Source: Candidatus Baltobacteraceae bacterium (GTDB lineage Bacteria; Vulcanimicrobiota; Vulcanimicrobiia; Vulcanimicrobiales; Vulcanimicrobiaceae). Taken from it: a stretch of DNA of 64,000 bases. The notes under the pieces are model-generated. The model was not told the DNA's origin. It did not search any database and saw nothing but the letters and a program-made list of their open reading frames with translations. Where the stretch lies: NCBI GenBank assembly GCA_035502855.1, contig DATJTX010000031.1, forward strand, positions 216,143 through 280,142, given 5' to 3'. The position numbers were made by a program, and so were the translations under genes. Positions 1 through 64,000 of this stretch are shown piece by piece (the first letter of the stretch is position 1; every line of letters starts with the position of its first letter).

Positions 1-2
1 GG

Positions 3-128
3 CTCTCGCCCGGTTTCAAGGCGACCGGCGCCCCCTGGCCGGCCTGGGAGTCGACGCTGGTCGGTTCGATCGTCATGATGCTGATCTCGATCTTCGTGAC
101 CACCCCGCTCACCCGCTCGTCATCCTGA
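3..128 (+). CDS. C-terminal end of an integral membrane protein (partial)
   Basis: An open frame enters from the left edge and stops at 126-128. The visible 41 residues contain a hydrophobic helix (VGSIVMMLISIFVTTPL) followed by a short tail ending in TRSSS. This looks like the last membrane segment of a transporter, possibly of the sodium/solute symporter type, but too little is present to name the family. The stop codon and last residues lie inside a copy of the dispersed palindromic repeat (GTCATCCTGAGG), so the repeat has supplied the end of the protein. Confidence 0.5.
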   Translation, partial: LSPGFKATGAPWPAWESTLVGSIVMMLISIFVTTPLTRSSS

Positions 129-158
129 GGTGCGAGCGCAGCGAGCCTCGAAGGGTCG
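118..158. repeat. REP-like palindromic repeat, full unit 1
   Basis: The unit has the flanks GTCATCCTGAGG and CCTCGAAGG around a variable imperfect palindromic core (TGCGAGCGCAGCGAG). The same flanks recur with different cores at about 19512, 19646, 20050 and 20139 (the last two inverted) and, inside hpnD, at 49129. The GAGG of the left flank can also pair with the CCTC of the right flank. Confidence 0.8.
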
Positions 159-217
159 GCGGCACCACCGGGTTGCGGGCCGTGTTATAGTAAGTAGTCC
201 GCTACGGCGGCAACCGG

Positions 218-572
218 GGGGCTGAACTAGGCTCGACGGGAAGATCCGTGGTCGGCGTTAGCAAGCGGAGTTGCGAGCTCTCCTAAAACGATCGCAACGG
301 CAATATCTGCCAACAACGAATACGCACTGGCTGCCTAATCTAGGCTAGTCACCGGACGCGGAGAGTCGGCCCGAACCGCCCCGCACTCCGGCCATCAATT
401 CGGGCTGGTACGCGAACGTGATTCGATTCGCGTACGAGATCAAGGATCTGCTGCGTACGGTAAGTCCCGCTTCGAGACGTCCGTGCGAGTAAGTCAAAGT
501 CGAAGCTGAGCTTGGAGAACGCGCCGGGCAGGCTTTTCGGACTCGGGGGGCAGTACCCCGACAGCTCCACCA
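218..572 (+). ncRNA. ssrA: transfer-messenger RNA (tmRNA)
   Basis: tmRNA rescues stalled ribosomes together with SmpB. The 5' end (GGGGCTGAACTAGGCTCGAC) matches the conserved start of tmRNA, and the 3' end gives a 7-bp acceptor stem (GGGGCTG with CAGCTCC), discriminator A569 and an encoded CCA at 570-572. The third pair of the acceptor is G-U, the alanine identity element. The tag-coding frame starts at GCA 294-296 and stops at TAA 336-338, giving the 14-residue tag ATAISANNEYALAA with the usual ALAA protease signal. Length is 355 nt, normal for the family. The T loop (GGCAGTA) is not the usual TTCAANT type. A 74-codon frame on the minus strand across this gene is a shadow. Confidence 0.93.
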
Positions 573-584
573 ATTTTATGCTGC

Positions 585-621
585 AACACAGGAATTCGAT
601 TTTTTATGGAATTCTTGTGTT
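585..621 (+). terminator. Hairpin just downstream of tmRNA
   Basis: AACACAGGAATTC (585-597) pairs with GAATTCTTGTGTT (609-621) with one mismatch, leaving a T-rich loop. It starts 13 nt after the tmRNA CCA. It could end ssrA transcription, although no U run follows the stem. It could equally be an arm of an old attachment site, because part of it (AATTCTTGTG) recurs near 2851. Confidence 0.4.
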
Positions 622-681
622 AAGCAATGATGCCTGACTTGGAACGGACACGTTTGCGTTCGCGCTCCGGCACCACGCTAA

Positions 682-951
682 TCGAGCCGCTCGTTCCGAC
701 TTGCCCTCGTACCGACTTGCCCGCGTACCTCTACGACTTCGCTCCGGCTGTCCTATGCAATACTGGATGTCAGCTCCGGGCATGATGAACGGTTTGATCT
801 TGGAAAGCTGCGCGAATTAGACTTGCATTACAACGACTCTAAGATTGCATATACTCCGGATCGAAGCGTCGGCGTTCTCGTGCAAGAAATCCTTCAGAGG
901 GCGCTGCCGGCAACGACGCCAAGGTCCGTAGCCCCTTGGCGCAAGTGCTAA
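682..951 (+). pseudogene. Possible coding remnant without start codon
   Basis: The stretch is open for 89 codons between a stop at 679 and TAA at 949, and reads as a protein-like sequence (for example LDVSSGHDERFDLGKLRELD), but it has no ATG, GTG or TTG in frame. A short near-duplication (CCGACTTGCCC) lies at its start. It may be the decayed end of an accessory gene. I do not recognise a family, and chance is possible. Confidence 0.2.
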
Positions 952-963
952 AGGGAGCACTGA

Positions 964-1437
964 TTGCTCGGCCAATCATGCTTGATGCCCTTCCATAGGC
1001 CTCGCCCTTTTCCCAAACAGCGAAATCCAGCCTCGGAAACTATGCTGCAAGATCTGCGCAATGCGCTGGCCGAGCGGGCAACATATGTCGGCAGCCCGTA
1101 CCATACGGACATTCCGAAACTTGGGCTTCGGCCGAGTCCGCGGCGAAGTGCCATGAGGATCGAGGATGCCGAAGAGTCAGGCCACGAGCCGGATTGCACA
1201 CTGTGCCCTCGCAAATGGGCACATCAGCCTGAAGGCGTTCAAAACCTACTTAGGGATGCGATACGGGGACGCCAGTTCATCGAGAACGGGGAAAATTTTC
1301 CCTACAAGGTTTGGGCTCGCGATCCGGACGATCGCGAACTAGTCTACGAAGCGAAGGCTAGTCCCGTAACTGGTGAGTACCATGGTTATCCCTTGACCCG
1401 CATGCAATCTAGAAAGTTGCCGATCGCAATACCATGA
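964..1437 (+). CDS. Hypothetical accessory protein, partner of the next gene
   Basis: This encodes a protein of up to 157 residues from a TTG start at 964; in-frame ATG codons at 985 and 1042 are alternatives. No family is recognised. It has a CxxC pair (CTLC) near residue 79 and a C-terminal part rich in charged and aromatic residues (FPYKVWARDPDD, GEYHGYPL). Its stop overlaps the ATG of the next gene (ATGA at 1434-1437), so the two are translationally coupled and probably work as a pair. A two-gene unit ending in an IrrE-like protein inside an island would fit a toxin-antitoxin or defence module, but that is inference only. Confidence 0.55.
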   Translation: MLGQSCLMPFHRPRPFPKQRNPASETMLQDLRNALAERATYVGSPYHTDIPKLGLRPSPRRSAMRIEDAEESGHEPDCTLCPRKWAHQPEGVQNLLRDAIRGRQFIENGENFPYKVWARDPDDRELVYEAKASPVTGEYHGYPLTRMQSRKLPIAIP

Positions 1438-2747
1438 GGATACTGCAGTTCATCCATGATGGTTGGCTCAAGACACAAATAGAAGACCCATCAGCGCGAG
1501 CCACGATGGTGTCTCTACGTGTCGTCTTTGACGGAATAGAGATTGCGCGGAACGTGAGTAAGCGCAGCGGAAGCCCGCGCGATTTCGTCAACGTACCCCT
1601 CCAGCCTATAGCACAAGCATTGGCCGAGCACTGGTGGCAATGGCTTTACGAGCCGTATCGCCCACTTGATCCAGATGCATTCAAGGCGCGACACCGATTT
1701 GATTCAGTGACGAACGGTTACGCGTTTCCCGCCGTTTCGGTTTGCTCTGGGGGCGCGTCCTCGCTACTTGTCGCTTGGAGACCAGAGCCTTCGGATTCCT
1801 ATGCGATCGAATTCATCACGCCGGAATCCCCAGTTCAGGTAGCTGAACGCGCTTCCACAGAGGAGCAACTTATGCAGATCGTCGAGGAGGCGCTCGCGCG
1901 TCTTAAGGGCGAGTCTGACGCATATTCAGAGCTAAGAGCAGCGTGGAACCGCGTTTCTGAGTCGTTGCAGGACCCGGATGAACTCGCTTACTGTCGTTTT
2001 GCGGGCCGGCTTGGGCTAGATCCGTACGATCCAGACGTTCCCGATCTAACGGAATTCACTAACGCACTTTCGCCAACATTGCTTGATGATATCTCCGATT
2101 CCGCAAACATTGAGGATTTATCAGAGACTGTCGCATGGGTCGATAAAGAACAGCCTCGGCTAAAGAATGCGCCAACGATCGACATATCGGGTTTTGGCTG
2201 TCCCCCGGACGATAGCCTTGACAAGCCGCCATATGAAACAGGAATGGATGCCGCGAGGCAATTGCGGCAGCGATACGGGGTAGAGCACAAGCGTCCACAC
2301 GATTCGGTCGCAGAATTGTTTGGGGGTGCGCTCTCACCAACGAGAAGCGCTTTGTGGCAAAGCGGACCTGCTAGCATACGCGGCTTGGTTCAACGAAATG
2401 GTGATGACGCTCGAATAGGAGCGATTGCCCGAACGGCGCGTGAAAGACATATGAGCGTATGTACCGCTGGCTACATGGCGTGGATTAGCAACGGCGAGGA
2501 CACGCGAGCAACAACGAGAGGGTATACGCGGGAGCAAATGGCCGCCCGAGCGTTTGCTCGCGAAATGCTTGCGCCACAGGACTATCTGAAGGCCCAAGCG
2601 CCTTCTCGAGGGTTTACCTCTGATGACATCGAGGAGCTGGCCGGACAATTGATGTGTCCTTCTGATATTGTCGCGTGGCAGGCGTCGAACGCCGGCATCC
2701 CGCTATGGAATGTACCTCTCGAACCCGCGTCGTTAGCAATCGTTTAA
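1434..2747 (+). CDS. IrrE/ImmA-like protein lacking the HExxH motif
   Basis: This is a 437-residue protein coupled to the upstream gene by a 4-nt overlap. Its last 100 residues resemble the C-terminal half of ImmA/IrrE metallopeptidases: a segment like the E.AxxFAxxxLxP helix (REQMAARAFAREMLAPQ), then a helix-turn-helix-like stretch (IEELAGQLMCPSDIVAWQASNAGI). The HExxH zinc motif expected some 30 residues earlier is absent. About 300 N-terminal residues match nothing I know. It is soluble, without signal peptide or membrane segment. ImmA/IrrE proteins usually cleave repressors; without zinc ligands this one would act by binding. Moderately sure of the fold, not of the function. Confidence 0.55.
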   Translation: MRILQFIHDGWLKTQIEDPSARATMVSLRVVFDGIEIARNVSKRSGSPRDFVNVPLQPIAQALAEHWWQWLYEPYRPLDPDAFKARHRFDSVTNGYAFPAVSVCSGGASSLLVAWRPEPSDSYAIEFITPESPVQVAERASTEEQLMQIVEEALARLKGESDAYSELRAAWNRVSESLQDPDELAYCRFAGRLGLDPYDPDVPDLTEFTNALSPTLLDDISDSANIEDLSETVAWVDKEQPRLKNAPTIDISGFGCPPDDSLDKPPYETGMDAARQLRQRYGVEHKRPHDSVAELFGGALSPTRSALWQSGPASIRGLVQRNGDDARIGAIARTARERHMSVCTAGYMAWISNGEDTRATTRGYTREQMAARAFAREMLAPQDYLKAQAPSRGFTSDDIEELAGQLMCPSDIVAWQASNAGIPLWNVPLEPASLAIV

Positions 2748-2994
2748 CGGCTTGAACGACGAAAATGTTCGTGTTCCAGGTCAACCACCGTCCATGGGTT
2801 TCTCAAATTAGCGTGAACTCGGCGCGGGAGAGAATTCCTGGTTTACGGCCAATTCTTGTGATCCCGCCCCCAATTTTACAATTTTATACTAGATAGACGA
2901 ATTAGGGACTTTTGGACTAATTCGTCCGTTGTGCTTTTCGGGCAGTCAATTCGTCAGCTGCGCCGGCAAAGGAGGTGTTGTTTGGCGGAGGAAC
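2748..2994. other. Intergenic, right limit of the island
   Basis: This stretch is AT-rich relative to its surroundings. It contains GAATTCCTGG and CCAATTCTTGTG (2832-2860) and CCAATTTTA (2870), echoing sequences beside the tmRNA end. An inverted repeat (ACGAATTAG near 2898, CTAATTCGT near 2919) brackets GGGACTTTTGGA and could be a terminator or operator. No gene is seen. Confidence 0.4.
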
Positions 2995-3525
2995 ATGGGC
3001 CGAGTGATGCCCGCGTCGATTGTTGCGCTCATTCTCGCTGCTGCGACAGCTGTGTCGCCATCGACGACCGGCAGGCCCGCGAATCCGCCATACATGAAGC
3101 CGCCAGTGGGATGGCGCAGCTTGGGCCCTCCTCCACCGGATGCTCCCGTTGACTACGGCTGGGTGTCGCCGCATTTTCATGACGGAACTCCCCACGCAGG
3201 CGATAGTATGGAGGCGTGGGTGCGGCCAATCCCGCTGAACTCAACGCTAGCCGACCAAGTACACGAGTTGATTACGGAGGAAACGCAGGACGGACGCGTC
3301 CTCGCGAGTTCGCATAGTCACGCCACCTGCAGCGGGACGCAGCCGGGATGGACCGTTGACCTTCGCATTGGATTGTCCCCGGTCGTCACGGTTTCGCAAG
3401 TCTTCCAGCTTGCGGTCTGGGAAGGACATGTGTACATCATCAACTTCAACCATCGTGCCGACCTGCCCGTTGACAACGTCGTGCAGACATCGCTCGACTC
3501 CCTATGCCCGAAGCTCGGAGTCTGA
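2995..3525 (+). CDS. Small secreted protein of unknown function
   Basis: The start is ATG 2995 with a clear ribosome site (GGAGG at 2987-2991); a longer frame from 2929 has none as good. The 176-residue product begins with a signal peptide (MGRVMPASIVALILAAATAV) followed by a Pro-rich segment and a compact domain with two cysteines that may pair (ATCSGTQPG and SLCPKLG). No catalytic motif is evident. It stands alone, with the next gene convergent. It is probably periplasmic or extracellular. Family unknown. Confidence 0.6.
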   Translation: MGRVMPASIVALILAAATAVSPSTTGRPANPPYMKPPVGWRSLGPPPPDAPVDYGWVSPHFHDGTPHAGDSMEAWVRPIPLNSTLADQVHELITEETQDGRVLASSHSHATCSGTQPGWTVDLRIGLSPVVTVSQVFQLAVWEGHVYIINFNHRADLPVDNVVQTSLDSLCPKLGV

Positions 3526-3624
3526 ACAAGCCGAGCAGCCAATAGCGCTCATGGCGGTAGTATCTATGCTGGCACGCCGGCGTCCACGATCTTGCGCGGC
3601 ACTTCATCGAGCTTTTGAGCCCGC

Positions 3625-4926
3625 CTACACGACCGTGATCTGCGGCCGGAAGTCCGCCGCGAATAGGCTCTTCGGAATCATCGCGTGGACACCGCGGACG
3701 ATGTCGACCACTTGCGTGACGCGGAAGTTTCCGGCGATGCTGAGCAGCGCATAGGCGTCCAACTCGGTCATGTTCGCGCGCGTCGAGAGGAACGTGATCG
3801 CGTTGCGTGCGGCCGCGGTCATCGCCAGGTTCAGATCCTTGTCCAAACCCAGCACGATCCAGTGCGTTTCCGTTTCGGCGATCGGCCAGGCGAAGTTCTT
3901 GTTCTTGTGCAGCACGACCTGAATGCGCATCTCCTTCATGCGCGTCTCGAGCGCCGATAAGTTGATTTCGCCGTCTCCTTGAACCGCGTGCGAATCGCCG
4001 GTAAAGAGCAGCGCGCCCGGCTTCCACACCGGGATGTACATGATCGAGCCTTCGGACATCTCACTCAAATCGACGTTTCCGGCGTGCGGCCCGGGTGGAA
4101 CCGAGCTCGTGACGCCGGGTCGCAACGGCGGGTAAAAGCCATCCGGCGGCGCGACGCCGAGCGTCCCTTGGAACGGCTTGAGCGGCACGTGCACTCGCGG
4201 CAGAAACTCCGCCTGCATCGCGCTCAAATCGAGATCGACGTACTTGATCTGGCCGTGCGGGAAGTCGGTCGGGAGCAGTCCCGTCTCGAGCGCGCCGGGA
4301 TTGTTGAAGACCGCGGCCCACGGGTACGGTTCGAGGCGCTGATACCGAATCTCGAGCACGTCGCCGGGTTGCGCGTCATTCACCCAGATCGGCCCGATGA
4401 TCGAGTGCGGGCCATGTCCGGGATGGCTGACGCGAATCTCCACGAGCTTTTCGATCGGCACGCCCGGCTGCATTGCGTTGAGGAAATGCGACCACGTGTC
4501 GCGGCAGCTGATCACGTCGTCGGAGTCGATCGCGAAGATTGGCGGCAGCGTCGTATCGTACACGCCGAGCTGGGTCGTCTCCGACGTGCACTCGACCACG
4601 TGGACGCGGCCCTCGTTTTGCGGCATGCGTCGCGAACCGTCGCCGCCCGTGCTCGACGCATCGGCCCGTTTCGCAAACCACGGTCCGATCGCCGCCAGAA
4701 TTCGCATGAACGCGCTCGATTTCCAAAGCTCGCGTTGCGAGCGCCGGCGCGCGGTCAGGCGGTCATCGAGCGCACCTTGATCGATCTCGTCCATGTGCGT
4801 GAGACGATCCGCCGCACGTGCCGTGTACGATTGCTCGGCAAGGTCTTGGCGCAACACGCCCAGGCCTTGCTCGTCACCGCAACCGAAAAAGCCGCCGCAC
4901 CGGTGCTGAACATGCTCGCCGCTCAT
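3625..4926 (-). CDS. Acetamidase/formamidase family protein with N-terminal extension
   Basis: The 433-residue protein has an FmdA/AmdA-type domain from about residue 105 to the end. Family-like stretches are visible (DVISCRDTWSHF, SHPGHGPHSIIGPIWV, GDVLEIRY, GALLFTGDSHAVQGDGE). Members hydrolyse short aliphatic amides to ammonia and acid. The first 100 residues are extra and contain CGDEQGLGVLRQDL and a segment that looks like a buried twin-arginine leader (RRRSQRELWKSSAFMRILAA). Some bacterial members are exported, so translation may really begin later or this is a separate module. It is followed at 10 nt spacing by the secreted protein gene upstream on the same strand. Confidence 0.8.
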   Translation of the reverse strand: MSGEHVQHRCGGFFGCGDEQGLGVLRQDLAEQSYTARAADRLTHMDEIDQGALDDRLTARRRSQRELWKSSAFMRILAAIGPWFAKRADASSTGGDGSRRMPQNEGRVHVVECTSETTQLGVYDTTLPPIFAIDSDDVISCRDTWSHFLNAMQPGVPIEKLVEIRVSHPGHGPHSIIGPIWVNDAQPGDVLEIRYQRLEPYPWAAVFNNPGALETGLLPTDFPHGQIKYVDLDLSAMQAEFLPRVHVPLKPFQGTLGVAPPDGFYPPLRPGVTSSVPPGPHAGNVDLSEMSEGSIMYIPVWKPGALLFTGDSHAVQGDGEINLSALETRMKEMRIQVVLHKNKNFAWPIAETETHWIVLGLDKDLNLAMTAAARNAITFLSTRANMTELDAYALLSIAGNFRVTQVVDIVRGVHAMIPKSLFAADFRPQITVV

Positions 4927-4935
4927 TCGGAATCC

Positions 4936-5646
4936 TCACATTCGGTCGATAGTGATCGTGCTCTCCGTCGTTTGCGCGCCTTTAGCCGCCGGCGTGATCG
5001 TTTCGCGGTAGGTTTCGTGTTGGAGAATTCCCGACGGATCGAAGAGTGCCTCGACCGCGATCTCGACCGACGCGCGTTTTCCGCTCGAGTCGCGTCCGCG
5101 ATCCGATTGATGCGATCGCCAGCCGCCGCTGCCCATGCCACCCATCCCGCCGCGGCCTCGCCGGTAACCGCCTGAGTTTTCGGACGAGTGCTGATTCGAA
5201 TTGCCGTCGGCGATCAAGGTCGCCGAGCCCGCGTTGGTGACGACGTTGATATCGACCGGAACGTCGATCGGCGGCGACGACTTCTGCGGCGCGGGCGAGG
5301 CGGTGGTCGCCGGTGCCGGTACGCTCAGGCTCATTTGTCCGTGATCGCTGCCGTCGAGTGAGGCGGCGAGCCGGCCGGCGAAATTCAGTTGCCCCAAAAG
5401 CGTTGCAACCAATGCCGCGGTCGGGTCGTTGGGCGCGGTTGCGAGCGAGAGCGTGCCGTCGTCGCCGCGCGTCACCATCACCGCTGTGGCGGTTCCGTTG
5501 CTCAAAAGCCGCGCATAGAGTCGCGTCGGCGCGGCCCAGTTGAGCAGCAGCGTTGAGGCGGAGGGGGTAGCCTGTGCGCTGACCGTCGTCGTGACCCGAT
5601 AGGTGATGCTTTGGCCGACGTGCGCCGGCCCTGCGAAAAATAGCAT
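4936..5646 (-). CDS. Hypothetical protein with Gly/Arg-rich linker
   Basis: The start is placed at ATG 5646 (MLFFAGPAHVGQSITYRV), giving 236 residues; a longer frame to 5757 begins with a low-quality His/Arg-rich sequence. The N-terminal half looks like a beta-rich domain (SITYRVTTTVSAQAT, TRLYARLLSNGTATAVMV), then comes a Pro/Ala linker, a Gly-rich tract (RRGRGGMGGMGSGGW) and a C-terminal strand region (VEIAVEALFDPSG). It lies directly upstream of the amidase gene on the same strand and is probably cotranscribed. No known family is recognised. Confidence 0.55.
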   Translation of the reverse strand: MLFFAGPAHVGQSITYRVTTTVSAQATPSASTLLLNWAAPTRLYARLLSNGTATAVMVTRGDDGTLSLATAPNDPTAALVATLLGQLNFAGRLAASLDGSDHGQMSLSVPAPATTASPAPQKSSPPIDVPVDINVVTNAGSATLIADGNSNQHSSENSGGYRRGRGGMGGMGSGGWRSHQSDRGRDSSGKRASVEIAVEALFDPSGILQHETYRETITPAAKGAQTTESTITIDRM

Positions 5647-5719
5647 GATGATCCTGAGCCTAATCCGCGATTCTGAGAGATTGATATGATGGTGGGATCG
5701 CTTTCGAGGAGGGTTCCCG

Positions 5720-5990
5720 GTGCTGCCGCTCATTATCGCGCTCGGTGATTCGCCCACGTACGGCTACGGCTTACCGTCTCCGACGACGCCACTGGCAACG
5801 CATGACCGGACCGGAATCACCGCAGTTTGCGAAGGACGTCGATGCGTGGAACGTCACGCTGACGAGGACGGGCTTGCACGTCGTCGATATCAGCGACGAC
5901 CGACGGATGTACGAGCGGAGATACATCTTGTCCGACATCTTACATCCAAACGTCGAGGGGAACGCGGCGATCGCGAGTGACTTTCGCTGA
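5720..5990 (+). pseudogene. Relic of an SGNH/GDSL hydrolase
   Basis: The frame beginning at 5720 carries block I of SGNH hydrolases (IIALGDSPTYGYGL, catalytic Ser in GDS). The C-terminal block with catalytic Asp and His (DILHPNVEGNA, near 5935-5970) lies in another frame, entered at about 5745. The distance between blocks is far shorter than the roughly 150 residues of an intact enzyme, so most of the domain is deleted and the rest is frameshifted. An Asn-Gly-Asn-type middle block is not found. This is a dead gene. Confidence 0.7.
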
Positions 5991-6056
5991 CGCTGTGGTC
6001 AAACGCTGTTCGCTCAGCGGGGGAGTCCCTCGTCCAAACGAGAACGGCACACAAAT

Positions 6057-6972
6057 ATGAGACGCTGGGTTGTTCCATTCGCCTTGATGGCGGTTATCGT
6101 ACCGTTTATGGGACCGCAAGCCGACGCGCAGGCCGAGAGCTACCGATTGACGGTATCGCAGCAGGTCGCCAAAGGTGTAGACGCGGGATACATCAGCTCG
6201 CAGCCGTCGGGCATCGAAGGACTCTGCGCCGTTAGTACGTGCGCGCATGATTTTGCGGCGGGCACGGAAGTGACGATCACGATGAGCGTCGATTGGACGT
6301 ACACGTGGGGCGGCGCGTGCGCGGGCGCAACCGGAAAGTCCTGCCGCGTTCGCATGGACGGCAACAAATCCGTTTCGATCGAACGGCGATCGTTCAAAGT
6401 CACCTACTTCCCCAACTCGAAATACGCGGGTATTCTGGTCGCGAACCCGGGCAATCGCGTGCTCTCCGCCTACGGGCAGTCGTATAGTTTCCCGCAGGGC
6501 GAGACGGTGACGATTGCGCAATGGCAGAACCGCGGCGGCGGCGGCCCCGACGTTTCGAAATTGGTGAAATGGGAGAGCTCCTGCGCCGGCCAGTCGGTGG
6601 GTTCGTGCCGGCTCGTCATGGATGGCGACAAAACCGTGAGCGCCGAATGGGCCGACGCGCAAGCGACCAAAGGCGAGATGGAACTCAAGGTGCTCAGCGT
6701 CGGCAAACAAGCGGGAATGGCGAATGAAAAACCCGGGCGTGTACCGCGTTTCGCCGCCGGGAAAAATCATCAGCGACTGCCGGCCCTTTACCGGTGGATG
6801 CAAAGAGCGCTTTGCCGCCGGCACGACGGTGACCGTCGAGCAGCTCAACAGTTCGAACATGCAGTTCGACCATTGGGGGGCGGGGTGCGATTCGCAGACG
6901 CGCACCACGTGCACGGTCAAGATGGACCGCAACCGGACGGTGGAAGGCTATTTTCTCTACACGGGACCCTGA
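6057..6972 (+). pseudogene. Secreted InlB-type beta-repeat protein, frameshifted
   Basis: A signal peptide (MRRWVVPFALMAVIVPFMG, cut near ADAQA) is followed by three similar repeats of about 85 residues, each ending in a core of the type CxVxMDGxKxVxxEW (SCRVRMDGNKSVSIER, SCRLVMDGDKTVSAEW, TCTVKMDRNRTVEGYF) with paired cysteines, as in divergent InlB B-repeat (Flg_new) domains. The first two repeats are in the frame of ATG 6057. The third continues in another frame from about 6715 to TGA at 6970-6972, so one base is gained or lost near 6715-6724. This is a real frameshift or a sequencing error. The product would be an extracellular adhesive or structural protein. Its end overlaps the convergent regulator gene by 16 nt. 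Confidence 0.75.
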
Positions 6973-7886
6973 AGCGCCCGCTCCCAATACTGCCCGACGA
7001 GATCTTTGCCGAAGCTGCGATGGCGCTCTTCCTTGACGAGGCGGAAGCCCGCCTCTTCGTAGAGATGGCGCGCGGCGTGCAGCACGTCGTTCGTCCACAA
7101 GATCATCTTCTTGTAGCCCGCTCGGCGGGCGAACTCGACGCATTCCTGCACGAGCCGCCGGCCGATCCCGTGACCGCGTGCGTGTGCCTCGACGTGCAGC
7201 AGACGCAGTTGCGCGATCGTCGCGCTCTTCTTGACGAGAAAGATGCAGCCGACGTTGATGCCGCCGCGCTCGGCGATCCAACAGCGCTCGCGTTTCGCAT
7301 CGAAGTTCTCCACGAAGCCGGCGAGAATGCGCGCGAAGAGCGCCTCCGCTTCCTCGTTCCAGCCGTACTCGCGCGCATAGAGCACGCCTTGACGCTCCGT
7401 GACCCATCCGATATCGCCCGGCCGTAAGGTCGTGCGGAGCACGTACGATTCGTCACCCGTGCTTTGGCCGCCCAAGATGGTCTCGATCGTGCGCATGGCC
7501 TCGCCGAGACGAGCTTGCTGATCGTCGGTGATGTCGTCGAGTGCGGCCGCGACCTTTTCGTGCTGCCGGCGATCGAGCGACGCGAAGGCTTCGCGTCCTT
7601 TCGCGGTCAGAAAGAGGTGGCTCTGACGTGCGTCGCTCGCCGACCGCTTGCGACGAGCCAAGCCGCGATGCACGAAATCGCGCAATATGCGGCTCAGATA
7701 ACCGTTGTCGAGCCGCAGCATCTTACCGAGCTCGGTCGCGGTGAGGTTATCGCTTTGGGCGAGCTCGTAGAGTACGCTTGCTTCCGCCAGCGAGAACGGG
7801 CTTTCGAGAAAGTCTTTCTGCAGCGCCCCGACGTATCGCGTGTAAAACCGATTGAACCGGCGGACGCGCTCGACCGGCAGAGGCAT
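6957..7886 (-). CDS. MarR-type regulator fused to a GNAT acetyltransferase
   Basis: The N-terminal winged-helix MarR domain (about residues 1-140; SVLYELAQSDNLTATELGKML, then RRKRSASDARQSHLFLTAKG) is joined to a GNAT N-acetyltransferase domain (about 150-305) with the acetyl-CoA loop ARGHGIGRRL. Such fusions couple ligand-sensing repression to acetylation of a small molecule or protein. I place the start at ATG 7886 (MPLPVERVRRF) because a strong promoter ends 10 nt before it; ATG 7898 would lie inside that promoter. A perfect inverted repeat in the promoter suggests self-repression. Cytoplasmic. It overlaps the convergent InlB-repeat gene at the 3' end. Confidence 0.88.
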   Translation of the reverse strand: MPLPVERVRRFNRFYTRYVGALQKDFLESPFSLAEASVLYELAQSDNLTATELGKMLRLDNGYLSRILRDFVHRGLARRKRSASDARQSHLFLTAKGREAFASLDRRQHEKVAAALDDITDDQQARLGEAMRTIETILGGQSTGDESYVLRTTLRPGDIGWVTERQGVLYAREYGWNEEAEALFARILAGFVENFDAKRERCWIAERGGINVGCIFLVKKSATIAQLRLLHVEAHARGHGIGRRLVQECVEFARRAGYKKMILWTNDVLHAARHLYEEAGFRLVKEERHRSFGKDLVGQYWERALQGPV

Positions 7887-7888
7887 GA

Positions 7889-7928
7889 TAGTTGACATTA
7901 TCAACCATATAGTTGCCGATGTCAACTA
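7889..7928 (-). promoter_or_regulatory. Promoter and operator of the MarR-GNAT gene
   Basis: On the minus strand TTGACA (7925-7920), a 17-nt spacer and GATAAT (7902-7897) form a near-consensus sigma-70 promoter. Transcription should begin about 4 nt before ATG 7886, so the message is almost leaderless. The perfect inverted repeat TAGTTGACAT / ATGTCAACTA (7889-7898 and 7919-7928) covers both promoter boxes, a typical MarR operator layout. Confidence 0.8.
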
Positions 7929-7985
7929 ATGGGATCGCGCCGTATCGGCGACGGCACCCGATCGGCCGACGGGCACCTTGTCGGT

Positions 7986-8312
7986 CTAGTCCTGATCGCA
8001 AGTAATGTCCTGACGAAACGCGCTGGTCATGATTTGGTCGAATGCAATGTGCTCGCTTCGGGGTTGAAGAGCAACCTCGGTTACGAGAACGCTTACCGGA
8101 TCGATGAGCAAGCGCTCGGCCCTTTCGGGATCGTCGGTTGCGAGGATCGCGCTAAGCGCATGGGCTCGCTTTCGTAGCGCCATAAGGTGCTCTTGTAGGC
8201 ACGCGCGCACCGAATCGATGCGTCCGTAGTGATAACAACACTGTTCGTGCAGCGCAAACTCGGGGATCGCTCCGTCGATGCGACTGATGGTAAATGTCGT
8301 GGAGGGCTTCAC
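7986..8312 (-). CDS. Small hypothetical protein behind the RRM gene
   Basis: GTG 8312 follows the stop of the RNA-binding protein gene by one base, giving 108 residues; an ATG at 8357 would overlap that gene. The sequence is alpha-helical in character (LQEHLMALRKRAHALSAILA, DDPERAERLLIDPVSVLV) and has a Cys pair (HEQCCYHYGRID). No family is recognised. The tight spacing suggests one transcription unit with the RRM gene. Confidence 0.45.
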   Translation of the reverse strand: MKPSTTFTISRIDGAIPEFALHEQCCYHYGRIDSVRACLQEHLMALRKRAHALSAILATDDPERAERLLIDPVSVLVTEVALQPRSEHIAFDQIMTSAFRQDITCDQD

Positions 8313-8313
8313 G

Positions 8314-8586
8314 CTAGCGTCGGGCCGCGCCAGCCGCTTCGCGCGGTCGCGCCTCACTTACAACCAGCGCGCGTCCCGCGATCGTGCGCCCGGAGAACTC
8401 GGCGATGGCGATGGTGGCCGTTTCCGGTCGCTCGAATTCAACGAAGCCAAAACCCTTCGGTCTGCCCGTCTCGCGGTCGATAACAATTCGAACGAAAGTA
8501 ACAGGGCCTGCGATTTCGAAAAGTGCTTTAAGGCCATCCTCGGTCATTGAAAAGGGGAGGTTGCCCACGAAGAGTCTTGTTGACAT
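8314..8586 (-). CDS. RRM-domain RNA-binding protein
   Basis: This 90-residue single RNA recognition motif has RNP2 as LFVGNL (residues 5-10) and RNP1 as KGFGFVEF (about 44-51), followed by a short Arg/Ala tail. Small bacterial RRM proteins (Rbp type, known from cyanobacteria and others) bind RNA, often in cold or stress responses. AAGGA precedes ATG 8586 at good spacing. Its promoter carries an AT-rich palindrome. All conserved aromatic residues of RNP1 are present. Confidence 0.93.
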   Translation of the reverse strand: MSTRLFVGNLPFSMTEDGLKALFEIAGPVTFVRIVIDRETGRPKGFGFVEFERPETATIAIAEFSGRTIAGRALVVSEARPREAAGAARR

Positions 8587-8614
8587 GCGTAATCCTTGTT
8601 TGGGGGATGTTGTA

Positions 8615-8648
8615 TTATTGATAATAACATATCAATAAGCGATGTCAA
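8615..8648 (-). promoter_or_regulatory. Promoter with palindrome upstream of the RRM gene
   Basis: On the minus strand TTGACA (8648-8643) is followed after 16 nt by TATTAT (8626-8621). A perfect inverted repeat TTATTGATA / TATCAATAA (8615-8623, 8630-8638) spans the spacer and -10 region, suggesting a repressor site. The first nine bases (TTGACATCG) are identical to those of the MarR-GNAT promoter. Confidence 0.65.
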
Positions 8649-8724
8649 GGCGGTGCATCGCAACGAATCCTCCGTCGATGGCGGAGACAGCGGCGACTAG
8701 CCGCGAACGTCGAACCCGGCCGTC

Positions 8725-8970
8725 ATGGACGACGCAAAACGCCTGACCGCTGCGCTCAATGCAGCCGTGAAAAGCCCGCAATTTTCGAACAGCAAGGCGC
8801 GTGCGGTAGCGCGCCAGGAAGCGGCCGTGAATTGGCCAGCGACCAAAGCCCTCAACGCCGGATTCAATCCCGAGGTCGACGGCTTCGAATCGTTCGTGAT
8901 GAACGACGGCAGCGTGAGCGCGTGGTCGTCCGGACAATTTCGCTACGTCGCCCAGGCGAGGAAATCATGA
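8725..8970 (+). CDS. Small hypothetical protein upstream of ggt
   Basis: This encodes 81 residues from ATG 8725, ending with an ATGA overlap onto the start of the gamma-glutamyltranspeptidase gene, so the two are coupled. It is mainly helical at the N-terminus (AKRLTAALNAAVKS) with an aromatic C-terminal part (ESFVMNDGSVSAWSSGQF). It has no signal peptide and no recognised family. It may be the decayed end of a larger gene, since such a short coupled leader protein is unusual. Confidence 0.4.
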   Translation: MDDAKRLTAALNAAVKSPQFSNSKARAVARQEAAVNWPATKALNAGFNPEVDGFESFVMNDGSVSAWSSGQFRYVAQARKS

Positions 8971-10715
8971 AACGTGCGCTTGCGCTCTGCCTGATCGTCT
9001 GCCTCGGAGCCGCCGTTCCGGCCGACAATGCCGTGCGCGGCGTTCGGGCCGAAGGCTGGCTCGAGCAGACCCGCTCGCCGGTCCTCGCTCGCAACGGGAT
9101 GGTCGCGACGAGCCAGCCGCTGGCCGCGGAAGCCGGTTTGCGCATTCTGATGGAAGGCGGCAACGCGGTCGATGCCGCCGTTGCTACTGCGGCGACGCTC
9201 AACGTCGTCGAGCCGATGATGGTCGGCATGGGAGCCGACGTCTTCGCCATCATTTACATCGCGAAAGATCATCGCTATTACGTGCTCAACGCGAGCGGTG
9301 AAGCGCCTTCCGGCGCCACGATCGCGCGCATGAACGCGCTCGGCTATCATTACGATCCCAAAAACTGGGGGCCCGGTTCCGGCATGCCGTCGGGCGGCAT
9401 CCTCGACGTCACCGTGCCCGGCTCGGTGTGGGGCTGGGACGAAGTGCTGCGCCGTTTCGGCAGAATGAAGTTTGCGCAGGTGCTTCAGCCGGCGATCGAC
9501 TACGCCCAGAACGGCTATCCCGTTTCGGAACGTATCGCGCACATCTGGAAACTGCCCAACGCGCTGCCGTTGCGCGGCTGCTGCACGCGACTCGATCCCA
9601 ATTCGGTGCGGACCTGGTACATCGACGGCGTGCCGCCGAAAACCGGGCAGATCTACCGCAATCCGGCGCTCGCGCACTCGTTCCGGCTCTTGCAGAAATA
9701 CGGACGCGACGTGTTTTATCGCGGCGAGATCGCGCGCGCGATCGTCGCCACCTCGCGCAGGCTCGGCGGTACGATGACGATGGCCGATCTCGCCAACTAT
9801 CGCGGCGAATGGGTGAAGCCGATCGACACGGTCTATCACGGCTACCATATCTTGGAATTGCCGCCGCCGACGCAGAGCTTTGCGGCCAATGAAGCGCTCA
9901 ACATCCTCGCGCAGTGCGTTCCGAAGGTCGTACCGGGTCAAACGCTCGCCTCGCTCGGTCCGCGCAGTCCCGAGTACTGGCATCTGCTGGTCGAAGCAAA
10001 GAAGCTGGCGTACGCCGATCTCTACCGGTACAACGGCGATCCCGACTACGTCAGCGTGCCGCTCGCACGCCTGCTTTCAACGCAATATGCGGCCTCACTC
10101 TGTCCGAAGATCGATCCGAATCACGCCGCTACGATCGCGGCGCCGGGAGAACCGAGCGGCGCGGGCGATACGATCGTGCTTTCCACCGCCGATCGCTGGG
10201 GCAACATGGTCTCGTGGGTCAATAGTAATTACGACGAGTTCGGGTCGGGCATCACGGTGCCGGGCTACGGCTTCATCCTGCACGATCGCGGCGGCCTCTT
10301 CACGCTCAATCCGCGCAGCCCGAACGCGCTGGCGCCGCACAAGCGGCCATTCAACACGCTGATGGCCGGCTTCATCGAACGCGGCGGCCGGCCGCTGATG
10401 ACGCTCGGATTGATGGGCGGCGATATGCAGGCGCAGGGGCACGAACAGATCGCCGTCGACATCATCGATCTCGGCGCCAACGTGCAGCAGGCGGGCGACA
10501 TGGCGCGCTTTCGGCAAGACGAGATTTCCGACACGCTCTATCTCGAGTCGCCGCTCTACGATCTCGTCGGCGATCGCTTGCGCGCGATGGGACACAACGT
10601 GCGTTCGAGCAATCGCGCCCCGATGGGCGGCTATCAGGCGATCATGCTGCTCTCGAACGGGGCCTATGCCGGCGGTTCCGATTTCGGCAAGGACGGCGAA
10701 GCCGTCGGGTGGTAG
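8967..10715 (+). CDS. ggt: Gamma-glutamyltranspeptidase
   Basis: The 582-residue Ntn-hydrolase cleaves gamma-glutamyl bonds (glutathione, gamma-glutamyl amides) in the periplasm. A signal peptide is visible (MKRALALCLIVCLGAAV). Large-subunit features include ATSQPLAAEAGLRIL and GGNAVDAAVA. The small subunit would begin at the nucleophile Thr in SGAGDTIVLSTADRWGNMVS, followed by NSNYDEFGSGI and LMGGDMQAQGHEQI. Start ATG 8967 is chosen because it begins the signal peptide. Length and motif order are normal. The family is clear; the natural substrate is not known. Confidence 0.95.
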   Translation: MKRALALCLIVCLGAAVPADNAVRGVRAEGWLEQTRSPVLARNGMVATSQPLAAEAGLRILMEGGNAVDAAVATAATLNVVEPMMVGMGADVFAIIYIAKDHRYYVLNASGEAPSGATIARMNALGYHYDPKNWGPGSGMPSGGILDVTVPGSVWGWDEVLRRFGRMKFAQVLQPAIDYAQNGYPVSERIAHIWKLPNALPLRGCCTRLDPNSVRTWYIDGVPPKTGQIYRNPALAHSFRLLQKYGRDVFYRGEIARAIVATSRRLGGTMTMADLANYRGEWVKPIDTVYHGYHILELPPPTQSFAANEALNILAQCVPKVVPGQTLASLGPRSPEYWHLLVEAKKLAYADLYRYNGDPDYVSVPLARLLSTQYAASLCPKIDPNHAATIAAPGEPSGAGDTIVLSTADRWGNMVSWVNSNYDEFGSGITVPGYGFILHDRGGLFTLNPRSPNALAPHKRPFNTLMAGFIERGGRPLMTLGLMGGDMQAQGHEQIAVDIIDLGANVQQAGDMARFRQDEISDTLYLESPLYDLVGDRLRAMGHNVRSSNRAPMGGYQAIMLLSNGAYAGGSDFGKDGEAVGW

Positions 10716-10928
10716 ACTTTATCCGCCAAAGCTGAAGCTTTGTCGGCTAAAGTCGCCTGCTATGCTGCAAATCCGCCAAAGGCCTCCGGGTCGTTTCGCA
10801 ACCTTTTTAGTCGGCTGCCGGTTAAGGGGTTGCGTCGGCGAGGAGTCCATGAGACACTGCCTCGCGACTCCCTCATGCGCGATCTTTCGAGCGGTCGATG
10901 AATTGCGCCACCGAAAGATTGGTCTACT
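10716..10928 (+). promoter_or_regulatory. Leader region before the DEAD-box gene
   Basis: There is no convincing gene in these 213 nt. GCCAAAGC / GCTTTGTCGGC (about 10724-10746) forms a hairpin just after ggt that could act as a weak terminator but lacks a U run. The rest may be the 5' leader of the helicase message. An in-frame stop at 10899 prevents any longer N-terminus for the helicase. Confidence 0.35.
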
Positions 10929-12128
10929 ATCTCTACAACCTTTACCGAACTGCCACTTTGTGGCGCGCTTCTTCGCGGCATCGAAGACCTCAAATTCAGT
11001 GAACCGACTCCGATTCAGCGCATGGCGATTCCGCCCGCGCTGGAAGGGCATGACGTTCTTGCCAGCGCCCAGACCGGCAGCGGCAAATCCGCCGCATTCG
11101 GCTTGCCCGTTCTCGAAACACTCCTTCGCCGGCCCGAGCGCACACGGGGAACCCGCGCGCTGATTCTGGCGCCGACGCGCGAACTCGCGCAGCAGATCAC
11201 CGAACATCTTCGCGCGCTGGCAAAACACACCGATATTCGTATCGCGCCGGTCTACGGCGGCGTCGGCATGCGCCCGCAAATCCAAGCCTTCCGCCGCGGC
11301 ACCGACGTCATCGTTGCCACACCGGGGCGCCTGATCGACCTCATGCAGCAGGGCGAGGCGCGGTTGGATCGCATCGAGATCTTGGTACTCGACGAAGCCG
11401 ACCGCATGATCGACATCGGCTTTTTGCCGGCGGTCAAGCGGATTATCACAAAGCTGCCGAATCGCCGCCAGACGCTGTTCTTCTCGGCCACGATCGCCGG
11501 TGCGGCCGCATCGCTCGCGCACGATCTGCTGCGCGATCCCGTTCGCGTCAACCTGACCCCCACCGCAACCCCGGTCGAAACGGTCAGGCAGAGCGTCTAC
11601 GCCGTCGATCAGGAAAAGAAGACCGAACTGCTTCTCGATCTGCTCAAGGACAACAACATCTTCAACGCGATCGTTTTTACGCGAACCAAAGCTCGCGCGG
11701 ATCGTCTGGCCGGAGCGCTGGCCCGGCACAACGTCGGCGCCGAAGCCATCCACGGCGATCGCTCGCAAGCTCAACGGACGCGCGCCCTCGACGCATTCAA
11801 AAAAGGGCGCTACCGGGTGCTGGTCGCGACCGACGTCGCCGCGCGGGGCATCGACATCGCTGATCTCGGCCACGTCATCAACTACGACGTGCCGGCGGAA
11901 CCGACCGACTACATCCACCGCATCGGGCGAACCGCCCGCGCGCAGAAGGCCGGCGACGCGATCACCTTCGTGTCGTACGATGAAGCGGGACTTTTCGCAC
12001 AAATCGAGCGTAGTATGGGAACATCCATCGAACGGATGGAGCATCCCCTGATGGACACCTTTACCGGAAACAAACTCAAGGCGCCGCCGCAAGTGCGCCG
12101 TCGTACCTTTCGCCGCCGCCGCCGCTAA
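10929..12128 (+). CDS. DEAD-box RNA helicase
   Basis: The RecA-like helicase core is complete: Q motif (FSEPTPIQ), [24 protein letters not shown] (VLDEADRM), SAT, then [11 protein letters not shown] and HRIGRTAR. The first ATG (11022) falls after the Q motif and would delete it. The open frame begins after a stop at 10899 and contains no ATG, GTG or TTG before 11022. The expected N-terminus (STTFTELPL) directly follows ATC 10929, so AUC is the likely start, with AUU 10902 possible. The tail is Arg-rich ([10 protein letters not shown]), as in RhlE-type enzymes. Such helicases remodel rRNA or mRNA. An IF-1 homologue follows. Confidence 0.9.
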
Positions 12129-12145
12129 TTGCAGAAGGAACCACG

Positions 12146-12442
12146 ATTATCGCTACACGCACTCGCACTCCTAAATCACGCGTGCCCAAGGCTCACAGCA
12201 TCGCTACGAAGGAAGCGCCGCTGGAAGTCTACGGCAGCGTCAAGCAAGTCTTTCCGAGCACGACGTTCTCCGTCGAACTCGATAACGGCCACACGATCCT
12301 CGCGCACATCGCGGGACGTCTGCGCCGCCACCGTATCAAAATTCTTCCCGGCGACCGGGTCGACGTCGAGCTTTCGCCGTATGATTTGACCAAAGGCCGC
12401 ATCGTCTACCGCTATCGAGCGGGAGAGGCGCGCCGTACGTAA
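12146..12442 (+). CDS. infA: Translation initiation factor IF-1 homologue
   Basis: This is an S1/OB-fold protein of IF-1 type; recognisable stretches are [64 protein letters not shown] in segments. The first canonical start is GTG 12182, but it lies 42 nt after the only good ribosome site, AGAAGGA (12133-12139). AUU 12146 and AUC 12149 lie 6-9 nt after that site, so initiation at one of them is likely, adding about a dozen basic residues ([10 protein letters not shown]). IF-1 closes the A site during initiation. It directly follows the helicase gene and is probably cotranscribed. Confidence 0.85.
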
Positions 12443-12443
12443 T

Positions 12444-12893
12444 TCATCGATGCTGTAATCGATGCTGTAGAAGATACACGAGCGCACGTTGGAGACCCGA
12501 AAACGTGCGCTCGGCCAATTTTCGGCCGACGGCTTCGAAAAAGAGCCGCTCGGCGACATCGAGACCGCAGGCGTAATGCGCGTGCACGCGCAGAATCAGC
12601 AACGGGCCGAAGCGGCGAAACGAGATCGTGCCGCTCATTGACGGAAGCGGCGCTTCCTCTTCGCGCGACCAATTGAACGAGAGCGCGCGTTCGCTGCAGC
12701 TCTCCGGAAGAAATCGGAATCGCGCTTCGATCGGAACGCCGCGCAGACCGGCGCGAATGCGTATCGCGAAGGGGTCGTGTCCGTTTGCCGGCGTGCATTC
12801 GGCGAGCGCTTTGAGCGGATCGATCGTCCCGTGCAAAAGCCACACAGCGGATTGCAATTCCGCCAATCCATCACGCGTCCGCAGCTTTGCCAT
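12444..12893 (-). CDS. Hypothetical 149-residue protein
   Basis: This is read from ATG 12893 (MAKLRTRDGLAELQSAVW) to the position next to the IF-1 stop. It is alpha/beta in character: helical ends and strands such as DPFAIRIRAGLRGVPIEARF and SGTISFRRFGPLLILRVHA. It is soluble with no signal peptide. No family recognised. The gene is divergent from the acetate transporter and convergent with infA. A much longer open frame on this strand up to 13556 is antisense to the transporter and is not real. Confidence 0.5.
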   Translation of the reverse strand: MAKLRTRDGLAELQSAVWLLHGTIDPLKALAECTPANGHDPFAIRIRAGLRGVPIEARFRFLPESCSERALSFNWSREEEAPLPSMSGTISFRRFGPLLILRVHAHYACGLDVAERLFFEAVGRKLAERTFSGLQRALVYLLQHRLQHR

Positions 12894-13025
12894 GGCCCCG
12901 GCCTCCGTGGATGTTTCTTCGGTGCGACACGTACTGCTCCCGGTTGCTCGATACCCCAAGCAGGGAGCCGTGCACTTTTGTATATTCCCTTTTGCATAGC
13001 ACATCCGTCTCGCGGAGGATCTCAA

Positions 13026-13574
13026 ATGCAAGTCCCCCCGAAGATGGCGAATCCGGCAGCGCTCGGACTCGCTGGGTTTGCCCTCACTACATTCTTGCTC
13101 TCGTGCGCCAACGCCGGACTGCTCCCCGCAACCGACGGCGTCTGGATCGGTTTTGCCCTGTTCTACGGCGGCTCGGCGCAATTGCTCGCCGGCATGTGGG
13201 AATTTCCCCAAGGCAATACGTTCGGCGCAACCGCGTTCAGCTCGTACGGCGCGTTTTGGCTCGGAACGGCATTCTACGTCTGGTTCTTTGCCGGTAAGGC
13301 GGCTTCGGTGCCGCAGGACCTCGCCTATCTGCTCTTCGCCTGGGCCGTTTTTACCGTCTATATGACGATAGAGGCAGTCCGCCACACGGCATTGCCGGTG
13401 AAGCTCGTCTTCATCGTTTTGTCGATCACGTTCATTCTGCTCTGGCTCGGTGCCGGTTTCGCCCAACCCGGGCTGACCGTTGCCGGCGGCTGGACCGGAA
13501 TAGTAACCGCAGTTCTCGCCTGGTATGCGTCGTGGAAGGCTGCGCACGACGCGCATCCATCGCTCCCAGTCTAA
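13026..13574 (+). CDS. satP: GPR1/FUN34/YaaH family acetate uptake transporter
   Basis: The 182-residue protein has six hydrophobic segments and begins with the family signature (NPAALGLAGFALTTF). Other typical stretches are GSAQLLAGMWEF and GNTFGATAFSSYGAFWL. Members take up acetate and succinate with protons across the inner membrane. GGAGG stands 8 nt before ATG 13026. Its TAA overlaps the stop of the convergent gene by 4 nt. Substrate is assigned by family only. Confidence 0.93.
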   Translation: MQVPPKMANPAALGLAGFALTTFLLSCANAGLLPATDGVWIGFALFYGGSAQLLAGMWEFPQGNTFGATAFSSYGAFWLGTAFYVWFFAGKAASVPQDLAYLLFAWAVFTVYMTIEAVRHTALPVKLVFIVLSITFILLWLGAGFAQPGLTVAGGWTGIVTAVLAWYASWKAAHDAHPSLPV

Positions 13575-13951
13575 GGCGGGGACGGTGAAGCTTCGGGCGT
13601 GGCAGTAAACACGTACTGCCCGGCCTTCGGGCCGAGCGGCGCACCGTAGCCGATAATCGAGCCGTCGGGTTTCATCTTACCCGCGATGTGCACGCCGCCG
13701 AGGGTCGCGATATCGAACCAGATATCCGACCCTTGACGGCCGCCGCGCACCGTTTCGAGCCGGCCGCCCGTATCCGGGCGATAGGTACCGTTCACGTAAC
13801 CGTTCTGAATCGTTATTTGCATTTCGCCGGTGTACCCGAACGCCTGAAACCGCGGGCGGATCTCGGTATGATAGCGCTTGACGACGGGCGCCGCCTGTGC
13901 GACCAGCGCCGGCGCGGGATGAACCAGCGCGAGCAATAGCGCAAGAATCAT
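13571..13951 (-). CDS. Small secreted protein of unknown function
   Basis: ATG 13951 begins a signal peptide (MILALLLALVHPAPALVAQA); ATG 13969 is an alternative. The mature 100-odd residues form a beta-rich domain (EMQITIQNGYVNGTYRP, SDIWFDIATLGGVHIAGKM, GSIIGYGAPLGPKAGQYVF), reminiscent of periplasmic lipid- or polysaccharide-binding beta domains. No family name can be given. The start overlaps that of the divergent TPR gene, so each promoter must lie inside the other gene. Confidence 0.6.
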   Translation of the reverse strand: MILALLLALVHPAPALVAQAAPVVKRYHTEIRPRFQAFGYTGEMQITIQNGYVNGTYRPDTGGRLETVRGGRQGSDIWFDIATLGGVHIAGKMKPDGSIIGYGAPLGPKAGQYVFTATPEASPSPP

Positions 13952-15224
13952 GGTGGCCAATGATACCATGATCCTCGCGCGCTTTCCTGAATTGGGCGAG
14001 CATACGGTTGCCCCGCCGGCGCTTCGTCCGTTCAGCGGAATCAGCGAGGCGGAACGCGAGCTGAGCGTGTGCTGCCGCGCCGCGCCTGCACCGCGCACGT
14101 ACGCCATGCTCGGGAACGTGCTCGTACGCGAAGGACGGTACGTCGACGCGCTGGAGGCCTATCGCAGCGCCGCCGAACTCGACCCTTCCGATGCGTCCGC
14201 GCATTGGGCCTGTGCGGAGATCGCGCACGTACTCGACGATCTCGCGACGAGCCGGTTCCATCGCACGTGCGCGCTGACGCTGCGCCGCGTCTACCCGGAT
14301 CCGTTGCCGGTCGGCTCGCGTACGCCGATCCTGCTGCTCTTACGCGATGCCCCTTACAGCGTCAACACGCCGCTGGAGCTGATTCTCGACCGCTCGCGCG
14401 TCGCCGTACACAAATACTACGTCGAGGAGGACGCGGAGCCGACGCTTCCGCTGTTCGCGCTGGCATTCTGCGCGTTCGGCGCAGCCGAGGCCGCCGCGCC
14501 GGCGATCCGGCGCGTCGCGGCGCTGACCGCTCGAGCCTCCGCCGCCTTCAACGACCCGGCTCTCCTGAACGGCACGGCGCGCGAAGCGCTCGCGCACACC
14601 CTGGACGGTATCGACGGCGTGCTTGCCGCGCAGGCGAGCGTCGTGACGCGCGAGCAGAGCGGATCGATCGCGATCCCGGCCTTGGTCCGGCCGGTGGATA
14701 CGCACGCGGGCGACGGCCTTGCCTACCTGACCGATGCGGCGGACCTGGAGCGCCACCTCGCGCGCTTCGCCGCCGCGCGCTATCACGTCGGCCGATTCAT
14801 CGAGTATCGAAGCGCCGACGGCTTCTACCGGAAATTCCGCGCGATCTTCGTGGACGGCGTCGCCTACCCATATCATTTGGCAATCGCGCCGCAGTGGAGC
14901 GTGCATTATCAGACCAGTCCGATGCGCGAGTCGCCCGCGCTGCGCGCGGAGGAGCGAGCCTTTCTCGAGGCGCCCGAACGGGTTGTGCCGGCCTGGAACC
15001 GGCTGATGCCGCAGATCGCGCGTGCAATCGGACTCGACTACTTCGGCATCGATGCGACCGTACTCCCGGACGGGCGGCTCTTCGTATTCGAAGCCGATGC
15101 CGGGATGCTCGTTCACGACGAAGATGCGCGCGACGTCTTTGCCTACAAGCGGCCGCACGTCGCGCGCATTCGCGAAGCGCTACACGCAGCTATTGCAGTC
15201 CGTACGCAGCCAAAAACTCTTTGA
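13950..15224 (+). CDS. TPR and ATP-grasp-like protein
   Basis: In this 424-residue protein, residues 50-95 form tetratricopeptide repeats (NVLVREGRYVDALEAYRSAAELDPSD). The C-terminal 160 residues resemble a RimK/ATP-grasp core (VGRFIEYRSADGFYRKFRAIFVDG, then IGLDYFGIDATVLPDGRLFVFEADAG, the DxxxxxxG...E metal region). ATP-grasp enzymes ligate a carboxylate to an amine; the ATP-binding Lys pair is hard to place, so activity is uncertain. ATG 13950 or 13968 may start it. The 3' end overlaps the convergent hydrolase gene by 35 nt. Confidence 0.75.
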   Translation: MVANDTMILARFPELGEHTVAPPALRPFSGISEAERELSVCCRAAPAPRTYAMLGNVLVREGRYVDALEAYRSAAELDPSDASAHWACAEIAHVLDDLATSRFHRTCALTLRRVYPDPLPVGSRTPILLLLRDAPYSVNTPLELILDRSRVAVHKYYVEEDAEPTLPLFALAFCAFGAAEAAAPAIRRVAALTARASAAFNDPALLNGTAREALAHTLDGIDGVLAAQASVVTREQSGSIAIPALVRPVDTHAGDGLAYLTDAADLERHLARFAAARYHVGRFIEYRSADGFYRKFRAIFVDGVAYPYHLAIAPQWSVHYQTSPMRESPALRAEERAFLEAPERVVPAWNRLMPQIARAIGLDYFGIDATVLPDGRLFVFEADAGMLVHDEDARDVFAYKRPHVARIREALHAAIAVRTQPKTL

Positions 15225-15897
15225 CCAGCGCCCACGCTTGCCGTGCGGCGATCGCGTTGTAACTGGCGCGCGCATCACAAAAGAAGCCGTGGTCGGCCTG
15301 GGAAAAGATCACTTGTTCGTGATTGGCCTTGGCGGCCGTGAGCGCGTCGGAGACGGCGCGGTATTGATCGGGTCCGATGTGCCCGTCGAGCCCGCCCCAA
15401 AACATCAGGATCGGCCCGCTCTGGGCGGTGGCTAGGCCGAGTAGATCCGGCACGATGCCGCCGCCGTAGAACGAGACCGCTCCACCGAGCTCGGCGCGTG
15501 CGTTGGCCATGTACGCGACGCGTCCGCCCATGCAAAACCCGATCGCGCCGATGCGCCGCGCGTCCAGACCTCGTGTCCGCAGCCATGCGTAGGTTGCATC
15601 GATGTCGGCGTTCAACCCCTCCGGCCGCAGGCCCGCCATGTGTTCTCGCGCCCCTTCGAAATCGGTGTAGCTGCCTTCGAAGCCGGGCCCGGTGCGGTGA
15701 AACAGCTCGGGCGCGATCGCGACGAAGCCCAGCTCCGCGAAACGGTCGGCGATCGAGCGGATGTGCGCGTTCACGCCGAAAGCCTCCTGAAAAACCATCA
15801 TTCCGGCTGCGCCGCCGGAACGCGGTCGCGCAACATAGGCACTCATCGTCGTTCCATCGGCGACGTCGAGCGCAATGCGTTCGGTTGAAGAGGACAC
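15190..15897 (-). CDS. Dienelactone hydrolase family protein
   Basis: In this 235-residue alpha/beta hydrolase, the catalytic triad is visible as Cys in GFCMGG, Asp in WGGLDGHI and His in QADHGFF, matching carboxymethylenebutenolidase. GTG 15897 has AAGGAGA just upstream and is preferred over TTG 15918. It is cytoplasmic and probably acts on lactone or ester intermediates of aromatic breakdown, although no such pathway is nearby. Convergent overlap with the TPR gene. Confidence 0.92.
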   Translation of the reverse strand: MSSSTERIALDVADGTTMSAYVARPRSGGAAGMMVFQEAFGVNAHIRSIADRFAELGFVAIAPELFHRTGPGFEGSYTDFEGAREHMAGLRPEGLNADIDATYAWLRTRGLDARRIGAIGFCMGGRVAYMANARAELGGAVSFYGGGIVPDLLGLATAQSGPILMFWGGLDGHIGPDQYRAVSDALTAAKANHEQVIFSQADHGFFCDARASYNAIAARQAWALVKEFLAAYGLQ

Positions 15898-15927
15898 GGA
15901 TTCTCCTTCTCGGTACAAGAGCTATCT

Positions 15928-16287
15928 ATGAGTGCTGTTGGTATCGTTCTCGAAATCCATTTGGTTCTGGCCTTTCTGGTGGCGCTCTGCGCCGTGGTGT
16001 TCAGTTGGACCGCCAATGGCCGGCGCGTCGTCAACGCCGTCGTCGGATTGCAATTCCTCGTCGGGCTGGTAGCGGCTGCAATGCTGGGCGCGAACCATCT
16101 TCCGATTCCTCCTGCGGTTTGGCTGCATCTGCTCATCGCCCTTGCGATCCTGGCGTCATACGGGATTGCCATGCGAACGGGAAAGCGAGCTGGCGGAGCA
16201 CGTACGGCATTGCTGTATTCGATCGCCGGCGTCGTGCTGGTCTTCCTCAACATTTGGCTGGGGCTGCATATGGCGGGGATGACCTAA
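15928..16287 (+). CDS. Small four-helix membrane protein
   Basis: The product has 119 residues with four predicted membrane helices (IHLVLAFLVALCAVVFSW, LQFLVGLVAAAMLG, LHLLIALAILASYGIAM, LLYSIAGVVLVFLNIWLGL). It has no recognised family and no catalytic residues. It sits 3 nt upstream of the GerMN gene and is divergent from the dienelactone hydrolase gene, so it may head the cell-wall operon. Confidence 0.65.
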   Translation: MSAVGIVLEIHLVLAFLVALCAVVFSWTANGRRVVNAVVGLQFLVGLVAAAMLGANHLPIPPAVWLHLLIALAILASYGIAMRTGKRAGGARTALLYSIAGVVLVFLNIWLGLHMAGMT

Positions 16288-16290
16288 GCA

Positions 16291-16803
16291 GTGCGATCGT
16301 TGCGAATCGTTTTTGCGGTCGTCGTCGTCGCGCTGGCAGCGGCCGCCGGATGGTATTTTCTACATCCGCGCGCGCCGGGCGGCGAGAACCTCACCGTCTA
16401 CTATACGAAACTTGACGGCACCACACTTGGATCCTGGCAGGTTTCCACCCGCACCGCGCAGCCGGGCGAGGAGAGTGCTGCGCGCTTGCACGACCTGGCG
16501 ACCTACGCGGCGGTTCAAGCGGTGGCCGGGCCGCCGCCGGATATCCAGGCGGTGCGCTTTCCCAGCGGCACACGCGTGCTCGACGTTGCGGTCAACGGGC
16601 CGACCGCCGTGGTCGATCTGCATATGGGACCGAGTGACGGCGGCTCATTCCAAGAAACCGGCGAGTTCAAAGGTCTGGTGTATACGCTAACGGGAATTCC
16701 CTCTATCAATGCGGTCCAGATTACGATCGAGGGCCGAACTGTAGAGACGCTCCCGGGGGGACATCTTGAGCTCGATGAACCGCTTCGCCGCTCGGATTGG
16801 TAG
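16291..16803 (+). CDS. GerMN-domain membrane-anchored protein
   Basis: The start is GTG 16291. A single N-terminal membrane helix (LRIVFAVVVVALAAAAGWYFL) anchors a GerMN/spore germination-type beta-alpha domain of about 130 residues (ENLTVYYTKLDG, GTRVLDVAVNGPTAVVDLHM, GLVYTLTGIPSINAVQITIEG). GerMN domains occur in proteins tied to peptidoglycan remodelling. The gene overlaps the next, encoding an amidase, by about 29 nt, which supports a joint role in the wall. Confidence 0.87.
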   Translation: MRSLRIVFAVVVVALAAAAGWYFLHPRAPGGENLTVYYTKLDGTTLGSWQVSTRTAQPGEESAARLHDLATYAAVQAVAGPPPDIQAVRFPSGTRVLDVAVNGPTAVVDLHMGPSDGGSFQETGEFKGLVYTLTGIPSINAVQITIEGRTVETLPGGHLELDEPLRRSDW

Positions 16804-18745
16804 CGCGTGTGCGATCTTCGTGCTGCTCGCAACGACCGTCGTCCGTGCCGACACGGTTAGCTACGCATTCGAACGATCGTCGATAACCTTCACCCACATC
16901 ACCCATACTGGAGGCGCAACCGCGATCGGCATCGACGATCCGGCGCTGCGCTCGCTGCTCAAAGCGCTCGGCGCCGCGCTGACCTGGCGCGCGGGAGACC
17001 GCACCGTGCTGATTGCAACGTCCGCGCCCGAGGTGATCAGCTTCGGCGTCGGCGACGACCAGTACAGCATCGGCGCGCTCACCGCGCAGGCCGGCTTTGC
17101 ACCGTATATGAACGGCACCGAAGTCTACCTTCCATTCGACGACCTGATGCGCGCGCTCGGCGTCGCGCCTGCGGGCGGCGTGCTCGAACGGCTCCTCACG
17201 TCGGTCGACGTCGAAGGATATGGTCCGCAGGCGGTGGTGGTCGCGCGCGGCGGCGGAATCTTGCACGGGCGCGCGATCGGCGATACACCCGATCACCTCG
17301 TCTACGAATTCGACGGAGTGGGAACTACGCTCGCGCCCGAACGTACGGTCAACGCGGGCGGCATCCGCGATCTGCAGATTACATCCGAGGGAAGCGTGCG
17401 CGATCCGAAAACCTACCTCTCATTCGATCTCGCACCGAACACGCGGCACGATCCGCCGCAGTCGGGAAGCGGCGAATTCGAGATCGCTTTCGGCGCGAAC
17501 GGCAGCGCTCCGCCGTTGATGGAGCCGCTGCGCGAATCCCTTGCCGTCGCGGGCGCCGCAGCGCTGGCGGTCGTGGCGGAAGCGACGACCGCGCCCGCTC
17601 CGGTAGTGACGGCATCTCCGCTCGCAAATGCGCCCGCGGCGGCGAACGCCACCGTCGACAGCGTCAGCGTGAGCACACTCGCCGACGGCAGCGAAACAGT
17701 GGCGATCGGCGTGACCGGCGATGCATCCTACGAGTGGCATCGTCTGCGCGCGCCGGACGACCGCTTCTGGATCGACATCAAAAACGCACAGCTTGCGGGC
17801 GGCCCGCTGGAACAAGCCGAGGCCAATCCGTTGATCGCGCTGCGCGTGCGCCAGATCGATCCGCAAACGGTTCGCGTTGCGCTCTCGCTCGCCGGCGACA
17901 CGGCGCTCGCGGTTTCACCCTCGGCGAGCGGAATCACGGTGAACGTCGGAACGACGATGGTCGGCGAGAGCGCGCCGCGCGAGGGCACGGGCACGATCGG
18001 CGCGGTGGTCTCCGCCAACGAACCGCAGCCCTCGATCACGCCGGTTCCGGCCGACGAGTACGGCGCGAGCAATTCGGGCGACGACACCAGCTGGAAATTC
18101 GGCCCGCGCGGCTACGTGCCGACCAATCCGAAGCTGATCGTCATCGATCCGGGGCACGGCGGCGACGATCGCGGCTCGGTTCACGGTGATCTTCAAGAAG
18201 CCGTGCTCACCCTCGACATGGCCAAGCGCGTGCAGTCGATTCTGATTGCGCGCGGCTGGCAAGTGAAGATGACGCGCACGACCGATCACGACGTCGACGC
18301 GACGCCGACCAGCACGGCTGAAGCGAAGAAAATGGGATACGACAACGACGCCGCCGACGATTTGCAGGCGCGCGACGACATCGCCAACGAGAGCGGCGCT
18401 CGATTGTTCGTCAGCATCCACTGCAATGCGTACATCAATAGCGGACCGAATGGAACGACGGTCTACTACTACAAACCGATTGATCAGCCGTTGGCTCAGA
18501 TCATGGATCGCGACATCGCAATGGCCGGTCTCGCGAAAGACGACGGCATCGTCAAGGAGCACTTGTACGTAACCGCACATGCCGACATGCCGGCTGTATT
18601 GATCGAGACGGCGTTTCTGACCAATCCGGGCGATTACGCCAAGCTTTCCTCACCCGATTGGCGCGCGCAGATGGCCCAGGCGATCGCCAACGGCATCGAC
18701 CAGTATGCGCGCGAGTACCCGGTCGTCGGCAGCACGCAGCAGTGA
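16775..18745 (+). CDS. N-acetylmuramoyl-L-alanine amidase (Amidase_3, AmiC type)
   Basis: This is a 656-residue exported protein. A signal peptide starts at ATG 16775 (MNRFAARIGSACAIFVLLAT; TTG 16766 is possible). The N-terminal part has two beta-rich AMIN-like regions and Ala/Pro linkers. The catalytic Amidase_3 domain covers about the last 210 residues, with zinc ligands His in IDPGHGGDDRG, Glu in DLQEAVLTL and His in FVSIHCNA, and the catalytic Glu in VLIETAFLTN. It cleaves the peptide stem from glycan in the periplasm. A 4-nt overlap (GTGA) leads into murI. Confidence 0.93.
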   Translation: MNRFAARIGSACAIFVLLATTVVRADTVSYAFERSSITFTHITHTGGATAIGIDDPALRSLLKALGAALTWRAGDRTVLIATSAPEVISFGVGDDQYSIGALTAQAGFAPYMNGTEVYLPFDDLMRALGVAPAGGVLERLLTSVDVEGYGPQAVVVARGGGILHGRAIGDTPDHLVYEFDGVGTTLAPERTVNAGGIRDLQITSEGSVRDPKTYLSFDLAPNTRHDPPQSGSGEFEIAFGANGSAPPLMEPLRESLAVAGAAALAVVAEATTAPAPVVTASPLANAPAAANATVDSVSVSTLADGSETVAIGVTGDASYEWHRLRAPDDRFWIDIKNAQLAGGPLEQAEANPLIALRVRQIDPQTVRVALSLAGDTALAVSPSASGITVNVGTTMVGESAPREGTGTIGAVVSANEPQPSITPVPADEYGASNSGDDTSWKFGPRGYVPTNPKLIVIDPGHGGDDRGSVHGDLQEAVLTLDMAKRVQSILIARGWQVKMTRTTDHDVDATPTSTAEAKKMGYDNDAADDLQARDDIANESGARLFVSIHCNAYINSGPNGTTVYYYKPIDQPLAQIMDRDIAMAGLAKDDGIVKEHLYVTAHADMPAVLIETAFLTNPGDYAKLSSPDWRAQMAQAIANGIDQYAREYPVVGSTQQ

Positions 18746-19521
18746 TCGGCCTGTTCGATTCGGGACTGGGCGGGTTGACCGTCATCCGGCGCGTACGCGA
18801 ACGCCTGCCGGACGTCGACATCCTCTATTTCGCCGATCAAGCGCACGTGCCGTACGGCGGACGCGCGCCGGACGATCTCTTCGCGTTGGTGCAGAGCAAC
18901 CTCGCCTGGCTCGACGAGCGCGGGGTTGAGGCGATCGTCATGGCGTGCAACACTTCCTGCGCGATCGCAGACGTGTACGGATGGCCCTCCACCCGCGCCG
19001 AGGTGTTCGACCTGCTCGACTCGGCGACGATCGCGCTGCAGCGGCGCGCCGCGCGGCGCGTGGGTGTCGTCGCGACCGAGGCGACCGTTCGGTCCGGGGC
19101 GTACGGCCGGCGCATTCGCAACGCCATCCAGCAGAGTGAAGTGTGGGAAGTCGCCGCTCCGCAATTGGTGCCGCTGGTCGAAGCGGGCGAACACGAGAGC
19201 GAGGCAGCGCGCATCGCCGTCGCGCGCGTTTGCGCGGAGCTTCCGCCCGGGCTCGACGCAGTCGTCTACGGCTGCACGCACTACCCGGTGCTCGAGGCGC
19301 ATTTTCGCGCTGCGCTCGGACCGGCCGTTGAATTGGTCGATCCCGCGTTCGTCCAGGCGGCGCGGCTGGCGGAGTTCTTGGCGCTCGACGAAACGCCGGT
19401 CGGCTCCGGAACGACACGTTACGTAACCAGCGGCGATCCCGAGCGCTTTCGCGCCAGCGTCGCCCGCATCATGGAAGAACGCACGCCGGTGATCATGACT
19501 ACCTCGCTCCTGTCATCCTGA
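18742..19521 (+). CDS. murI: Glutamate racemase
   Basis: The 259-residue enzyme makes D-glutamate for peptidoglycan. Both catalytic cysteines are present (MACNTSCA and YGCTHYPVL), as is the N-terminal GLFDSGLGGLTV with its Asp. GTG 18742 overlaps the amidase stop by 4 nt, giving coupled translation in a wall operon. The last residues (TTSLLSS) and the TGA lie inside a palindromic repeat unit, so the C-terminus has been trimmed or extended by repeat insertion. Confidence 0.95.
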   Translation: MIGLFDSGLGGLTVIRRVRERLPDVDILYFADQAHVPYGGRAPDDLFALVQSNLAWLDERGVEAIVMACNTSCAIADVYGWPSTRAEVFDLLDSATIALQRRAARRVGVVATEATVRSGAYGRRIRNAIQQSEVWEVAAPQLVPLVEAGEHESEAARIAVARVCAELPPGLDAVVYGCTHYPVLEAHFRAALGPAVELVDPAFVQAARLAEFLALDETPVGSGTTRYVTSGDPERFRASVARIMEERTPVIMTTSLLSS

Positions 19522-19687
19522 GGTGCCGCGCGAAGCGCGGCCTCGAAGGACGAACGAGCCCGCCTCCTCCGTCATCCTGAGACGGCAGTGCCTCCGTCAT
19601 CCTGAGATGCTAGTGCCTCCGTCATCCTGAGACGGCAGTGCCTCCGTCATCCTGAGGTGCCGCGCGAAGCGCGGCCTCGAAGGACGA
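19512..19687. repeat. Left repeat cluster beside the GIY-YIG gene
   Basis: There are two full palindromic units (19512-19552 and 19646-19687; core GCCGCGC-GAA-GCGCGGC) in plus orientation. Between them, the left flank GTCATCCTGAG recurs at 19571, 19596, 19621 and 19646, an exact 25-bp period with CGGCAGTGCCTCC-like spacers. Both units end with CCTCGAAGGACGA. Confidence 0.9.
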
Positions 19688-19743
19688 GAAGGACGAGAGC
19701 GACGGCGCTAGCGGACGGCAGTGCGCGCAGCAGAAGACGACGT

Positions 19744-20118
19744 ATGAAGCGGTTTTACGTTTACATGCTACAGTGTGCCGACGATTCATTCTACGTCGGG
19801 ATCACCAGCAAACTGGAGGAGCGTCTCGGGCAGCACGATTACGGCTGGGACGAACGCTGCTATACGTTCAAACGGCGGCCGTTACGCTGCGTCCACATTT
19901 CGGAATTTGCAACGTTTGACGACGCCGTCGCGTGGGAGAAGCATCTCAAGGGTTGGAGCCGCGCGAAAAAGCGCGCATTGGTAAATGGCGACTGGGGAGA
20001 AGTGCGGCGACTTGCAAAGCGTCCTTCTCGTTCCTTCTCGTCCTTCTCGTCCTTCGAGGCTCGGTCGCTGTGCGACCGAGCACCTCAGGATGACGGAAGC
20101 GAACGCACCTCAGGATGA
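19744..20118 (+). CDS. GIY-YIG nuclease, single domain
   Basis: The 124-residue protein starts at ATG 19744. Residues 1-80 form the GIY-YIG domain: FYVYMLQCADDSFYVGITS carries the YVY and YVG elements, with the catalytic Arg in LEERLGQH, Tyr and the Glu in AVAWEKHLKGWSR. The family (YhbQ/UPF0213 type) cuts DNA. The final 30 residues (from about RPSRSFSSFSSFEARS) are simply a translation of the right-hand repeat cluster. The gene lies between repeat clusters of opposite orientation. Confidence 0.92.
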   Translation: MKRFYVYMLQCADDSFYVGITSKLEERLGQHDYGWDERCYTFKRRPLRCVHISEFATFDDAVAWEKHLKGWSRAKKRALVNGDWGEVRRLAKRPSRSFSSFSSFEARSLCDRAPQDDGSERTSG

Positions 20119-20175
20119 CGGAGGCGAATGCACCTCAGCCCTTCGAGGCTCGCTTCGCTCGCACCTCAGGATGAC
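20050..20175. repeat. Right repeat cluster beside the GIY-YIG gene
   Basis: There are two full units in minus orientation (20050-20095, core CTCGGTCGC-ACA-GCGACCGAG on the other strand; 20139-20175, core GCGAGCGAAGCGAGC) and partial units ending CACCTCAGGATGACG near 20106 and CACCTCAG near 20130. The orientation is opposite to the left cluster, so the enclosed gene has repeat-based inverted ends. The first 70 nt are translated as the C-terminus of the nuclease. Confidence 0.9.
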
Positions 20176-20177
20176 GC

Positions 20178-22817
20178 CTAGCTAAACAGGGCGCGGCGCT
20201 GGCGTTCGAGTTCGACCGTCGAGGTCGCCGCGGAGCGGCTATCCTGGACGTGCGATTCGACCAATGCGGCCATCTGTGAGTAATCGCCGTACATCGCGTA
20301 GGCGCGGCGGGCTTCGTCGTTGGCCGCGTCTTCGGCCTGTTCGAGCGTAAACTGAGCCGAGCTGGCAAATTGCTCGATGCGCCCGAAGGCTTCTTGCGCC
20401 ATGCGCGCCTGGCGCGCGCTGTGTTCGGCTTTGGCGACGCCGTTTTCGATTGCGACGCCGGCAGCCTTGCCGCGCGATTCCAGATCGCTGAGCACCTTGC
20501 GAATGTCGAGCGTCGAGGCTTTGGTCTTGTCGGCCAAGCCTCGCACCTCGCCGGCGACGACGTTGAAGCCCTTGCCGTGATCGCCGGCGCGGGCGGCTTC
20601 GATCGCCGCGTTGAGCGCGAGTAGATTCGTCTTGTCGGAAACCGAGCGAACGAGGTTGATGATGTTGAAGATCTGGTGCATCGACTTTGCGAATTGATCG
20701 AGCGCGCTGCGGCTCTGGACTGCCATCGCGGAGAGCACGTTGATCGTTTCGATCAACTCGCCGACCGTGTCGCGCATGATGCGCACCTGCGGTGCGACCT
20801 GCTCGAACCGCTCACCGAGCGCCTGAAAATCTTTGCCGAGCTGCTCGTTCGAGGAGCTCAGCCCCATCGATTCTTGCGAGAGCTGGTTGAGGCTGGCGAT
20901 CTGCGAGCGTGATTGCGTCCTGATCGTGTCGCCGGTCGCGCGCACCGAGTTGACGGAGCGGTCGATCGACTCGACGATGTCGTTGAGGGTGAAGCCGTGC
21001 GTCGGCCCGCCGGCAAGATTGATGCGCGGCCGCCAGCTCTCCAAATTGCGGTTGAGCAGCAGGCGGAAGACGTCGGTGGGGAAGAGCGGCTCCATTCGTT
21101 CCCACACGAACCGGGCGGCCTTGACGAAATCTTCCCGTTCGTCCGGCGCGAGTTCGTGGACTTCGAGATTCTTGCGCAGCTCGGCGAGCGCGTGCGCCTC
21201 GTCTTCGGTCGCGATGCGCCGGTGATACTCGGTCGCCTCTTTGAAGGCGAGTTCGATGATCGCGCGATCCTCCTCGGACAGCGAGCGCCAGCGCTCGACG
21301 TTGCCGAGCACGATCTGCGTGTTGTAGGTGTGCGCGGTCAGCGACAGGTAGCGCTGGAATTCGTTGAGCCGCGCGCCCAGCGTGTTTGCGAGCGGGTTCT
21401 CCTGCGCGTCCACCTCGTGATTCTGAAGCGAACGGTAGAGATCTTGGAATGGAATCACCTTTGGTGAAGCCCCGAGCGCGTGCATCAGCGCGAGGTAGAC
21501 CACGGAGTCTTGGATGCGCACCCGCATCTTGCGCATGTCGGCCGGACGCCGGATCGGATGCAAGTTGTTGGTGAAGTGTCGCATCCCGTTTTCGAAATAC
21601 GCCAGGCCGTGCAAACCGAACGATTCGAACGAGGTCAGGATATGCCGGCCGAGATGGCTGTCGAGCAGCCGGTAGGCCGCGTCGCGGTCGGCGAACACGA
21701 ACGGAAGATCGAGCAGTTGCGCGAGCGGCAGCAGCGCGCCTGCAACGTAGGTGGTGACGCTCACCATGTCAAGCTCGCCCGAGCGAACGCGCAGCATCGC
21801 TTCCATTTCACTGCCGCCGGCGAACGGAATCTCGAGCTCGAACGTGAGCCGCCCGCTCGAAAGCTCGAGCGTGCGCTTCGCGACGTATTCCCACGCGCGC
21901 GACGGCGGATAGCCGAGCGGAAGCAGCGTCGCGACTTTGATCGTGGTGTGATCGGCCTTCGGCGCCGTGCGCGAGCGCGAGATGTATTCGATCTCCGCGC
22001 CGTAGTAGGCCAGGCGCTGCGTTGCAAAGGCGGATTCGAGCGCTTCGCGACCCTGCGCGGCCGCGACGTTCGCCAGTCCGTCGGTGGCCTTGCGCATCGC
22101 CTCCGCCGCCAGGCTGTGATTGCGTCCGCTGACCACCGCCCGATCGATGGTCACGGACAGGTCGGCGGCAAGTTCGGCGATCTCGGCCAGCGACGTGCGT
22201 GCGACTTCAGCGAGCGGCGCCGATTCGGCGGAGCGTTCGGCGTTGGCGCGGACGGAGCGAATCGTTGCCTCGGCTTCGCGCTGGATCTCCAGCACGAGGG
22301 TCTTGATCGCCGAAGTCGATTCGTTGGTCGTCTTTGCCAACCGTCCGACCTCGCCGGCGACGACGGCGAATCCCAATCCATGCGTTCCGGCGCGCGCGGC
22401 CTCGATTGCGGCGTTGAGCGCGAGCAGCTGCGTTTCGTCGCTGACGTCTTCGACGAACTCGGTCATGCGCCCGATCTCGCTCATGAGCCGGCCGAAGTTG
22501 TCCATCGCGGTAGCGGTGTCGGCCGAAAGCTCCGCGAGCTGCTGCACCGAGGTGAGTAAATTCTCGACGACTTCGAACGAGTTGCCCAAGTCGGAGGCGG
22601 CGGCTCGCGCCGAAGCTTGCGCGGTTTGCAGGCGCTCGGCGGTCTCACGCGAGGCAGCGGCAAGGGTGCCGGCGGTATCGGAAAGCGCGACCATGAGCGT
22701 GGTCTGTTCCTGCGCGGTCGCCGCGATCGCTTCGGAGGCGCGCCGAACGTCCTCGACCGCCTTGGAGACGCTCGCATTGAATCGGTCGAAGAGCGCGTCC
22801 TCGCGTTCGGAGATCAT
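20178..22817 (-). CDS. Soluble chemoreceptor with central TRAP-type (DctP) solute-binding domain between two MCP signalling domains
   Basis: This protein has 879 residues with no signal peptide and no membrane helix. Residues 1-270 form an MCP signalling hairpin with the tip [20 protein letters not shown] (about 124-143). Residues 292-590 are a DctP/TAXI-like TRAP solute-binding domain ([32 protein letters not shown], the ligand-site Arg in [21 protein letters not shown]). Residues 610-860 are a second MCP hairpin ([20 protein letters not shown], about 725-744). Such binding domains normally work in the periplasm; here one would sense a carboxylate-type ligand in the cytoplasm and signal to CheA through CheW. 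The start overlaps the stop of the preceding fragment by 4 nt. No frameshift is seen. Confidence 0.9.
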
Positions 22818-23038
22818 GATTTCGAGCTATTCGACGGACCGAGGAACCACCCATACGCCGCGTAGCCACGATAATGCGGTTGCGGACCGAAGCTGCGCCC
22901 CACCGAAAAGAGCAGCGCGTGGATTTCACCCAGGGAGTGGATGTAGCCCAAACCGACATCCGACTGCTGATAGTCATCGTGTGGGGTGGTTCGGGTCAAC
23001 TCCATGCCAATAGTATCGTCCGCGGCTAGCGGATACAT
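22814..23038 (-). pseudogene. C-terminal fragment of an outer-membrane-like protein
   Basis: The fragment encodes 74 residues with alternating strand patterns ending in aromatic residues (SDVGLGYIHSLGEIHALLFSVGRSF, RGYAAYGWFLGP), like the last strands of an outer-membrane barrel or alginate/transporter-type protein. Upstream (23041-23170) the frame is broken and no N-terminal part is found. It is probably a truncated gene, although its ATGA overlap with the chemoreceptor gene means it could still be translated. Confidence 0.45.
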
Positions 23039-23174
23039 AGCCGCTAGGCCGGCCTGCCAATCGCCCGGGCCGGTCGCATCGCGTCCGACGCCGGGCTACG
23101 CCGGTCGCGAAGGTCACCTACGGATAGAGGGAGACCTGCGGCGCGTGCGCGCCCTCCGCTGCGCGCGTTCGGGC

Positions 23175-23819
23175 TCAGATCGCGACCGGCGCGCCGACGT
23201 GAAAGAGATGGAAGAAGAGCGCAGTCGAGAGCGTCGCCAAGACGGCGCCGGCAAGGACTTGCAGCAGCGTATGCGCTTTGAGATAGACGCGCGCCCAGCA
23301 CACCATCGGAATCAGGACGAGAAACGGTAGCGTCTGGCTGCCGTAGAGCAGCGTGAGGGCAACCAGCGGGGCGGTGATGCCGATCGCGTGCGTGCTGATT
23401 TTCCAATACCGCGTGATGTACTGCACGATCAGGGTCGAGAGGGTATAGGCCGCCATCGCCGCGATCATCAGGCGCGGCGCATGAATGACCCACATCACCA
23501 CCGTGCCGGCAAGATAGAACACGACGAAAGCGCTGAAGACCGCCTCGCGTTCGTGCCGCACCGACATGTCAAGATCCGAGATGCGATCGCTTCCGTAGAG
23601 CCAGAAGACGTACATCATCGGCCCGATCGAGGTGAAGAACGTAGAGATGAAGAGCAGCCACCAGAAGTCCAGCTCGTTGCGCGCGCTCGCATGGGCAAGG
23701 ATTACGAAGAGGGCCAGCGCGGTAAGAAATGGATTGAAGATCGTCGAGAGGATGCGCGCGAGGTCGCGCCAGGCCCGCCGATTCTTGATCGGAACGATCT
23801 CTTGGAGCGGATCGTGCAT
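23175..23819 (-). CDS. PAP2 superfamily membrane phosphatase-like protein
   Basis: The 214-residue protein has five to six membrane helices. The C-terminal half has PAP2-like elements (YWKISTHAIGITAPL with the catalytic-type His, then WARVYLKAHTLLQVLAGAVLA with Arg and His). The canonical KxxxxxxRP motif is reduced, so the activity (lipid or undecaprenyl phosphate dephosphorylation) is less certain. It is divergent from dxs with a 68-nt gap. Confidence 0.8.
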   Translation of the reverse strand: MHDPLQEIVPIKNRRAWRDLARILSTIFNPFLTALALFVILAHASARNELDFWWLLFISTFFTSIGPMMYVFWLYGSDRISDLDMSVRHEREAVFSAFVVFYLAGTVVMWVIHAPRLMIAAMAAYTLSTLIVQYITRYWKISTHAIGITAPLVALTLLYGSQTLPFLVLIPMVCWARVYLKAHTLLQVLAGAVLATLSTALFFHLFHVGAPVAI

Positions 23820-23887
23820 TGGCCCGGTAGATTAGCCCCCTTGGCCGGAATCCCCTCAACCCTCGGCGAACCATCGCCGCTCACATT

Positions 23888-25798
23888 ATGATCATTGAAC
23901 GAATCGAGTCCCCGGCCGGCGTCAAAGCCCTTTCCCGCGATGAGTTGGACGTGCTCGCTCGTGAAATCCGCGACATGCTCGTCGTTACGTGCTCGCGCAA
24001 CGGCGGCCATCTGGCGCCGAATTTGGGCGTCGTCGAATTGACCATCGCGCTTCACCGCGTTCTCGACCTGCCGACCGACAAACTGGTTTGGGACGTTTCA
24101 CACCAGGCCTACGTCCACAAGATCCTCAGCGGCCGCCGCGACCGGTTCCACACCCTGCGCAAGGGCGGCGGCATCTCCGGCTTTGCGATGCGCAGCGAGT
24201 CGGCATACGATCAATTCGGCGCGGGTCACGCCTCGACGTCGGTCTCGGCCGCCTACGGAATGGCGGTCGCGCGCGATCTCTCCGGCGGCGGCGAAACGAT
24301 CGTCGCGGTGCTGGGCGACGGCGCGCTGACCGGCGGGCTCGCGTACGAAGCGCTCAACAACGCCGGCCAGCTCCATTCGAATTTCATCGTCATTCTCAAC
24401 GACAACGAGATGTCGATCGCGCCGAACGTGGGATCGATCGCCTCGTATCTTTCGATGCTGCGCAGCAAGCCGTTTGCCAATTTCGTGCGCGAACGCGCCA
24501 AAGACGTGTTCGGACACATCCCGTTCGGCGGGGCCGCGCGCAAAGCGTTCGCCAGTGCGGAGATGGGGGCGATGCGCTTCGTCGCGCCCTCCGAGAAGGC
24601 CGCGGTCATCTTCGAAGAGCTGGGCTTTCGCTACATGGGCCCGTTTGACGGGCACAACGTCGATACGATGATTGCGGCGCTGGAGACGGCCAAGAGCGTC
24701 GACCGCCCGGTGCTGCTGCACGTACGCACGGTCAAAGGCAAGGGCTACGAGCCGGCCGAGAAGGATTCGCGGACCTTTCACGGCGTCTCGAGCGCGTTCG
24801 ACGTCGAAAACGGAAAACTCGAAGTCAAGCCCGACGCTCGGCCAACCTTCTCCGACGTCTTTGCCGGCGCGCTGATCGAACTTGCGCAGTCGTATCCCAA
24901 GCTGATCGCGATCACCGCCGCCATGCCCGACGGAACGAAGCTCTCCAAATTCGCCAAGCAATTTCCGGAGCGTTTCTTCGACGTCGGCATCGCCGAGGCG
25001 CACGCCGTTTGCATGGCGGCCGGCGCATCGACCAGCGGTCTGCAGCCGGTGTGTGCGATCTACTCGACCTTTCTGCAACGCGCCTACGATCAGGTCGTGC
25101 ATGACGTGTGCGTGCAGAATCTGCCGGTCGTCTTCTGCCTCGATCGCGCCGGCTTCGTCGGCGACGACGGTCCCACGCACATGGGGCTCTACGACGTCGC
25201 CTATCTGCGCACGCTTCCCAACATGACGGTAATGGCGCCGCGCAACGAAGACGAGCTTGCGCCGATGCTGGCGCACGCGCTTACACGTAGCGGCCCGGCG
25301 GCGATCCGTTATCCGCGCGGTTCGACCAGCGGACGCCACCGCGATCCGGTCGCGCCGATCGAGCACGGCCGCGCCGAGGTGTTGCGCCGCGGCACCGGCG
25401 TCGCGGTCCTCGCCCTCGGGAATACGGTCGAGGTAGCGCTCGATGCGTACGGGCTGTTGGCGAGCGGAGAATTCGGCCGCTCCGACCGGCTGCCGACCGT
25501 CGTCAACGCGCGGTTCGCCAAACCGATCGACGGCGAGCTGCTGGCGGAACTGGCCGCCGATCACGACACGTTCCTTACGCTGGAAGAGCACTCGCTCGCA
25601 GGCGGCTTCGGATCGGCGGTCGTAGAGAATGTGTCGGATTCGGGCCTTGCGGTTCGGGTGCAGCGCGTCGGCGTTACCGACGTTCTGGTTGCGCACGATT
25701 CCCAGCCCAGCCAACGCGCGCTCTTCGGGCTATCCGCGCAAGCGATCGCGGAGCGCCTTGCGCGCGCGCTCGACCCGCATCAGGAGATACATCGTTGA
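23888..25798 (+). CDS. dxs: 1-deoxy-D-xylulose-5-phosphate synthase
   Basis: The 636-residue thiamine diphosphate enzyme makes the first intermediate of the MEP isoprenoid pathway. Clear motifs are HLAPNLGVVELT, WDVSHQAYVHKIL, the diphosphate-binding GDGALTGGLAYEALN with a following N, and DRAGFVGDDGPTHMG. ATG 23888 is standard. A TTG overlapping its TGA starts secG. It would supply isoprenoid precursors for the hopanoid operon 20 kb away, which also holds an IPP isomerase gene. Confidence 0.98.
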   Translation: MIIERIESPAGVKALSRDELDVLAREIRDMLVVTCSRNGGHLAPNLGVVELTIALHRVLDLPTDKLVWDVSHQAYVHKILSGRRDRFHTLRKGGGISGFAMRSESAYDQFGAGHASTSVSAAYGMAVARDLSGGGETIVAVLGDGALTGGLAYEALNNAGQLHSNFIVILNDNEMSIAPNVGSIASYLSMLRSKPFANFVRERAKDVFGHIPFGGAARKAFASAEMGAMRFVAPSEKAAVIFEELGFRYMGPFDGHNVDTMIAALETAKSVDRPVLLHVRTVKGKGYEPAEKDSRTFHGVSSAFDVENGKLEVKPDARPTFSDVFAGALIELAQSYPKLIAITAAMPDGTKLSKFAKQFPERFFDVGIAEAHAVCMAAGASTSGLQPVCAIYSTFLQRAYDQVVHDVCVQNLPVVFCLDRAGFVGDDGPTHMGLYDVAYLRTLPNMTVMAPRNEDELAPMLAHALTRSGPAAIRYPRGSTSGRHRDPVAPIEHGRAEVLRRGTGVAVLALGNTVEVALDAYGLLASGEFGRSDRLPTVVNARFAKPIDGELLAELAADHDTFLTLEEHSLAGGFGSAVVENVSDSGLAVRVQRVGVTDVLVAHDSQPSQRALFGLSAQAIAERLARALDPHQEIHR

Positions 25799-26166
25799 CC
25801 CTTTTACTCGCCGCAGCCGCAAAGGCCGCGACCGCTGCCGCCAAGGGCGCGCCCCTCAAAGTGCTGCCGCCCGTTCAAAACCTCGTCGTTCCGCCGGCCG
25901 CGACGCAGCCGCAGACCGTCTTTCAGGAACATTTCGGATGGCTCACCCACGGCATCGCCGGAATCTTCATTGTCGCGGCGATCGCGTTGATCGTGCTGCT
26001 TGCGGTTCAGACGACCAAACAAGAGGGTCTCTCGGGAACGATCGGCGGACGGGTCGAGTCGGCGTACTCGCGGATGGGCGGTGAGGAACAGCTCAAGCGG
26101 CTGACCGGATTTACCGCCGTCGTCTTCGTGCTCACGGGATTCATCCTGTCATTAACGGGGATCTAA
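25795..26166 (+). CDS. secG: Preprotein translocase subunit SecG
   Basis: The 123-residue protein has two membrane helices (LTHGIAGIFIVAAIALIVLLAV and FTAVVFVLTGFILSLTGI) and the SecG-type loop between (QTTKQEGLSGTIGG). The N-terminus carries an extra Ala-rich and Pro-rich stretch of 45 residues. TTG 25795 overlaps the dxs stop by 4 nt. SecG assists SecYE in export. Confidence 0.88.
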   Translation: MTLLLAAAAKAATAAAKGAPLKVLPPVQNLVVPPAATQPQTVFQEHFGWLTHGIAGIFIVAAIALIVLLAVQTTKQEGLSGTIGGRVESAYSRMGGEEQLKRLTGFTAVVFVLTGFILSLTGI

Positions 26167-26179
26167 CGCGCTGAGCGCA

Positions 26180-27151
26180 TTGCTCGACGTTCGCAACCTC
26201 CGGACGACGTTTCGAACGGAGGACGGCCCGGTGACGGCCGTCAACGGCCTTTCGTTTTCACTCCAGCCCGGCGAGACGCTGGGAATCGTCGGCGAGTCGG
26301 GCTCGGGGAAGTCGGTCACGGCACTCTCGATCATGCGCCTTCTCTCGCGTAACGCGAGCGTCGCCAGCGACGGCATCTTTTTCGAGGGCGAGAACCTGCT
26401 CGCCAAGAGCGAAGCTCAGATGCGCAGGATCCGCGGTCACAAGATCGCGATGATCTTCCAAGATCCGATGACGAGCCTCAATCCGGTGCTCACCGTCGGC
26501 GAACAGATCGCCGAAGCGGTGCGCGTGCACCTGGGGTATTCGCGCGCCGATTCCCGCGCCAAGGCGGCTGAAATGATGCGCAAGGTCCGCATCCCTTCAC
26601 CCGAGGAACGCATCGACGACTATCCCCATCAATTCTCCGGCGGCATGCGTCAACGCGTGATGATCGCGATGGCGCTCTCGTGCAATCCGCAACTGTTGAT
26701 CGCGGACGAACCGACGACCGCGCTCGACGTGACGATTCAGGCCCAGATCCTCGAGCTGATGAACGAAATGCAGCACGAGACGGGAGCGGCCATCGTCATG
26801 ATCACGCACGACCTCGGCGTGGTGGCCGAAGTGTGCAAGAACGTGCTGGTGATGTACGGCGGAAATCTCGTCGAATACGGCACGGCCGATCAAATTTTCA
26901 GCGAGCCGAAGATGCCGTACACGCAAGGGCTGCTCGCATCCCTTCCCCGCCTCGACCAGAGCGAGCATCGCCGCTTGCAGCCGATCAAAGGCCAACCACC
27001 GAACTTGCTCAATCTTCCGGCCGGATGCGCGTTCGCACCGCGCTGCGATGCACGGATGACGGTTTGCGACGAACCCGTCGCCCTCTACGACTTCGGCGCC
27101 GACCACGCGGCACGCTGCTGGCTCTACGACGGGAAGGTTCCATGCCGCTGA
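26180..27151 (+). CDS. Peptide/nickel-type ABC transporter ATP-binding protein (OppD/DppD family)
   Basis: The ABC ATPase has Walker A ([12 protein letters not shown]), signature ([15 protein letters not shown]), Walker B ([12 protein letters not shown]) and the C-terminal oligopeptide-transporter extension with Cys residues ([18 protein letters not shown]). The TTG 26180 start lacks a near ribosome site; CTG 26171, 10 nt after GGGG, would give [10 protein letters not shown] and fits the family better. It overlaps the next gene by 10 nt. No permease or binding protein gene is in the window, so the permeases must be elsewhere. Confidence 0.94.
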
Positions 27152-28164
27152 TCGAGGTCCGCGATCTCTACAAGTACTTTCCGATTCATGCGGGCCTGTT
27201 TTCCCAGCATGTCGCCGACGTCAAAGCCGTCGACGGCGTGAGTTTTACGATCGATGCCGGCGAAACGCTGGGCTTGGTGGGCGAGTCCGGGTCGGGCAAA
27301 ACGACGATCGGGCGCATGCTGCTCCACTTGCTTGCGGTAACGAGCGGGTCGATCGCCTACGACGGCGCCGAGATCACGACGATGCGTGCCGACGAGATCC
27401 GCCGCCTGCGGCGGAAAATCCAAATCATCTTCCAGGATCCCTTTGCCAGTCTCAATCCGCGCATGACGATCGGCGAGATCATCGCGGAGCCCCTGCGTAT
27501 TCATGGGCTCGCCCGCGGTGCGCAGGCGCAGGCGCGCGTCCAAGAACTGCTGCGGCTCGTCGGATTGCGGCCTTACAGCGCCAATCGCTACCCTCACGAG
27601 TTTTCGGGCGGCCAGCGGCAGCGGGTGGGCATCGCCCGCGCGCTCGCGGTCGACCCGAAGTTCATCGTCTGCGACGAGCCGGTCTCCGCACTCGACGTCT
27701 CGATCCAGGCACAGGTGATCAACCTGCTCGAGGACCTGCAGGCGCAACTGGGACTGACCTACCTGTTCATCGCGCACGACCTTTCGGTCGTGCGCCACAT
27801 CTCCACCCGCGTCGCGGTCATGTACGTCGGCAAGATCGTGGAGCTCAGCTCGCGTGACGAACTCTACGAGCGGCCGCTGCACCCCTACACGCAGGCGCTG
27901 CTCTCCGCGATTCCCATTCCCGATCCGTCCGCCGAGCGTCGCCGCAAGCGCATCGTGCTCACCGGTGATATTCCCTCACCGGTCGATCCGCCGTCCGGGT
28001 GCCGCTTTCACACGCGCTGTCCGGTCGCGTTCGACCGCTGCTCGGTCGAAGACCCGGCGTTCACAGAATACGGCAGCGGTCATTTTGCGGCGTGCCATTG
28101 GGTCGACGAGCACCGCGGCGCCGCACCCGACTTGACCCACGGCCCGGCGTTAATTTCGGGATAA
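27142..28164 (+). CDS. Peptide/nickel-type ABC transporter ATP-binding protein (OppF/DppF family)
   Basis: The 340-residue partner of the preceding ATPase has Walker A ([13 protein letters not shown]), signature ([15 protein letters not shown]), Walker B ([12 protein letters not shown]), the H-loop ([11 protein letters not shown]) and the C-terminal Cys-bearing extension ([15 protein letters not shown]). ATG 27142 has GGGAAGG upstream. The two ATPases form the heterodimer that drives uptake of peptides or metal complexes. Confidence 0.94.
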
Positions 28165-28187
28165 GGCGCGCGCGCTATGCTCGTCGT

Positions 28188-28973
28188 GTGATCGTTGCGC
28201 AGATTTCCGATCTTCACATACGACGCCGGGGGCACGTGCTGCACCACATGCCCAACACCGCCGACTACCTTCGCCGCACGATTGCGCGGCTGCATGCACT
28301 CCACCCCCGCCCCGATCTGGTCCTGGCAACGGGCGACCTCACCGAACGAGGTTCGCCGCACGAGTACCGGCGATTGCGGTCGATGCTCGGGCGGCTCGAA
28401 ATTCCGCACTTTTTGATTCCGGGAAATCACGATGATCGCGAAGCGCTACGGCGGGCCTTTCGCGATCATCGTTATTTACGGACGTTCGCCCACCACGCAA
28501 GCTTCGCGATCGACGCCTGGCCGCTGCGGATCATTGCGCTGGACTCGACCGATCCGGGGCGCGCCGGCGGATTCGTGGATGGCGAACGCCTCGGATGGCT
28601 CGATGCCGAACTGGCCGCCTATCCGCGCCGCCCGACGATCGTCGCGCTGCATCATCCGCCGTTTCGTACCGGCATACCGGCGATGGATGCGTACGGCTTT
28701 GTCGGGGTCGAGCGGTTGGCTTCGGTCGTGCGCGCTCATCCGCAGATCGCGCGCATCGTGTCCGGCCACGTCCATACGATTCTGATGCGCCCCTGGAACG
28801 GCGCGATCGCATGCACGGCGCCGAGCACCTCGCCGCAATTCGTGATCGGGCGTTCGCGCCTGGGCATCGGGGTGGAGTCAGCCGGGTTCTTGCTCCACGA
28901 ATGGAGCTTCAATGCCGACGTGCACACCTACATCGTCCGTTTAGAGGGTGGAATCGAACAGCAGATCGCGTAG
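28188..28973 (+). CDS. Metallophosphoesterase of the CpdA type
   Basis: The 261-residue protein starts at GTG 28188. Motifs of class III cyclic nucleotide phosphodiesterases are present: QISDLHI, ATGDLTERG, GNHDD, ALHHPP and GHVHT, which together bind a two-metal centre. It probably hydrolyses cAMP or another phosphodiester in the cytoplasm. It follows the ABC genes by 23 nt and may share their transcript. Confidence 0.9.
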   Translation: MIVAQISDLHIRRRGHVLHHMPNTADYLRRTIARLHALHPRPDLVLATGDLTERGSPHEYRRLRSMLGRLEIPHFLIPGNHDDREALRRAFRDHRYLRTFAHHASFAIDAWPLRIIALDSTDPGRAGGFVDGERLGWLDAELAAYPRRPTIVALHHPPFRTGIPAMDAYGFVGVERLASVVRAHPQIARIVSGHVHTILMRPWNGAIACTAPSTSPQFVIGRSRLGIGVESAGFLLHEWSFNADVHTYIVRLEGGIEQQIA

Positions 28974-28981
28974 GCGGTGTT

Positions 28982-29017
28982 TAAAAAGCGAGGCGGACGT
29001 TGTACGTCCGCCTTCAT
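28982..29017 (-). terminator. Rho-independent terminator between cpdA-like gene and H1-like gene
   Basis: A perfect 10-bp stem (AGGCGGACGT / ACGTCCGCCT, 28991-29000 and 29004-29013) has a 3-nt loop. On the minus strand the stem is followed by CGCTTTTTAA, a good U run, so it ends the H1-like gene; on the plus strand TCATTT follows and it may also end the phosphoesterase transcript. Confidence 0.85.
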
Positions 29018-29045
29018 TTAGAACTGCGCAGATTCTCGCGTTCGG

Positions 29046-29396
29046 TTAAGCCTTTTTCTTGCGCGAGGACTTTCTGCGTCCGGCCTTCTTGCGGCCCGCG
29101 GCCTTTTTGCGTCCGCCGGCCTTCTTGCGGCCCGCAGCCTTTTTGCGTCCGGCTTTTTTCCGTCCCGCCTTTTTGCGTCCGCCGGCCTTCTTACGGCCGC
29201 CCGCCTTTTTGCGTCCGGCCTTTTTGCGTCCGCCGGCCTTTTTGCGTCCGCCGGCAGCTTTCTTGCGCGTCGCTTTTTTACGTCCGCCGGCTGCCTTTTT
29301 GCGTCCGCCCGCGGCGGCTTTCCGGCGAGCCTTACGGCGCGGCTTTTTCTTGGCCTCACCCATCGTCTCGCCATTCATCATGGTATCGGAGTCCAT
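29046..29396 (-). CDS. Histone H1-like, Lys/Ala/Gly repeat DNA-binding protein
   Basis: The 116-residue protein has a short acidic head (MDSDTMMNGETMGEAKKK) followed by some 15 variants of the unit GGRKKA/AGRKKA to the end. Such bacterial H1/Hc1-like tails bind DNA nonspecifically and compact the nucleoid. It is divergent from topA, the enzyme that relaxes supercoils, and the region between them carries a Z-DNA-prone tract. A perfect terminator follows. Repeat number is likely variable between strains. Confidence 0.85.
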   Translation of the reverse strand: MDSDTMMNGETMGEAKKKPRRKARRKAAAGGRKKAAGGRKKATRKKAAGGRKKAGGRKKAGRKKAGGRKKAGGRKKAGRKKAGRKKAAGRKKAGGRKKAAGRKKAGRRKSSRKKKA

Positions 29397-29496
29397 TCAT
29401 TCCTCCTCGTCCCCCGGGGGACGAACAGCGTTATTTGGACAGCGCACGAAATGCGCTTTAAGCGCACTATAAAGGATTTTTTCGAATCATGCAAAT

Positions 29497-29540
29497 CGCG
29501 CGTACGCACGCGTACGCGCGCGCACGTGCGCGCGTGCGCG
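29497..29540. repeat. 44-bp perfect alternating pyrimidine-purine tract upstream of topA
   Basis: Every base from C29497 to G29540 alternates pyrimidine and purine, mostly CG steps with some CA, TA and TG. Such tracts flip to left-handed DNA under negative supercoiling. It lies between the divergent H1-like and topA genes, ending 75 nt before the topA start codon. Confidence 0.9.
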
Positions 29541-29602
29541 AGCGGGGTCGATTCTTCGACTCGCTCGGGGCGCAAGGTTTGCCCCGGTCTTGACCCCGGG
29601 AG

Positions 29603-29608
29603 TATACT
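29603..29608 (+). promoter_or_regulatory. -10 element of topA (near-leaderless)
   Basis: TATACT lies 7 nt before the GTG at 29616, so transcription would begin at or next to the start codon. No convincing -35 box is seen at the usual distance. Confidence 0.5.
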
Positions 29609-29615
29609 TAGCCCC

Positions 29616-31811
29616 GTGAAAAAGCCCCTGATCATCGTGGAGTCGCCGACCAAGGCGCGTACGATCAAGAAGTTTCTGCCGCCGCGCTATGCGGTCAAGG
29701 CATCGGTGGGCCACGTACGCGATCTGCCCAAGAGCACGCTCGGCGTCGACGTCGAGCACGACTTCGCGCCGAAGTATCTCACGATCAAAGGCAAGGGCGA
29801 CATCATCAAAGAGCTCAAGAGCGCGGTCAAAAGCGCGAGCGACGTCTATCTCGCGACCGACCCGGATCGCGAAGGCGAGGCGATCGCATGGCATTTGGCC
29901 GAGCTGCTCAAGCTCGAGGACCCAAAGCGAATCGAACTCCACGAAATCACCAAGGATGCGGCGCTGGCCGCGCTGCGGGACCCGCACCGGATCGACATGG
30001 ATCGCGTGAACGCACAGCAAGCGCGCCGCATTCTCGACCGGCTGGTCGGCTATAAGATTTCGCCGCTGCTCTGGGCCAAAGTCCGCGGCGGCCTCTCGGC
30101 CGGGCGCGTGCAGTCGGTCGCCGTGCGGCTCATCGTCGATCGGGAGCGCGAGATCAACGCGTTCACGCCGCGTGAATATTGGACCGTTACCGCTCAGCTC
30201 GCGACGCAGCGCGATCCCTCCGCCGTCTTCCCCGCCGATTTGGTGGCGCATCGCGGCGAGAAGCTCGAAATCACCAACGAAGCGCAAGCCGCTGGGATCC
30301 TGCGGGCGCTCGAGGGCGCGGCGTTCTCGGTCGCCTCGATCAAGCGCCGTGAGGTGCGGCGCAACGCTCCCGCGCCGTTCACGACCTCAACCCTCCAACA
30401 GGAAGCATCACGTAAACTGCGGCTGCGGGTGCGGCGCACGATGCAGATCGCCCAATCGCTCTATGAAGGCGTCGACCTGGGCGGCTCGGAGGGGACGCAG
30501 GGTCTGATCACCTACATGCGTACCGACTCGACGCGCATCGCCGACTCGGCGCGCGAGCACGCGCGGGAATATATCTCGCAGACCTACGGCGCCGAATTCC
30601 ACGGCGGTGCGGCGCACAAGGTGCGCGAAGGCGCGCAAGACGCGCACGAGGCGATTCGTCCGACCAGCGTCTTCCGTACGCCCGAGAGCGTGGCGCACGT
30701 GCTCAAACGCGATGAACTGCGCTTATACACGCTGATCTGGGAGCGCTTCACCGCCTCGCAAATGGCGCCCGCCGTCCTCGACCAAACGACCGTCGACATC
30801 AGCGCCGCGGAATATACGTTCCGCGCGACCGGCAGCATCGTGAAATTCGCCGGCTTCACCCGCGTATACGAAGAAGGCAAAGACGAAGATCCTTCGACCG
30901 GCTCAGGGCAGGCTGCGCAAAACGGCGAAGATGCCGCGAAGGCGAACGGTGCGCTCCGAGGCAAAGGCCGCGTGCGGTTGCCCGAACTGCACGAACGCGA
31001 CGCGCTCGATCCGCGGGCGATCGAACCCAAGCAGCACTTCACCGAACCGCCGCCGCGATACACCGAAGCGACGCTCGTCAAAGCGTTGGAAGAGAACGGC
31101 ATCGGGCGCCCATCGACCTACTCGACGATCGTCGATACGATTCAAGCGCGGGGCTACGTAACGCAAGAGGAGCGCCGCTTCAAGCCGACCGACATCGGCA
31201 TCGCGGTCAACGACCTGCTGGCCGAGCATTTCAAGGACATCGTCGATCTGAAATTTACCGCCGGCATGGAGGGCGATCTCGATAAAGTCGCCGAGGGCCA
31301 CGCCGACTGGGCCGGGATTCTGCGCCAGTTCTACGCACCGTTCGCGCATCAGCTGGAAGAGGCGGAAAAGAAGCTGCCGCGACTCGAGATCAAGGACGAG
31401 CCAACCGACGAGATTTGCCCCAATTGCGGCCGGCCGATGGTAATCAAGACCGGCCGTTTCGGCAAGTTCATCTCATGCACGGGCTATCCCGAGTGCAAGA
31501 CGACCAAACCGATCGTCAAGGACACCGGTGCAAAGTGTCCCAAGGACGGCGGCATGATCGTCGAGCGCCGTTCGAAGAAGGGCCGCACGTTCTACGGCTG
31601 CGCCAACTATCCGAACTGCGACTTCGTCTCGTGGGATCGCGTGATCCCGCAGCCCTGTCCGGTTTGCGGAAGTTACGTCGTCGCGAAGAACCGCCGCGGC
31701 GGCGTCGTGCACCTCGAATGTGCCGCCGACAAGGAACACGACGTCTCCTCGCTCGCGAAATCCACCTCCGGTGAGGAACCGAGCGAAGACCGCGAACTCG
31801 CGGAAGTCTAG
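29616..31811 (+). CDS. topA: DNA topoisomerase I
   Basis: The 731-residue type IA topoisomerase relaxes negative supercoils. The TOPRIM domain (LIIVESPTKARTIKKFL, DPDREGEAIAWHL) and the catalytic Tyr region (QGLITYMRTDSTRI) are intact. The C-terminus has three zinc-ribbon-like repeats (CPNCGRPM...CTGYPEC; CPKDGG...CANYPNC; CPVCGSYV...C). GTG 29616 begins the conserved VKKPLIIVESP; longer frames reading through the alternating tract are spurious. Residues 426-433 (PSTGSGQA) are encoded by what looks like a dispersed repeat insert, in a linker before GRVRLPEL. Confidence 0.97.
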   Translation: MKKPLIIVESPTKARTIKKFLPPRYAVKASVGHVRDLPKSTLGVDVEHDFAPKYLTIKGKGDIIKELKSAVKSASDVYLATDPDREGEAIAWHLAELLKLEDPKRIELHEITKDAALAALRDPHRIDMDRVNAQQARRILDRLVGYKISPLLWAKVRGGLSAGRVQSVAVRLIVDREREINAFTPREYWTVTAQLATQRDPSAVFPADLVAHRGEKLEITNEAQAAGILRALEGAAFSVASIKRREVRRNAPAPFTTSTLQQEASRKLRLRVRRTMQIAQSLYEGVDLGGSEGTQGLITYMRTDSTRIADSAREHAREYISQTYGAEFHGGAAHKVREGAQDAHEAIRPTSVFRTPESVAHVLKRDELRLYTLIWERFTASQMAPAVLDQTTVDISAAEYTFRATGSIVKFAGFTRVYEEGKDEDPSTGSGQAAQNGEDAAKANGALRGKGRVRLPELHERDALDPRAIEPKQHFTEPPPRYTEATLVKALEENGIGRPSTYSTIVDTIQARGYVTQEERRFKPTDIGIAVNDLLAEHFKDIVDLKFTAGMEGDLDKVAEGHADWAGILRQFYAPFAHQLEEAEKKLPRLEIKDEPTDEICPNCGRPMVIKTGRFGKFISCTGYPECKTTKPIVKDTGAKCPKDGGMIVERRSKKGRTFYGCANYPNCDFVSWDRVIPQPCPVCGSYVVAKNRRGGVVHLECAADKEHDVSSLAKSTSGEEPSEDRELAEV
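30891..30917. repeat. Repeat-like insert inside topA
   Basis: CCTTCGACCGGCTCAGGGCAG followed by GCTGCG resembles a short dispersed repeat common in GC-rich environmental genomes. It is in frame and encodes PSTGSGQAA in a poorly conserved linker. Only one copy is in this window, so its status rests on recollection of the motif. Confidence 0.4.
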
Positions 31812-31880
31812 CCGTGTGCGAAGAGTCGACAGCGTTCCCATCCCCTTGCCATTAGGATCGATCCGGGTGAATGAAGATGA

Positions 31881-32075
31881 GTGCCAGCGAAGGTTCGAGA
31901 CGCCCTCAGGGCGCTCAAGCGTGATGGTTGGGTTCTCACCACCCAACGAGGGTCGCACCGCCAATTCAAGCACCCACGTAAGCCCGGGAAGGTGACGGTG
32001 AGCGGGCATGAGAGCGATGATCTTCCCCCGAAGTTGGAACGGTCGATTTTGAGGCAGGCGGGGCTCTGGCCATGA
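31881..32075 (+). CDS. hicA: HicA-type toxin (mRNA interferase)
   Basis: The 64-residue double-stranded-RNA-binding-like fold protein has the HicA catalytic His in GSHRQFKHP and the typical start VRDALRALKRDGWVL. GTG 31881 is the only start, since a stop lies directly upstream in frame. It would cleave mRNA unless bound by HicB. TAGGAT at 31854-31859 could be its promoter. Stop and the hicB start overlap as ATGA. Confidence 0.9.
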   Translation: MPAKVRDALRALKRDGWVLTTQRGSHRQFKHPRKPGKVTVSGHESDDLPPKLERSILRQAGLWP

Positions 32076-32254
32076 AGTTTTTCGTTGAGATATCTAAGAC
32101 CGATACCGGATACGCAGCGCACGCGCCGAGCGTTGTCGGGTGCGTCGCAACCGGTGCGACGCTCGAAGAAACCGAAAGGCGAATTGGAGAAGCGCTGCAA
32201 TTGCATCTCGATCTGGATTCAATTCCCGATCTTGAGTTTCGTGTATGTGCTTAA
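32072..32254 (+). CDS. hicB: HicB-like antitoxin, short form
   Basis: The 60-residue partial RNase H-like fold (MKFFVEISKTDTGYAAHAPSVVGCVATG, then LEETERRIGEALQLHLD) is typical of short HicB antitoxins without a DNA-binding tail. It is coupled to hicA by a 4-nt overlap. Autoregulation through a separate DNA-binding domain is therefore not expected. Confidence 0.88.
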   Translation: MKFFVEISKTDTGYAAHAPSVVGCVATGATLEETERRIGEALQLHLDLDSIPDLEFRVCA

Positions 32255-32296
32255 GGGAAATCGCCATGCGATTGAGGATCGACGCCGTGATGGGAA

Positions 32297-33649
32297 ATGT
32301 TCAATAAGCTGACCGTCATCGGAGGCGGCCTGGCCGGCTGCGAGGCGGCGTGGCAGGCGGCGAATGCGGGCGTGGACGTCGACCTGTACGAGATGCGTCC
32401 GCTGCGGAGCGGACCCGCGCACACGACCGGACGACTCGCCGAACTGGTGTGCAGCAACTCGCTGCGCGGCGCGGCGCTCGAAAACGCCGTCGGCTTGCTC
32501 AAAGAAGAGCTGGCGCGGCTCGATTCGATCGTCGTCACCAGCGCGCGCGAGGCCGCGGTTCCGGCCGGCGGCGCGCTCGCCGTCGACCGCGCGAAATTCG
32601 CCGACGCGGTCGAGGGGCGCATCACCGCACATCCGCGCATCGCGCTGCACCGTCAAGAGGTGAGCGCGATTCCGCTCGATCGTCCGGCGATCGTCGCCTG
32701 CGGCCCGTTACCGAGCGACGCATTGCTGCAGAGCATCGACGCACTGCTTCGAGAACCTCAGCATGACACAAAAGGGCGCCTGCACTACTACGATGCGGCC
32801 TCGCCGATCGTGGCTGCGGATTCGATCGACGAATCGCCGATGTACCGGAAGTCCCGCTACGAAAAGGGCGAGGGCGACGACTATCTCAACATCCCGCTCG
32901 ATCGCGCGCAGTACGCGCAGCTCCTCCACGATTTGCGCACGCTCGAGCGCCATCAACCCAAAGGTTTCGAGCTGGACGCAAGCGCCAACTACTTCGAAGG
33001 CTGCTTGCCGATCGAAGAGATGGCCGATCGTGGCGACGACGTGCTGCGCTTCGGACCGCTCAAGCCGGTCGGCCTACGTGACCCGCGCACCGGACGGACG
33101 CCGCACGCGGTCGTGCAGCTGCGCAAAGAAAACACCGAGGGCACGGCGTTCAACCTGGTCGGATTTCAAACGCGGCTGTCGTGGCCGGCGCAGAAGGCGG
33201 CCTTCGGAAAGCTGCCGGGCTTGGCCGACGCGGAGTGGCTGCGGCTCGGCGTGATGCACCGCAACACGTTCCTCGACTCGCCGCGCGTGCTGGATGCGCG
33301 TCTACGGCTACGCGGTTACGAGAACCTGTACTTCGCCGGACAGATCACCGGCGCCGAGGGCTATGTCGAGGCGGCCGCCTGCGGTGCGATGACCGGTCTT
33401 CATGCGGCGCGCGCGATTCTCGGACTCGAGCCCATCGAATTTCCGCGCGAAAGTGCGTTCGGCGCGGTCGTCGCGCATCTGCAAAACCGTGCGACACACG
33501 ACTTTCAACCGGCCAACGCGACCTGGGCTTACTTCCCGCCGCTCGACCGCGAGGTTCGAGACAAGAAAGAACGGCGTCGCCTCATGGCGCAACGCGCGCT
33601 GGCTGCGATCGATGGTTTCAAAAACCGAATCGCCCTGCTGCCGGTATAA
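32297..33649 (+). CDS. trmFO: Methylenetetrahydrofolate-tRNA uracil-54 C5-methyltransferase
   Basis: The 450-residue flavoprotein makes ribothymidine at position 54 of tRNA. The FAD motif is VIGGGLAGCEAAWQAA, and LYEMRP, CSNSLRG (nucleophile region) and YFEGCLPIEEMADRG are TrmFO signatures. It has normal length. The order topA, trmFO, hslV, hslU is shared with Firmicutes; here hicAB and a secreted SIMPL gene are interposed. Confidence 0.97.
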   Translation: MFNKLTVIGGGLAGCEAAWQAANAGVDVDLYEMRPLRSGPAHTTGRLAELVCSNSLRGAALENAVGLLKEELARLDSIVVTSAREAAVPAGGALAVDRAKFADAVEGRITAHPRIALHRQEVSAIPLDRPAIVACGPLPSDALLQSIDALLREPQHDTKGRLHYYDAASPIVAADSIDESPMYRKSRYEKGEGDDYLNIPLDRAQYAQLLHDLRTLERHQPKGFELDASANYFEGCLPIEEMADRGDDVLRFGPLKPVGLRDPRTGRTPHAVVQLRKENTEGTAFNLVGFQTRLSWPAQKAAFGKLPGLADAEWLRLGVMHRNTFLDSPRVLDARLRLRGYENLYFAGQITGAEGYVEAAACGAMTGLHAARAILGLEPIEFPRESAFGAVVAHLQNRATHDFQPANATWAYFPPLDREVRDKKERRRLMAQRALAAIDGFKNRIALLPV

Positions 33650-33654
33650 CGCGG

Positions 33655-34368
33655 TTACTTGATCGCGTAGGTGATCGTGATCGTTGAGGCGACCGGCACC
33701 GTCACGTAGTCCTGCGGCGTCTGGGGCGCGTCGGGTCCCGTCATCATGCCGTTGACGAAGTACTGCGTCGAGCAGGAGCCGTCGGGCGTGTTTTGTTCGA
33801 TCGATTGAACGTTGATCGCGCCGCCGATATGTACGTTCAGATCTTTGGCGATCGATTCGGCCTTCGCATGAGCCCGCGCGATCGCGCGTTCGCGCGCGCT
33901 ATCGAGAGCGGTTTGACAGTCCGCTGCGCTGAGGAAGACCTGCGCGCTATTCAGCAGAACGCCCTTCATCGAAGCCACCGCCGTCCCGACCGTGACGATG
34001 CCGCTTTGCAGCATCGCAACCGTCGGATGCATCGCCGTCGCCGTGATCGTCGCCACATTCGAGGTGCCGGGAGCCCGGAAGTTGATCGGCAGCCGTACAC
34101 TCGCCGGATCGGCGCCGGCTTTGACGAGCGCGTCGACGATCGGCTGGACCTTCTCGGTGTCGAGGGTGAGAGCGCGGTTCGCGGTCACGATTTGCAGCGT
34201 GATCCGCGCGCTCGTAGCGGGAACGCGCGTCGACGCGCTGCCGGTGACGGTGATGCCCCGGGCTGCGTTCGGCGCCGGTCCGGATATCGGGCCCCGCAAC
34301 ATCGGCTGGGCGCCGGCGACGGACGGCAGGAGGAGTGCGGCTACGACAACGACCGTTGTGCGCTTCAT
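33655..34368 (-). CDS. SIMPL-domain (DUF541) secreted protein
   Basis: In this 237-residue protein, a signal peptide from ATG 34368 (MKRTTVVVVAALLLPSVAG) precedes a SIMPL domain (ITVTGSASTRVPATSARITLQI, then AIARAHAKAESIAKDLNVHIGG). This periplasmic or outer-membrane-associated domain is widespread and of unclear function, sometimes linked to oxidative stress. It is convergent with trmFO and divergent from hslV. Confidence 0.9.
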   Translation of the reverse strand: MKRTTVVVVAALLLPSVAGAQPMLRGPISGPAPNAARGITVTGSASTRVPATSARITLQIVTANRALTLDTEKVQPIVDALVKAGADPASVRLPINFRAPGTSNVATITATAMHPTVAMLQSGIVTVGTAVASMKGVLLNSAQVFLSAADCQTALDSARERAIARAHAKAESIAKDLNVHIGGAINVQSIEQNTPDGSCSTQYFVNGMMTGPDAPQTPQDYVTVPVASTITITYAIK

Positions 34369-34407
34369 GAAACCCCCAACGCTTGGAACGGGTAGAACGG
34401 TGACGAC

Positions 34408-34938
34408 ATGAGGATTCGCTCCACCACTATTCTGGCCGTTCGCCGCAACGGCATGCTGGCCATCGCCGGCGACGGGCAGGTCACCCTCGATAAGACGATC
34501 GTCAAGCACAGCGCGCGCAAAGTGCGTAAGATCGCGGGCGGCAAAGTTTTGGCCGGGTTCGCCGGATCGGCCGCCGACGGCATCACGCTGCTCGAGAAGT
34601 TCGAGAACAAGTTCGCCGAGTTCAAAGATATCACGCGCGCGTCCGTCGAGCTGGCCAAAGACTGGCGCCAGGATCGTGCGCTGCGGCGGCTCGAGGCGCT
34701 GCTCGTGGTCGGGACGCCCGACCATCTCTTCGTGCTCTCCGGCACGGGTGACGTGATCGAACCCGACGAGGGCATCGCGGCGATCGGCAGCGGCGGACCG
34801 TACGCGCAGGCGGCGGCCGCCGCGCTGCTGCGCAACAGCGATCTTTCGGCGCCCGACATTGCGCGCAAGGCGCTGGAGATCGCGGGCGAAATCTGTATCT
34901 ACACCAACGACGACATCACGGTTGAAACACTTCCATGA
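34408..34938 (+). CDS. hslV: ATP-dependent protease subunit HslV
   Basis: The 176-residue proteasome-like peptidase. The N-terminal nucleophile Thr is exposed after trimming ([21 protein letters not shown] is the mature start type), and GDGQVT and [13 protein letters not shown] are family motifs. It forms a double hexamer capped by HslU, whose ATG overlaps its stop by 4 nt. Confidence 0.97.
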
Positions 34939-36359
34939 CCACCGCACTTCCCGACATCGCCGGACTCACGCCACGCCAGATCGCGAGCGAACTCGATAAG
35001 TACATCGTCGGCCAGGGCAAGGCCAAACGCGCGGTCGCGATCGCGCTGCGCAACCGCTACCGCCGCTCGCACGTACGCGAAGACCTACGCGAAGAGATCA
35101 CGCCGAAAAACATTCTGATGATCGGCCCGACCGGTGTCGGCAAGACCGAGATTGCGCGGCGTCTGGCCGGCTTGGTCGGCGCACCGTTCGTCAAAGTCGA
35201 AGCGACGAAATATACCGAGGTCGGTTACGTGGGCCGCGACGTCGAGTCGATGGTGCGCGATCTGGTCGAAGCCTCGGTGCGCATGGTGACCGAAGAGCGC
35301 CGCTCCGAGGTGGCGGAGCTCGCCGAGAAAGCCGCAGTCGAGCGGTTGATCGACGAATTGCATCCCGAGACCGCGACGCGATCGAACACGCCCGGCAATC
35401 CGTTCGCCGCGACGCTCGGTTCGATCTTCGGGAACTCCGCGCCGCAACCGCAGCCGCAGCCGCCGTCGGGACCGCCCAGCGACGTCGCGCGGATTCGCGA
35501 ACAAACCCGCAGCGAGATCGAGCGTGGCTTCTACGACGTGCGCCTGATCGAGATCGAGGTCGAAGAAACGCCGAGCGTGCCGATCGGCATGATCGGCATG
35601 GACCAAGGCGGCGGCGCGGATCTGGGCGAGATGCTCGGCGGCTTGATTCCCAAACGCAAGACGAAAAAGCGCGTCACCGTCGCCGAGGCGCGGCGCATCT
35701 TCACCCAAGAAGAGGCCGCCAAGCTGATCGACATGGACGCGGTCAAACGCGAAGCGCTGCGCCGGGCGGGCGAGGATGGGATCATCTTCATCGACGAGAT
35801 CGACAAGGTCGCGAGGCGTGAAGGCGCGCGCGGCGGTCCCGACGTTTCACGCGAAGGCGTACAACGCGACATCCTGCCGATCGTCGAGGGCAGCACGGTC
35901 ACGACCAAGCACGGCCAGGTAAAAACCGATCATGTGCTCTTCATCGCGGCGGGAGCCTTTCACATCAGCAAGCCCTCCGACCTGATTCCCGAGTTGCAGG
36001 GACGTTTTCCGATCCGGGTCGAGCTCGACTCGCTGACCGCCGAGGATTTCAAGACGATTCTCACCCAGCCGAAGAACGCGCTGATCGAGCAGTACCGGGC
36101 GTTGCTCGCGACCGAAGGCGTCGCGCTCACGTTCACCGAGGATGCGATCGAGCAGTTGGCCCGCTTCGCGATGCAAGTCAACGAGCAGAGCGAGAATATC
36201 GGTGCGCGACGGTTGCACACCGTGCTCGAGCGGCTGCTCGAAGACATCAGCTACGGTGCGCCGGAGGAGCGCGGCGCGGTGACGATCGACGCGGCCTACG
36301 TTCGCGAACGGCTCAAAGACGTCGTGGAAAACGCCGATCTTTCGGGATATATTCTCTAA
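34935..36359 (+). CDS. hslU: HslU, ATPase subunit of the HslUV protease
   Basis: The 474-residue AAA+ unfoldase has Walker A ([14 protein letters not shown]), Walker B ([13 protein letters not shown]), sensor and C-terminal stretches ([18 protein letters not shown]). The intermediate I-domain (about residues 110-250) contains a Gln/Pro-rich insert near residues 165-180 ([12 protein letters not shown]), a little longer than usual. Its C-terminus ends in GYIL, the tail that docks into HslV. Confidence 0.97.
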
Positions 36360-36415
36360 TCGATCTCTAAAACGTTCTCATTCTTTGCCCAGGAACGCCG
36401 GAGTAGGATGGTAGC

Positions 36416-36886
36416 ATGTTGACCTTGCGCAATCTCATCGCCGGTTCCGCATTTGCCGTATTCGCCGTGGCGATCGCCGCCTGCGGCGGCGGCGGAACCA
36501 CGATCCAAGCTCCGACGCCCGGGCCGACGTGTTCGCCGGGTGAAGCCGTCCAGATGGTCTATCCGATTCCCGGCGCGACCGGCGTGACCGATAATCCGCA
36601 GCAGTTCGTATTCGCGGTCGCTTCGCCGCTGCCGAACACCTGGAACGCCTACATCAACACCTCGGATTCGCTGAGCGGCTCGGTACAGACATACGCCGGT
36701 ATGGAGACGATCCCGGCATCGAACGTCCCCTCTCCCTCGGCAACGCCGTCGATCTCCAACCCGTACTACCAAAGCATCACGCTTACCGGAGGATTCTCTT
36801 CGGGCGAGACGATTTACGTCTGGCTCAACAATGAGTCGAGCAATTGCACGCCGCTCGGCCCGGTCGGGAGCTTCACGACGCAATAG
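36416..36886 (+). CDS. Putative lipoprotein with Ig-like domain
   Basis: In this 156-residue protein, a lipoprotein signal (MLTLRNLIAGSAFAVFAVAIAAC, lipobox IAAC) is followed by a Gly/Thr/Pro linker and a beta-sandwich-like domain with Ig-like Big_5 flavour (MVYPIPGATGVTDNPQQFVF). It is anchored to a membrane and has no enzymatic motif. TAGGAT ends 6 nt before the ATG, a leaderless-type promoter. A diverged repeat follows the stop. Confidence 0.75.
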   Translation: MLTLRNLIAGSAFAVFAVAIAACGGGGTTIQAPTPGPTCSPGEAVQMVYPIPGATGVTDNPQQFVFAVASPLPNTWNAYINTSDSLSGSVQTYAGMETIPASNVPSPSATPSISNPYYQSITLTGGFSSGETIYVWLNNESSNCTPLGPVGSFTTQ

Positions 36887-36889
36887 GGT

Positions 36890-36916
36890 CCTCCTCGAAG
36901 GGCTCGGGATGACAGA
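36890..36916. repeat. Diverged, reversed palindromic repeat remnant
   Basis: CTCCTCGAAGGGCTCGGGATGACAG resembles an inverted, core-deleted form of the unit at 118 (its reverse reads like GTCATCCCGAGCCCTTCGAGG). It lies between the lipoprotein stop and the def promoter. Confidence 0.45.
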
Positions 36917-36944
36917 AGGGCATGGGCCGTAGAATAGGCGCCCC

Positions 36945-37460
36945 ATGCCCTACATCCGCGAGATCATCACGGACGGTCATCCGACGTTGCGTAAGGTTGC
37001 CAAGAAGGTCAGTCCGAGAGAATTGGCCGACCCTCTCTTTCAGCAGCTCATCGACGACATGTTCGAGACGATGTATGCCGCACCGGGCGTGGGCCTCGCC
37101 GCGCCGCAGGTCAACGTCTCCAAACGCCTCTTCGTGATCGACGTGCAAGACGATATCCACGATCCCGCGGTCGTCGTCAATCCCAAGATCGAGCTGGCCG
37201 AAGAAGAGGTCGAGCTGACCGAAGGCTGCCTCTCGGTCCCCGGCTTCGTCGGCGAGATCACGCGCTACCGGCGCGTTGCGGTCAGCGGGCTCGACCGCAA
37301 CGGCGAGAAGATCCGGCTCGAAGGCGAGGGACTCTTCGCGCAATGTCTGCAGCACGAGATCGATCACCTCAACGGCGTGCTGTACGTCGACAAGGCTAAA
37401 GACGTGCGCTTGCCGCAAACCGAAGAAGAGCACGAAATCGTCGAAACGGCCGAAGCCTAG
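36945..37460 (+). CDS. def: Peptide deformylase
   Basis: The 171-residue metalloenzyme removes the formyl group from new proteins. All three motifs are present: GVGLAAPQ, EGCLS and HEIDHLNG. TAGAAT (36930-36935) lies 9 nt before the ATG, so the transcript has almost no leader. It heads the def-fmt-rsmB group. Confidence 0.97.
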   Translation: MPYIREIITDGHPTLRKVAKKVSPRELADPLFQQLIDDMFETMYAAPGVGLAAPQVNVSKRLFVIDVQDDIHDPAVVVNPKIELAEEEVELTEGCLSVPGFVGEITRYRRVAVSGLDRNGEKIRLEGEGLFAQCLQHEIDHLNGVLYVDKAKDVRLPQTEEEHEIVETAEA

Positions 37461-37470
37461 GTCACTCATC

Positions 37471-38307
37471 TTGCGCTCACTGTTTTTTGGGACGAGCGCG
37501 TTCGCGGTCCCGAGCCTTCACGTCACCGCGGCAAAGACGCAGCTCGCCGGCGTGGTGACGCAGCCCGACCGGCCCGCCGGACGCGGTCACCGGCTGCAGC
37601 CGACGCCGGTCAAGAGCGCGGCACTCGAACTCGGGCTGCGCGTCTACGAACCCGCCTCACTCAAAGCGTTCCTCGAAGAGATCGCCCACGCATCGTTCGA
37701 TCTTTTCGCGCTTGCGTCATATGGAAAGATCTTGCCGCAGGCACTTCTCGACCGGCCGAAGCTCGGCGCGCTCAACGTGCATCCCTCGCTGCTGCCGAAC
37801 TACCGCGGTGCGACACCGATCCAGAGCGCGCTGCTCGCCGGCGAGACGGTCACGGGCGTGACGATCATGCTGATGGACGCGGGGATGGACACCGGCCCGG
37901 TCGTGTTGCAGGAGAAGGTGGAGATCGCGCCCGACGACGACTATGGAACGCTGCACGATCGCCTCGCGCTTTTCGGCGGCGACTTGCTGGGCGACGCGAT
38001 CGACCTCGCCGCGCGTGGTCCGCTGCAAGGACAGCCGCAGCGCGGCGAGCCGAGCTTCACCCGCCCGATTCGCAAAGAGGATCTCGAGATCGACTGGTCG
38101 TGGCCGCCGCAGCGCATCGTCAACACCGTGCGCGCCTTCGCGCCCGCACCCGGCGCGCGCGCGCTCATCGACGGCGAAACCGTAAAAGTGCTGCGTGCGC
38201 ACGTCGAGCGCGAACGGGTCGTGATCGACGAGTTGATCGCGCCGAACCGCGGGCGCATGAGCGCAGAGAGCTACGAACGGTCGCGGCGCGACCGCGAACG
38301 GACATGA
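37471..38307 (+). CDS. fmt: Methionyl-tRNA formyltransferase
   Basis: This 278-residue enzyme adds the formyl group to initiator tRNA, the counterpart of deformylase upstream. Catalytic residues are in LNVHPSLLPNYRGATPIQ, and the folate-binding loop in MDAGMDTG. Start is TTG 37471 directly followed by the first strand (LRSLFFGTSAFAV). The C-terminal OB domain is short, ending at RRDRERT, so the enzyme is about 30 residues below typical length. It overlaps rsmB by 4 nt. Confidence 0.94.
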   Translation: MRSLFFGTSAFAVPSLHVTAAKTQLAGVVTQPDRPAGRGHRLQPTPVKSAALELGLRVYEPASLKAFLEEIAHASFDLFALASYGKILPQALLDRPKLGALNVHPSLLPNYRGATPIQSALLAGETVTGVTIMLMDAGMDTGPVVLQEKVEIAPDDDYGTLHDRLALFGGDLLGDAIDLAARGPLQGQPQRGEPSFTRPIRKEDLEIDWSWPPQRIVNTVRAFAPAPGARALIDGETVKVLRAHVERERVVIDELIAPNRGRMSAESYERSRRDRERT

Positions 38308-39638
38308 ACGCGCGCGACGTTGCGCTGCACACGGTACGCGACGTCTTCATCACGCCGGGCGGCGGAACCGAGCGGGGTGCACAGGAAGCGCTCGATTACC
38401 GGGCGCGCAAGGCGAATCTCGACTCGCGCGATCGCGCCTTCGCGACCGAACTGGCATACGGCGCGATCAAGATGCGGCGCGCACTCGATTGGTATCTGCA
38501 GCCGTTCGTCGGAGAACGCAAAGCGCCGCTTCCTCCGGCGATTCACGAAATTCTGCGTCTGGCGGTCTACGAGTTCGTCTACACCCTTGCCGACGTGCAC
38601 GCGACCGTCTTCGAATGGGTCAACCTCGCCAAGCGTCACGGCCATCGCGGCGTCGCCAACCTGGTCAACGCGGTGCTGCGCTCGTTTCTGCGGATGCGGC
38701 CGCGCGACCCGACCCGCGATCTGTTCGGCAGCGAGGAAGAGTACCTGGGCACACGCTACTCGCTGCCGAGCTGGCTCGTCCGGCAGTGGAGCGCGGTCTA
38801 CGCCGGGCAGACCGAAGCCGTTTGTGCGGCGGTGAACGCGCCGGCGCGCGCCGCGGTTACGGTCAACACCGCGCGTACGAGCCGCGCGCAGTTCGAGGAG
38901 CGTCTCGCGGTTGACGGCATTACGGCCATTCCCTCGGCGTTCGTCGCCGATTCGCTCGTTATCGAAAGCGACGCCGCCGCGGTCCATACCCGCGAAGCGC
39001 GCGCACGCGGCGAATGGTGGCTGCAGTCGGAGAGTTCGGCAATGCCGGTCGAAGTGCTCAACCCTCAGCCCGAGGAGGCGGTTCTCGACGCCTGCAGCGG
39101 CCGCGGCAACAAGGCGCTGCAGATCGGGGCGCGGATGGGGGGAGACGGATCGGAACTGTGCATCGAGCGCGACCCGCGCAAGGCAAAGATTCTGCAAAGC
39201 CGGCTGGAGGAGGCCGGCGTTGCGGCCGGGGTTATCGTGGGCGACGCCACCGCGCCCCTGCTCGAGCCGCAGCAGCGCTTCGACCGGGTGCTGATCGATG
39301 CACCCTGCTCGGGCATCGGCCTGGTAGGACGTCACCCCGAAGCGCGCTGGAAGAAGCAGCCGGGCGACGGCGAACGCCTAGCCTTGACGCAGCGGGCTTT
39401 GCTCGAAGCGCTGGCTCCGTCGGTCCATGAGGGCGGCGCGCTCGTCTACGCGGTGTGTTCGACCGACCCGCGCGAGACAATCGAGGTCGTCGAATGGTTC
39501 CGAAGCCGGGCGAATTTCGAGCGGGGGCTGATTCCTGCGGCGTTCGAACCGTTCATTACGGAAGAGGGCGACGTGCTCGTTCCACCCGGGTTGGACGGCC
39601 GCGACGGGTTCTTTGTTTCCAGACTGGAGCGCCGGTAA
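38304..39638 (+). CDS. rsmB: 16S rRNA cytosine-967 C5-methyltransferase (RsmB/NOP2 family)
   Basis: In this 444-residue protein, the N-terminal NusB-like domain (RDRAFATELAYGAIKMRRALDW, VNLAKRHGHRGVANLVNAVLR) precedes a Rossmann methyltransferase (VLDACSGRGNKALQIG, DAPCSGIGLVGRHPE, AVCSTDPRE). The two cysteines in APCSG and VCST are the catalytic pair. It modifies the small-subunit rRNA. Part of the def-fmt-rsmB order known from Firmicutes. Confidence 0.95.
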   Translation: MNARDVALHTVRDVFITPGGGTERGAQEALDYRARKANLDSRDRAFATELAYGAIKMRRALDWYLQPFVGERKAPLPPAIHEILRLAVYEFVYTLADVHATVFEWVNLAKRHGHRGVANLVNAVLRSFLRMRPRDPTRDLFGSEEEYLGTRYSLPSWLVRQWSAVYAGQTEAVCAAVNAPARAAVTVNTARTSRAQFEERLAVDGITAIPSAFVADSLVIESDAAAVHTREARARGEWWLQSESSAMPVEVLNPQPEEAVLDACSGRGNKALQIGARMGGDGSELCIERDPRKAKILQSRLEEAGVAAGVIVGDATAPLLEPQQRFDRVLIDAPCSGIGLVGRHPEARWKKQPGDGERLALTQRALLEALAPSVHEGGALVYAVCSTDPRETIEVVEWFRSRANFERGLIPAAFEPFITEEGDVLVPPGLDGRDGFFVSRLERR

Positions 39639-39651
39639 CTCGCACAACGAA

Positions 39652-40353
39652 ATGAGTTGGTTTGCTCGAATCGAGCAGGCATGCGCGGCATTCATCGAGC
39701 GCACGTTTGCGAAAACCTTCCCGAGCGATCTCGAGCCGGCTCAGATCGCGCGCAAGCTCGTCACGACGATGGAGGGGCGAACGCGCGGTGATGACGGTCA
39801 TCTGCTCGCTCCGGGATCCTATCTGGTTTACGTCAGCCCCGACGATTTCTCGCGGCTGGCGCAGCATCGGGCGTACTTGGAACGCGAGTGGGGCGAACTC
39901 TTGCGCGACATGGCGGCGCGCGTGGGGGTCTACTTCTTCGACGGAGGACCGAACGTAGAGATGGTTTCGCGCGAGGGCATCCCCCAGGGTTTGGCCGACG
40001 TAGCCGTGGCGAGCGACGTGACGATCTCGATTCCCAATGCACCCGCGCTGACGCCGCCCAAACGCTACCATCTTCGCATGATGAAAGGTGTGCCGGCGTA
40101 CGGCGTCTACTTCATCGACAAAGCGGCGACGATCGGGCGCAGCGAAGATTGCGATATCTTCTTGGTCGACCCGAGCGTCTCGCGCAATCACGCGACACTG
40201 ACGATCCAAGGTGATTTCGGCGAGGTCAAGGATCTTCGCTCGACCAACGGCACGTTCGTAAACGGCGAGCGCGTCACCGACGCGCGGCGCGTCGTCTCCG
40301 GTGACGTGTTGACGTTCGGGAACACGCAGATGCGGCTGGAAGCCTGGGAATAG
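39652..40353 (+). CDS. FhaA-like protein: DUF3662 plus FHA domain
   Basis: The 233-residue protein starts at ATG 39652. Residues 1-120 match the DUF3662/FhaA N-terminal domain (FARIEQACAAFIERTFAKTF, LAPGSYLVYVSPDDFSRL). Residues 145-230 are an FHA phosphothreonine-binding domain (TIGRSEDCDIFL, SVSRNHATL, DLRSTNGTFVNG). In Actinobacteria FhaA links Ser/Thr kinase signalling to wall synthesis. No kinase gene is in the window. Confidence 0.93.
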   Translation: MSWFARIEQACAAFIERTFAKTFPSDLEPAQIARKLVTTMEGRTRGDDGHLLAPGSYLVYVSPDDFSRLAQHRAYLEREWGELLRDMAARVGVYFFDGGPNVEMVSREGIPQGLADVAVASDVTISIPNAPALTPPKRYHLRMMKGVPAYGVYFIDKAATIGRSEDCDIFLVDPSVSRNHATLTIQGDFGEVKDLRSTNGTFVNGERVTDARRVVSGDVLTFGNTQMRLEAWE

Positions 40354-40355
40354 CG

Positions 40356-40778
40356 ATGACGTTCGCGGCGCAGATGCGCATCGGTTCGCTCGAAATCACC
40401 GCGTTGCTGGCCTTCGCCGCGTTGATCGCCTCGCGTCCGCGAGCCGGCTCGGCGGCCGAGATCGGCAACCTCATGCCGGTGAACGCGATGCTGCGCGTCA
40501 TCGAATTTGGCCGCGAGCGCATCTTCGAAGGACTCTGCCCGCTGACGATCGGTCGCGATCGCAGCTGTCAGCTCGTGCTTGCCGACGTTGAGGTCTCTCG
40601 CAAGCATGCGCGGCTGGAGACGAAAGACGGCGTGGTGTACGTGCGCGATCTGGGAAGCAGCAACGGAACCTTTATCAACGGGCGCCGCGTGACCAGCGCG
40701 ATCGAAACGCGCGAAGGCGACGCCATCGACGTGGGTACGACCAGGCTGCTGGTGGAACGGTTGGAAGAATGGACGTAG
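40356..40778 (+). CDS. FhaB-like FHA protein with N-terminal membrane helix
   Basis: The 140-residue protein has a membrane or signal anchor (EITALLAFAALIASR) and one FHA domain with all key residues (TIGRDRSCQLVL, EVSRKHARLE, DLGSSNGTFINGRRV). It is 2 nt downstream of the FhaA-like gene and overlaps the PP2C-like gene by 10 nt, matching the fhaA-fhaB-pstP-rodA order of Actinobacteria. Confidence 0.92.
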   Translation: MTFAAQMRIGSLEITALLAFAALIASRPRAGSAAEIGNLMPVNAMLRVIEFGRERIFEGLCPLTIGRDRSCQLVLADVEVSRKHARLETKDGVVYVRDLGSSNGTFINGRRVTSAIETREGDAIDVGTTRLLVERLEEWT

Positions 40779-41527
40779 CGATTCGCGGCGATCGTACCTG
40801 CGCGCTCTCCTTGCAGCTGGGGCCGCGCTCGTGGCTTTTCGGCGTCGCGCGCGGCTTCGGCACGATCGACGGTGTGGCCGCCGGGCCGGCCACCTTGCAG
40901 CGCTTGCGCGCCGAGTGCGAACGCCGCTTGCGCACGGAACGCTTTCGCCGCGCCGTGGACCGCGTGCAAGCCGCACCGACGGCGATCTTGGGCGTGCTCG
41001 CGCGCGTCAACGGCGAACTCTTCTCGCGCAGCGCTTCGCACGCGGACTACGTCACCGCGGGCTGCTCGATCACGATCGCGGTCATCGTTCGCGGCTACGC
41101 CTGTGTGATTCACACCGGCGGCACCGCGGCTTATCTCGCGCATCGCGGCGAGATCAGCGTGCTGACCGGCGATGACTCATTGGGCGGAACGGCGCACGAG
41201 CTGCTCGGGCGCGCGCTCGGAACGAGCGCTGCGCTCGACGTCTCGGTTTCCAGCGTCACCTTCGACGCGGGCGACGTGATGATCTTGATCGGGCACCGCG
41301 TGCGCGGCGAGATCGACCGGCAGGCATTGGTCGCGCACGTCGAACGCGCCGGCGAGAACGAGCATCTGCTGGTTTTGCGCTTCGACGAGAGCGATCGCGC
41401 AATCGAGGAACTCGGCACGCCGGCGCTGCCGGTCGTCGTGTACCGCGCGAACATCGGCGTGCGCTCTGGGCTGCTCTTGGGCGCGCTGACGGTCGCGTTC
41501 GCGCTTCTCACCGCGTGGGCGCAGTAG
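40769..41527 (+). CDS. Degenerate PP2C-like protein with C-terminal membrane helix
   Basis: The 252-residue protein sits where PstP phosphatase would be. The fold is PP2C-like (GCSITIAVIVRGYACVIHTGGTAAYLAHRG corresponds to the central strands), but the metal-binding DGxGG turn reads ARGFGTIDG, and the later DG/GD motifs are altered (GHRVRGEI in place of SDGL). It ends in a membrane helix (GLLLGALTVAFALLTAWA). It is probably a pseudophosphatase that binds rather than hydrolyses. Confidence 0.75.
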   Translation: MDVAIRGDRTCALSLQLGPRSWLFGVARGFGTIDGVAAGPATLQRLRAECERRLRTERFRRAVDRVQAAPTAILGVLARVNGELFSRSASHADYVTAGCSITIAVIVRGYACVIHTGGTAAYLAHRGEISVLTGDDSLGGTAHELLGRALGTSAALDVSVSSVTFDAGDVMILIGHRVRGEIDRQALVAHVERAGENEHLLVLRFDESDRAIEELGTPALPVVVYRANIGVRSGLLLGALTVAFALLTAWAQ

Positions 41528-41561
41528 CACGCTGATCACCCTTGCACGGCGGGCGCTTCCG

Positions 41562-42791
41562 ATGCTCGCGGCGCTGGCGGCGTGCGCCCTGATGCTCGCC
41601 TACGCCCCGCCGGGTTCGGTTGGACCGCCCGTGTTGCTCGCCGCGCTCGCGTTCCTTGCGCTCGGGTGGGTGCTGCTGCAGCCGGCGAACGGCAGGCGCG
41701 ACGACATCTTGCCGGCGCTCGCCGTCGTCCTGGCGGGGCTCGGGCTGCTGCTGGTCGCGCGCTTGGCGCCGGATCTTGCTCAGCGCCAACAGTGGTGGCT
41801 GCTCGTTTCGCTGCTGCTCGCGATCGCGTGCGGGCCGGCGTTCACGCATTTCCGCCGTTTCGCGGCCTACAAATACCTCTGGGTCGTCGCCTCGCTGGTT
41901 CTCTTCGTGCTGCTGCTGTTCTTCGGTCAAGAAGTCAACGGCGCGCGGCTGTGGATCAAGTTTGGCCCCGTTCAGTACGAGCCCGTCGAACTGATCAAGC
42001 TGTTCATCGTGTTCTTTCTCGCCGCGTATTTGGGTGAGACCGCCGACGTCATCGCGCGCGCGCGGCCGTGGTCGGTTCGTGCCAACTTGCGCTACCTCGG
42101 CCCGCTCTTCATCGGCTGGGGGGCTTCGATGGCGATCCTCGTGCTGCAGCGAGACCTTGGCATGGCGACCTTGCTGCTCTCGACCTTCGCCGCGCTGCTC
42201 TACGTGGCCACGCGGCGCATCGACATCGTGATCGGCGGCGTGGTGATCTTCGCGTTGGCCGTCATCTGGGCGGTCCATCATTATCCGTACGTGCAGACGC
42301 GCATCGCGGTGTGGCGCAATCCGTTCTCCGATCCGCTCGGCGCGGGTTATCAAAGCTCGCAGGCCTACTATGCGCTCGCGGCCGGCGGATTGTTCGGCAC
42401 GGGTCTCGATCTCGGCCATCCGGGTTTCATCCCCGACGTGGCAACGGATTACGTGTTTGCCGCGTTCTCGGAGGAGTTCGGGTTGATCGGCGCTCTCGCC
42501 GTGATCGGCCTCTTTGCCGTCCTCGTGCGGCGCATCTTTGCGACCGCGAGCGAACAGCCCGATCTCTATGCCAAATTGCTCGGGACCGGGATGGCTGCGA
42601 CGCTGGGCTTTCAAGTCTTCATCATCATCGGCGGCGTGATCGGTCTCTTTCCACTCACCGGGATCACCTTGCCGTTCATCTCGTACGGCGGAAGTTCGCT
42701 GGTCGCCAATTTCCTGCTCGTCGCGCTGGTGTGGGCGATGAGTTCGCGCGCGTGCGTTCTCAAATCTTCTGGCTCGCCGTCATCGCGTTAG
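41562..42791 (+). CDS. FtsW/RodA/SpoVE family peptidoglycan polymerase
   Basis: This is a 409-residue SEDS glycosyltransferase with about ten membrane helices. Conserved stretches are GARLWIKFGPVQYEPVELIKLF, LQRDLGMATLLL, and the C-terminal LPFISYGGSSL. The catalytic-type Asp in ATDYVFAAFSEEFG is present. It polymerises lipid II for elongation or division. CTG 41532 could add ten residues at the N-terminus. No cognate penicillin-binding protein gene follows; a YibQ-like gene does. Confidence 0.94.
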   Translation: MLAALAACALMLAYAPPGSVGPPVLLAALAFLALGWVLLQPANGRRDDILPALAVVLAGLGLLLVARLAPDLAQRQQWWLLVSLLLAIACGPAFTHFRRFAAYKYLWVVASLVLFVLLLFFGQEVNGARLWIKFGPVQYEPVELIKLFIVFFLAAYLGETADVIARARPWSVRANLRYLGPLFIGWGASMAILVLQRDLGMATLLLSTFAALLYVATRRIDIVIGGVVIFALAVIWAVHHYPYVQTRIAVWRNPFSDPLGAGYQSSQAYYALAAGGLFGTGLDLGHPGFIPDVATDYVFAAFSEEFGLIGALAVIGLFAVLVRRIFATASEQPDLYAKLLGTGMAATLGFQVFIIIGGVIGLFPLTGITLPFISYGGSSLVANFLLVALVWAMSSRACVLKSSGSPSSR

Positions 42792-43537
42792 CGCTGACGG
42801 CAATCGTCAGCGGCTACGTGAGCGGTCGCGCGACCGCGCCGCCCGCGTTGGCACTGCGGGCCCGAGCTTCGCCTCCTCCGGCCGTGCATGCCGTGCTGCG
42901 CGATCCCTCCGACTCCGCGGCCGATGATATCTTTTCGGCTGACGACGTGGTCGTCGATCGTTCGCCTGCGGTTACGGCACGATGGCTCGAACCGGCGCTC
43001 TCGGTCGTCGTGGGCCTGTGCGGTGGGTCGGCACCGATCGACGCGCAATTCATGCGGCTGAACGTTCCCATCGCGTTCGACATCGATCCGAACGCCGGCG
43101 AAGCGGTCGAGGTCGCGCGCCTGGCGCATGAGTCCGGCGACGTCGTGCTCTTGCATGTCGGGACCGCTCCGTCGCAATCGCAGCTTGCGCGGCTGCGCGC
43201 GCGCTTCGGCGACTTCGACGGCATCGCGTCGCGCACGAGCGAGCGGTTCGTCCAAGCGCTCAACGGAACCGGATTGCTCTTCTTCGACGAGCGCGGCGAC
43301 GCGGACGCCGCCGAATTCACCGGCGCCGGCATTCCGATCGTCCAGCGTGACGAAACCGTCGACGACCGAACCGCGCGCAGCTACATCCGTTTCATGCTCG
43401 AACGCGCGGTGCAGCGTTCGCAGCACGCCGGACGGCTAGTGATCTTCATGCGTCCTCGCGCGCACTCGCTGGAGGCGCTGACGGCGTTGGTCTCGGCGAG
43501 GAGTGCGCAACTGGTGCCGCTAACGCAGCACGAATGA
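42752..43537 (+). CDS. Divergent polysaccharide deacetylase (YibQ family)
   Basis: In this 261-residue protein, a signal anchor from GTG 42752 (IFWLAVIALALTAIVSGYV) precedes a NodB-like barrel of the DUF610/YibQ family (LSVVVGLCGG, MRLNVPIAFDIDPNAGE, FERFVQALNG-type, LFFDERGDADAAEF). It is expected in the periplasm of diderm bacteria, function unproven. It overlaps the FtsW/RodA gene by 40 nt and the cytochrome gene by 4 nt. Confidence 0.72.
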   Translation: MRSQIFWLAVIALALTAIVSGYVSGRATAPPALALRARASPPPAVHAVLRDPSDSAADDIFSADDVVVDRSPAVTARWLEPALSVVVGLCGGSAPIDAQFMRLNVPIAFDIDPNAGEAVEVARLAHESGDVVLLHVGTAPSQSQLARLRARFGDFDGIASRTSERFVQALNGTGLLFFDERGDADAAEFTGAGIPIVQRDETVDDRTARSYIRFMLERAVQRSQHAGRLVIFMRPRAHSLEALTALVSARSAQLVPLTQHE

Positions 43538-43980
43538 AGTACGCCTCCCTGACTGCGTTGGCGTTCGTCGCCGTCCTCGCGGCATGCGCGAAGAGCGGTG
43601 GAGGGAATGCGGCGTCTTCGGCCGCTCCGGCGGCGTCGGCCGCGGTGACGGCGGCGGCGGTAAACCCCGGCCAAAGCGTGTATCAGGCGAACTGCTCGAC
43701 CTGCCACCAAACAAATGGCGGCGGCGTGCGCGGCGCGTTTCCGCCGCTGGCACAAAACCCGACCGTCATCGGCGATCCGATCGCCGTCATCCACGACGTG
43801 AAATTTGGGTTGAGCGGGGAAATCCACGTGAACGGAAACGGCTACAACGGCATGATGCCCGCCTGGGGGCAACAACTTTCGGACTCGGACATCGCGGCGG
43901 TGATCACCTACGTTCGCTCCGCTTGGGGAAATAAAGCGAGCGCCGTTACCTCGGCGCAGGTCGCCGCCGTTTCACAGTGA
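43534..43980 (+). CDS. Class I c-type cytochrome lipoprotein
   Basis: In this 148-residue protein, a lipobox (VLAACAKSG) and Ala-rich linker precede a cytochrome c domain with the haem motif CSTCH and axial Met in GMMPAWGQQL. It is a membrane-tethered electron carrier in the periplasm. The oxidase partner is not in the window. The 3' end overlaps the convergent hpnI by 9 nt. Confidence 0.93.
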   Translation: MKYASLTALAFVAVLAACAKSGGGNAASSAAPAASAAVTAAAVNPGQSVYQANCSTCHQTNGGGVRGAFPPLAQNPTVIGDPIAVIHDVKFGLSGEIHVNGNGYNGMMPAWGQQLSDSDIAAVITYVRSAWGNKASAVTSAQVAAVSQ

Positions 43981-45054
43981 GACGCGCCGGCCGCGCCAGC
44001 GCACGGTCTTTCCAAAGAGGCCGGCGGCCCAAACCGCCAGCCCGAGACAGTCGCGCAGCGGAATGAGCGCCGGCGGAAGAGATTCGCGAAGCGCGAGCGC
44101 GCGGCGCACCGCGTAGTGCAGGCTCACGCGAAGCGCGAGAATCACGGCCAGCGCGATCCACGCGGAGCCATTGGTGATACCCAGCGCGACCCAGAGCAGC
44201 GCGAACGGCAGCGGAAAGGTGACGAAAGAGAACGCGTATCCGAGCGGCCGGACCGAACGGATCGTTCGCGCCCAGCGAAGCTCGTGGTGCAGCAGTGAAC
44301 TCAAGTCCGCCTCGGCGACGACGTCGTAGACGACGTAGCGCGAAAGGGCGACGCGATATCCGTGCGCGCTGACCAGAGCGCCCAGCATGTAGTCGTCGGC
44401 GACGTACGGCGCGAGCGCGGCGAAGCCGCCGATCGCGTCGAGCGCGGCGCGGCGCACGGCCATGGTCGACCCAAAGCAATAGCGCGGCGGCGCCGTCAAT
44501 GTCGCGACCAGCACCGATGGCGCGAATTGATCGTTGAGCTGCATCGCGCCGAGTGTCGAGGCCGCACCGCCGCGTGCGAGTGCCCCGTACAGACACGTCG
44601 CGGCGCCGACGCGCTCGTCGGTGAACTCGCCTGCGACCGACGCGACGTAGTGCCGGTCCACGCGCATGTCGGCATCCGCGACGAAGAGCAGATCGTGTTT
44701 CGCGTGCGCGACCATGTTGACGACGTTGGCGACTTTGGGATTGCCGCTCGCCGCCCGCTCGCCGACGGCGAGCGTGAGGTCCGCTTCGGGAAAATGCTCG
44801 ATTACGCGGCGGATGATCTCGATCGCCGGGTCGTCAGCGCGCGCAACGCCGAAGACGACTTGAAAGTGCGGGTAGCTTTGATCGCAAAACGAGCAAAGAT
44901 TTTCGAACAGCTCGGCTTCGAGTCCGTGAATCGGCTTCAGTACGGTCACGCCGGGCTGCGCCGGCGCATGCCGCGTGCGGCGGCGCGCGAAACGGGCGGT
45001 CGCGACGAGCGCCGCAACCAGGTATGCGGCTCCCGCGACGATGACGACGATCAC
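43972..45054 (-). CDS. hpnI: Hopanoid biosynthesis glycosyltransferase HpnI
   Basis: The 360-residue GT2-type, ceramide glucosyltransferase-like protein has an N-terminal helix (VIVVIVAGAAYLVAALVAT), a catalytic domain (GVTVLKPIHGLEAELFENL, FVADADMRVD with the DxD motif, and the acceptor motif near HHELRWARTIR, a RxxRW-like box) and two C-terminal helices. HpnI adds N-acetylglucosamine to bacteriohopanetetrol. GTG 45054 overlaps the hpnK stop by 4 nt. Confidence 0.92.
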   Translation of the reverse strand: MIVVIVAGAAYLVAALVATARFARRRTRHAPAQPGVTVLKPIHGLEAELFENLCSFCDQSYPHFQVVFGVARADDPAIEIIRRVIEHFPEADLTLAVGERAASGNPKVANVVNMVAHAKHDLLFVADADMRVDRHYVASVAGEFTDERVGAATCLYGALARGGAASTLGAMQLNDQFAPSVLVATLTAPPRYCFGSTMAVRRAALDAIGGFAALAPYVADDYMLGALVSAHGYRVALSRYVVYDVVAEADLSSLLHHELRWARTIRSVRPLGYAFSFVTFPLPFALLWVALGITNGSAWIALAVILALRVSLHYAVRRALALRESLPPALIPLRDCLGLAVWAAGLFGKTVRWRGRRVSL

Positions 45055-45863
45055 GCGGTCAAATCCGAATAGGCGAGCGTTTCGATTCCGGCGGCAACGA
45101 TTTTCGTGCGAACCTCGGGGCTCGTGAGCGCGTCCAGCTCTCCGGCAAAATCGTAACCGGCAATCTGCGAGTCGATGCCGCTCCATGGTCCCGTCGCCGG
45201 ATGGAAGTACATTTCGGAAACACCGGGTGTGAGCTCGTCGAGTAGTTCCAGCACCCGCCTGCGCGTCATGTGACCGGAATCACGAATACCGAATACCGCG
45301 TCGTTCGTAGCAATTTGCGCGCGCCGTAGGCGCGCGCGCATCAGCATGAGCCAGGGACGCAGGAACGCGGCGTCGCCGGGCTCGTAGGGGACGCGTACCG
45401 CCCGCATGCCGTACTCGCGCCCAACCGCGATGATGATGCCGAGCACGGTCGGGTGTACGTGCATGTGATTCTGCGCGTTGACGTGATCGAGCGCGAGACC
45501 GCTGCGTGCGAAGGCCTCGAACTGCGCGCGGATCTCCGCTTTCAGCGCTGCCCGCGCGTCCGGGTGCAGGAAAAATCGTATTCCGGCGGCCGCGAGGCCG
45601 GAGAGAAAATTTCCGTTGCCGTCGACGAGTGGTGCGACGCGCTCGGGCGGCAGCAGGGGCCTGCCGTTCACCAAAACCACGTGCAAGCCGATGCGCAGCG
45701 TCGGAAGAGCGCGCGCCCGCCGGATCGCATCCTGTGTGGCGGGGGCCGCCACCATCAGGCTCGCTGCCTGCAGAACCCCGTCGCGATGTGCGCGCTCGAC
45801 CGCCTCGTTGACTTCGGTCGAAAGACCGTAATCATCCGCGGAAATGATGAGCTGCTTAGCCAT
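45051..45863 (-). CDS. hpnK: Hopanoid biosynthesis deacetylase HpnK (YdjC/ChbG family)
   Basis: The 270-residue carbohydrate deacetylase starts LIISADDYGLSTEVNEAV with the metal-binding DD; further ligand His residues lie in HVNAQNHMHVHPTV. HpnK removes the acetyl group from the HpnI product. HpnJ, the radical SAM enzyme for the cyclitol step, is not in the window. The gene is divergent from the main hopanoid operon. Confidence 0.93.
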   Translation of the reverse strand: MAKQLIISADDYGLSTEVNEAVERAHRDGVLQAASLMVAAPATQDAIRRARALPTLRIGLHVVLVNGRPLLPPERVAPLVDGNGNFLSGLAAAGIRFFLHPDARAALKAEIRAQFEAFARSGLALDHVNAQNHMHVHPTVLGIIIAVGREYGMRAVRVPYEPGDAAFLRPWLMLMRARLRRAQIATNDAVFGIRDSGHMTRRRVLELLDELTPGVSEMYFHPATGPWSGIDSQIAGYDFAGELDALTSPEVRTKIVAAGIETLAYSDLTA

Positions 45864-45872
45864 TGGAGGGGT

Positions 45873-45878
45873 ATAGTG
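45873..45878 (+). promoter_or_regulatory. Candidate -10 element of the hopanoid operon
   Basis: TATAGT lies in the gap between the divergent hpnK and the first plus-strand hopanoid gene, 36 nt before ATG 45914. No matching -35 box is obvious. Confidence 0.35.
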
Positions 45879-45913
45879 TACCGGAGCGAACGCAACGTTC
45901 CTTCGCGCGAACG

Positions 45914-46696
45914 ATGGGGAGACTCGATTTGATTTTGCCTCTTCTGCGTGAGCGAGGGGCGCTCGCGCTGGAGTACCTGAACGGTGCGGACGTGCAGTTC
46001 AGCGACATGTTCGAACGAATCATGCGTCACTCGTTCGGGTATGCGGATCCGCTCGGCGCGAGCCTGGTGCTCTGGGCTTGCGACGCGTGCGGCGGGGACA
46101 CGCGCAGCGCACTGCCGCTCGCGGCTTCCGTCGAGTGCTTTCAGCGGTTCTGCGCTCTCCACGACGAGTTGCAATTGCCGCCGACCGTTTTGCCCGAGCC
46201 GAAGACCACCTCTTCGATCTGGGGTCTCGCGCAAACACTGAATGCAGGCGACGCGTTTCACGCGATGTGCCTGGAATTGTTGGGGCGAGATGCGGTGCAC
46301 GGCGACGAGCGTACGCTGGATGCCGGCATCATGGTCGCGAATGCCGTGTTACTCGGCGTCGAGCGGCGCGACCGTCTCGTTCGCTCGGCTCGAGGGCACC
46401 GCCGTCGCCGGATGCGCGTCGCCCACGACGGAACGCAGGTCGTCACGCTCTCGCTCAGCCTGCGCGTGGGTGCGCGCATGGCCGAGGCGTCACCGGAATT
46501 GAGTGGTTCGCTCGAGCGCGCGGGTAGGCTGCTCGGAATCGTGGTACAACTGGCAAGTCAGGCGCGCGGGAAATCGAGCCCGCTCGCGCAGCGATACGCG
46601 CGCAAAGCCGTGGAGCTCGTCGAGCGCTCCCCGCTTCGTGCACCCTACCAGTCGGAATTCAGGGAGATTGCATACGGCCTTGCAGCAGGAAACTGA
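45914..46696 (+). CDS. Degenerate polyprenyl synthetase-like protein
   Basis: The 260-residue protein has an all-alpha pattern matching trans-prenyltransferases (GASLVLWACDACGGDTRSALPLAASVE, WGLAQTLNAGDAFHAMCLELL), but both Asp-rich catalytic motifs are lost; the first reads HDELQ instead of DDxxD. It heads the operon just before the IPP isomerase and squalene genes. It may be a noncatalytic subunit of a heteromeric prenyl synthase, as known for some such enzymes; the family call is moderate. TTG 45863 would add 17 residues. Confidence 0.65.
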   Translation: MGRLDLILPLLRERGALALEYLNGADVQFSDMFERIMRHSFGYADPLGASLVLWACDACGGDTRSALPLAASVECFQRFCALHDELQLPPTVLPEPKTTSSIWGLAQTLNAGDAFHAMCLELLGRDAVHGDERTLDAGIMVANAVLLGVERRDRLVRSARGHRRRRMRVAHDGTQVVTLSLSLRVGARMAEASPELSGSLERAGRLLGIVVQLASQARGKSSPLAQRYARKAVELVERSPLRAPYQSEFREIAYGLAAGN

Positions 46697-47738
46697 ACGT
46701 GGCGGCCGCTCGGGTGACGGAACCGCGTCGAGAAAGGCCGAGCATCTTCGCATCAATATCGAGAACGACGTACGCTCCAAAGGTGTCGGCACCGGCTTCG
46801 AGCGCTATCGTTTCGTGCACTGCGCACTGCCGGAAATCGCGTTGGCCGAGGTCGATCCGAGCGTAACGCATTTCGGACGCACGTTGCGGGCGCCCATCCT
46901 TATTTCGTGCATGACCGGCGGCACGCCTCAGGCGGCTCTCGTCAACCGGACGTTGGCGGCCGTCGCGCAAGAATTCGGCTTGGCGATGGGTTTGGGCTCG
47001 GGACGCGTGCTCATCGAACATCCGGAAACGATCGAGAGCTTCGATGTACGCGCTCTCGCCCCGGACGTGCTGCTCTTTGCGAACCTCGGCGCCGTGCAGT
47101 TGAACAAAGGATACGGACCGCGCGAATGCCGGCGGATGATCGAACTCGTCGGCGCCGACGCGCTCGTGCTCCATTTGAACCCGCTGCAGGAAGCGCTCCA
47201 GCCGGACGGTGATACCGATTTTCGCGGTCTGCTCGCACGAATCGGTGCGCTTTGTGCGGAAGTGGACGCTCCCGTACTGGTCAAGGAAGTCGGCTGGGGA
47301 TTGAGCGCCGGCGTCGTGCACGCGCTCTTCGCGGCAGGCGTCGCCGGTGTCGACGTGGCCGGTGCGGGCGGCACGTCGTGGAGTGAAGTCGAACGTCACC
47401 GGATTCCGGAAGCGTGGCGAGCACGGGTTGCCGGCGAGTTCGCGTCGTGGGGAATTCCAACCGCGGATTGCGTTCGTGACGCGCGCGCGGTCGCGCCCGA
47501 TGAATTGATCATCGCGAGCGGCGGCGTACGTAGCGGCATCGACGCGGCCAAGGCGATCGCGCTCGGCGCCGACCTTGCCGGCATCGCCGGGCCGTTTCTG
47601 CGCGCGGCGGCCGAAGGCCCCGACGAGGCCGCCGATCTCGCACGCGAAATCGTCGAGGTCTTGCGTGCCGCGATGTTTTCGCTCGGGCTGCGTTCGATCC
47701 GGGAACTGCGATCGACCGACAAACTGGTGCCGGTATGA
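46680..47738 (+). CDS. fni: Isopentenyl-diphosphate delta-isomerase, type 2
   Basis: The 352-residue FMN-dependent TIM-barrel enzyme interconverts IPP and DMAPP. Signatures are SRKAEHLRI at the N-terminus, ISCMTGGTP, AMGLGSGR, the Gln/Asn site HLNPLQEALQPDGD, and FMN-site VDVAGAGGTSW. TTG 46680 starts it inside the end of the preceding gene. It overlaps hpnC by 4 nt, placing precursor balance directly in the hopanoid operon. Confidence 0.96.
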   Translation: MQQETERGGRSGDGTASRKAEHLRINIENDVRSKGVGTGFERYRFVHCALPEIALAEVDPSVTHFGRTLRAPILISCMTGGTPQAALVNRTLAAVAQEFGLAMGLGSGRVLIEHPETIESFDVRALAPDVLLFANLGAVQLNKGYGPRECRRMIELVGADALVLHLNPLQEALQPDGDTDFRGLLARIGALCAEVDAPVLVKEVGWGLSAGVVHALFAAGVAGVDVAGAGGTSWSEVERHRIPEAWRARVAGEFASWGIPTADCVRDARAVAPDELIIASGGVRSGIDAAKAIALGADLAGIAGPFLRAAAEGPDEAADLAREIVEVLRAAMFSLGLRSIRELRSTDKLVPV

Positions 47739-48547
47739 ATCCGGTTACGCTGGCGGCCGCGGACGCGTACTGCCGCGAGCTCACAAGGCGCCACTACGAA
47801 AATTTTCTGGTTGCGTCTCCGCTCGTCGGCGCAGACCGGCGCCTCGACCTGGCGCGCATCTACGCGTTCTGTCGAACGACTGATGATTTCGGCGACGAGA
47901 GCGGATCGAGAGAAGAAGCACTCGATGCGCTCGAGCGTTGGCGCGGCGAGCTGCACGCATCGTTCGGCGGCCGGATGCCGGCCCATCCGGTGCTGATCGC
48001 CCTGCGCGAAACCATCGTGCGCCGATCGATTCCCGCTCAGCCCTTTTTCGACCTGATCGAGGCCAATCGCCTCGATCAGCGCGCGCCGGTCTACGAAACA
48101 TGGGAACAACTCGACGCTTATTGCCGCCTTTCGGCTGCACCGGTGGGACGCATGGTCCTCTCGATCTTCGGTGTAACCGACGCGCGCGCACACGGGTTGT
48201 CGGATGATGTGTGCATCGGATTGCAACTCGCCAATCACGCGCAGGACGTCAAGCGCGACGCGGAGATCGGCCGGCGATACCTGCCGGCCGAAGACATCGC
48301 CGCCTATGGAACGAAGGGTGCTGTGCGCGCTCTGGTCGAACGCGCGCGCCGGCTGCTCGATTCGGGACGTACGCTCGAGGGGATGGTTCCCCTCGCGTTG
48401 CGTTTGCAGCTTCGGCTCTATCGAATGGGCGGGCTCGCAATCTGCTCTGCGATCGAACGGCTCGGATACGGTACCGACGCGCAGCGGCCGACCGTCGGCG
48501 GCGGCGAGCGTGCGGTCATTCTTCTGCGGGCGGTCAGCGGTGCTTGA
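47735..48547 (+). CDS. hpnC: Squalene synthase subunit HpnC
   Basis: This is a 270-residue phytoene/squalene synthase fold protein. Elements: YENFLVASPLV, FCRTTDDFGDE (first Asp-rich region), YCRLSAAPVGRMVLSIFGV and LANHAQDVKRDAEIGRRYLP (second). HpnC converts the HpnD product, presqualene diphosphate, toward hydroxysqualene. ATG 47735, 4-nt overlap with fni. Confidence 0.95.
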   Translation: MNPVTLAAADAYCRELTRRHYENFLVASPLVGADRRLDLARIYAFCRTTDDFGDESGSREEALDALERWRGELHASFGGRMPAHPVLIALRETIVRRSIPAQPFFDLIEANRLDQRAPVYETWEQLDAYCRLSAAPVGRMVLSIFGVTDARAHGLSDDVCIGLQLANHAQDVKRDAEIGRRYLPAEDIAAYGTKGAVRALVERARRLLDSGRTLEGMVPLALRLQLRLYRMGGLAICSAIERLGYGTDAQRPTVGGGERAVILLRAVSGA

Positions 48548-49415
48548 ACTCGACGATGCAGAGCGCTTTTGTCGCGACATGGCGCGGCGTGAAGCGAAGA
48601 ATTTTTATTGGGGATTCATTTCACTTCCGCGCGATCAGCGCAACGCCATCTACGCGCTGTACGATTTCGCCCGGCAAGTCGACGACGAAGCCGATTCTAC
48701 CGCGCACGCGCCCGATCTGCCGGGCCGCTTGCAGCGTCAGCGCGAACGCGTTGCGAAGTGCGTACGCGGTGAATACGACGACGATCCGGTAATGCAGGTG
48801 CTGGCGGGCGCCGTGCGCCGGTTCGCGATTCCCGAACGCGAGCTCCAGATGTTGATCGACGGCGTCGAGATGGACGGAACGAAGACGCGGTACGCGAGCT
48901 GGGAGGAATTGCGCGTCTATTGCAATCTGGTCGCCTCGGTGGTCGGACGGATGTGCGTTCGGATCTTCGGTTTCGAGGACGACGCGGCGCTCGAGCGCGC
49001 CGACGACCTGGGGGTCGCGCTGCAGCTCACGAATATTTTGCGTGACGTGCGTGAGGATCTCGGCCTCGGGCGCATCTATCTCCCGCTCGAGGACTTGAGG
49101 CGTTTCGGTATCAGCGAGGACCGGCTGCGTCATCCTGAGGAACTCGCGCGCAGCGCGAGCCTCGAAGGACGAGAAGGATGGGATGCGCTGATCGCTTTCG
49201 AGTCGGCGCGCGCGCGTGAGTATTTCGCGCGCGGTTACGAGGTGCTCGATTACATCAACCGGCGTCCGGCGGCGTGCGTGCGGACGATGGCCGGCATCTA
49301 CGAGCGTATTCTCGAGAAGATCGAGCGGGAGCCCGCGCTGCCCTTGCATCGCCGAGCCGGTCTCACCAAGACCGAGAAGATCGCCGCGATGGTGCGCGCG
49401 TGGCTGGGGGTGTGA
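48540..49415 (+). CDS. hpnD: Presqualene diphosphate synthase HpnD
   Basis: The 291-residue enzyme joins two farnesyl diphosphates. Conserved are NFYWGFISLPRDQRNAIYALYDFARQVDDEAD in parts, YCNLVASVVGRM and LTNILRDVREDLGLGRIYLP. GTG 48540 overlaps hpnC by 8 nt. Residues about 197-212 (RHPEELARSASLEGRE) are an exact translation of a palindromic repeat unit, inserted in frame in the loop after the second Asp-rich motif, away from the active site. Confidence 0.95.
   Translation: MLELDDAERFCRDMARREAKNFYWGFISLPRDQRNAIYALYDFARQVDDEADSTAHAPDLPGRLQRQRERVAKCVRGEYDDDPVMQVLAGAVRRFAIPERELQMLIDGVEMDGTKTRYASWEELRVYCNLVASVVGRMCVRIFGFEDDAALERADDLGVALQLTNILRDVREDLGLGRIYLPLEDLRRFGISEDRLRHPEELARSASLEGREGWDALIAFESARAREYFARGYEVLDYINRRPAACVRTMAGIYERILEKIEREPALPLHRRAGLTKTEKIAAMVRAWLGV
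49129..49172. repeat. Palindromic repeat unit inside hpnD
   Basis: GTCATCCTGAGG, then the core CTCGCGC-GCA-GCGCGAG, then CCTCGAAGGACGA: both flanks match the intergenic units at 118, 19512 and 19646 exactly in the recognisable parts. It keeps the reading frame. Confidence 0.85.
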
Positions 49416-50683
49416 ACCCGAAGCGCGTCGCGATCGTCGGGGCGGGGCTCGCGGGATTGGCGGCCGGGCTCGAATTGCGGGAGCGGGGTTTCGAGGTCGA
49501 GGTGTTCGAACGCACGCGGCTTCTCGGCGGCCGCGCAACCTCGTTTGAGATCGACGGCCGCGAGATCGACAACGGTCAGCACGTGTTCCTTCACTGCTGC
49601 GAGCGTTTCATCGCTTTCGTCGAGCGCGTTGGGATGCGCGACGCGTTACGGGAGCAGCCGCGCTTCGAAGCGCTGGTGTTGGCGCGCGACGGCACGACGA
49701 GCCGGCTGCGCGCGGCGCCGCTGCCCGCGCCCTTGCATCTCCTGGCTTCCTTCGCCGGCTACGGTCATCTCGACGTCGGCGGCCGCCTTCGCGTCGCACG
49801 CGCGTTTGCGGGAGCGGCGCTGGGCCCGCGTCCTGCGCCGGACCTCACGTTTGACGCGTGGCTCGAGCGCAACGGTCAGAACCCCGCCACGCGCCGCGCG
49901 TTCTGGGATCCGTTCTTCGTCCCCGCTCTCAACGCGTCGTTCGAACGCGTCAGCGCGGCCGACGCGCTCTTCGTGATCTCGACCGCTTTTCTGCGCGATT
50001 CGTCCGCGGCGCGCTTCGGTTTCGCAACGGTTCCGCTCGCACACGTCGCGGCAGCGGCGGCGGCGCGTATCGGCGCGGTTCATCTTTCGACCGGCGTGTT
50101 GGCGCTCGACGTGGAAGACGACGGCGTCGACCTGCAGTTGCCGGAGGGACGGCGCGAACGCTTCGACGCGGTCGTGCTCGCGGTCTCGCCGCGTACGACC
50201 GCGAAGCTGCTGGGATCACCCGAGCGGTTCGGCGTGCGCGCCCTCGAGACGTACGATCCGTATCCGATCGTCGACGTGCACGTGTGGCACGATCGAGGGG
50301 CGCTGGGTTTCGATTTTGCCGCGGTGCTCGACTCGCCGCTGCAATGGGTGTTCGAGAAGGACGCGGGTTACGTGTGCTGCAGCATCAGCGTCGCCGGCGA
50401 CGTGCTCACCGTTCCGACCGCGCAGCTCGAACGCCTGGTGTGGACCGAGCTCTCGGCGTTCATTCCGAAGCTGCGGGGCGGATCGGTGCTGCGCGCCGCG
50501 GCAACGCGCAATCCCGAGGCGACGTATCTGCCGCGCCCCGGCACGGCGCGAACGCTGCAGCGCACGGCTCATCCGCGGGTTGCGATCGCTGGCTCGTGGA
50601 CCGATACCGGCTGGCCGGACACGATGGAATCGGCCGTGCGCAGCGGAACGCTCGCAGCGGAGGCAATAGTGGGTTCCTTATGA
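49412..50683 (+). CDS. hpnE: Hydroxysqualene dehydroxylase HpnE
   Basis: The 423-residue FAD amine-oxidase-fold protein has the dinucleotide motif VAIVGAGLAGLAAGLELRER, then LLGGRATSF and NGQHVFLHCC, and a C-terminal FAD site (RVAIAGSWTDTGWPDTMESAV). It reduces hydroxysqualene to squalene. GTG 49412 overlaps the hpnD stop by 4 nt. Complete hpnC-D-E route. Confidence 0.95.
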   Translation: MNPKRVAIVGAGLAGLAAGLELRERGFEVEVFERTRLLGGRATSFEIDGREIDNGQHVFLHCCERFIAFVERVGMRDALREQPRFEALVLARDGTTSRLRAAPLPAPLHLLASFAGYGHLDVGGRLRVARAFAGAALGPRPAPDLTFDAWLERNGQNPATRRAFWDPFFVPALNASFERVSAADALFVISTAFLRDSSAARFGFATVPLAHVAAAAAARIGAVHLSTGVLALDVEDDGVDLQLPEGRRERFDAVVLAVSPRTTAKLLGSPERFGVRALETYDPYPIVDVHVWHDRGALGFDFAAVLDSPLQWVFEKDAGYVCCSISVAGDVLTVPTAQLERLVWTELSAFIPKLRGGSVLRAAATRNPEATYLPRPGTARTLQRTAHPRVAIAGSWTDTGWPDTMESAVRSGTLAAEAIVGSL

Positions 50684-52569
50684 GCGACGCGCTCGAACGC
50701 AGTATCGACTGGCTGCTCGAACGGCAATCCGGGCAGGGTTGGTGGACCGGTGAGCTCGAGACCAACGTCACGATGACGGCGGAGCAGGTGCTGCTCTACC
50801 GGTTTCTCGGCATCGATCTCGCGCCGTTCCGTGACGGCGCGATCGCGCACATGCTCGATTGCCAGCGCGAGGACGGGTCGTGGGCGCTCTACTACGACGG
50901 GCCGGCCGATCTCAGCACGACGATCGAAGCGTATGTCGCGCTGAAGGCGATCGGATTCGATCCGGCCCGCCCGCAGATGCAGCGCGCGCTCGGCGTGATT
51001 CGCCGGATGGGGGGGCTTGCACGGGCGCGCGTCTTCACCAAGATCTGGCTCGCGCTCTTCGGCGTGTATCCGTGGGACGGCATTCCGTCGCTGCCGCCGG
51101 AGATGATCTTCTTTCCGCGCTGGATGCCCTTCAACGTGTACGACTTCTCGTGCTGGGCGCGCGGCACGGTTGCGCCGCTCACGATCGTGGTCTCGAAGCG
51201 GCCGGTTCGGCCGCTCGGCGTCGACGTGCGCGAAGTGATCGACCCGCGAACCGAACCGGATCTGCATCGCGTTCCGGGATCGGGATGGATGTGGTGGCTC
51301 GACGGAGCGCTGAAAATCTACGATCGCTTCGGTTCCAATCCGATACGAGGCGCGGCGATGCGCGCGATGACGCGCTGGATCGTCGAGCGTCAGGAAGCCG
51401 ACGGAAGTTGGGGCGGCATTCAACCACCCTGGGTCTATTCGTTGATCGCGCTGGACTTGATGGGGTACGCACTCGATCATCCGGTGATGCGCAAGGGACT
51501 GCGCGGGTTCGACCGTTTCATCATCGCGGACCAGGCGCACGGATGGCGTGTCCAAGCCTGCATGTCGCCGGTGTGGGACACGGCCTGGGTGTTGCGCGCG
51601 CTCGCGCTCGCCGGCTTTACGCCCGATCATCCGGTGATACGCCGCGCGGTGCGCTGGCTACTCGACGAGCAGATTCCCGCCGGCGCGCCGGGCGACTGGC
51701 GCGTGCGCTGCGACTTTCGCGACGGCAACGGTTGGGCGTTCGAGTTCGACAACGACGCGTATCCGGATATCGACGACACCGCGGTGGTCGTCTTGGCGCT
51801 GCACGAAGCCGGCGATCCGCGGAACGTGCGCGAGGCGGTGCAGACCGGTACCGCATGGACGCGCGCGATGCGCTCGCGAAACGGCGCCTGGGGCGCGTTC
51901 GACCGCGACAATACCCGCGAGCTGCTCTATCGCATGCCCTTCGCCGACTTCGGTGCGTTGATCGATCCGCCGACCGAAGACGTGACCGCGCACGTCGTGG
52001 AGATGCTCGCGGCGCTCGGTTGCGACACGCGCGATCCCGACGTCGCAAACGGCGTCGCCTATTTGCGCGCGACGCAGCGGGCCGACGGGTCGTGGTGGGG
52101 ACGCTGGGGCGTCAACTTCATCTACGGAACCTGGTGCGCGATATCGGCACTGGGCATGCTGGGAGAAGGCGCAGATATGATCGAACGCGCTGCCGCCTGG
52201 CTGATTTCCAAGCAGAACGGTGACGGCGGCTGGGGTGAGAGCTGCCATTCCTACGTCGACGAATCGTTCGCCGGTGTAGGCACCAGCACGCCCTCGCAGA
52301 CCGCCTGGGCGGTCAACGCGCTCCAGGTCGCCAAACGTGGCGACCACCCGGCCGCGCGCCGCGGCCTGACCTATCTCAAGGAGACCCAGACCCCCGAGGG
52401 AACCTGGGAAGAGCGTCATTTTACGGGAACGGGGTTTCCACGAGACTTCTACCTGAACTACCATCTTTATCGCCACGTCTTCCCCATGATGGCGTTGGCA
52501 ACCGAAAAGCGAGAAAGCGTTGAGTTCGTTACACGAGAAACTGACGGTCGGGCGTTACATCTTCGGTAA
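50680..52569 (+). CDS. shc: Squalene-hopene cyclase
   Basis: This 629-residue enzyme cyclises squalene to hopene on the membrane. The catalytic acid motif DxDD is in AYPDIDDTAVV, and several QW repeats are seen (QREDGSWALYY, QEADGSWGGI, QRADGSWWGRW, QNGDGGWGE). ATG 50680 overlaps hpnE by 4 nt. Length and motif order are normal. The last 50 nt overlap hpnH. Confidence 0.97.
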   Translation: MSDALERSIDWLLERQSGQGWWTGELETNVTMTAEQVLLYRFLGIDLAPFRDGAIAHMLDCQREDGSWALYYDGPADLSTTIEAYVALKAIGFDPARPQMQRALGVIRRMGGLARARVFTKIWLALFGVYPWDGIPSLPPEMIFFPRWMPFNVYDFSCWARGTVAPLTIVVSKRPVRPLGVDVREVIDPRTEPDLHRVPGSGWMWWLDGALKIYDRFGSNPIRGAAMRAMTRWIVERQEADGSWGGIQPPWVYSLIALDLMGYALDHPVMRKGLRGFDRFIIADQAHGWRVQACMSPVWDTAWVLRALALAGFTPDHPVIRRAVRWLLDEQIPAGAPGDWRVRCDFRDGNGWAFEFDNDAYPDIDDTAVVVLALHEAGDPRNVREAVQTGTAWTRAMRSRNGAWGAFDRDNTRELLYRMPFADFGALIDPPTEDVTAHVVEMLAALGCDTRDPDVANGVAYLRATQRADGSWWGRWGVNFIYGTWCAISALGMLGEGADMIERAAAWLISKQNGDGGWGESCHSYVDESFAGVGTSTPSQTAWAVNALQVAKRGDHPAARRGLTYLKETQTPEGTWEERHFTGTGFPRDFYLNYHLYRHVFPMMALATEKRESVEFVTRETDGRALHLR

Positions 52570-53527
52570 GAAGCTGCGAGGCGAGAAGAAGTATCCGCTC
52601 GTCCTCGAGCTCGAACCGCTCCTGCAATGCAACCTCGCGTGCGCGGGCTGCGGCAAGATCCAGCACCCCACCGACATTTTGCGCAAGCGCCTGAGCGTCG
52701 AGGAATGTCTTGCAGCGGTGGAAGAGTGCGGGGCGCCGTGCGTCTCGATCGCAGGGGGCGAGCCGCTGATCCACGATCAGATGCCGCAGATCGTCAGCGA
52801 ACTGCTCGCGCGCAAGAAATTCGTCTTCCTGTGCACCAACGCGCTATTGCTCGAGAAGAAGATCGATCAGTTCAAGCCGTCACCGTATTTCGCGTGGATG
52901 ATCCATCTCGACGGGCTCGAAGAGGGCCACGACGCTTCGGTCTGCCGCGACGGCGTGTTCGAGAAAGCGATATCGGCGATCAAGACGGCGAAGGCGAAGG
53001 GTTTCAAGGTCATCACCAATACGACGTTCTTCAATCGTGACGACGCGGCGTCGATCCGGGCCGTACTCGACTATCTCAACAACGATCTCAAAGTCGACAT
53101 GATGCAGATCTCACCGGGTTACGCCTACGAGAAAGCGCCGGACCAGGAAGGTTTCCTCGGCGTCGAGCGTACGCGCGAGATTTTCCGCGAGGCGTTCGCC
53201 GGCGAGAAGCGCAAGGAATGGCGGCTCAACCACAGCCCGCTCTATCTCGATTTCCTCGAAGGCAAGGTCGATTTCGAGTGCACGCCGTGGGGCATTCCCT
53301 GTTACACGGTTTTCGGTTGGCAGCGCCCCTGTTACTTGATGAGTGACGCGCCGTACGCGAAAACGTACAAGGAATTGATCGAAGAGACCGATTGGGAGAA
53401 GTACGGTCGCGGCAAGCACCCCAGCTGCAACAACTGCATGGCGCACTGCGGCTACGAGCCGACGGCCGTGATTCGCACCACCGGCTCGGTCAAGGAATCG
53501 ATTCGCGCAGCCCTTGGCAGCCGGTAG
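52520..53527 (+). CDS. hpnH: Adenosyl-hopene transferase HpnH (radical SAM)
   Basis: The 335-residue enzyme has the iron-sulphur motif CNLACAGC (CxxxCxxC), SIAGGEPLIH, and a C-terminal Cys cluster (CNNCMAHCGYEPTA). HpnH adds adenosine to diploptene, giving adenosylhopane, the entry to C35 hopanoids. TTG 52520 lies inside shc. It overlaps hpnA by 14 nt. Confidence 0.96.
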   Translation: MSSLHEKLTVGRYIFGKKLRGEKKYPLVLELEPLLQCNLACAGCGKIQHPTDILRKRLSVEECLAAVEECGAPCVSIAGGEPLIHDQMPQIVSELLARKKFVFLCTNALLLEKKIDQFKPSPYFAWMIHLDGLEEGHDASVCRDGVFEKAISAIKTAKAKGFKVITNTTFFNRDDAASIRAVLDYLNNDLKVDMMQISPGYAYEKAPDQEGFLGVERTREIFREAFAGEKRKEWRLNHSPLYLDFLEGKVDFECTPWGIPCYTVFGWQRPCYLMSDAPYAKTYKELIEETDWEKYGRGKHPSCNNCMAHCGYEPTAVIRTTGSVKESIRAALGSR

Positions 53528-54473
53528 CCGCGATCTCGTCTTTCTCACCGGCGCGTCCGGGTTCGTCGGTGCGCACGTCTTGCGCGCACTGATCGGCGCC
53601 GGCTATGAGGTACGGGCGCTCGCTCGCGCCCCGCTCGCCGTCGAGGGTGAATGTGAGACGGTTCGCGGTGACCTGAGCGAACCCGGCGCCGTCGCGCGTT
53701 CGCTGGAAGGATGCCGCTATCTCGTCCACACCGCCGCGCACTACTCGTTTGCACCAAGCGATCGCGAACGAATCTATCGCGTGAACGTCGCGGGCACCGA
53801 GGGCCTCTTCGCGGCCGCGCACATCGCCGGTGTCGAACGCGCCGTGCTGACCTCGAGCTCGGCAACGCTCGGTCACGAAAGCGAGCCCAACGCATTGCGC
53901 GCCGCTTCCTATCATCGATCGAAAGTGTTGCAAGAGCGCGCCGCCTTTGCCGGGCGCGTTCCGACCGTGGCGGTCTTGCCGACCGCGCCGGTTGGCCCCG
54001 GCGATTGGAAGCCAACGCCGACGGGCCGGATGATCGTCGATTTCATGCGCGGCAGGATGATCGCCCGTCCGCCTGCGAGCGGCGGAATGAACGTCGTGGA
54101 CGTCGAGCAGGTCGCGCAAGCGCACGTCGCGGCGCTGCAACGCGGGACTGCCGGCGAACGCTACGTGGTCGGCGGCGAAGATCTTTCGTTCGATGCCCTC
54201 TGGGATCTGCTGGCGCAACTCACCGGCCGCAGCGCTCCGCGTTGGCGCGCCCCGGTTGCGCTCATGTTTGCGGCCGGGTGGTTCGACGAGGTGCGCTGCC
54301 GCCTCACGCGCGCCGAGCCGTTCGTTCCGCTCGAAGGCGTGCGGCTTTCGCGCACGCGGATGTACGCGGATTCTTCGGCCGCGCAGCAGGCGCTCGGCGT
54401 ATCGCTGCGCCCGGTTCGCGATGCGCTCGCGCGTGCCGTCGCGTGGTATCGAGAGCATGGATACGCAGCATGA
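53514..54473 (+). CDS. hpnA: Hopanoid-associated sugar epimerase HpnA
   Basis: In this 319-residue extended SDR, the nucleotide motif is TGASGFVGAHVLRAL and the catalytic Tyr-Lys is YHRSK, with Ser/Thr in LTSSSATLG. HpnA occurs regularly with hopanoid genes; its exact substrate is unsettled. TTG 53514 overlaps the end of hpnH; the end overlaps hpnG by 17 nt. Confidence 0.94.
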   Translation: MAAGSRDLVFLTGASGFVGAHVLRALIGAGYEVRALARAPLAVEGECETVRGDLSEPGAVARSLEGCRYLVHTAAHYSFAPSDRERIYRVNVAGTEGLFAAAHIAGVERAVLTSSSATLGHESEPNALRAASYHRSKVLQERAAFAGRVPTVAVLPTAPVGPGDWKPTPTGRMIVDFMRGRMIARPPASGGMNVVDVEQVAQAHVAALQRGTAGERYVVGGEDLSFDALWDLLAQLTGRSAPRWRAPVALMFAAGWFDEVRCRLTRAEPFVPLEGVRLSRTRMYADSSAAQQALGVSLRPVRDALARAVAWYREHGYAA

Positions 54474-55065
54474 GCCGCCGACGGTTGTTACGGCGACCGG
54501 ATTGGAAACACGTGCGGTCCGCCGCCGGGCGGCCGGCGCTCGCGTGGTGGAAGCCGGCGTCGGGCTTGCGAATGTAGGTCGGGCATCGTTTCGCGGGCTC
54601 GCCGTCAGCTGCGGTCTTGCGGGCGGCGTACGCGACGATCTTGCAACCGGTACGATCCTGATTCCGTCCGTGGTTGCGACGACCGCGGGACGGAGCATCG
54701 CGTGTGATGCGATGTGGACCGCTCGTTTACGTGCGGCGGCAGCGCGTCTGGGCTATGCGTACGTCGATGCGCCGCTGCTCACCAGCGAAACGCTGATCAC
54801 CGGCAGCGCGCGGGCGCCGTGGGCATCGCGCGGCTTTGCCGCCGTCGATATGGAAACGGCCGCGATTCCGGCGAGCGCGATTGCGGCGGTCCGCGTGATC
54901 CTCGATACGCCGAAGCGAGAGCTTTCGCCGGATTGGCTGTACCCGGCGCGCGCGATGCTGCGGCCGAAGAACTGGGGCCAAGCGCTTTGGCTCGCGCGCG
55001 TCGCGCCGCGCTGCGCGGACGTGGCGGCGCACATCGTTGCGGCAGCGTTAGCGCAGGGCGCGTAG
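54457..55065 (+). CDS. hpnG: Adenosylhopane nucleosidase-like protein HpnG
   Basis: The 202-residue nucleoside phosphorylase-fold protein has GVGLANVGRASF-type N-terminal loop, SCGLAGGVRDDLATGTIL and the catalytic region FAAVDMETAAIPA with Glu. HpnG removes adenine from adenosylhopane to give ribosylhopane. It ends the operon; the convergent acyltransferase gene overlaps it by 18 nt. Confidence 0.93.
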   Translation: MDTQHEPPTVVTATGLETRAVRRRAAGARVVEAGVGLANVGRASFRGLAVSCGLAGGVRDDLATGTILIPSVVATTAGRSIACDAMWTARLRAAAARLGYAYVDAPLLTSETLITGSARAPWASRGFAAVDMETAAIPASAIAAVRVILDTPKRELSPDWLYPARAMLRPKNWGQALWLARVAPRCADVAAHIVAAALAQGA

Positions 55066-56199
55066 TCCTTCGAGCGTCTCCGCGTGAAAATTGAACTGAT
55101 ACGCGATCATGTCGTCGGTGCGCGGAAATTCGGGGTGTTTGCGACCGTAGCGCCGCAGCCCGTCAAGCGCGTCGCGTACCGCCCGTTCCGGATCGCGGCG
55201 CAGCTCGGGCGCGACGAAGGCCGTCTGCGGTAGCTCGCGCAGCAGACGCTCGACGCCGGCGATCGCGTCGGCCGGGGCGAATTCTCCGTCTCGTTCGAAG
55301 AGCCAGGTGCACAGCAGCGCGCTCGTCGTGACCGGGCGGCCGGCTTTCAGTTGCGCGTCGATGGCGACGCCGGCGCGTGCGGGAAAGACGCGATAGAGCA
55401 GGCTCAAACGCCGGCGCACGTAGGGATCGTAACTGATCCCGACCAGCCAGATCGTCGCCAGCGGCGCCAAGCGCGCGAGGATACCGCGCAGCGGGCGCAT
55501 CTTGCCGTCGCCGCTGTAGAAGCCCTCCGGGGTGAGAAAGATCGTCGCGCCGTCGCGTACCAGGTCTTCGAAGTGGGCGATGTCGGCATCGAGCTGTTCG
55601 CGCGTCGCGCGCAGCACGGCCTGGCGGTACGGTTCGAGCAGATCGATGATCCGCAGGTACGAGCGTGCGAAGACGAAGTTGCGCGGATCGAGCACGTCGC
55701 TGATGCGCGCGACGCCGGGCGGCAACTGCGCGAGTGCACGCGGGTTCAGGATTTGTTCGAGCGGAAGGTCGCCGTACAAACCGGTGAGCATAAAGGCGAT
55801 GCCGGCGTACGGGCGCGCCTGCAGTTCGTTTTCGATCGGCTGCATGCCGATCGATCCGAAGAGCCAGCCGAGGTTGCTGCCGCGCAAGACCCGCAGCCAG
55901 GGAACGCGTTCGGCGAAGAAACCCGGCTCCCACATCCGGCGCGAGGACACGGTGAAGATCGGGTCGCGCCACGCGAGCGACTGCAAGGCCAATTCCGCAA
56001 CGACCACCGGCGACTCGATCTCGTGCTGGTGATTGGCGACGATCAGACTCGGGCCGCGTTCGCGCGGCAGCGTACCCCAGCGTACGATGCGATACGCGAT
56101 CCGGTGATAGACGTAGACGCATACGACGGCCAGCCAGCGCAGCGGCTGCAGGTACAACGGCGCGACCGCGCGGATTTCGCTGCGACTCCTACGTTTCAC
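55048..56199 (-). CDS. Acyltransferase-like (PlsC-related) membrane-associated protein
   Basis: The 383-residue protein starts at GTG 56199. An N-terminal hydrophobic helix (LRWLAVVCVYVYHRIAY) precedes a PlsC-like core in which the HxxxxD motif reads NHQHEIES, so the Asp is replaced by Ser/Glu; FLTPEGFYSGDG resembles the EG motif block III. It is likely to act on a lipid, but the altered motif makes catalysis uncertain. It follows the MFS gene with an 11-nt overlap and lies end-to-end with the hopanoid operon. Confidence 0.65.
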   Translation of the reverse strand: MKRRSRSEIRAVAPLYLQPLRWLAVVCVYVYHRIAYRIVRWGTLPRERGPSLIVANHQHEIESPVVVAELALQSLAWRDPIFTVSSRRMWEPGFFAERVPWLRVLRGSNLGWLFGSIGMQPIENELQARPYAGIAFMLTGLYGDLPLEQILNPRALAQLPPGVARISDVLDPRNFVFARSYLRIIDLLEPYRQAVLRATREQLDADIAHFEDLVRDGATIFLTPEGFYSGDGKMRPLRGILARLAPLATIWLVGISYDPYVRRRLSLLYRVFPARAGVAIDAQLKAGRPVTTSALLCTWLFERDGEFAPADAIAGVERLLRELPQTAFVAPELRRDPERAVRDALDGLRRYGRKHPEFPRTDDMIAYQFNFHAETLEGLRALR

Positions 56200-57382
56200 T
56201 GTGATTGCCGCGTACGGCGAGCACGGATGACGAGCCGACGGCGAACGCGAGCGCGGCGAGCGCAAAGAGCGCACGATAGCCGTTGAAGGAACCGTTGAAA
56301 TAACGAATCATGGCGCCGCCGACGAGCGGAGCAATGATCGAGGGCACGTGTGTGGCCATGCCCCAAATCCCCAGATCGCGAGCGACGTCGCGCATCGCGG
56401 GCATCGAATCGAGCGCGAGCGCCCACCCGTTCGAGAGCACGCCGCCGTATCCGACGCCGAAGAGCAGCGCAAAGAGAAAGATCGACGCGTCGTGCGGCTC
56501 GATCGCGTACCCGACGGCAGCGATCGTCATCGGAATGCCGCTGAGCGCGACGATGATCTTGCGATACGGGCGGATACGATCCGAAAGAACGCCGAGCGCG
56601 ATGCTGGCGAGGGCCGCGCCGGCCAGCGCGGCGATGCCGGTGATGCCGGTTCCGCGCGAGGGGTCGGTCGCGTGCAGCACGTCGCGGAAGAAGTAGAGGA
56701 CGAACGTTGCGAGCAGCGAGAGCCCGAAGACGATCGACGCGCGTGCGATGAACACGACGATGAAGTCGTGCCAGTCGCGAATGTGCGCCCGGTCGTCGGC
56801 GTCTTGCTCGCGCGGCACGAGCCCGCGCAGGCTGATCGCACCGAATGCGACTAGACCGGCGCAAATCAGGAAGGCCAGTTTCGGCGAAGCAAGTCCCCCG
56901 AGCGTGAGGCCGAGAACCGTGCCCACCAACGTCGCGGCGCCGCGAATGCCGGAGGCGACGCCCCACTGCGCGCGCGCGACCGCGTCCGGCAGCATGGCTT
57001 GATACGCGGTCGTACTGACCGTCTGACCGACCGTGGCAAGGATGATCGTTTCGTAGAACGTGCCGATCGACGATGCGCTCGCTGCGAGAACCAAGCCCGC
57101 GACGTTGAGCGCGGCTCCGAGCAGCGCCAAAGCCTGGCGCGGCGTGCCGTCACCGCGCAAGCGGTCCGAGAGCGCGCCGATCGGCCAGGGAAGAAAGACG
57201 TTCACCAGCGAGATGAGGCTCGCCAGGATCGCGTACGCCGCGACGTGGTTCGCAGGCGCGAGGCGCAGCATCGCCGCCGGAATCGCGATTGCCAGCAGCG
57301 CCGCTTCTTGGAGCGAGAGGGGAAGCCAGTAGACGTTGACCAGAACGAGCGCGCCGACGGGGGCGTCCTTGCCGATCCTCAT
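56189..57382 (-). CDS. Major facilitator superfamily transporter
   Basis: The 397-residue protein has 11-12 membrane helices. The loop after helix 2 has the MFS motif (GALSDRLRGDGTPRQ), repeated in the second half (GVLSDRIRPYRKIIV). Substrate unknown; the fold is like drug or sugar exporters. Transcribed with the acyltransferase, so it may move a lipid or lipid precursor. Divergent from the selenoprotein gene. Confidence 0.9.
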   Translation of the reverse strand: MRIGKDAPVGALVLVNVYWLPLSLQEAALLAIAIPAAMLRLAPANHVAAYAILASLISLVNVFLPWPIGALSDRLRGDGTPRQALALLGAALNVAGLVLAASASSIGTFYETIILATVGQTVSTTAYQAMLPDAVARAQWGVASGIRGAATLVGTVLGLTLGGLASPKLAFLICAGLVAFGAISLRGLVPREQDADDRAHIRDWHDFIVVFIARASIVFGLSLLATFVLYFFRDVLHATDPSRGTGITGIAALAGAALASIALGVLSDRIRPYRKIIVALSGIPMTIAAVGYAIEPHDASIFLFALLFGVGYGGVLSNGWALALDSMPAMRDVARDLGIWGMATHVPSIIAPLVGGAMIRYFNGSFNGYRALFALAALAFAVGSSSVLAVRGNHSET

Positions 57383-57501
57383 GTAGCCGGGGCGTTCGAT
57401 GCGCGTATTCGCCGTACCTTAGCCGCTCGCGCACCTACTCCCAAATCGCGAAGAAGACCACCGGTAGAGACTGAGACATACCGCGTCCTTCTACGCCGTT
57501 C

Positions 57502-57507
57502 TATGAT
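57502..57507 (+). promoter_or_regulatory. -10 element of the thioredoxin-like selenoprotein gene
   Basis: TATGAT stands 11 nt before ATG 57519, giving a leader of about 5 nt. This matches the near-leaderless arrangement of several genes in the window. Confidence 0.5.
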
Positions 57508-57518
57508 AGGCTCATGCC

Positions 57519-58106
57519 ATGGAAACACAACCGTCAGTTTTCTGGCAGCATGATTACGCGGCGATGCTCGAACGCGCCAGGACCGAGCACAAGTTCATCT
57601 TCCTGGATATTTTCAACCCCGGTTGAGGAGGGTGCCAAGCGCTGGATACCGTGACGTATCCGCTCGACCTGGTCAAAGAGACCATTGCCGCACACGCGAT
57701 CCCGGTGCAGATCGACAACTCGGACGCGAAGAACAATGCCTTTCTCCACACGATTCACCATATCTGGACGCCCGATATCCGCATCATTCATAGCGACGGA
57801 TACGAGCTGTATCGCTGGGACGGCTTCTTGCCGCCGTTCGAGTTCGTGCCGCGGGTGCAGTGCGCGATCGGTCTGGCGTTTCTGCGTCTGAAGCGTTTCG
57901 ACGACGCGGAGCGCTGCTACGTCGACGTGCTGCGCCGCTATTCGACGAGTTACGCGGCTCCCGAAGCGCAGTACTATCTCGGCGTGACGCGCTATCGCCG
58001 CGATCACGAGAGCGACGAGCTGCCGGCGCAGTGGGCGCAGCTGCGCGCGCGCTACCCGATGAGTGAATACCGCGTCAAGCAGTCGTTCAAAGAATTGCCC
58101 GAGTAA
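57519..58106 (+). CDS. Thioredoxin-fold candidate selenoprotein (U-G-G-C) with TPR-like tail
   Basis: From ATG 57519 the frame meets TGA at 57624-57626 and continues in the same frame to 58106, 195 residues if TGA is read as selenocysteine (Sec36). The sequence around it (HKFIFLDIFNPG, Sec, GGCQALDTVTYP) is a thioredoxin active-site strand and helix in which the first Cys of CxxC is replaced by the TGA codon. Homology-like features run unbroken across it, including the later WTPDIRIIHSDG strand. A hairpin at 57644-57661 fits a bacterial SECIS. Residues 110-190 form TPR-like helices (GLAFLRLKRFDDAERCYVDVLRRY). Any start after the TGA would lose the active site. A redox role is likely. selA, selB, selC and selD are not in the window. 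Confidence 0.85.
57644..57661 (+). promoter_or_regulatory. Candidate bacterial SECIS hairpin
   Basis: GGATAC and GTATCC form a perfect 6-bp stem (a U-G pair can extend it) with the loop CGTGAC. The loop begins 23 nt after the UGA, within the usual 16-37 nt, and a G is the second loop base, as bacterial SECIS elements require. Confidence 0.7.
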
Positions 58107-58920
58107 GCGCCAGCGATTGGCCGGCGAGGCGATCGTCTTCGGCAACGAACCGCGCTCGGCCGAAGGTGGCGACGTCGACGGCCACGACGCCGTTCTGGGC
58201 GCACAGCAAAAGTGTGCCGTCCTGCGCAAACGTGATTCCGCGCGGCTTGCGCAGTTTACCGAAGACGGGTGTGTCCTGCGCAGACCACGCGCCGGCCGCC
58301 GCACCGGTTCGCGCGTCGTAGCGGCGCAGTGACACGACGGCGTCCTCGGCGCCGAACGGAGCCTCGCTCGTCACGTAGATCGAGCCGTCGCGGACGGCAA
58401 GGTCGAGCGGGTCCAAAAGGCGATCGTCGACGAAGGCATCGCTTTCGATCTTGCCGTCGCGGTCGTAGCGAAAGAGGGCCCGGCGTCCGCCTCCGCGCAC
58501 CGGATGCGTCCCGCTCGCGACGACGAAGCCGCCGTCCTCGAGAACGGCGAAGCCGCGCGGAAACGCAATGCCCTCGAGCGCGAGCGCGCGTCCGGCGTAG
58601 CGCCGCGCCGTCAAATCGACTCGTTCGATCGAACGCTGGGCTCGTGATCCGACGTAATACGTGCCGTCGGGCGCAAAGGCTCCTCCTCCGGGATCGAGCC
58701 CAGCCGGAAGCGCGATCTGCGCGAGTACGGCTCCATCGAAGTCCAGCAGCCAAACGCCGGCGATCGGATCGTTGACGAGAAGATACGGGTCGTCGGCTCG
58801 CCGCCGGACGCCGCGCGGATCCGCGATCTCGGGTGGTCCGAAAGCCGTCCAACCGGCGGATTCCTCAAACGCGCGCAAGGCACCGTACCCGAGAGCGGCC
58901 GCGCTGGAAACGACGAGCAT
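58087..58920 (-). CDS. Beta-propeller (NHL/SMP-30-like) protein
   Basis: The 277-residue protein has an N-terminal hydrophobic helix (MLVVSSAAALGYGALRAF), probably a signal or anchor, then repeated blades (DPGGGAFAPDGTYYVG, FPRGFAVLEDGGFVVASG, DPLDLAVRDGSIYVTSEA, KPRGITFAQDGTLLLCA). It resembles gluconolactonase or NHL propellers; no catalytic metal site can be assigned. It overlaps the tetR stop by 4 nt (ATGA), so the two form an operon, and it overlaps the convergent selenoprotein gene by 20 nt. Confidence 0.75.
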   Translation of the reverse strand: MLVVSSAAALGYGALRAFEESAGWTAFGPPEIADPRGVRRRADDPYLLVNDPIAGVWLLDFDGAVLAQIALPAGLDPGGGAFAPDGTYYVGSRAQRSIERVDLTARRYAGRALALEGIAFPRGFAVLEDGGFVVASGTHPVRGGGRRALFRYDRDGKIESDAFVDDRLLDPLDLAVRDGSIYVTSEAPFGAEDAVVSLRRYDARTGAAAGAWSAQDTPVFGKLRKPRGITFAQDGTLLLCAQNGVVAVDVATFGRARFVAEDDRLAGQSLALTRAIL

Positions 58921-59543
58921 CAGCGCGTCAGCGATTCGATGTAATCGAGCATCGTGTCGACGCTGGCCTCGAGCGGCGCCGTGTCGCGCCGCACCTGCGT
59001 GAGAATCAATCCTCCCTGGACCGCACCGAGCAGCGCCGTCGCCAATTTCGCCGGATCGACGTCACGGCGTAATTCACCGCGATCGTGCATCGCGCGCAAT
59101 CCGCTTCCAATTCCCTCTTCCCACCAGGCAAAAGCAAGCTCGAGGTCCAAGCGCGCGGTGGGTGCCGTTTCGGCGAGCTGCGATGCGAGCGTGCCCAGCG
59201 GACAACCGCCCTCGCAGTGCAATCCGCGCTGAATACGCACGAGCAGATCGCGCCATTGCCGTAACGCGGCGATGCTATCGAGATCGCCCAAGAAATCGGC
59301 CTGCGCGCCGAGAACCGCATCGGTCAAATACGCGATCACCGCGCGCACCAGGCTCATCTTGTCGCGAAAGTAGTGATACAACTGCGATGAGCTCACGCCC
59401 GCGGCCTCGCGCACGTCCTCCGTGCTCGTCCCGGCAACGCCGCGCTCCTGAATCAACGCCGCGGCTGCCGCCACGATCCGGTCGCGCGTACCCTGCCCTT
59501 TGCGGGTAAGCTTGCGGCCGTTCGCGCCGGAGGATAGCAGCAC
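58920..59543 (-). CDS. TetR family transcriptional regulator
   Basis: The 207-residue protein starts at GTG 59543. The helix-turn-helix is IVAAAAALIQERGVAGTSTEDVREAAGVSSSQLYHYF. The C-terminal half resembles YxaF/LmrA-type ligand domains (CEGGCPLGTLASQLAE). It probably represses itself, the downstream propeller gene and the divergent SDR gene through two palindromes in the gap. A longer frame extending to 60383 is antisense to the SDR gene and not real. Confidence 0.93.
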   Translation of the reverse strand: MLLSSGANGRKLTRKGQGTRDRIVAAAAALIQERGVAGTSTEDVREAAGVSSSQLYHYFRDKMSLVRAVIAYLTDAVLGAQADFLGDLDSIAALRQWRDLLVRIQRGLHCEGGCPLGTLASQLAETAPTARLDLELAFAWWEEGIGSGLRAMHDRGELRRDVDPAKLATALLGAVQGGLILTQVRRDTAPLEASVDTMLDYIESLTR

Positions 59544-59552
59544 GGCCGAAAT

Positions 59553-59606
59553 TTTGGACTTGACAATCCAATTTTCCTCCTGTAAATTGGACCGAACACT
59601 CCAATT
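59553..59606. promoter_or_regulatory. Twin TetR operators between tetR and the SDR gene
   Basis: There are two inverted repeats of one type, TTGGA-N8-TCCAA: 59554-59571 (spacer CTTGACAA) and 59587-59604 (spacer CCGAACAC, extended to AATTGGA/TCCAATT at 59585-59606). They lie 33 bp apart, one near each gene, as expected for control of a divergent pair by a TetR dimer. Confidence 0.8.
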
Positions 59607-59627
59607 CTGACGAGGGACACTCCTGCT

Positions 59628-60380
59628 ATGCAATTCGAACGCGATCTGGCCGGAAGCACGGCCTTGGTAACCGGATCCACCAGCGGAATCGGGAAGGCGA
59701 CGGCGGTGGCGCTGGCTCGCCGGGGAGCGCGCGTGCTGGTCTCCGGCCGCGACGAGAAGCGGGGGCAGGAGGTCGCGGCCGCGATCCGGGCTGCCGGCGG
59801 CGAAGCCCAGTTTCTCAAGGCCGATCTGAGCGACGGCAGCTCGGTGCGCGAGCTTGCTCGCGCGGCCATCGCTGCTGCCGGCCGCGTCGATATCCTGGTC
59901 AACAACGCCGGCATCTTCCCGTTCGGGCCGACGCAAGAAATGACGGAAGAGACGTTCGATCGCGTCTACGCAACAAACGTCAAAGCGCCGTTTCTGCTCG
60001 TCGCGGAACTTGCGCCGCAGATGGCGGAGCGCGGCGCGGGTGCGATCGTCAACGTGAGCTCGATGGTCGGAGACTTCGGCCAAGCCGGGATGGCGTTGTA
60101 CGGATCGAGCAAAGCGGCGCTCAATCTGCTCACGAAAGCGTGGGCGGCGGAATTCGGACCGAAGGGCGTTCGCGTGAACGCCGTCAGCCCCGGGCCGACG
60201 AGAACCGAAGGAACCGCCGCGATGGGCGACGGTGTCGCGCAACTCGCGGCGATGGCGCCGGCCGGTCACCCGGGCACGCCGGAAGAAATTGCCGACGCGA
60301 TCGTCTACTTGGCATCGAGCGGCGCGAGCTTCGTGCACGGCGTCGTGCTGCCGGTCGACGGCGGCCGTGCGGCCGTGTAG
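59628..60380 (+). CDS. Short-chain dehydrogenase/reductase
   Basis: The 250-residue protein has the NAD(P) motif TGSTSGIGKATAVAL, NNAG, and catalytic Ser (VNVSSMVGD) and Tyr-Lys (YGSSKAAL). SGRDEKR after strand 2 suggests NADP preference. Divergent from and probably regulated by the TetR protein through twin palindromes. Such pairs often handle a xenobiotic or signal carbonyl compound. Substrate unknown. Confidence 0.95.
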   Translation: MQFERDLAGSTALVTGSTSGIGKATAVALARRGARVLVSGRDEKRGQEVAAAIRAAGGEAQFLKADLSDGSSVRELARAAIAAAGRVDILVNNAGIFPFGPTQEMTEETFDRVYATNVKAPFLLVAELAPQMAERGAGAIVNVSSMVGDFGQAGMALYGSSKAALNLLTKAWAAEFGPKGVRVNAVSPGPTRTEGTAAMGDGVAQLAAMAPAGHPGTPEEIADAIVYLASSGASFVHGVVLPVDGGRAAV

Positions 60381-60389
60381 CACACGAGT

Positions 60390-60635
60390 TCAGCGATGAA
60401 ACAGAATAGCGAGTATCGTCGTGATCCAGGTGCCGACGATCGTGCCGATCACCCAATTGAACCGCTGGTCGATTTGCGCGAAACGGCTATCGATCTGAAA
60501 GAAGCGCTGTTCGAACCCATCGAGGCGACGATCGATCGAGCCGAGGCGCTTGTCAACTTGATCGAAGGCGCCTTCGATGTGGGACATTCGCGCTTCCAGC
60601 CCGCCCATGCGAGCTTCAAGGGCCTGGACACTCAT
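60390..60635 (-). CDS. Small coiled-coil protein with C-terminal membrane helix
   Basis: The 81-residue protein starts at ATG 60635, preceded by GGGAGAAG. Heptad-like repeats (LEARMGGLEARMSHIEGAFDQ, KRLGSIDRRLDGFEQRF) form a coiled coil leading into a membrane helix (WVIGTIVGTWITTILAILF). This architecture resembles the coiled-coil tail of phage or DUF1640-like proteins; function unknown. Confidence 0.7.
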   Translation of the reverse strand: MSVQALEARMGGLEARMSHIEGAFDQVDKRLGSIDRRLDGFEQRFFQIDSRFAQIDQRFNWVIGTIVGTWITTILAILFHR

Positions 60636-60658
60636 TTCTTCTCCCAGCATATCATAGG

Positions 60659-61237
60659 TCAGGCGGCTTGCGAAAACTCGGTGCGGAACAGTTGCTCCAC
60701 ATACGCGAACATCTGCGGATCGATCGCCGCAAGTCGCGCTCTCGTAGCGCGCGGCCAATGCGACGCGGGATCATTCGCCTCCACGAACGCACGCAGTCCC
60801 TCGGCAAAATACTCGTCGATCCCGGTTGCGGCGTAGGGTGTGACGAACGTGTGAGCCGCGACGAAGAGCCGGCGCAATTCGGGGTCGGTGCCGGAGCGAT
60901 AGATGCCGTCGCCGAGCGCGCAGTCGAGCGCGTGACCGAACTCGTGCGCGACCGTCATCGCGCTGCGCGAGCGCAGATACACCGTGCGTTCCTCGACGAC
61001 GAAGAGTCCGGCGGGCGGCGCCGGCCATTCGTCGACGTCGATCCCGAGGCGCGCGAGGGCGGGCGAGGCTTCGCGATAATACTCACCGCGATGCAGCGGC
61101 GCGACGCGCGTCCCGCGTTCGAGCGCGTAACGTAGGGCGCCGCCGCCGAAACGCTCGAGCGTCGCGGCGATCGCGCTCGCCCCGGTTGGACGATTGGGCA
61201 CAACGAGTGCCCGGGCAAGGCTAAAACAGTCTCCCAT
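60659..61237 (-). CDS. Putative zinc metallopeptidase of the anthrax lethal factor-like type
   Basis: In this 192-residue protein, the zinc motif is VAHEFGHALDCALGDG and a second Glu lies downstream in IDEYFAEGLRAFV, the pattern of lethal-factor/Mlc titration-type gluzincins (HExxH then E). It has no signal peptide. ATG 61237 is chosen; GTG 61255 adds six residues. Target unknown. It is divergent from the Tat-exported hydrolase gene. Confidence 0.75.
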   Translation of the reverse strand: MGDCFSLARALVVPNRPTGASAIAATLERFGGGALRYALERGTRVAPLHRGEYYREASPALARLGIDVDEWPAPPAGLFVVEERTVYLRSRSAMTVAHEFGHALDCALGDGIYRSGTDPELRRLFVAAHTFVTPYAATGIDEYFAEGLRAFVEANDPASHWPRATRARLAAIDPQMFAYVEQLFRTEFSQAA

Positions 61238-61303
61238 GAAGGCAGAGTGTTGCACGCGGGCATTGCTGAAGGATCAACGCGATATGACCGAGATGAGCAC
61301 GTC

Positions 61304-62227
61304 ATGGGCAAGCCGTTCGATCGCCGCACGTTTCTTCTCGCCGCCGGACTAGAATTCTGCGCGGTTATCGCTCCGGCGGATTCGGCGCCCGCGGCTTCGG
61401 CGAGTCCGACGCCCGAACCACCGCTGCCGGGAAAGACGTTTTTGCCGCAGCTGCCCAGCGCGCCGTTTCCTCACCCCAGCCGTGCGAACGGGCACGAGTA
61501 CGACGGTAAATTCTACAGCGCATCCGAGCACTACAGCGACTCGACGGTCGGCATTTACGTTCCGGCGAAGTTTCGCCCGAGCGCGGGCACCGATTTCGTC
61601 GTGCACTTCCACGGTTGGAACAATCACGTGACCGAGGTCTTTCGGCGCTACGAGCTGCGCGAGCAGCTCGAGGAGAGTGGGCGCAACGCGGTGCTGGTGG
61701 TACCGCAAGGCCCGAAGGACGCGCCCGATTCCGGGGACGGCAAGCTCGAACTCGACCCGAACGGTTTCGCGCGATTCATGTCCGACGTCGTACGCTTTCT
61801 TCGCGATCGAGGCGTGACCGGCAGCGACGGGATCGGAAGGATCGTGCTCTCGTCGCACAGCGGCGGCTACGGCGGCCTCGGCGGCGTGCTCACGCGCGGC
61901 GGCTTGAACGCACACGTCAGCGATGTGCTCCTGTTCGATTCGGCCTACGGGTATTTCGATGCCGTCGCGGCGTGGGCGGCGAGCGCTGCGAACCGGCATC
62001 TCCTCAGCCTGTTCACGGATGATACCGCATTGGGAAATACGGAGCTGATGTCGCTGCTGCAAGGGAAGTCCCCGTTTCAGGTGCTCAACGCCGCCGCCAT
62101 GACGCTATCACCGCTGCAGACCCGCGAGGCGACGTTCGTTCTGACCACGAGCGTGGCGCACGACGAGTTGCTGCAGCGTTACCATTGGTACGCGCTCTTC
62201 TTGCAGACGACCGCGCTCACGGCGTGA
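61304..62227 (+). CDS. Tat-exported alpha/beta hydrolase-like protein
   Basis: The 307-residue protein starts at ATG 61304. The N-terminus is a twin-arginine signal (FDRRTFLLAAGLEF) followed by a Pro/Ala linker. The core is an esterase-like fold: FVVHFHGWNNHV (oxyanion region), nucleophile elbow LSSHSGGYGGLGG with Ser, and a late VAHDELLQRYH that could supply Asp/His. Probably a periplasmic esterase or peptidase. Confidence 0.75.
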   Translation: MGKPFDRRTFLLAAGLEFCAVIAPADSAPAASASPTPEPPLPGKTFLPQLPSAPFPHPSRANGHEYDGKFYSASEHYSDSTVGIYVPAKFRPSAGTDFVVHFHGWNNHVTEVFRRYELREQLEESGRNAVLVVPQGPKDAPDSGDGKLELDPNGFARFMSDVVRFLRDRGVTGSDGIGRIVLSSHSGGYGGLGGVLTRGGLNAHVSDVLLFDSAYGYFDAVAAWAASAANRHLLSLFTDDTALGNTELMSLLQGKSPFQVLNAAAMTLSPLQTREATFVLTTSVAHDELLQRYHWYALFLQTTALTA

Positions 62228-62237
62228 CGCCTCGGCA

Positions 62238-62750
62238 ATGATTCTCGGCGTTGTCTCGGACACGCATCTCCCGCGCTTCGGGCGAGCGCTGCCGTCGGCG
62301 CTCGTTCGCGGTCTCACCAAGGCCGGCGTCGAAGCGATCGTCCACTGCGGCGATCTGGTCGAGCAGCTGGCGATCGATTTGCTCGAAGAGATCGCGCCGG
62401 TCTTCGCGGTGGCCGGCAACAACGACGGCAAGGCGCTGCACCAGCTTCTGGGCGAGCGCGGCATCATCGAAACATGCGGGCGGCGCATCGGTGTCGTCCA
62501 CGGACACGCGGGACACGGCCGCACGACCGCCGACCGTGCCTTCAACACGTTCGCCGGCGACCGGGTCGATCTGATCCTCTTCGGTCACTCGCACATACCC
62601 TACCGTGAGCGGCGGGAGGGCATCGTGCTTTTCAATCCCGGGTCGCCGACCGATAAGCGCTTCAATCCGCTCTACTCCTACGGGATCGTACGGATCGCGG
62701 AAGGCGGTATCCGCGTCTCCCACCGGTTCTATCTGAACCGCAAGCTCTGA
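62238..62750 (+). CDS. YfcE/MJ0936-type metallophosphoesterase
   Basis: The 170-residue protein shows the complete motif set SDTHL, HCGDL, AGNND, VHGH and GHSHIP. Members hydrolyse phosphodiesters with manganese; no physiological substrate is fixed. It lies 11 nt after the hydrolase gene and probably shares its transcript. Confidence 0.94.
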   Translation: MILGVVSDTHLPRFGRALPSALVRGLTKAGVEAIVHCGDLVEQLAIDLLEEIAPVFAVAGNNDGKALHQLLGERGIIETCGRRIGVVHGHAGHGRTTADRAFNTFAGDRVDLILFGHSHIPYRERREGIVLFNPGSPTDKRFNPLYSYGIVRIAEGGIRVSHRFYLNRKL

Positions 62751-62777
62751 CGGCTCGCGCCCCCTCCGGGCGGGGTC

Positions 62778-62815
62778 TTGACACTTTCGTAGGATATTAG
62801 ATTTAATAATATCCT
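62778..62815 (+). promoter_or_regulatory. Promoter and palindromic operator of the PadR gene
   Basis: TTGACA (62778-62783) and TTTAAT (62802-62807) are 18 nt apart. The perfect inverted repeat AGGATATTA / TAATATCCT (62791-62799, 62807-62815) covers the spacer and start site, a likely PadR autorepression site. ATG 62823 follows closely. Confidence 0.75.
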
Positions 62816-62822
62816 ATCTATC

Positions 62823-63212
62823 ATGAATCGCAACCAGCCCGGCCATGCCGAAGAGGTCCTCCGAGGGCCTATCAAATCGAAGACGGTCTTTCCCGTCCTG
62901 GTCCTGCACTTGCTTGCCGACCAACCCGACCACGGGTCCGGCCTGATGGCCCGGATCGAAACCCTTTGCGCCGGGCTTCTGGCGGTGAATACGAACACGA
63001 TCTATCCGCTGTTGCGGCGCTTGGAGGATCGCGGATTCATCGTCGGGGAGTGGGAACACCCCACCAAACGCTCGCGCCGCTACTACCGCATTACCGACGC
63101 CGGCCGTGCGCGACTCGAACGCATCAAGTCGGGCATGCTACCGTACCTCGACACACTCGCGGGCTCGATCGCCCGCTTACGCAACGAACTCTACAACGTC
63201 AGCGCCGCCTAA
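62823..63212 (+). CDS. PadR family transcriptional regulator
   Basis: The 129-residue winged-helix protein has the PadR pattern: VLVLHLLADQPDHGSGLMARI, then NTNTIYPLLRRLEDRGFIVGEW and RRYYRITDAGRARLERI. It probably represses itself and the acyl-CoA dehydrogenase gene 25 nt downstream, which lies on the same strand. Confidence 0.94.
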   Translation: MNRNQPGHAEEVLRGPIKSKTVFPVLVLHLLADQPDHGSGLMARIETLCAGLLAVNTNTIYPLLRRLEDRGFIVGEWEHPTKRSRRYYRITDAGRARLERIKSGMLPYLDTLAGSIARLRNELYNVSAA

Positions 63213-63237
63213 ATCGGCGGAGGAGAACACGACGAGC

Positions 63238-64000
63238 ATGAGCACCTACCAAGCCCCACTACGCGACATGCAATTCGTACTGCGCGAGCTCGCAGGCGTC
63301 GATGAGGTCGCGAAGCTTCCCGGATTCGAGGATACGACCGATGTGTGGGAGTCGATTCTCGAGGAAGCCGGATCGTTTGCCAGCGGTGTGCTCGATCCGC
63401 TCAATCGTGTCGCCGACAAAGAGGGCTGCACCTGGAACAACGGTGAGGTCACGACGCCCAAAGGCTTCAAGGAAGCGTACAAAAAGTTTGCCGACGCAGG
63501 TTGGATCGGTCTTCCGGTTCCCGGCGAATACGGCGGTCAAGGCTTGCCCTCGCTCTTGCTCGGTCCGACGCTCGAGATGTGGAATGCGTCGAACATCGGT
63601 TTTGCTAACGGTCCGCTGCTCAATCAGGGCGCGATCGAAGCGATCGAGCTGGTCGGCTCGCACGAGCAGAAGCAGAAGTGGATTCCGAATCTCGTCTCGG
63701 GCAAGTGGACGGGCACGATGAACCTGACCGAGCCGCAGGCCGGTTCGGATCTCGCGCAAGTGCGCACCAAAGCGGTCCCGAGCGGCGATCACTATCTGCT
63801 CACCGGTGAGAAGATCTTCATCACCTTCGGCGAGCACGACATGGCCGAGAACATCGTTCACCTCGTCCTGGCGCGTCTTCCCGACGCTCCCGAAGGCGTG
63901 AAGGGCATTTCGCTCTTCATCGTGCCCAAAGTGCTGGTGAACGACAACGGCGCGCTGGGCGAACGCAACGACGTCGTCTGCGCCGGCATCGAGCACAAGC
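63238..64000 (+). CDS. Acyl-CoA dehydrogenase (DmdC-like), truncated by the window edge
   Basis: Starts at ATG 63238 after GGAGGAG. The first 254 residues show the N-terminal extension of 3-methylthiopropionyl-CoA dehydrogenase-like enzymes (STYQAPLRDMQFVLRELAGVDEV), then PGEYGGQGLPSLLLG and the FAD/substrate loop MNLTEPQAGSDLAQV. It oxidises an acyl-CoA. The C-terminal half lies beyond 64000. Regulation by the adjacent PadR is likely. Confidence 0.9.
   Translation, partial: MSTYQAPLRDMQFVLRELAGVDEVAKLPGFEDTTDVWESILEEAGSFASGVLDPLNRVADKEGCTWNNGEVTTPKGFKEAYKKFADAGWIGLPVPGEYGGQGLPSLLLGPTLEMWNASNIGFANGPLLNQGAIEAIELVGSHEQKQKWIPNLVSGKWTGTMNLTEPQAGSDLAQVRTKAVPSGDHYLLTGEKIFITFGEHDMAENIVHLVLARLPDAPEGVKGISLFIVPKVLVNDNGALGERNDVVCAGIEHK

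What the first reader, a model, noticed from the sequence alone, without database searches (positions are those of the whole stretch)
57519..58106. Candidate selenoprotein: thioredoxin-fold U-G-G-C active site encoded by in-frame UGA
The TGA at 57624 sits exactly where the first Cys of a thioredoxin CxxC is expected (NPG-U-GGC). Protein-like sequence continues in the same frame for 159 codons, and a 6-bp hairpin with G as second loop base begins at the distance required of a bacterial SECIS. A normal annotation would cut the gene after codon 35 or start it after the active site. UGGC with a TPR-like tail is not a selenoprotein type I know. It differs from the UGSC family by motif and context.
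Basis: partly seen in the sequence, partly recalled or inferred. Interest (0 to 1): 0.93.

Follow-up and report, generated by a model that had tools for sequence, protein, structure and literature searches.

The report
Selenium thioredoxin with TPR tail
A bacterial gene has a UGA stop codon in its middle, at the same place in all 37 genomes of its phylum where a homologue could be read across that site, and this codon is predicted to be read as selenocysteine, so that selenium would sit in the active site of a likely redox protein whose closest database entries lack the front end.

Summary
The window (probably Candidatus Eremiobacterota) has an ATG at 57519, an in-frame TGA at 57624 and 159 further codons to TAA at 58106. 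In 149 genomes of the phylum, all 37 homologues that span the site have TGA there. The 30 codons before it are under purifying selection like those after it. Codons +6 to +11 after the UGA are nearly frozen at synonymous sites (pS 0.09 against 0.67) and form a 6-bp hairpin in 37 of 37, with three A-U to G-C double changes. The genome has selA, selB, selD, tRNA-Sec and a TGA-containing formate dehydrogenase. Distant homologues carry Cys at the same column. AlphaFold (pLDDT 94) gives a thioredoxin fold with residue 36 at the start of the active-site helix, then TPR-like helices. No NCBIfam model reaches its cut-off, and a 2026 inventory table of 119 families lists no thioredoxin-TPR selenoprotein, but its PF13098 'UxxC' entry cannot be excluded as the same family. 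Selenium insertion itself is not shown. Best reading: a new selenoprotein family, a UxGC thiol-disulfide oxidoreductase, likely cytosolic, with a likely protein-binding tail.

The parts
57519..58106 (+). Complete reading frame of the predicted selenoprotein: 195 residues with Sec at 36, TAA stop included
   Evidence: homologues across the site in 37 genomes, two of them cut at a contig end
57624..57626 (+). In-frame TGA, predicted selenocysteine codon (residue 36), first residue of the UGGC motif
   Evidence: TGA in 37 of 37 homologues; Cys in 11 of 30 full-length distant homologues
57633..57635 (+). TGC, Cys39, predicted resolving cysteine; with Gly38 invariant in 47 aligned sequences
57644..57661 (+). 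Predicted bacterial SECIS upper hairpin: 6-bp stem 57644-57649 with 57656-57661, loop CGUGAC 57650-57655
   Evidence: 222 of 222 cells paired, 3 cells with double changes; codons frozen; 37 of 37 full helix against 4.5% in synonymous recodings
57534..57833 (+). Thioredoxin-like domain, residues 6-105 (boundary from the model); WTP motif at residues 83-85
57834..58079 (+). TPR-like helical tail, residues 106-187 (helices 106-123, 127-140, 147-161, 167-178, 183-187)
57651..58106 (+). What a mechanical ORF list gives instead: a 151-aa ORF from a GTG after the UGA
   Evidence: the 120 listed database homologues are 135-160 aa long

Best explanation
The UGA at 57624 is predicted to be decoded as selenocysteine by the genome's own SelB and tRNA-Sec, guided by a likely SECIS hairpin at 57644-57661, which would give a 195-residue protein with a predicted thioredoxin-like domain whose UGGC motif would be the active site, followed by predicted TPR-like helices. 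Shown by calls: the conserved UGA, purifying selection on both sides of it, the conserved hairpin, the selenocysteine machinery genes, Cys homologues at the same column. Predicted: the fold and the place of residue 36 at the start of the active-site helix. Inferred: Sec36 attacks a disulfide or oxidised thiol and Cys39 resolves the selenenylsulfide; the protein works in the cytosol, since no signal peptide or membrane stretch is apparent by eye (no predictor run); the tail binds partner or client proteins. Selenium insertion has not been shown by experiment.
For: 37 of 37 spanning homologues have TGA. Upstream codons are under purifying selection. Hairpin: CTG 33 of 35 Leu, GAT 34 of 34 Asp, ACG 36 of 36 Thr, TAT 34 of 37 Tyr, against 33, 36, 53 and 42% in the rest of the same genes; the three rows with GGT have TAC, an A-U to G-C double change. 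It meets the published bSECIS constraints (loop 3-9 nt, stem 4-16 bp, G in the first two loop positions, spacing 16-37 nt, MFE at most -7.5) as given in a figure legend of PMC13188914; MFE met in 37 of 37. Own genome: selA 515 bits (cut-off 268), selB 324 (242), tRNA-Sec 72.5 (47) with anticodon tca, selD 374 (125), FdhA 1015 bits with one in-frame TGA at RIUHSST. Cys homologues. Model pLDDT 93.8, pTM 0.89, thioredoxin-fold matches.
Against: The UGA region of the window folds no better than shuffles (z 0.15), and the hairpin is in the predicted MFE fold of only 26 of 37 (in two of the other 11, L052 and L053, the stem folded alone is a 7-bp form). Covariation is slight: one pair, three rows; 111 of 500 shuffles reach one such pair, and the structure slid by +2 has the same number of doubly changed cells and nearly the same score (0.116 against 0.118), though only 38.7% of its cells pair. 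One 96%-complete genome with the gene, G024, has no selA and no selB or tRNA-Sec over cut-off; G048 (63% complete) has no selA and no selB over cut-off. selB is over cut-off in 32 of 37 and tRNA-Sec at 60 bits or more in 28 of 37 (my counts). The residues 1-52 search found no homologue, so the Cys evidence comes only from the distant branch. No neighbour is widely conserved to hint at a substrate. TPR profiles are below their cut-offs.
Confidence: 0.9

Rival explanations
1. It is a selenoprotein, but not a new family: the wider UxGC family is the inventory entry 'Thiol:disulfide interchange protein' (PF13098, UxxC) and the Eremiobacterota proteins are a divergent branch of it.
For: Our protein scores 26.2 bits to PF13098 (cut-off 27), and many wider homologues carry PF13098. 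The entry has the same UxxC motif class.
Against: The entry is named without a TPR tail, and no NCBIfam model reaches its cut-off for the window protein or for two distant members. PF13098 is a broad domain.
Confidence: 0.2
2. The UGA is a true stop; the functional product is a 151-residue TPR-like protein started at the GTG at 57651, as databases list its homologues.
For: This is what a mechanical ORF list gives and the form of the 120 listed homologues. A start codon follows the UGA closely.
Against: Upstream codons are conserved as protein in 37 genomes without any stop; a truncated product would lack the first strand and the active site of the predicted fold; Cys homologues are full length.
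Confidence: 0.03
3. The UGA is read as another amino acid (Trp or Cys) by a changed code or by readthrough.
For: 17 of 30 full-length database homologues have Trp at this column, which I read as gene calling under a code with TGA=W.
Against: 8 of the 37 homologues end at TGA; the genome has selenocysteine machinery genes and a TGA-containing FdhA; the SECIS-like hairpin is conserved.
Confidence: 0.03
4. Sequencing error or a decaying gene.
For: None beyond the stop itself.
Against: The same TGA in 37 genomes and purifying selection on both sides.
Confidence: 0.005

Closest known systems
Thiol:disulfide interchange protein, predicted selenoprotein family (PF13098, UxxC; WP_011366075.1 in the tables of PMC13188914 and PMC9312934)
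   Same: Thioredoxin-like domain, UxxC motif; our protein is just under the PF13098 cut-off
   Different: No TPR tail is named; sequence not held here, so relation untested
VPGUxxT thioredoxin-like (seleno)proteins (NF041383, NF041382)
   Same: Thioredoxin-like N-terminus with Sec after Pro-Gly
   Different: 24.4 bits against a cut-off of 275, and 15.3 against 350; our motif is NPG-U-GGC with a second Cys
UGSC-containing selenoprotein (NF041046)
   Same: Sec four-residue motif ending in Cys
   Different: No match at E up to 1
DsbD C-terminal (gamma) domain and DsbH
   Different: Cys not Sec; DsbD is a large membrane protein (recalled); no TPR tail
CnoX (YbbN) chaperedoxin, thioredoxin domain plus TPR
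   Same: Domain order thioredoxin then TPR (recalled for CnoX); 3qou is among the matches (E 5.9e-05); the abstract of PMC6282202 describes CnoX as combining chaperone and redox protective function
   Different: Whole-chain superposition is poor (TMq 0.39, rmsd 11.6, 11% identity); shorter chain; no Sec known in CnoX (recalled)

Membership tests
Bacterial selenoprotein | In-frame UGA conserved at one column across homologues | tested here: met
   37 of 37
Bacterial selenoprotein | Cys-containing homologues aligning Cys to the UGA | tested here: met
   11 of 30 full-length distant homologues have Cys; 17 have Trp, 2 Ser; the 11 Cys rows are aligned
Bacterial selenoprotein | bSECIS hairpin downstream (loop 3-9 nt, stem 4-16 bp, G in first two loop positions, spacing 16-37 nt, MFE at most -7.5) | tested here: met
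   Loop 6 nt, stem 6 bp, second base G then U, spacing 23 nt; 222 of 222 cells paired; MFE met in 37 of 37, hairpin in the MFE fold of 26 of 37; criteria from a figure legend of PMC13188914
Bacterial selenoprotein | SelA, SelB, SelD and tRNA-Sec in the genome | tested here: met
   for the own genome
Bacterial selenoprotein | Selenium found in the protein | not testable with these tools
   needs 75Se labelling or mass spectrometry
Thioredoxin-like domain (Pfam Thioredoxin_7, PF13899) | Score over the curated cut-off | tested here: met
   31.9 bits, cut-off 27; fold matches
VPGUxxT thioredoxin-like selenoprotein (NF041383) | Score over the curated cut-off of 275 bits | tested here: not met
   24.4 bits
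UGSC selenoprotein (NF041046) | Match to the NCBIfam model | tested here: not met
   no match at E up to 1
Thiol:disulfide interchange protein selenoprotein (PF13098, UxxC) | PF13098 over cut-off | tested here: inconclusive
   26.2 bits, cut-off 27; many distant homologues carry PF13098
Thiol:disulfide interchange protein selenoprotein (PF13098, UxxC) | Full-length similarity to WP_011366075.1 | not testable with these tools
CnoX chaperedoxin | Thioredoxin domain followed by a TPR domain in the CnoX arrangement | tested here: inconclusive
   the order is the same, but the match with 3qou has rmsd 11.6 and TMq 0.39
CnoX chaperedoxin | Holdase activity and client transfer | not testable with these tools
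   needs an aggregation assay

The most novel reading that the evidence does not exclude
A selenium chaperedoxin: a cytosolic protein in which a TPR-like tail grips misfolded or oxidised client proteins while the selenocysteine of the thioredoxin head reduces or shields their thiols. This would put selenium into protein quality control, in a family that by its source labels spans several bacterial phyla, seems to interchange Sec and Cys repeatedly, and is recorded mostly as headless TPR proteins.
Probability: 0.2. Interest if true: 0.78.

Novelty: new variant of a known kind. Interest (0 to 1): 0.62.

Why it matters
The mechanism (UGA, bSECIS, SelB) is known, but a Sec thioredoxin joined to a TPR-like tail matched no NCBIfam model over cut-off and is not in the 2026 inventory table. 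The family is large: 396 proteins at E up to 1e-3 and 1562. The 120 listed in the first search and 90 of the 120 listed in the second are cut off after the UGA column, so the redox domain is lost in those records. The frozen codons make the SECIS of this family directly testable, and its Sec and Cys forms allow a comparison of what selenium adds.

Tried and rejected
Rejected: true stop with restart, changed code, sequencing error (see rivals). A stability test of the UGA region against shuffles gave no signal (z 0.15). A search with residues 1-52 alone found no candidate sharing three words; it finds only near relatives, so this does not prove absence. A viral-contig scan with two distant members found 48 pattern stretches and no relative; a plasmid search found only two DsbD matches. 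The scan of genome contigs gave 2 relatives, both titled Candidatus Eremiobacterota. Neighbourhood: five proteins around the gene were compared with the 37 loci; four matched only the own locus and the fifth (59628-60380) lies outside the fetched flank. A first clustering of flank ORFs mixed in frames overlapping the gene (a group of 31 loci); repeated with the gene cut out, no flank ORF group spans more than 6 of 37 loci, all six of one genus (flanks about 1.5 kb, shorter or absent on one side in L018, L020, L021, L030). One hit, G032, starts at its contig edge at residue 108 and cannot show the codon; it was left out of the 37. The other matches, at E 2e-7 or weaker, cover thioredoxin-like or TPR-like parts of other frames and were left out unread. 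Co-occurrence with selA: 35 of 122 genomes with a selA match and 2 of 27 without have the gene, Fisher P 0.025; modest, and relatedness is not corrected. A second tRNA-Sec match of the own genome, 47.9 bits, just over the cut-off, was not examined. I could not show from DNA that the 17 Trp-bearing database proteins have TGA. Literature: no paper for selenoprotein or selenocysteine with Eremiobacterota/Eremiobacter; one, irrelevant by its title, for WPS-2; by their listings none on a thioredoxin-TPR selenoprotein. The library holds open-licence papers only, so this does not show absence from print. The VIA-align table covers mainly residues 4-129; that a family is missing from it is not counted as evidence.

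Full report
What is there. The + strand frame from ATG 57519 to TAA 58106 is open for 195 codons except for one TGA at 57624-57626, codon 36. The residues around it read FNPG-U-GGCQALDTVTYP. A mechanical ORF list gives only a 151-residue ORF from a GTG at 57651. The protein-database search returned 396 proteins at E up to 1e-3; the 120 listed are 135 to 160 residues long, and 111 of them begin with MTYP or VTYP, right after the UGA. So these records hold the family as a headless TPR protein.

Where it is. The window is contig C31 of a 3.33-Mb genome, 96.6% complete. A same-genus genome (G033) carries the gene on a contig of 10,366 bases, the length of the record PMUE01000191.1 found by the same query and titled Candidatus Eremiobacterota bacterium. 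I take the window to be of that phylum.

Conservation of the codon. Searching 149 genomes of the phylum gave 67 with a match. 37 genomes, the own one included, hold a homologue that spans the site, two of them cut at a contig end further on (L021, L030); all 37 have TGA there. Extra stops noted for some rows are the terminal stop codons. A further match begins at a contig edge after the site (G032); the remaining matches are weak (E 2e-7 or weaker) and were not read. 35 of the 37 have UGGC and form one clade in a tree with 32 others (support 1.0); the two most distant (G010, G013) have UIGC.

The sequence before the UGA is coding. In 37 of 37 there is no in-frame stop in the 30 codons before the UGA. 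Over all pairs pN/pS is 0.52 before and 0.46 after the UGA, and 0.97 in a same-frame control before the start codon (36 sequences). For the window and its same-genus relative, dN and dS are 0.129 and 1.08 before, 0.073 and 0.95 after.

The hairpin. Codons +6 to +11 read CTG GAT ACC GTG ACG TAT in most rows. Among columns with a conserved residue, normalised synonymous entropy there is 0.12, 0, 0.15, 0 and 0.41 (five scored), against a mean of 0.73 and a minimum of 0.30 in 58 other columns; pS is 0.094 against 0.67. These codons form a 6-bp stem with loop CGUGAC in the window: 222 of 222 cells pair, no slid version exceeds 54%, and one pair has a double change in three rows, where GAT becomes GGT and TAT becomes TAC. 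The covariation score (0.118) is reached by 1 of 500 shuffles, but one doubly changed pair is reached by 111 of 500, and the version slid by +2 scores 0.116; the covariation is thus weak by itself. All 37 form the full helix; synonymous recoding of the same peptides does so in 4.5%. The rows are related, so the counts are not independent events; the rest of the same genes is the control. The element meets the published bSECIS constraints (PMC13188914, figure legend seen as a passage). Against it: the window region is not more stable than shuffles (z 0.15) and in 11 of 37 the simple hairpin is not in the MFE fold (two of these, folded alone, give a 7-bp stem). The genome's FdhA UGA is followed by a stem with a GGUCU loop 18 nt after the UGA.

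Machinery. The own genome has selA, selB, tRNA-Sec (anticodon tca) and selD over the curated cut-offs, the first three within about 20 kb, and an FdhA with one in-frame TGA. Of the 37 genomes with the gene, 35 have selA and 32 selB over cut-off, and 28 a tRNA-Sec match of 60 bits or more (my counts). G024 is the exception that matters: 96% complete, gene present, no selA, no selB or tRNA-Sec over cut-off. An incomplete assembly of one cluster or a misbinned contig would explain it, but I did not test this.

Cys forms. A search with the two distant members found 1562 proteins; of 120 listed, 90 are truncated and 30 full length. At the UGA column these 30 have Cys in 11, Trp in 17, Ser in 2 (one Cys row, P0137, was read by eye since the script's pattern missed it). 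The Trp rows are probably TGA read under a code with TGA=W, an inference. Source labels include Geobacteraceae (Cys, P0137) and, truncated, Deltaproteobacteria and Candidatus Tectomicrobia. On the tree, Cys and Trp rows are interleaved. In 47 aligned sequences (28 of the 37 UGA readings, the window included, and 19 of the 30 full-length database proteins) Gly38, Cys39 and the WTP motif at 83-85 are invariant.

Known or new. NCBIfam gives no model over cut-off for the window protein or two distant members. The inventory of PMC13188914 (119 families and subfamilies; its Table 1 read in section 7 parts 1 and 2 of 3, plus passages) lists no thioredoxin-TPR selenoprotein; its entry 'Thiol:disulfide interchange protein, PF13098, UxxC' could be related and could not be compared. 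Of PMC12013277, PMC9312934 and PMC1088965 I saw passages only. I therefore file it as a new variant: a selenoprotein family of a known kind (UxxC thioredoxin fold) with an architecture not listed there.

Noticed in passing
G024 (L057 is the contig): A 96%-complete genome keeps the UGA gene but shows no selA and no selB or tRNA-Sec over cut-off.
   Followed up: no
Database proteins P0123-P0125, P0127, P0129-P0136, P0140, P0150, P0152, P0176, P0183: 17 of 30 full-length homologues have Trp at the UGA column (for instance NPGWIGC), probably because gene callers used a code with TGA=W; such Trp could flag hidden selenoproteins in general.
   Followed up: partly
L060, G000:C39:93662-96604: Formate dehydrogenase alpha subunit of the same genome has an in-frame TGA in RIUHSST, a second likely selenoprotein.
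   Followed up: yes
window 49274-55065: A run of genes that by translation look like hopanoid synthesis (FAD desaturase-like, squalene-hopene cyclase-like, radical SAM, NAD epimerase, nucleosidase-like); names recalled, no family search run.
   Followed up: no
window 218-572: tmRNA, 121.3 bits, the only Rfam match over its gathering score in the window.
   Followed up: no
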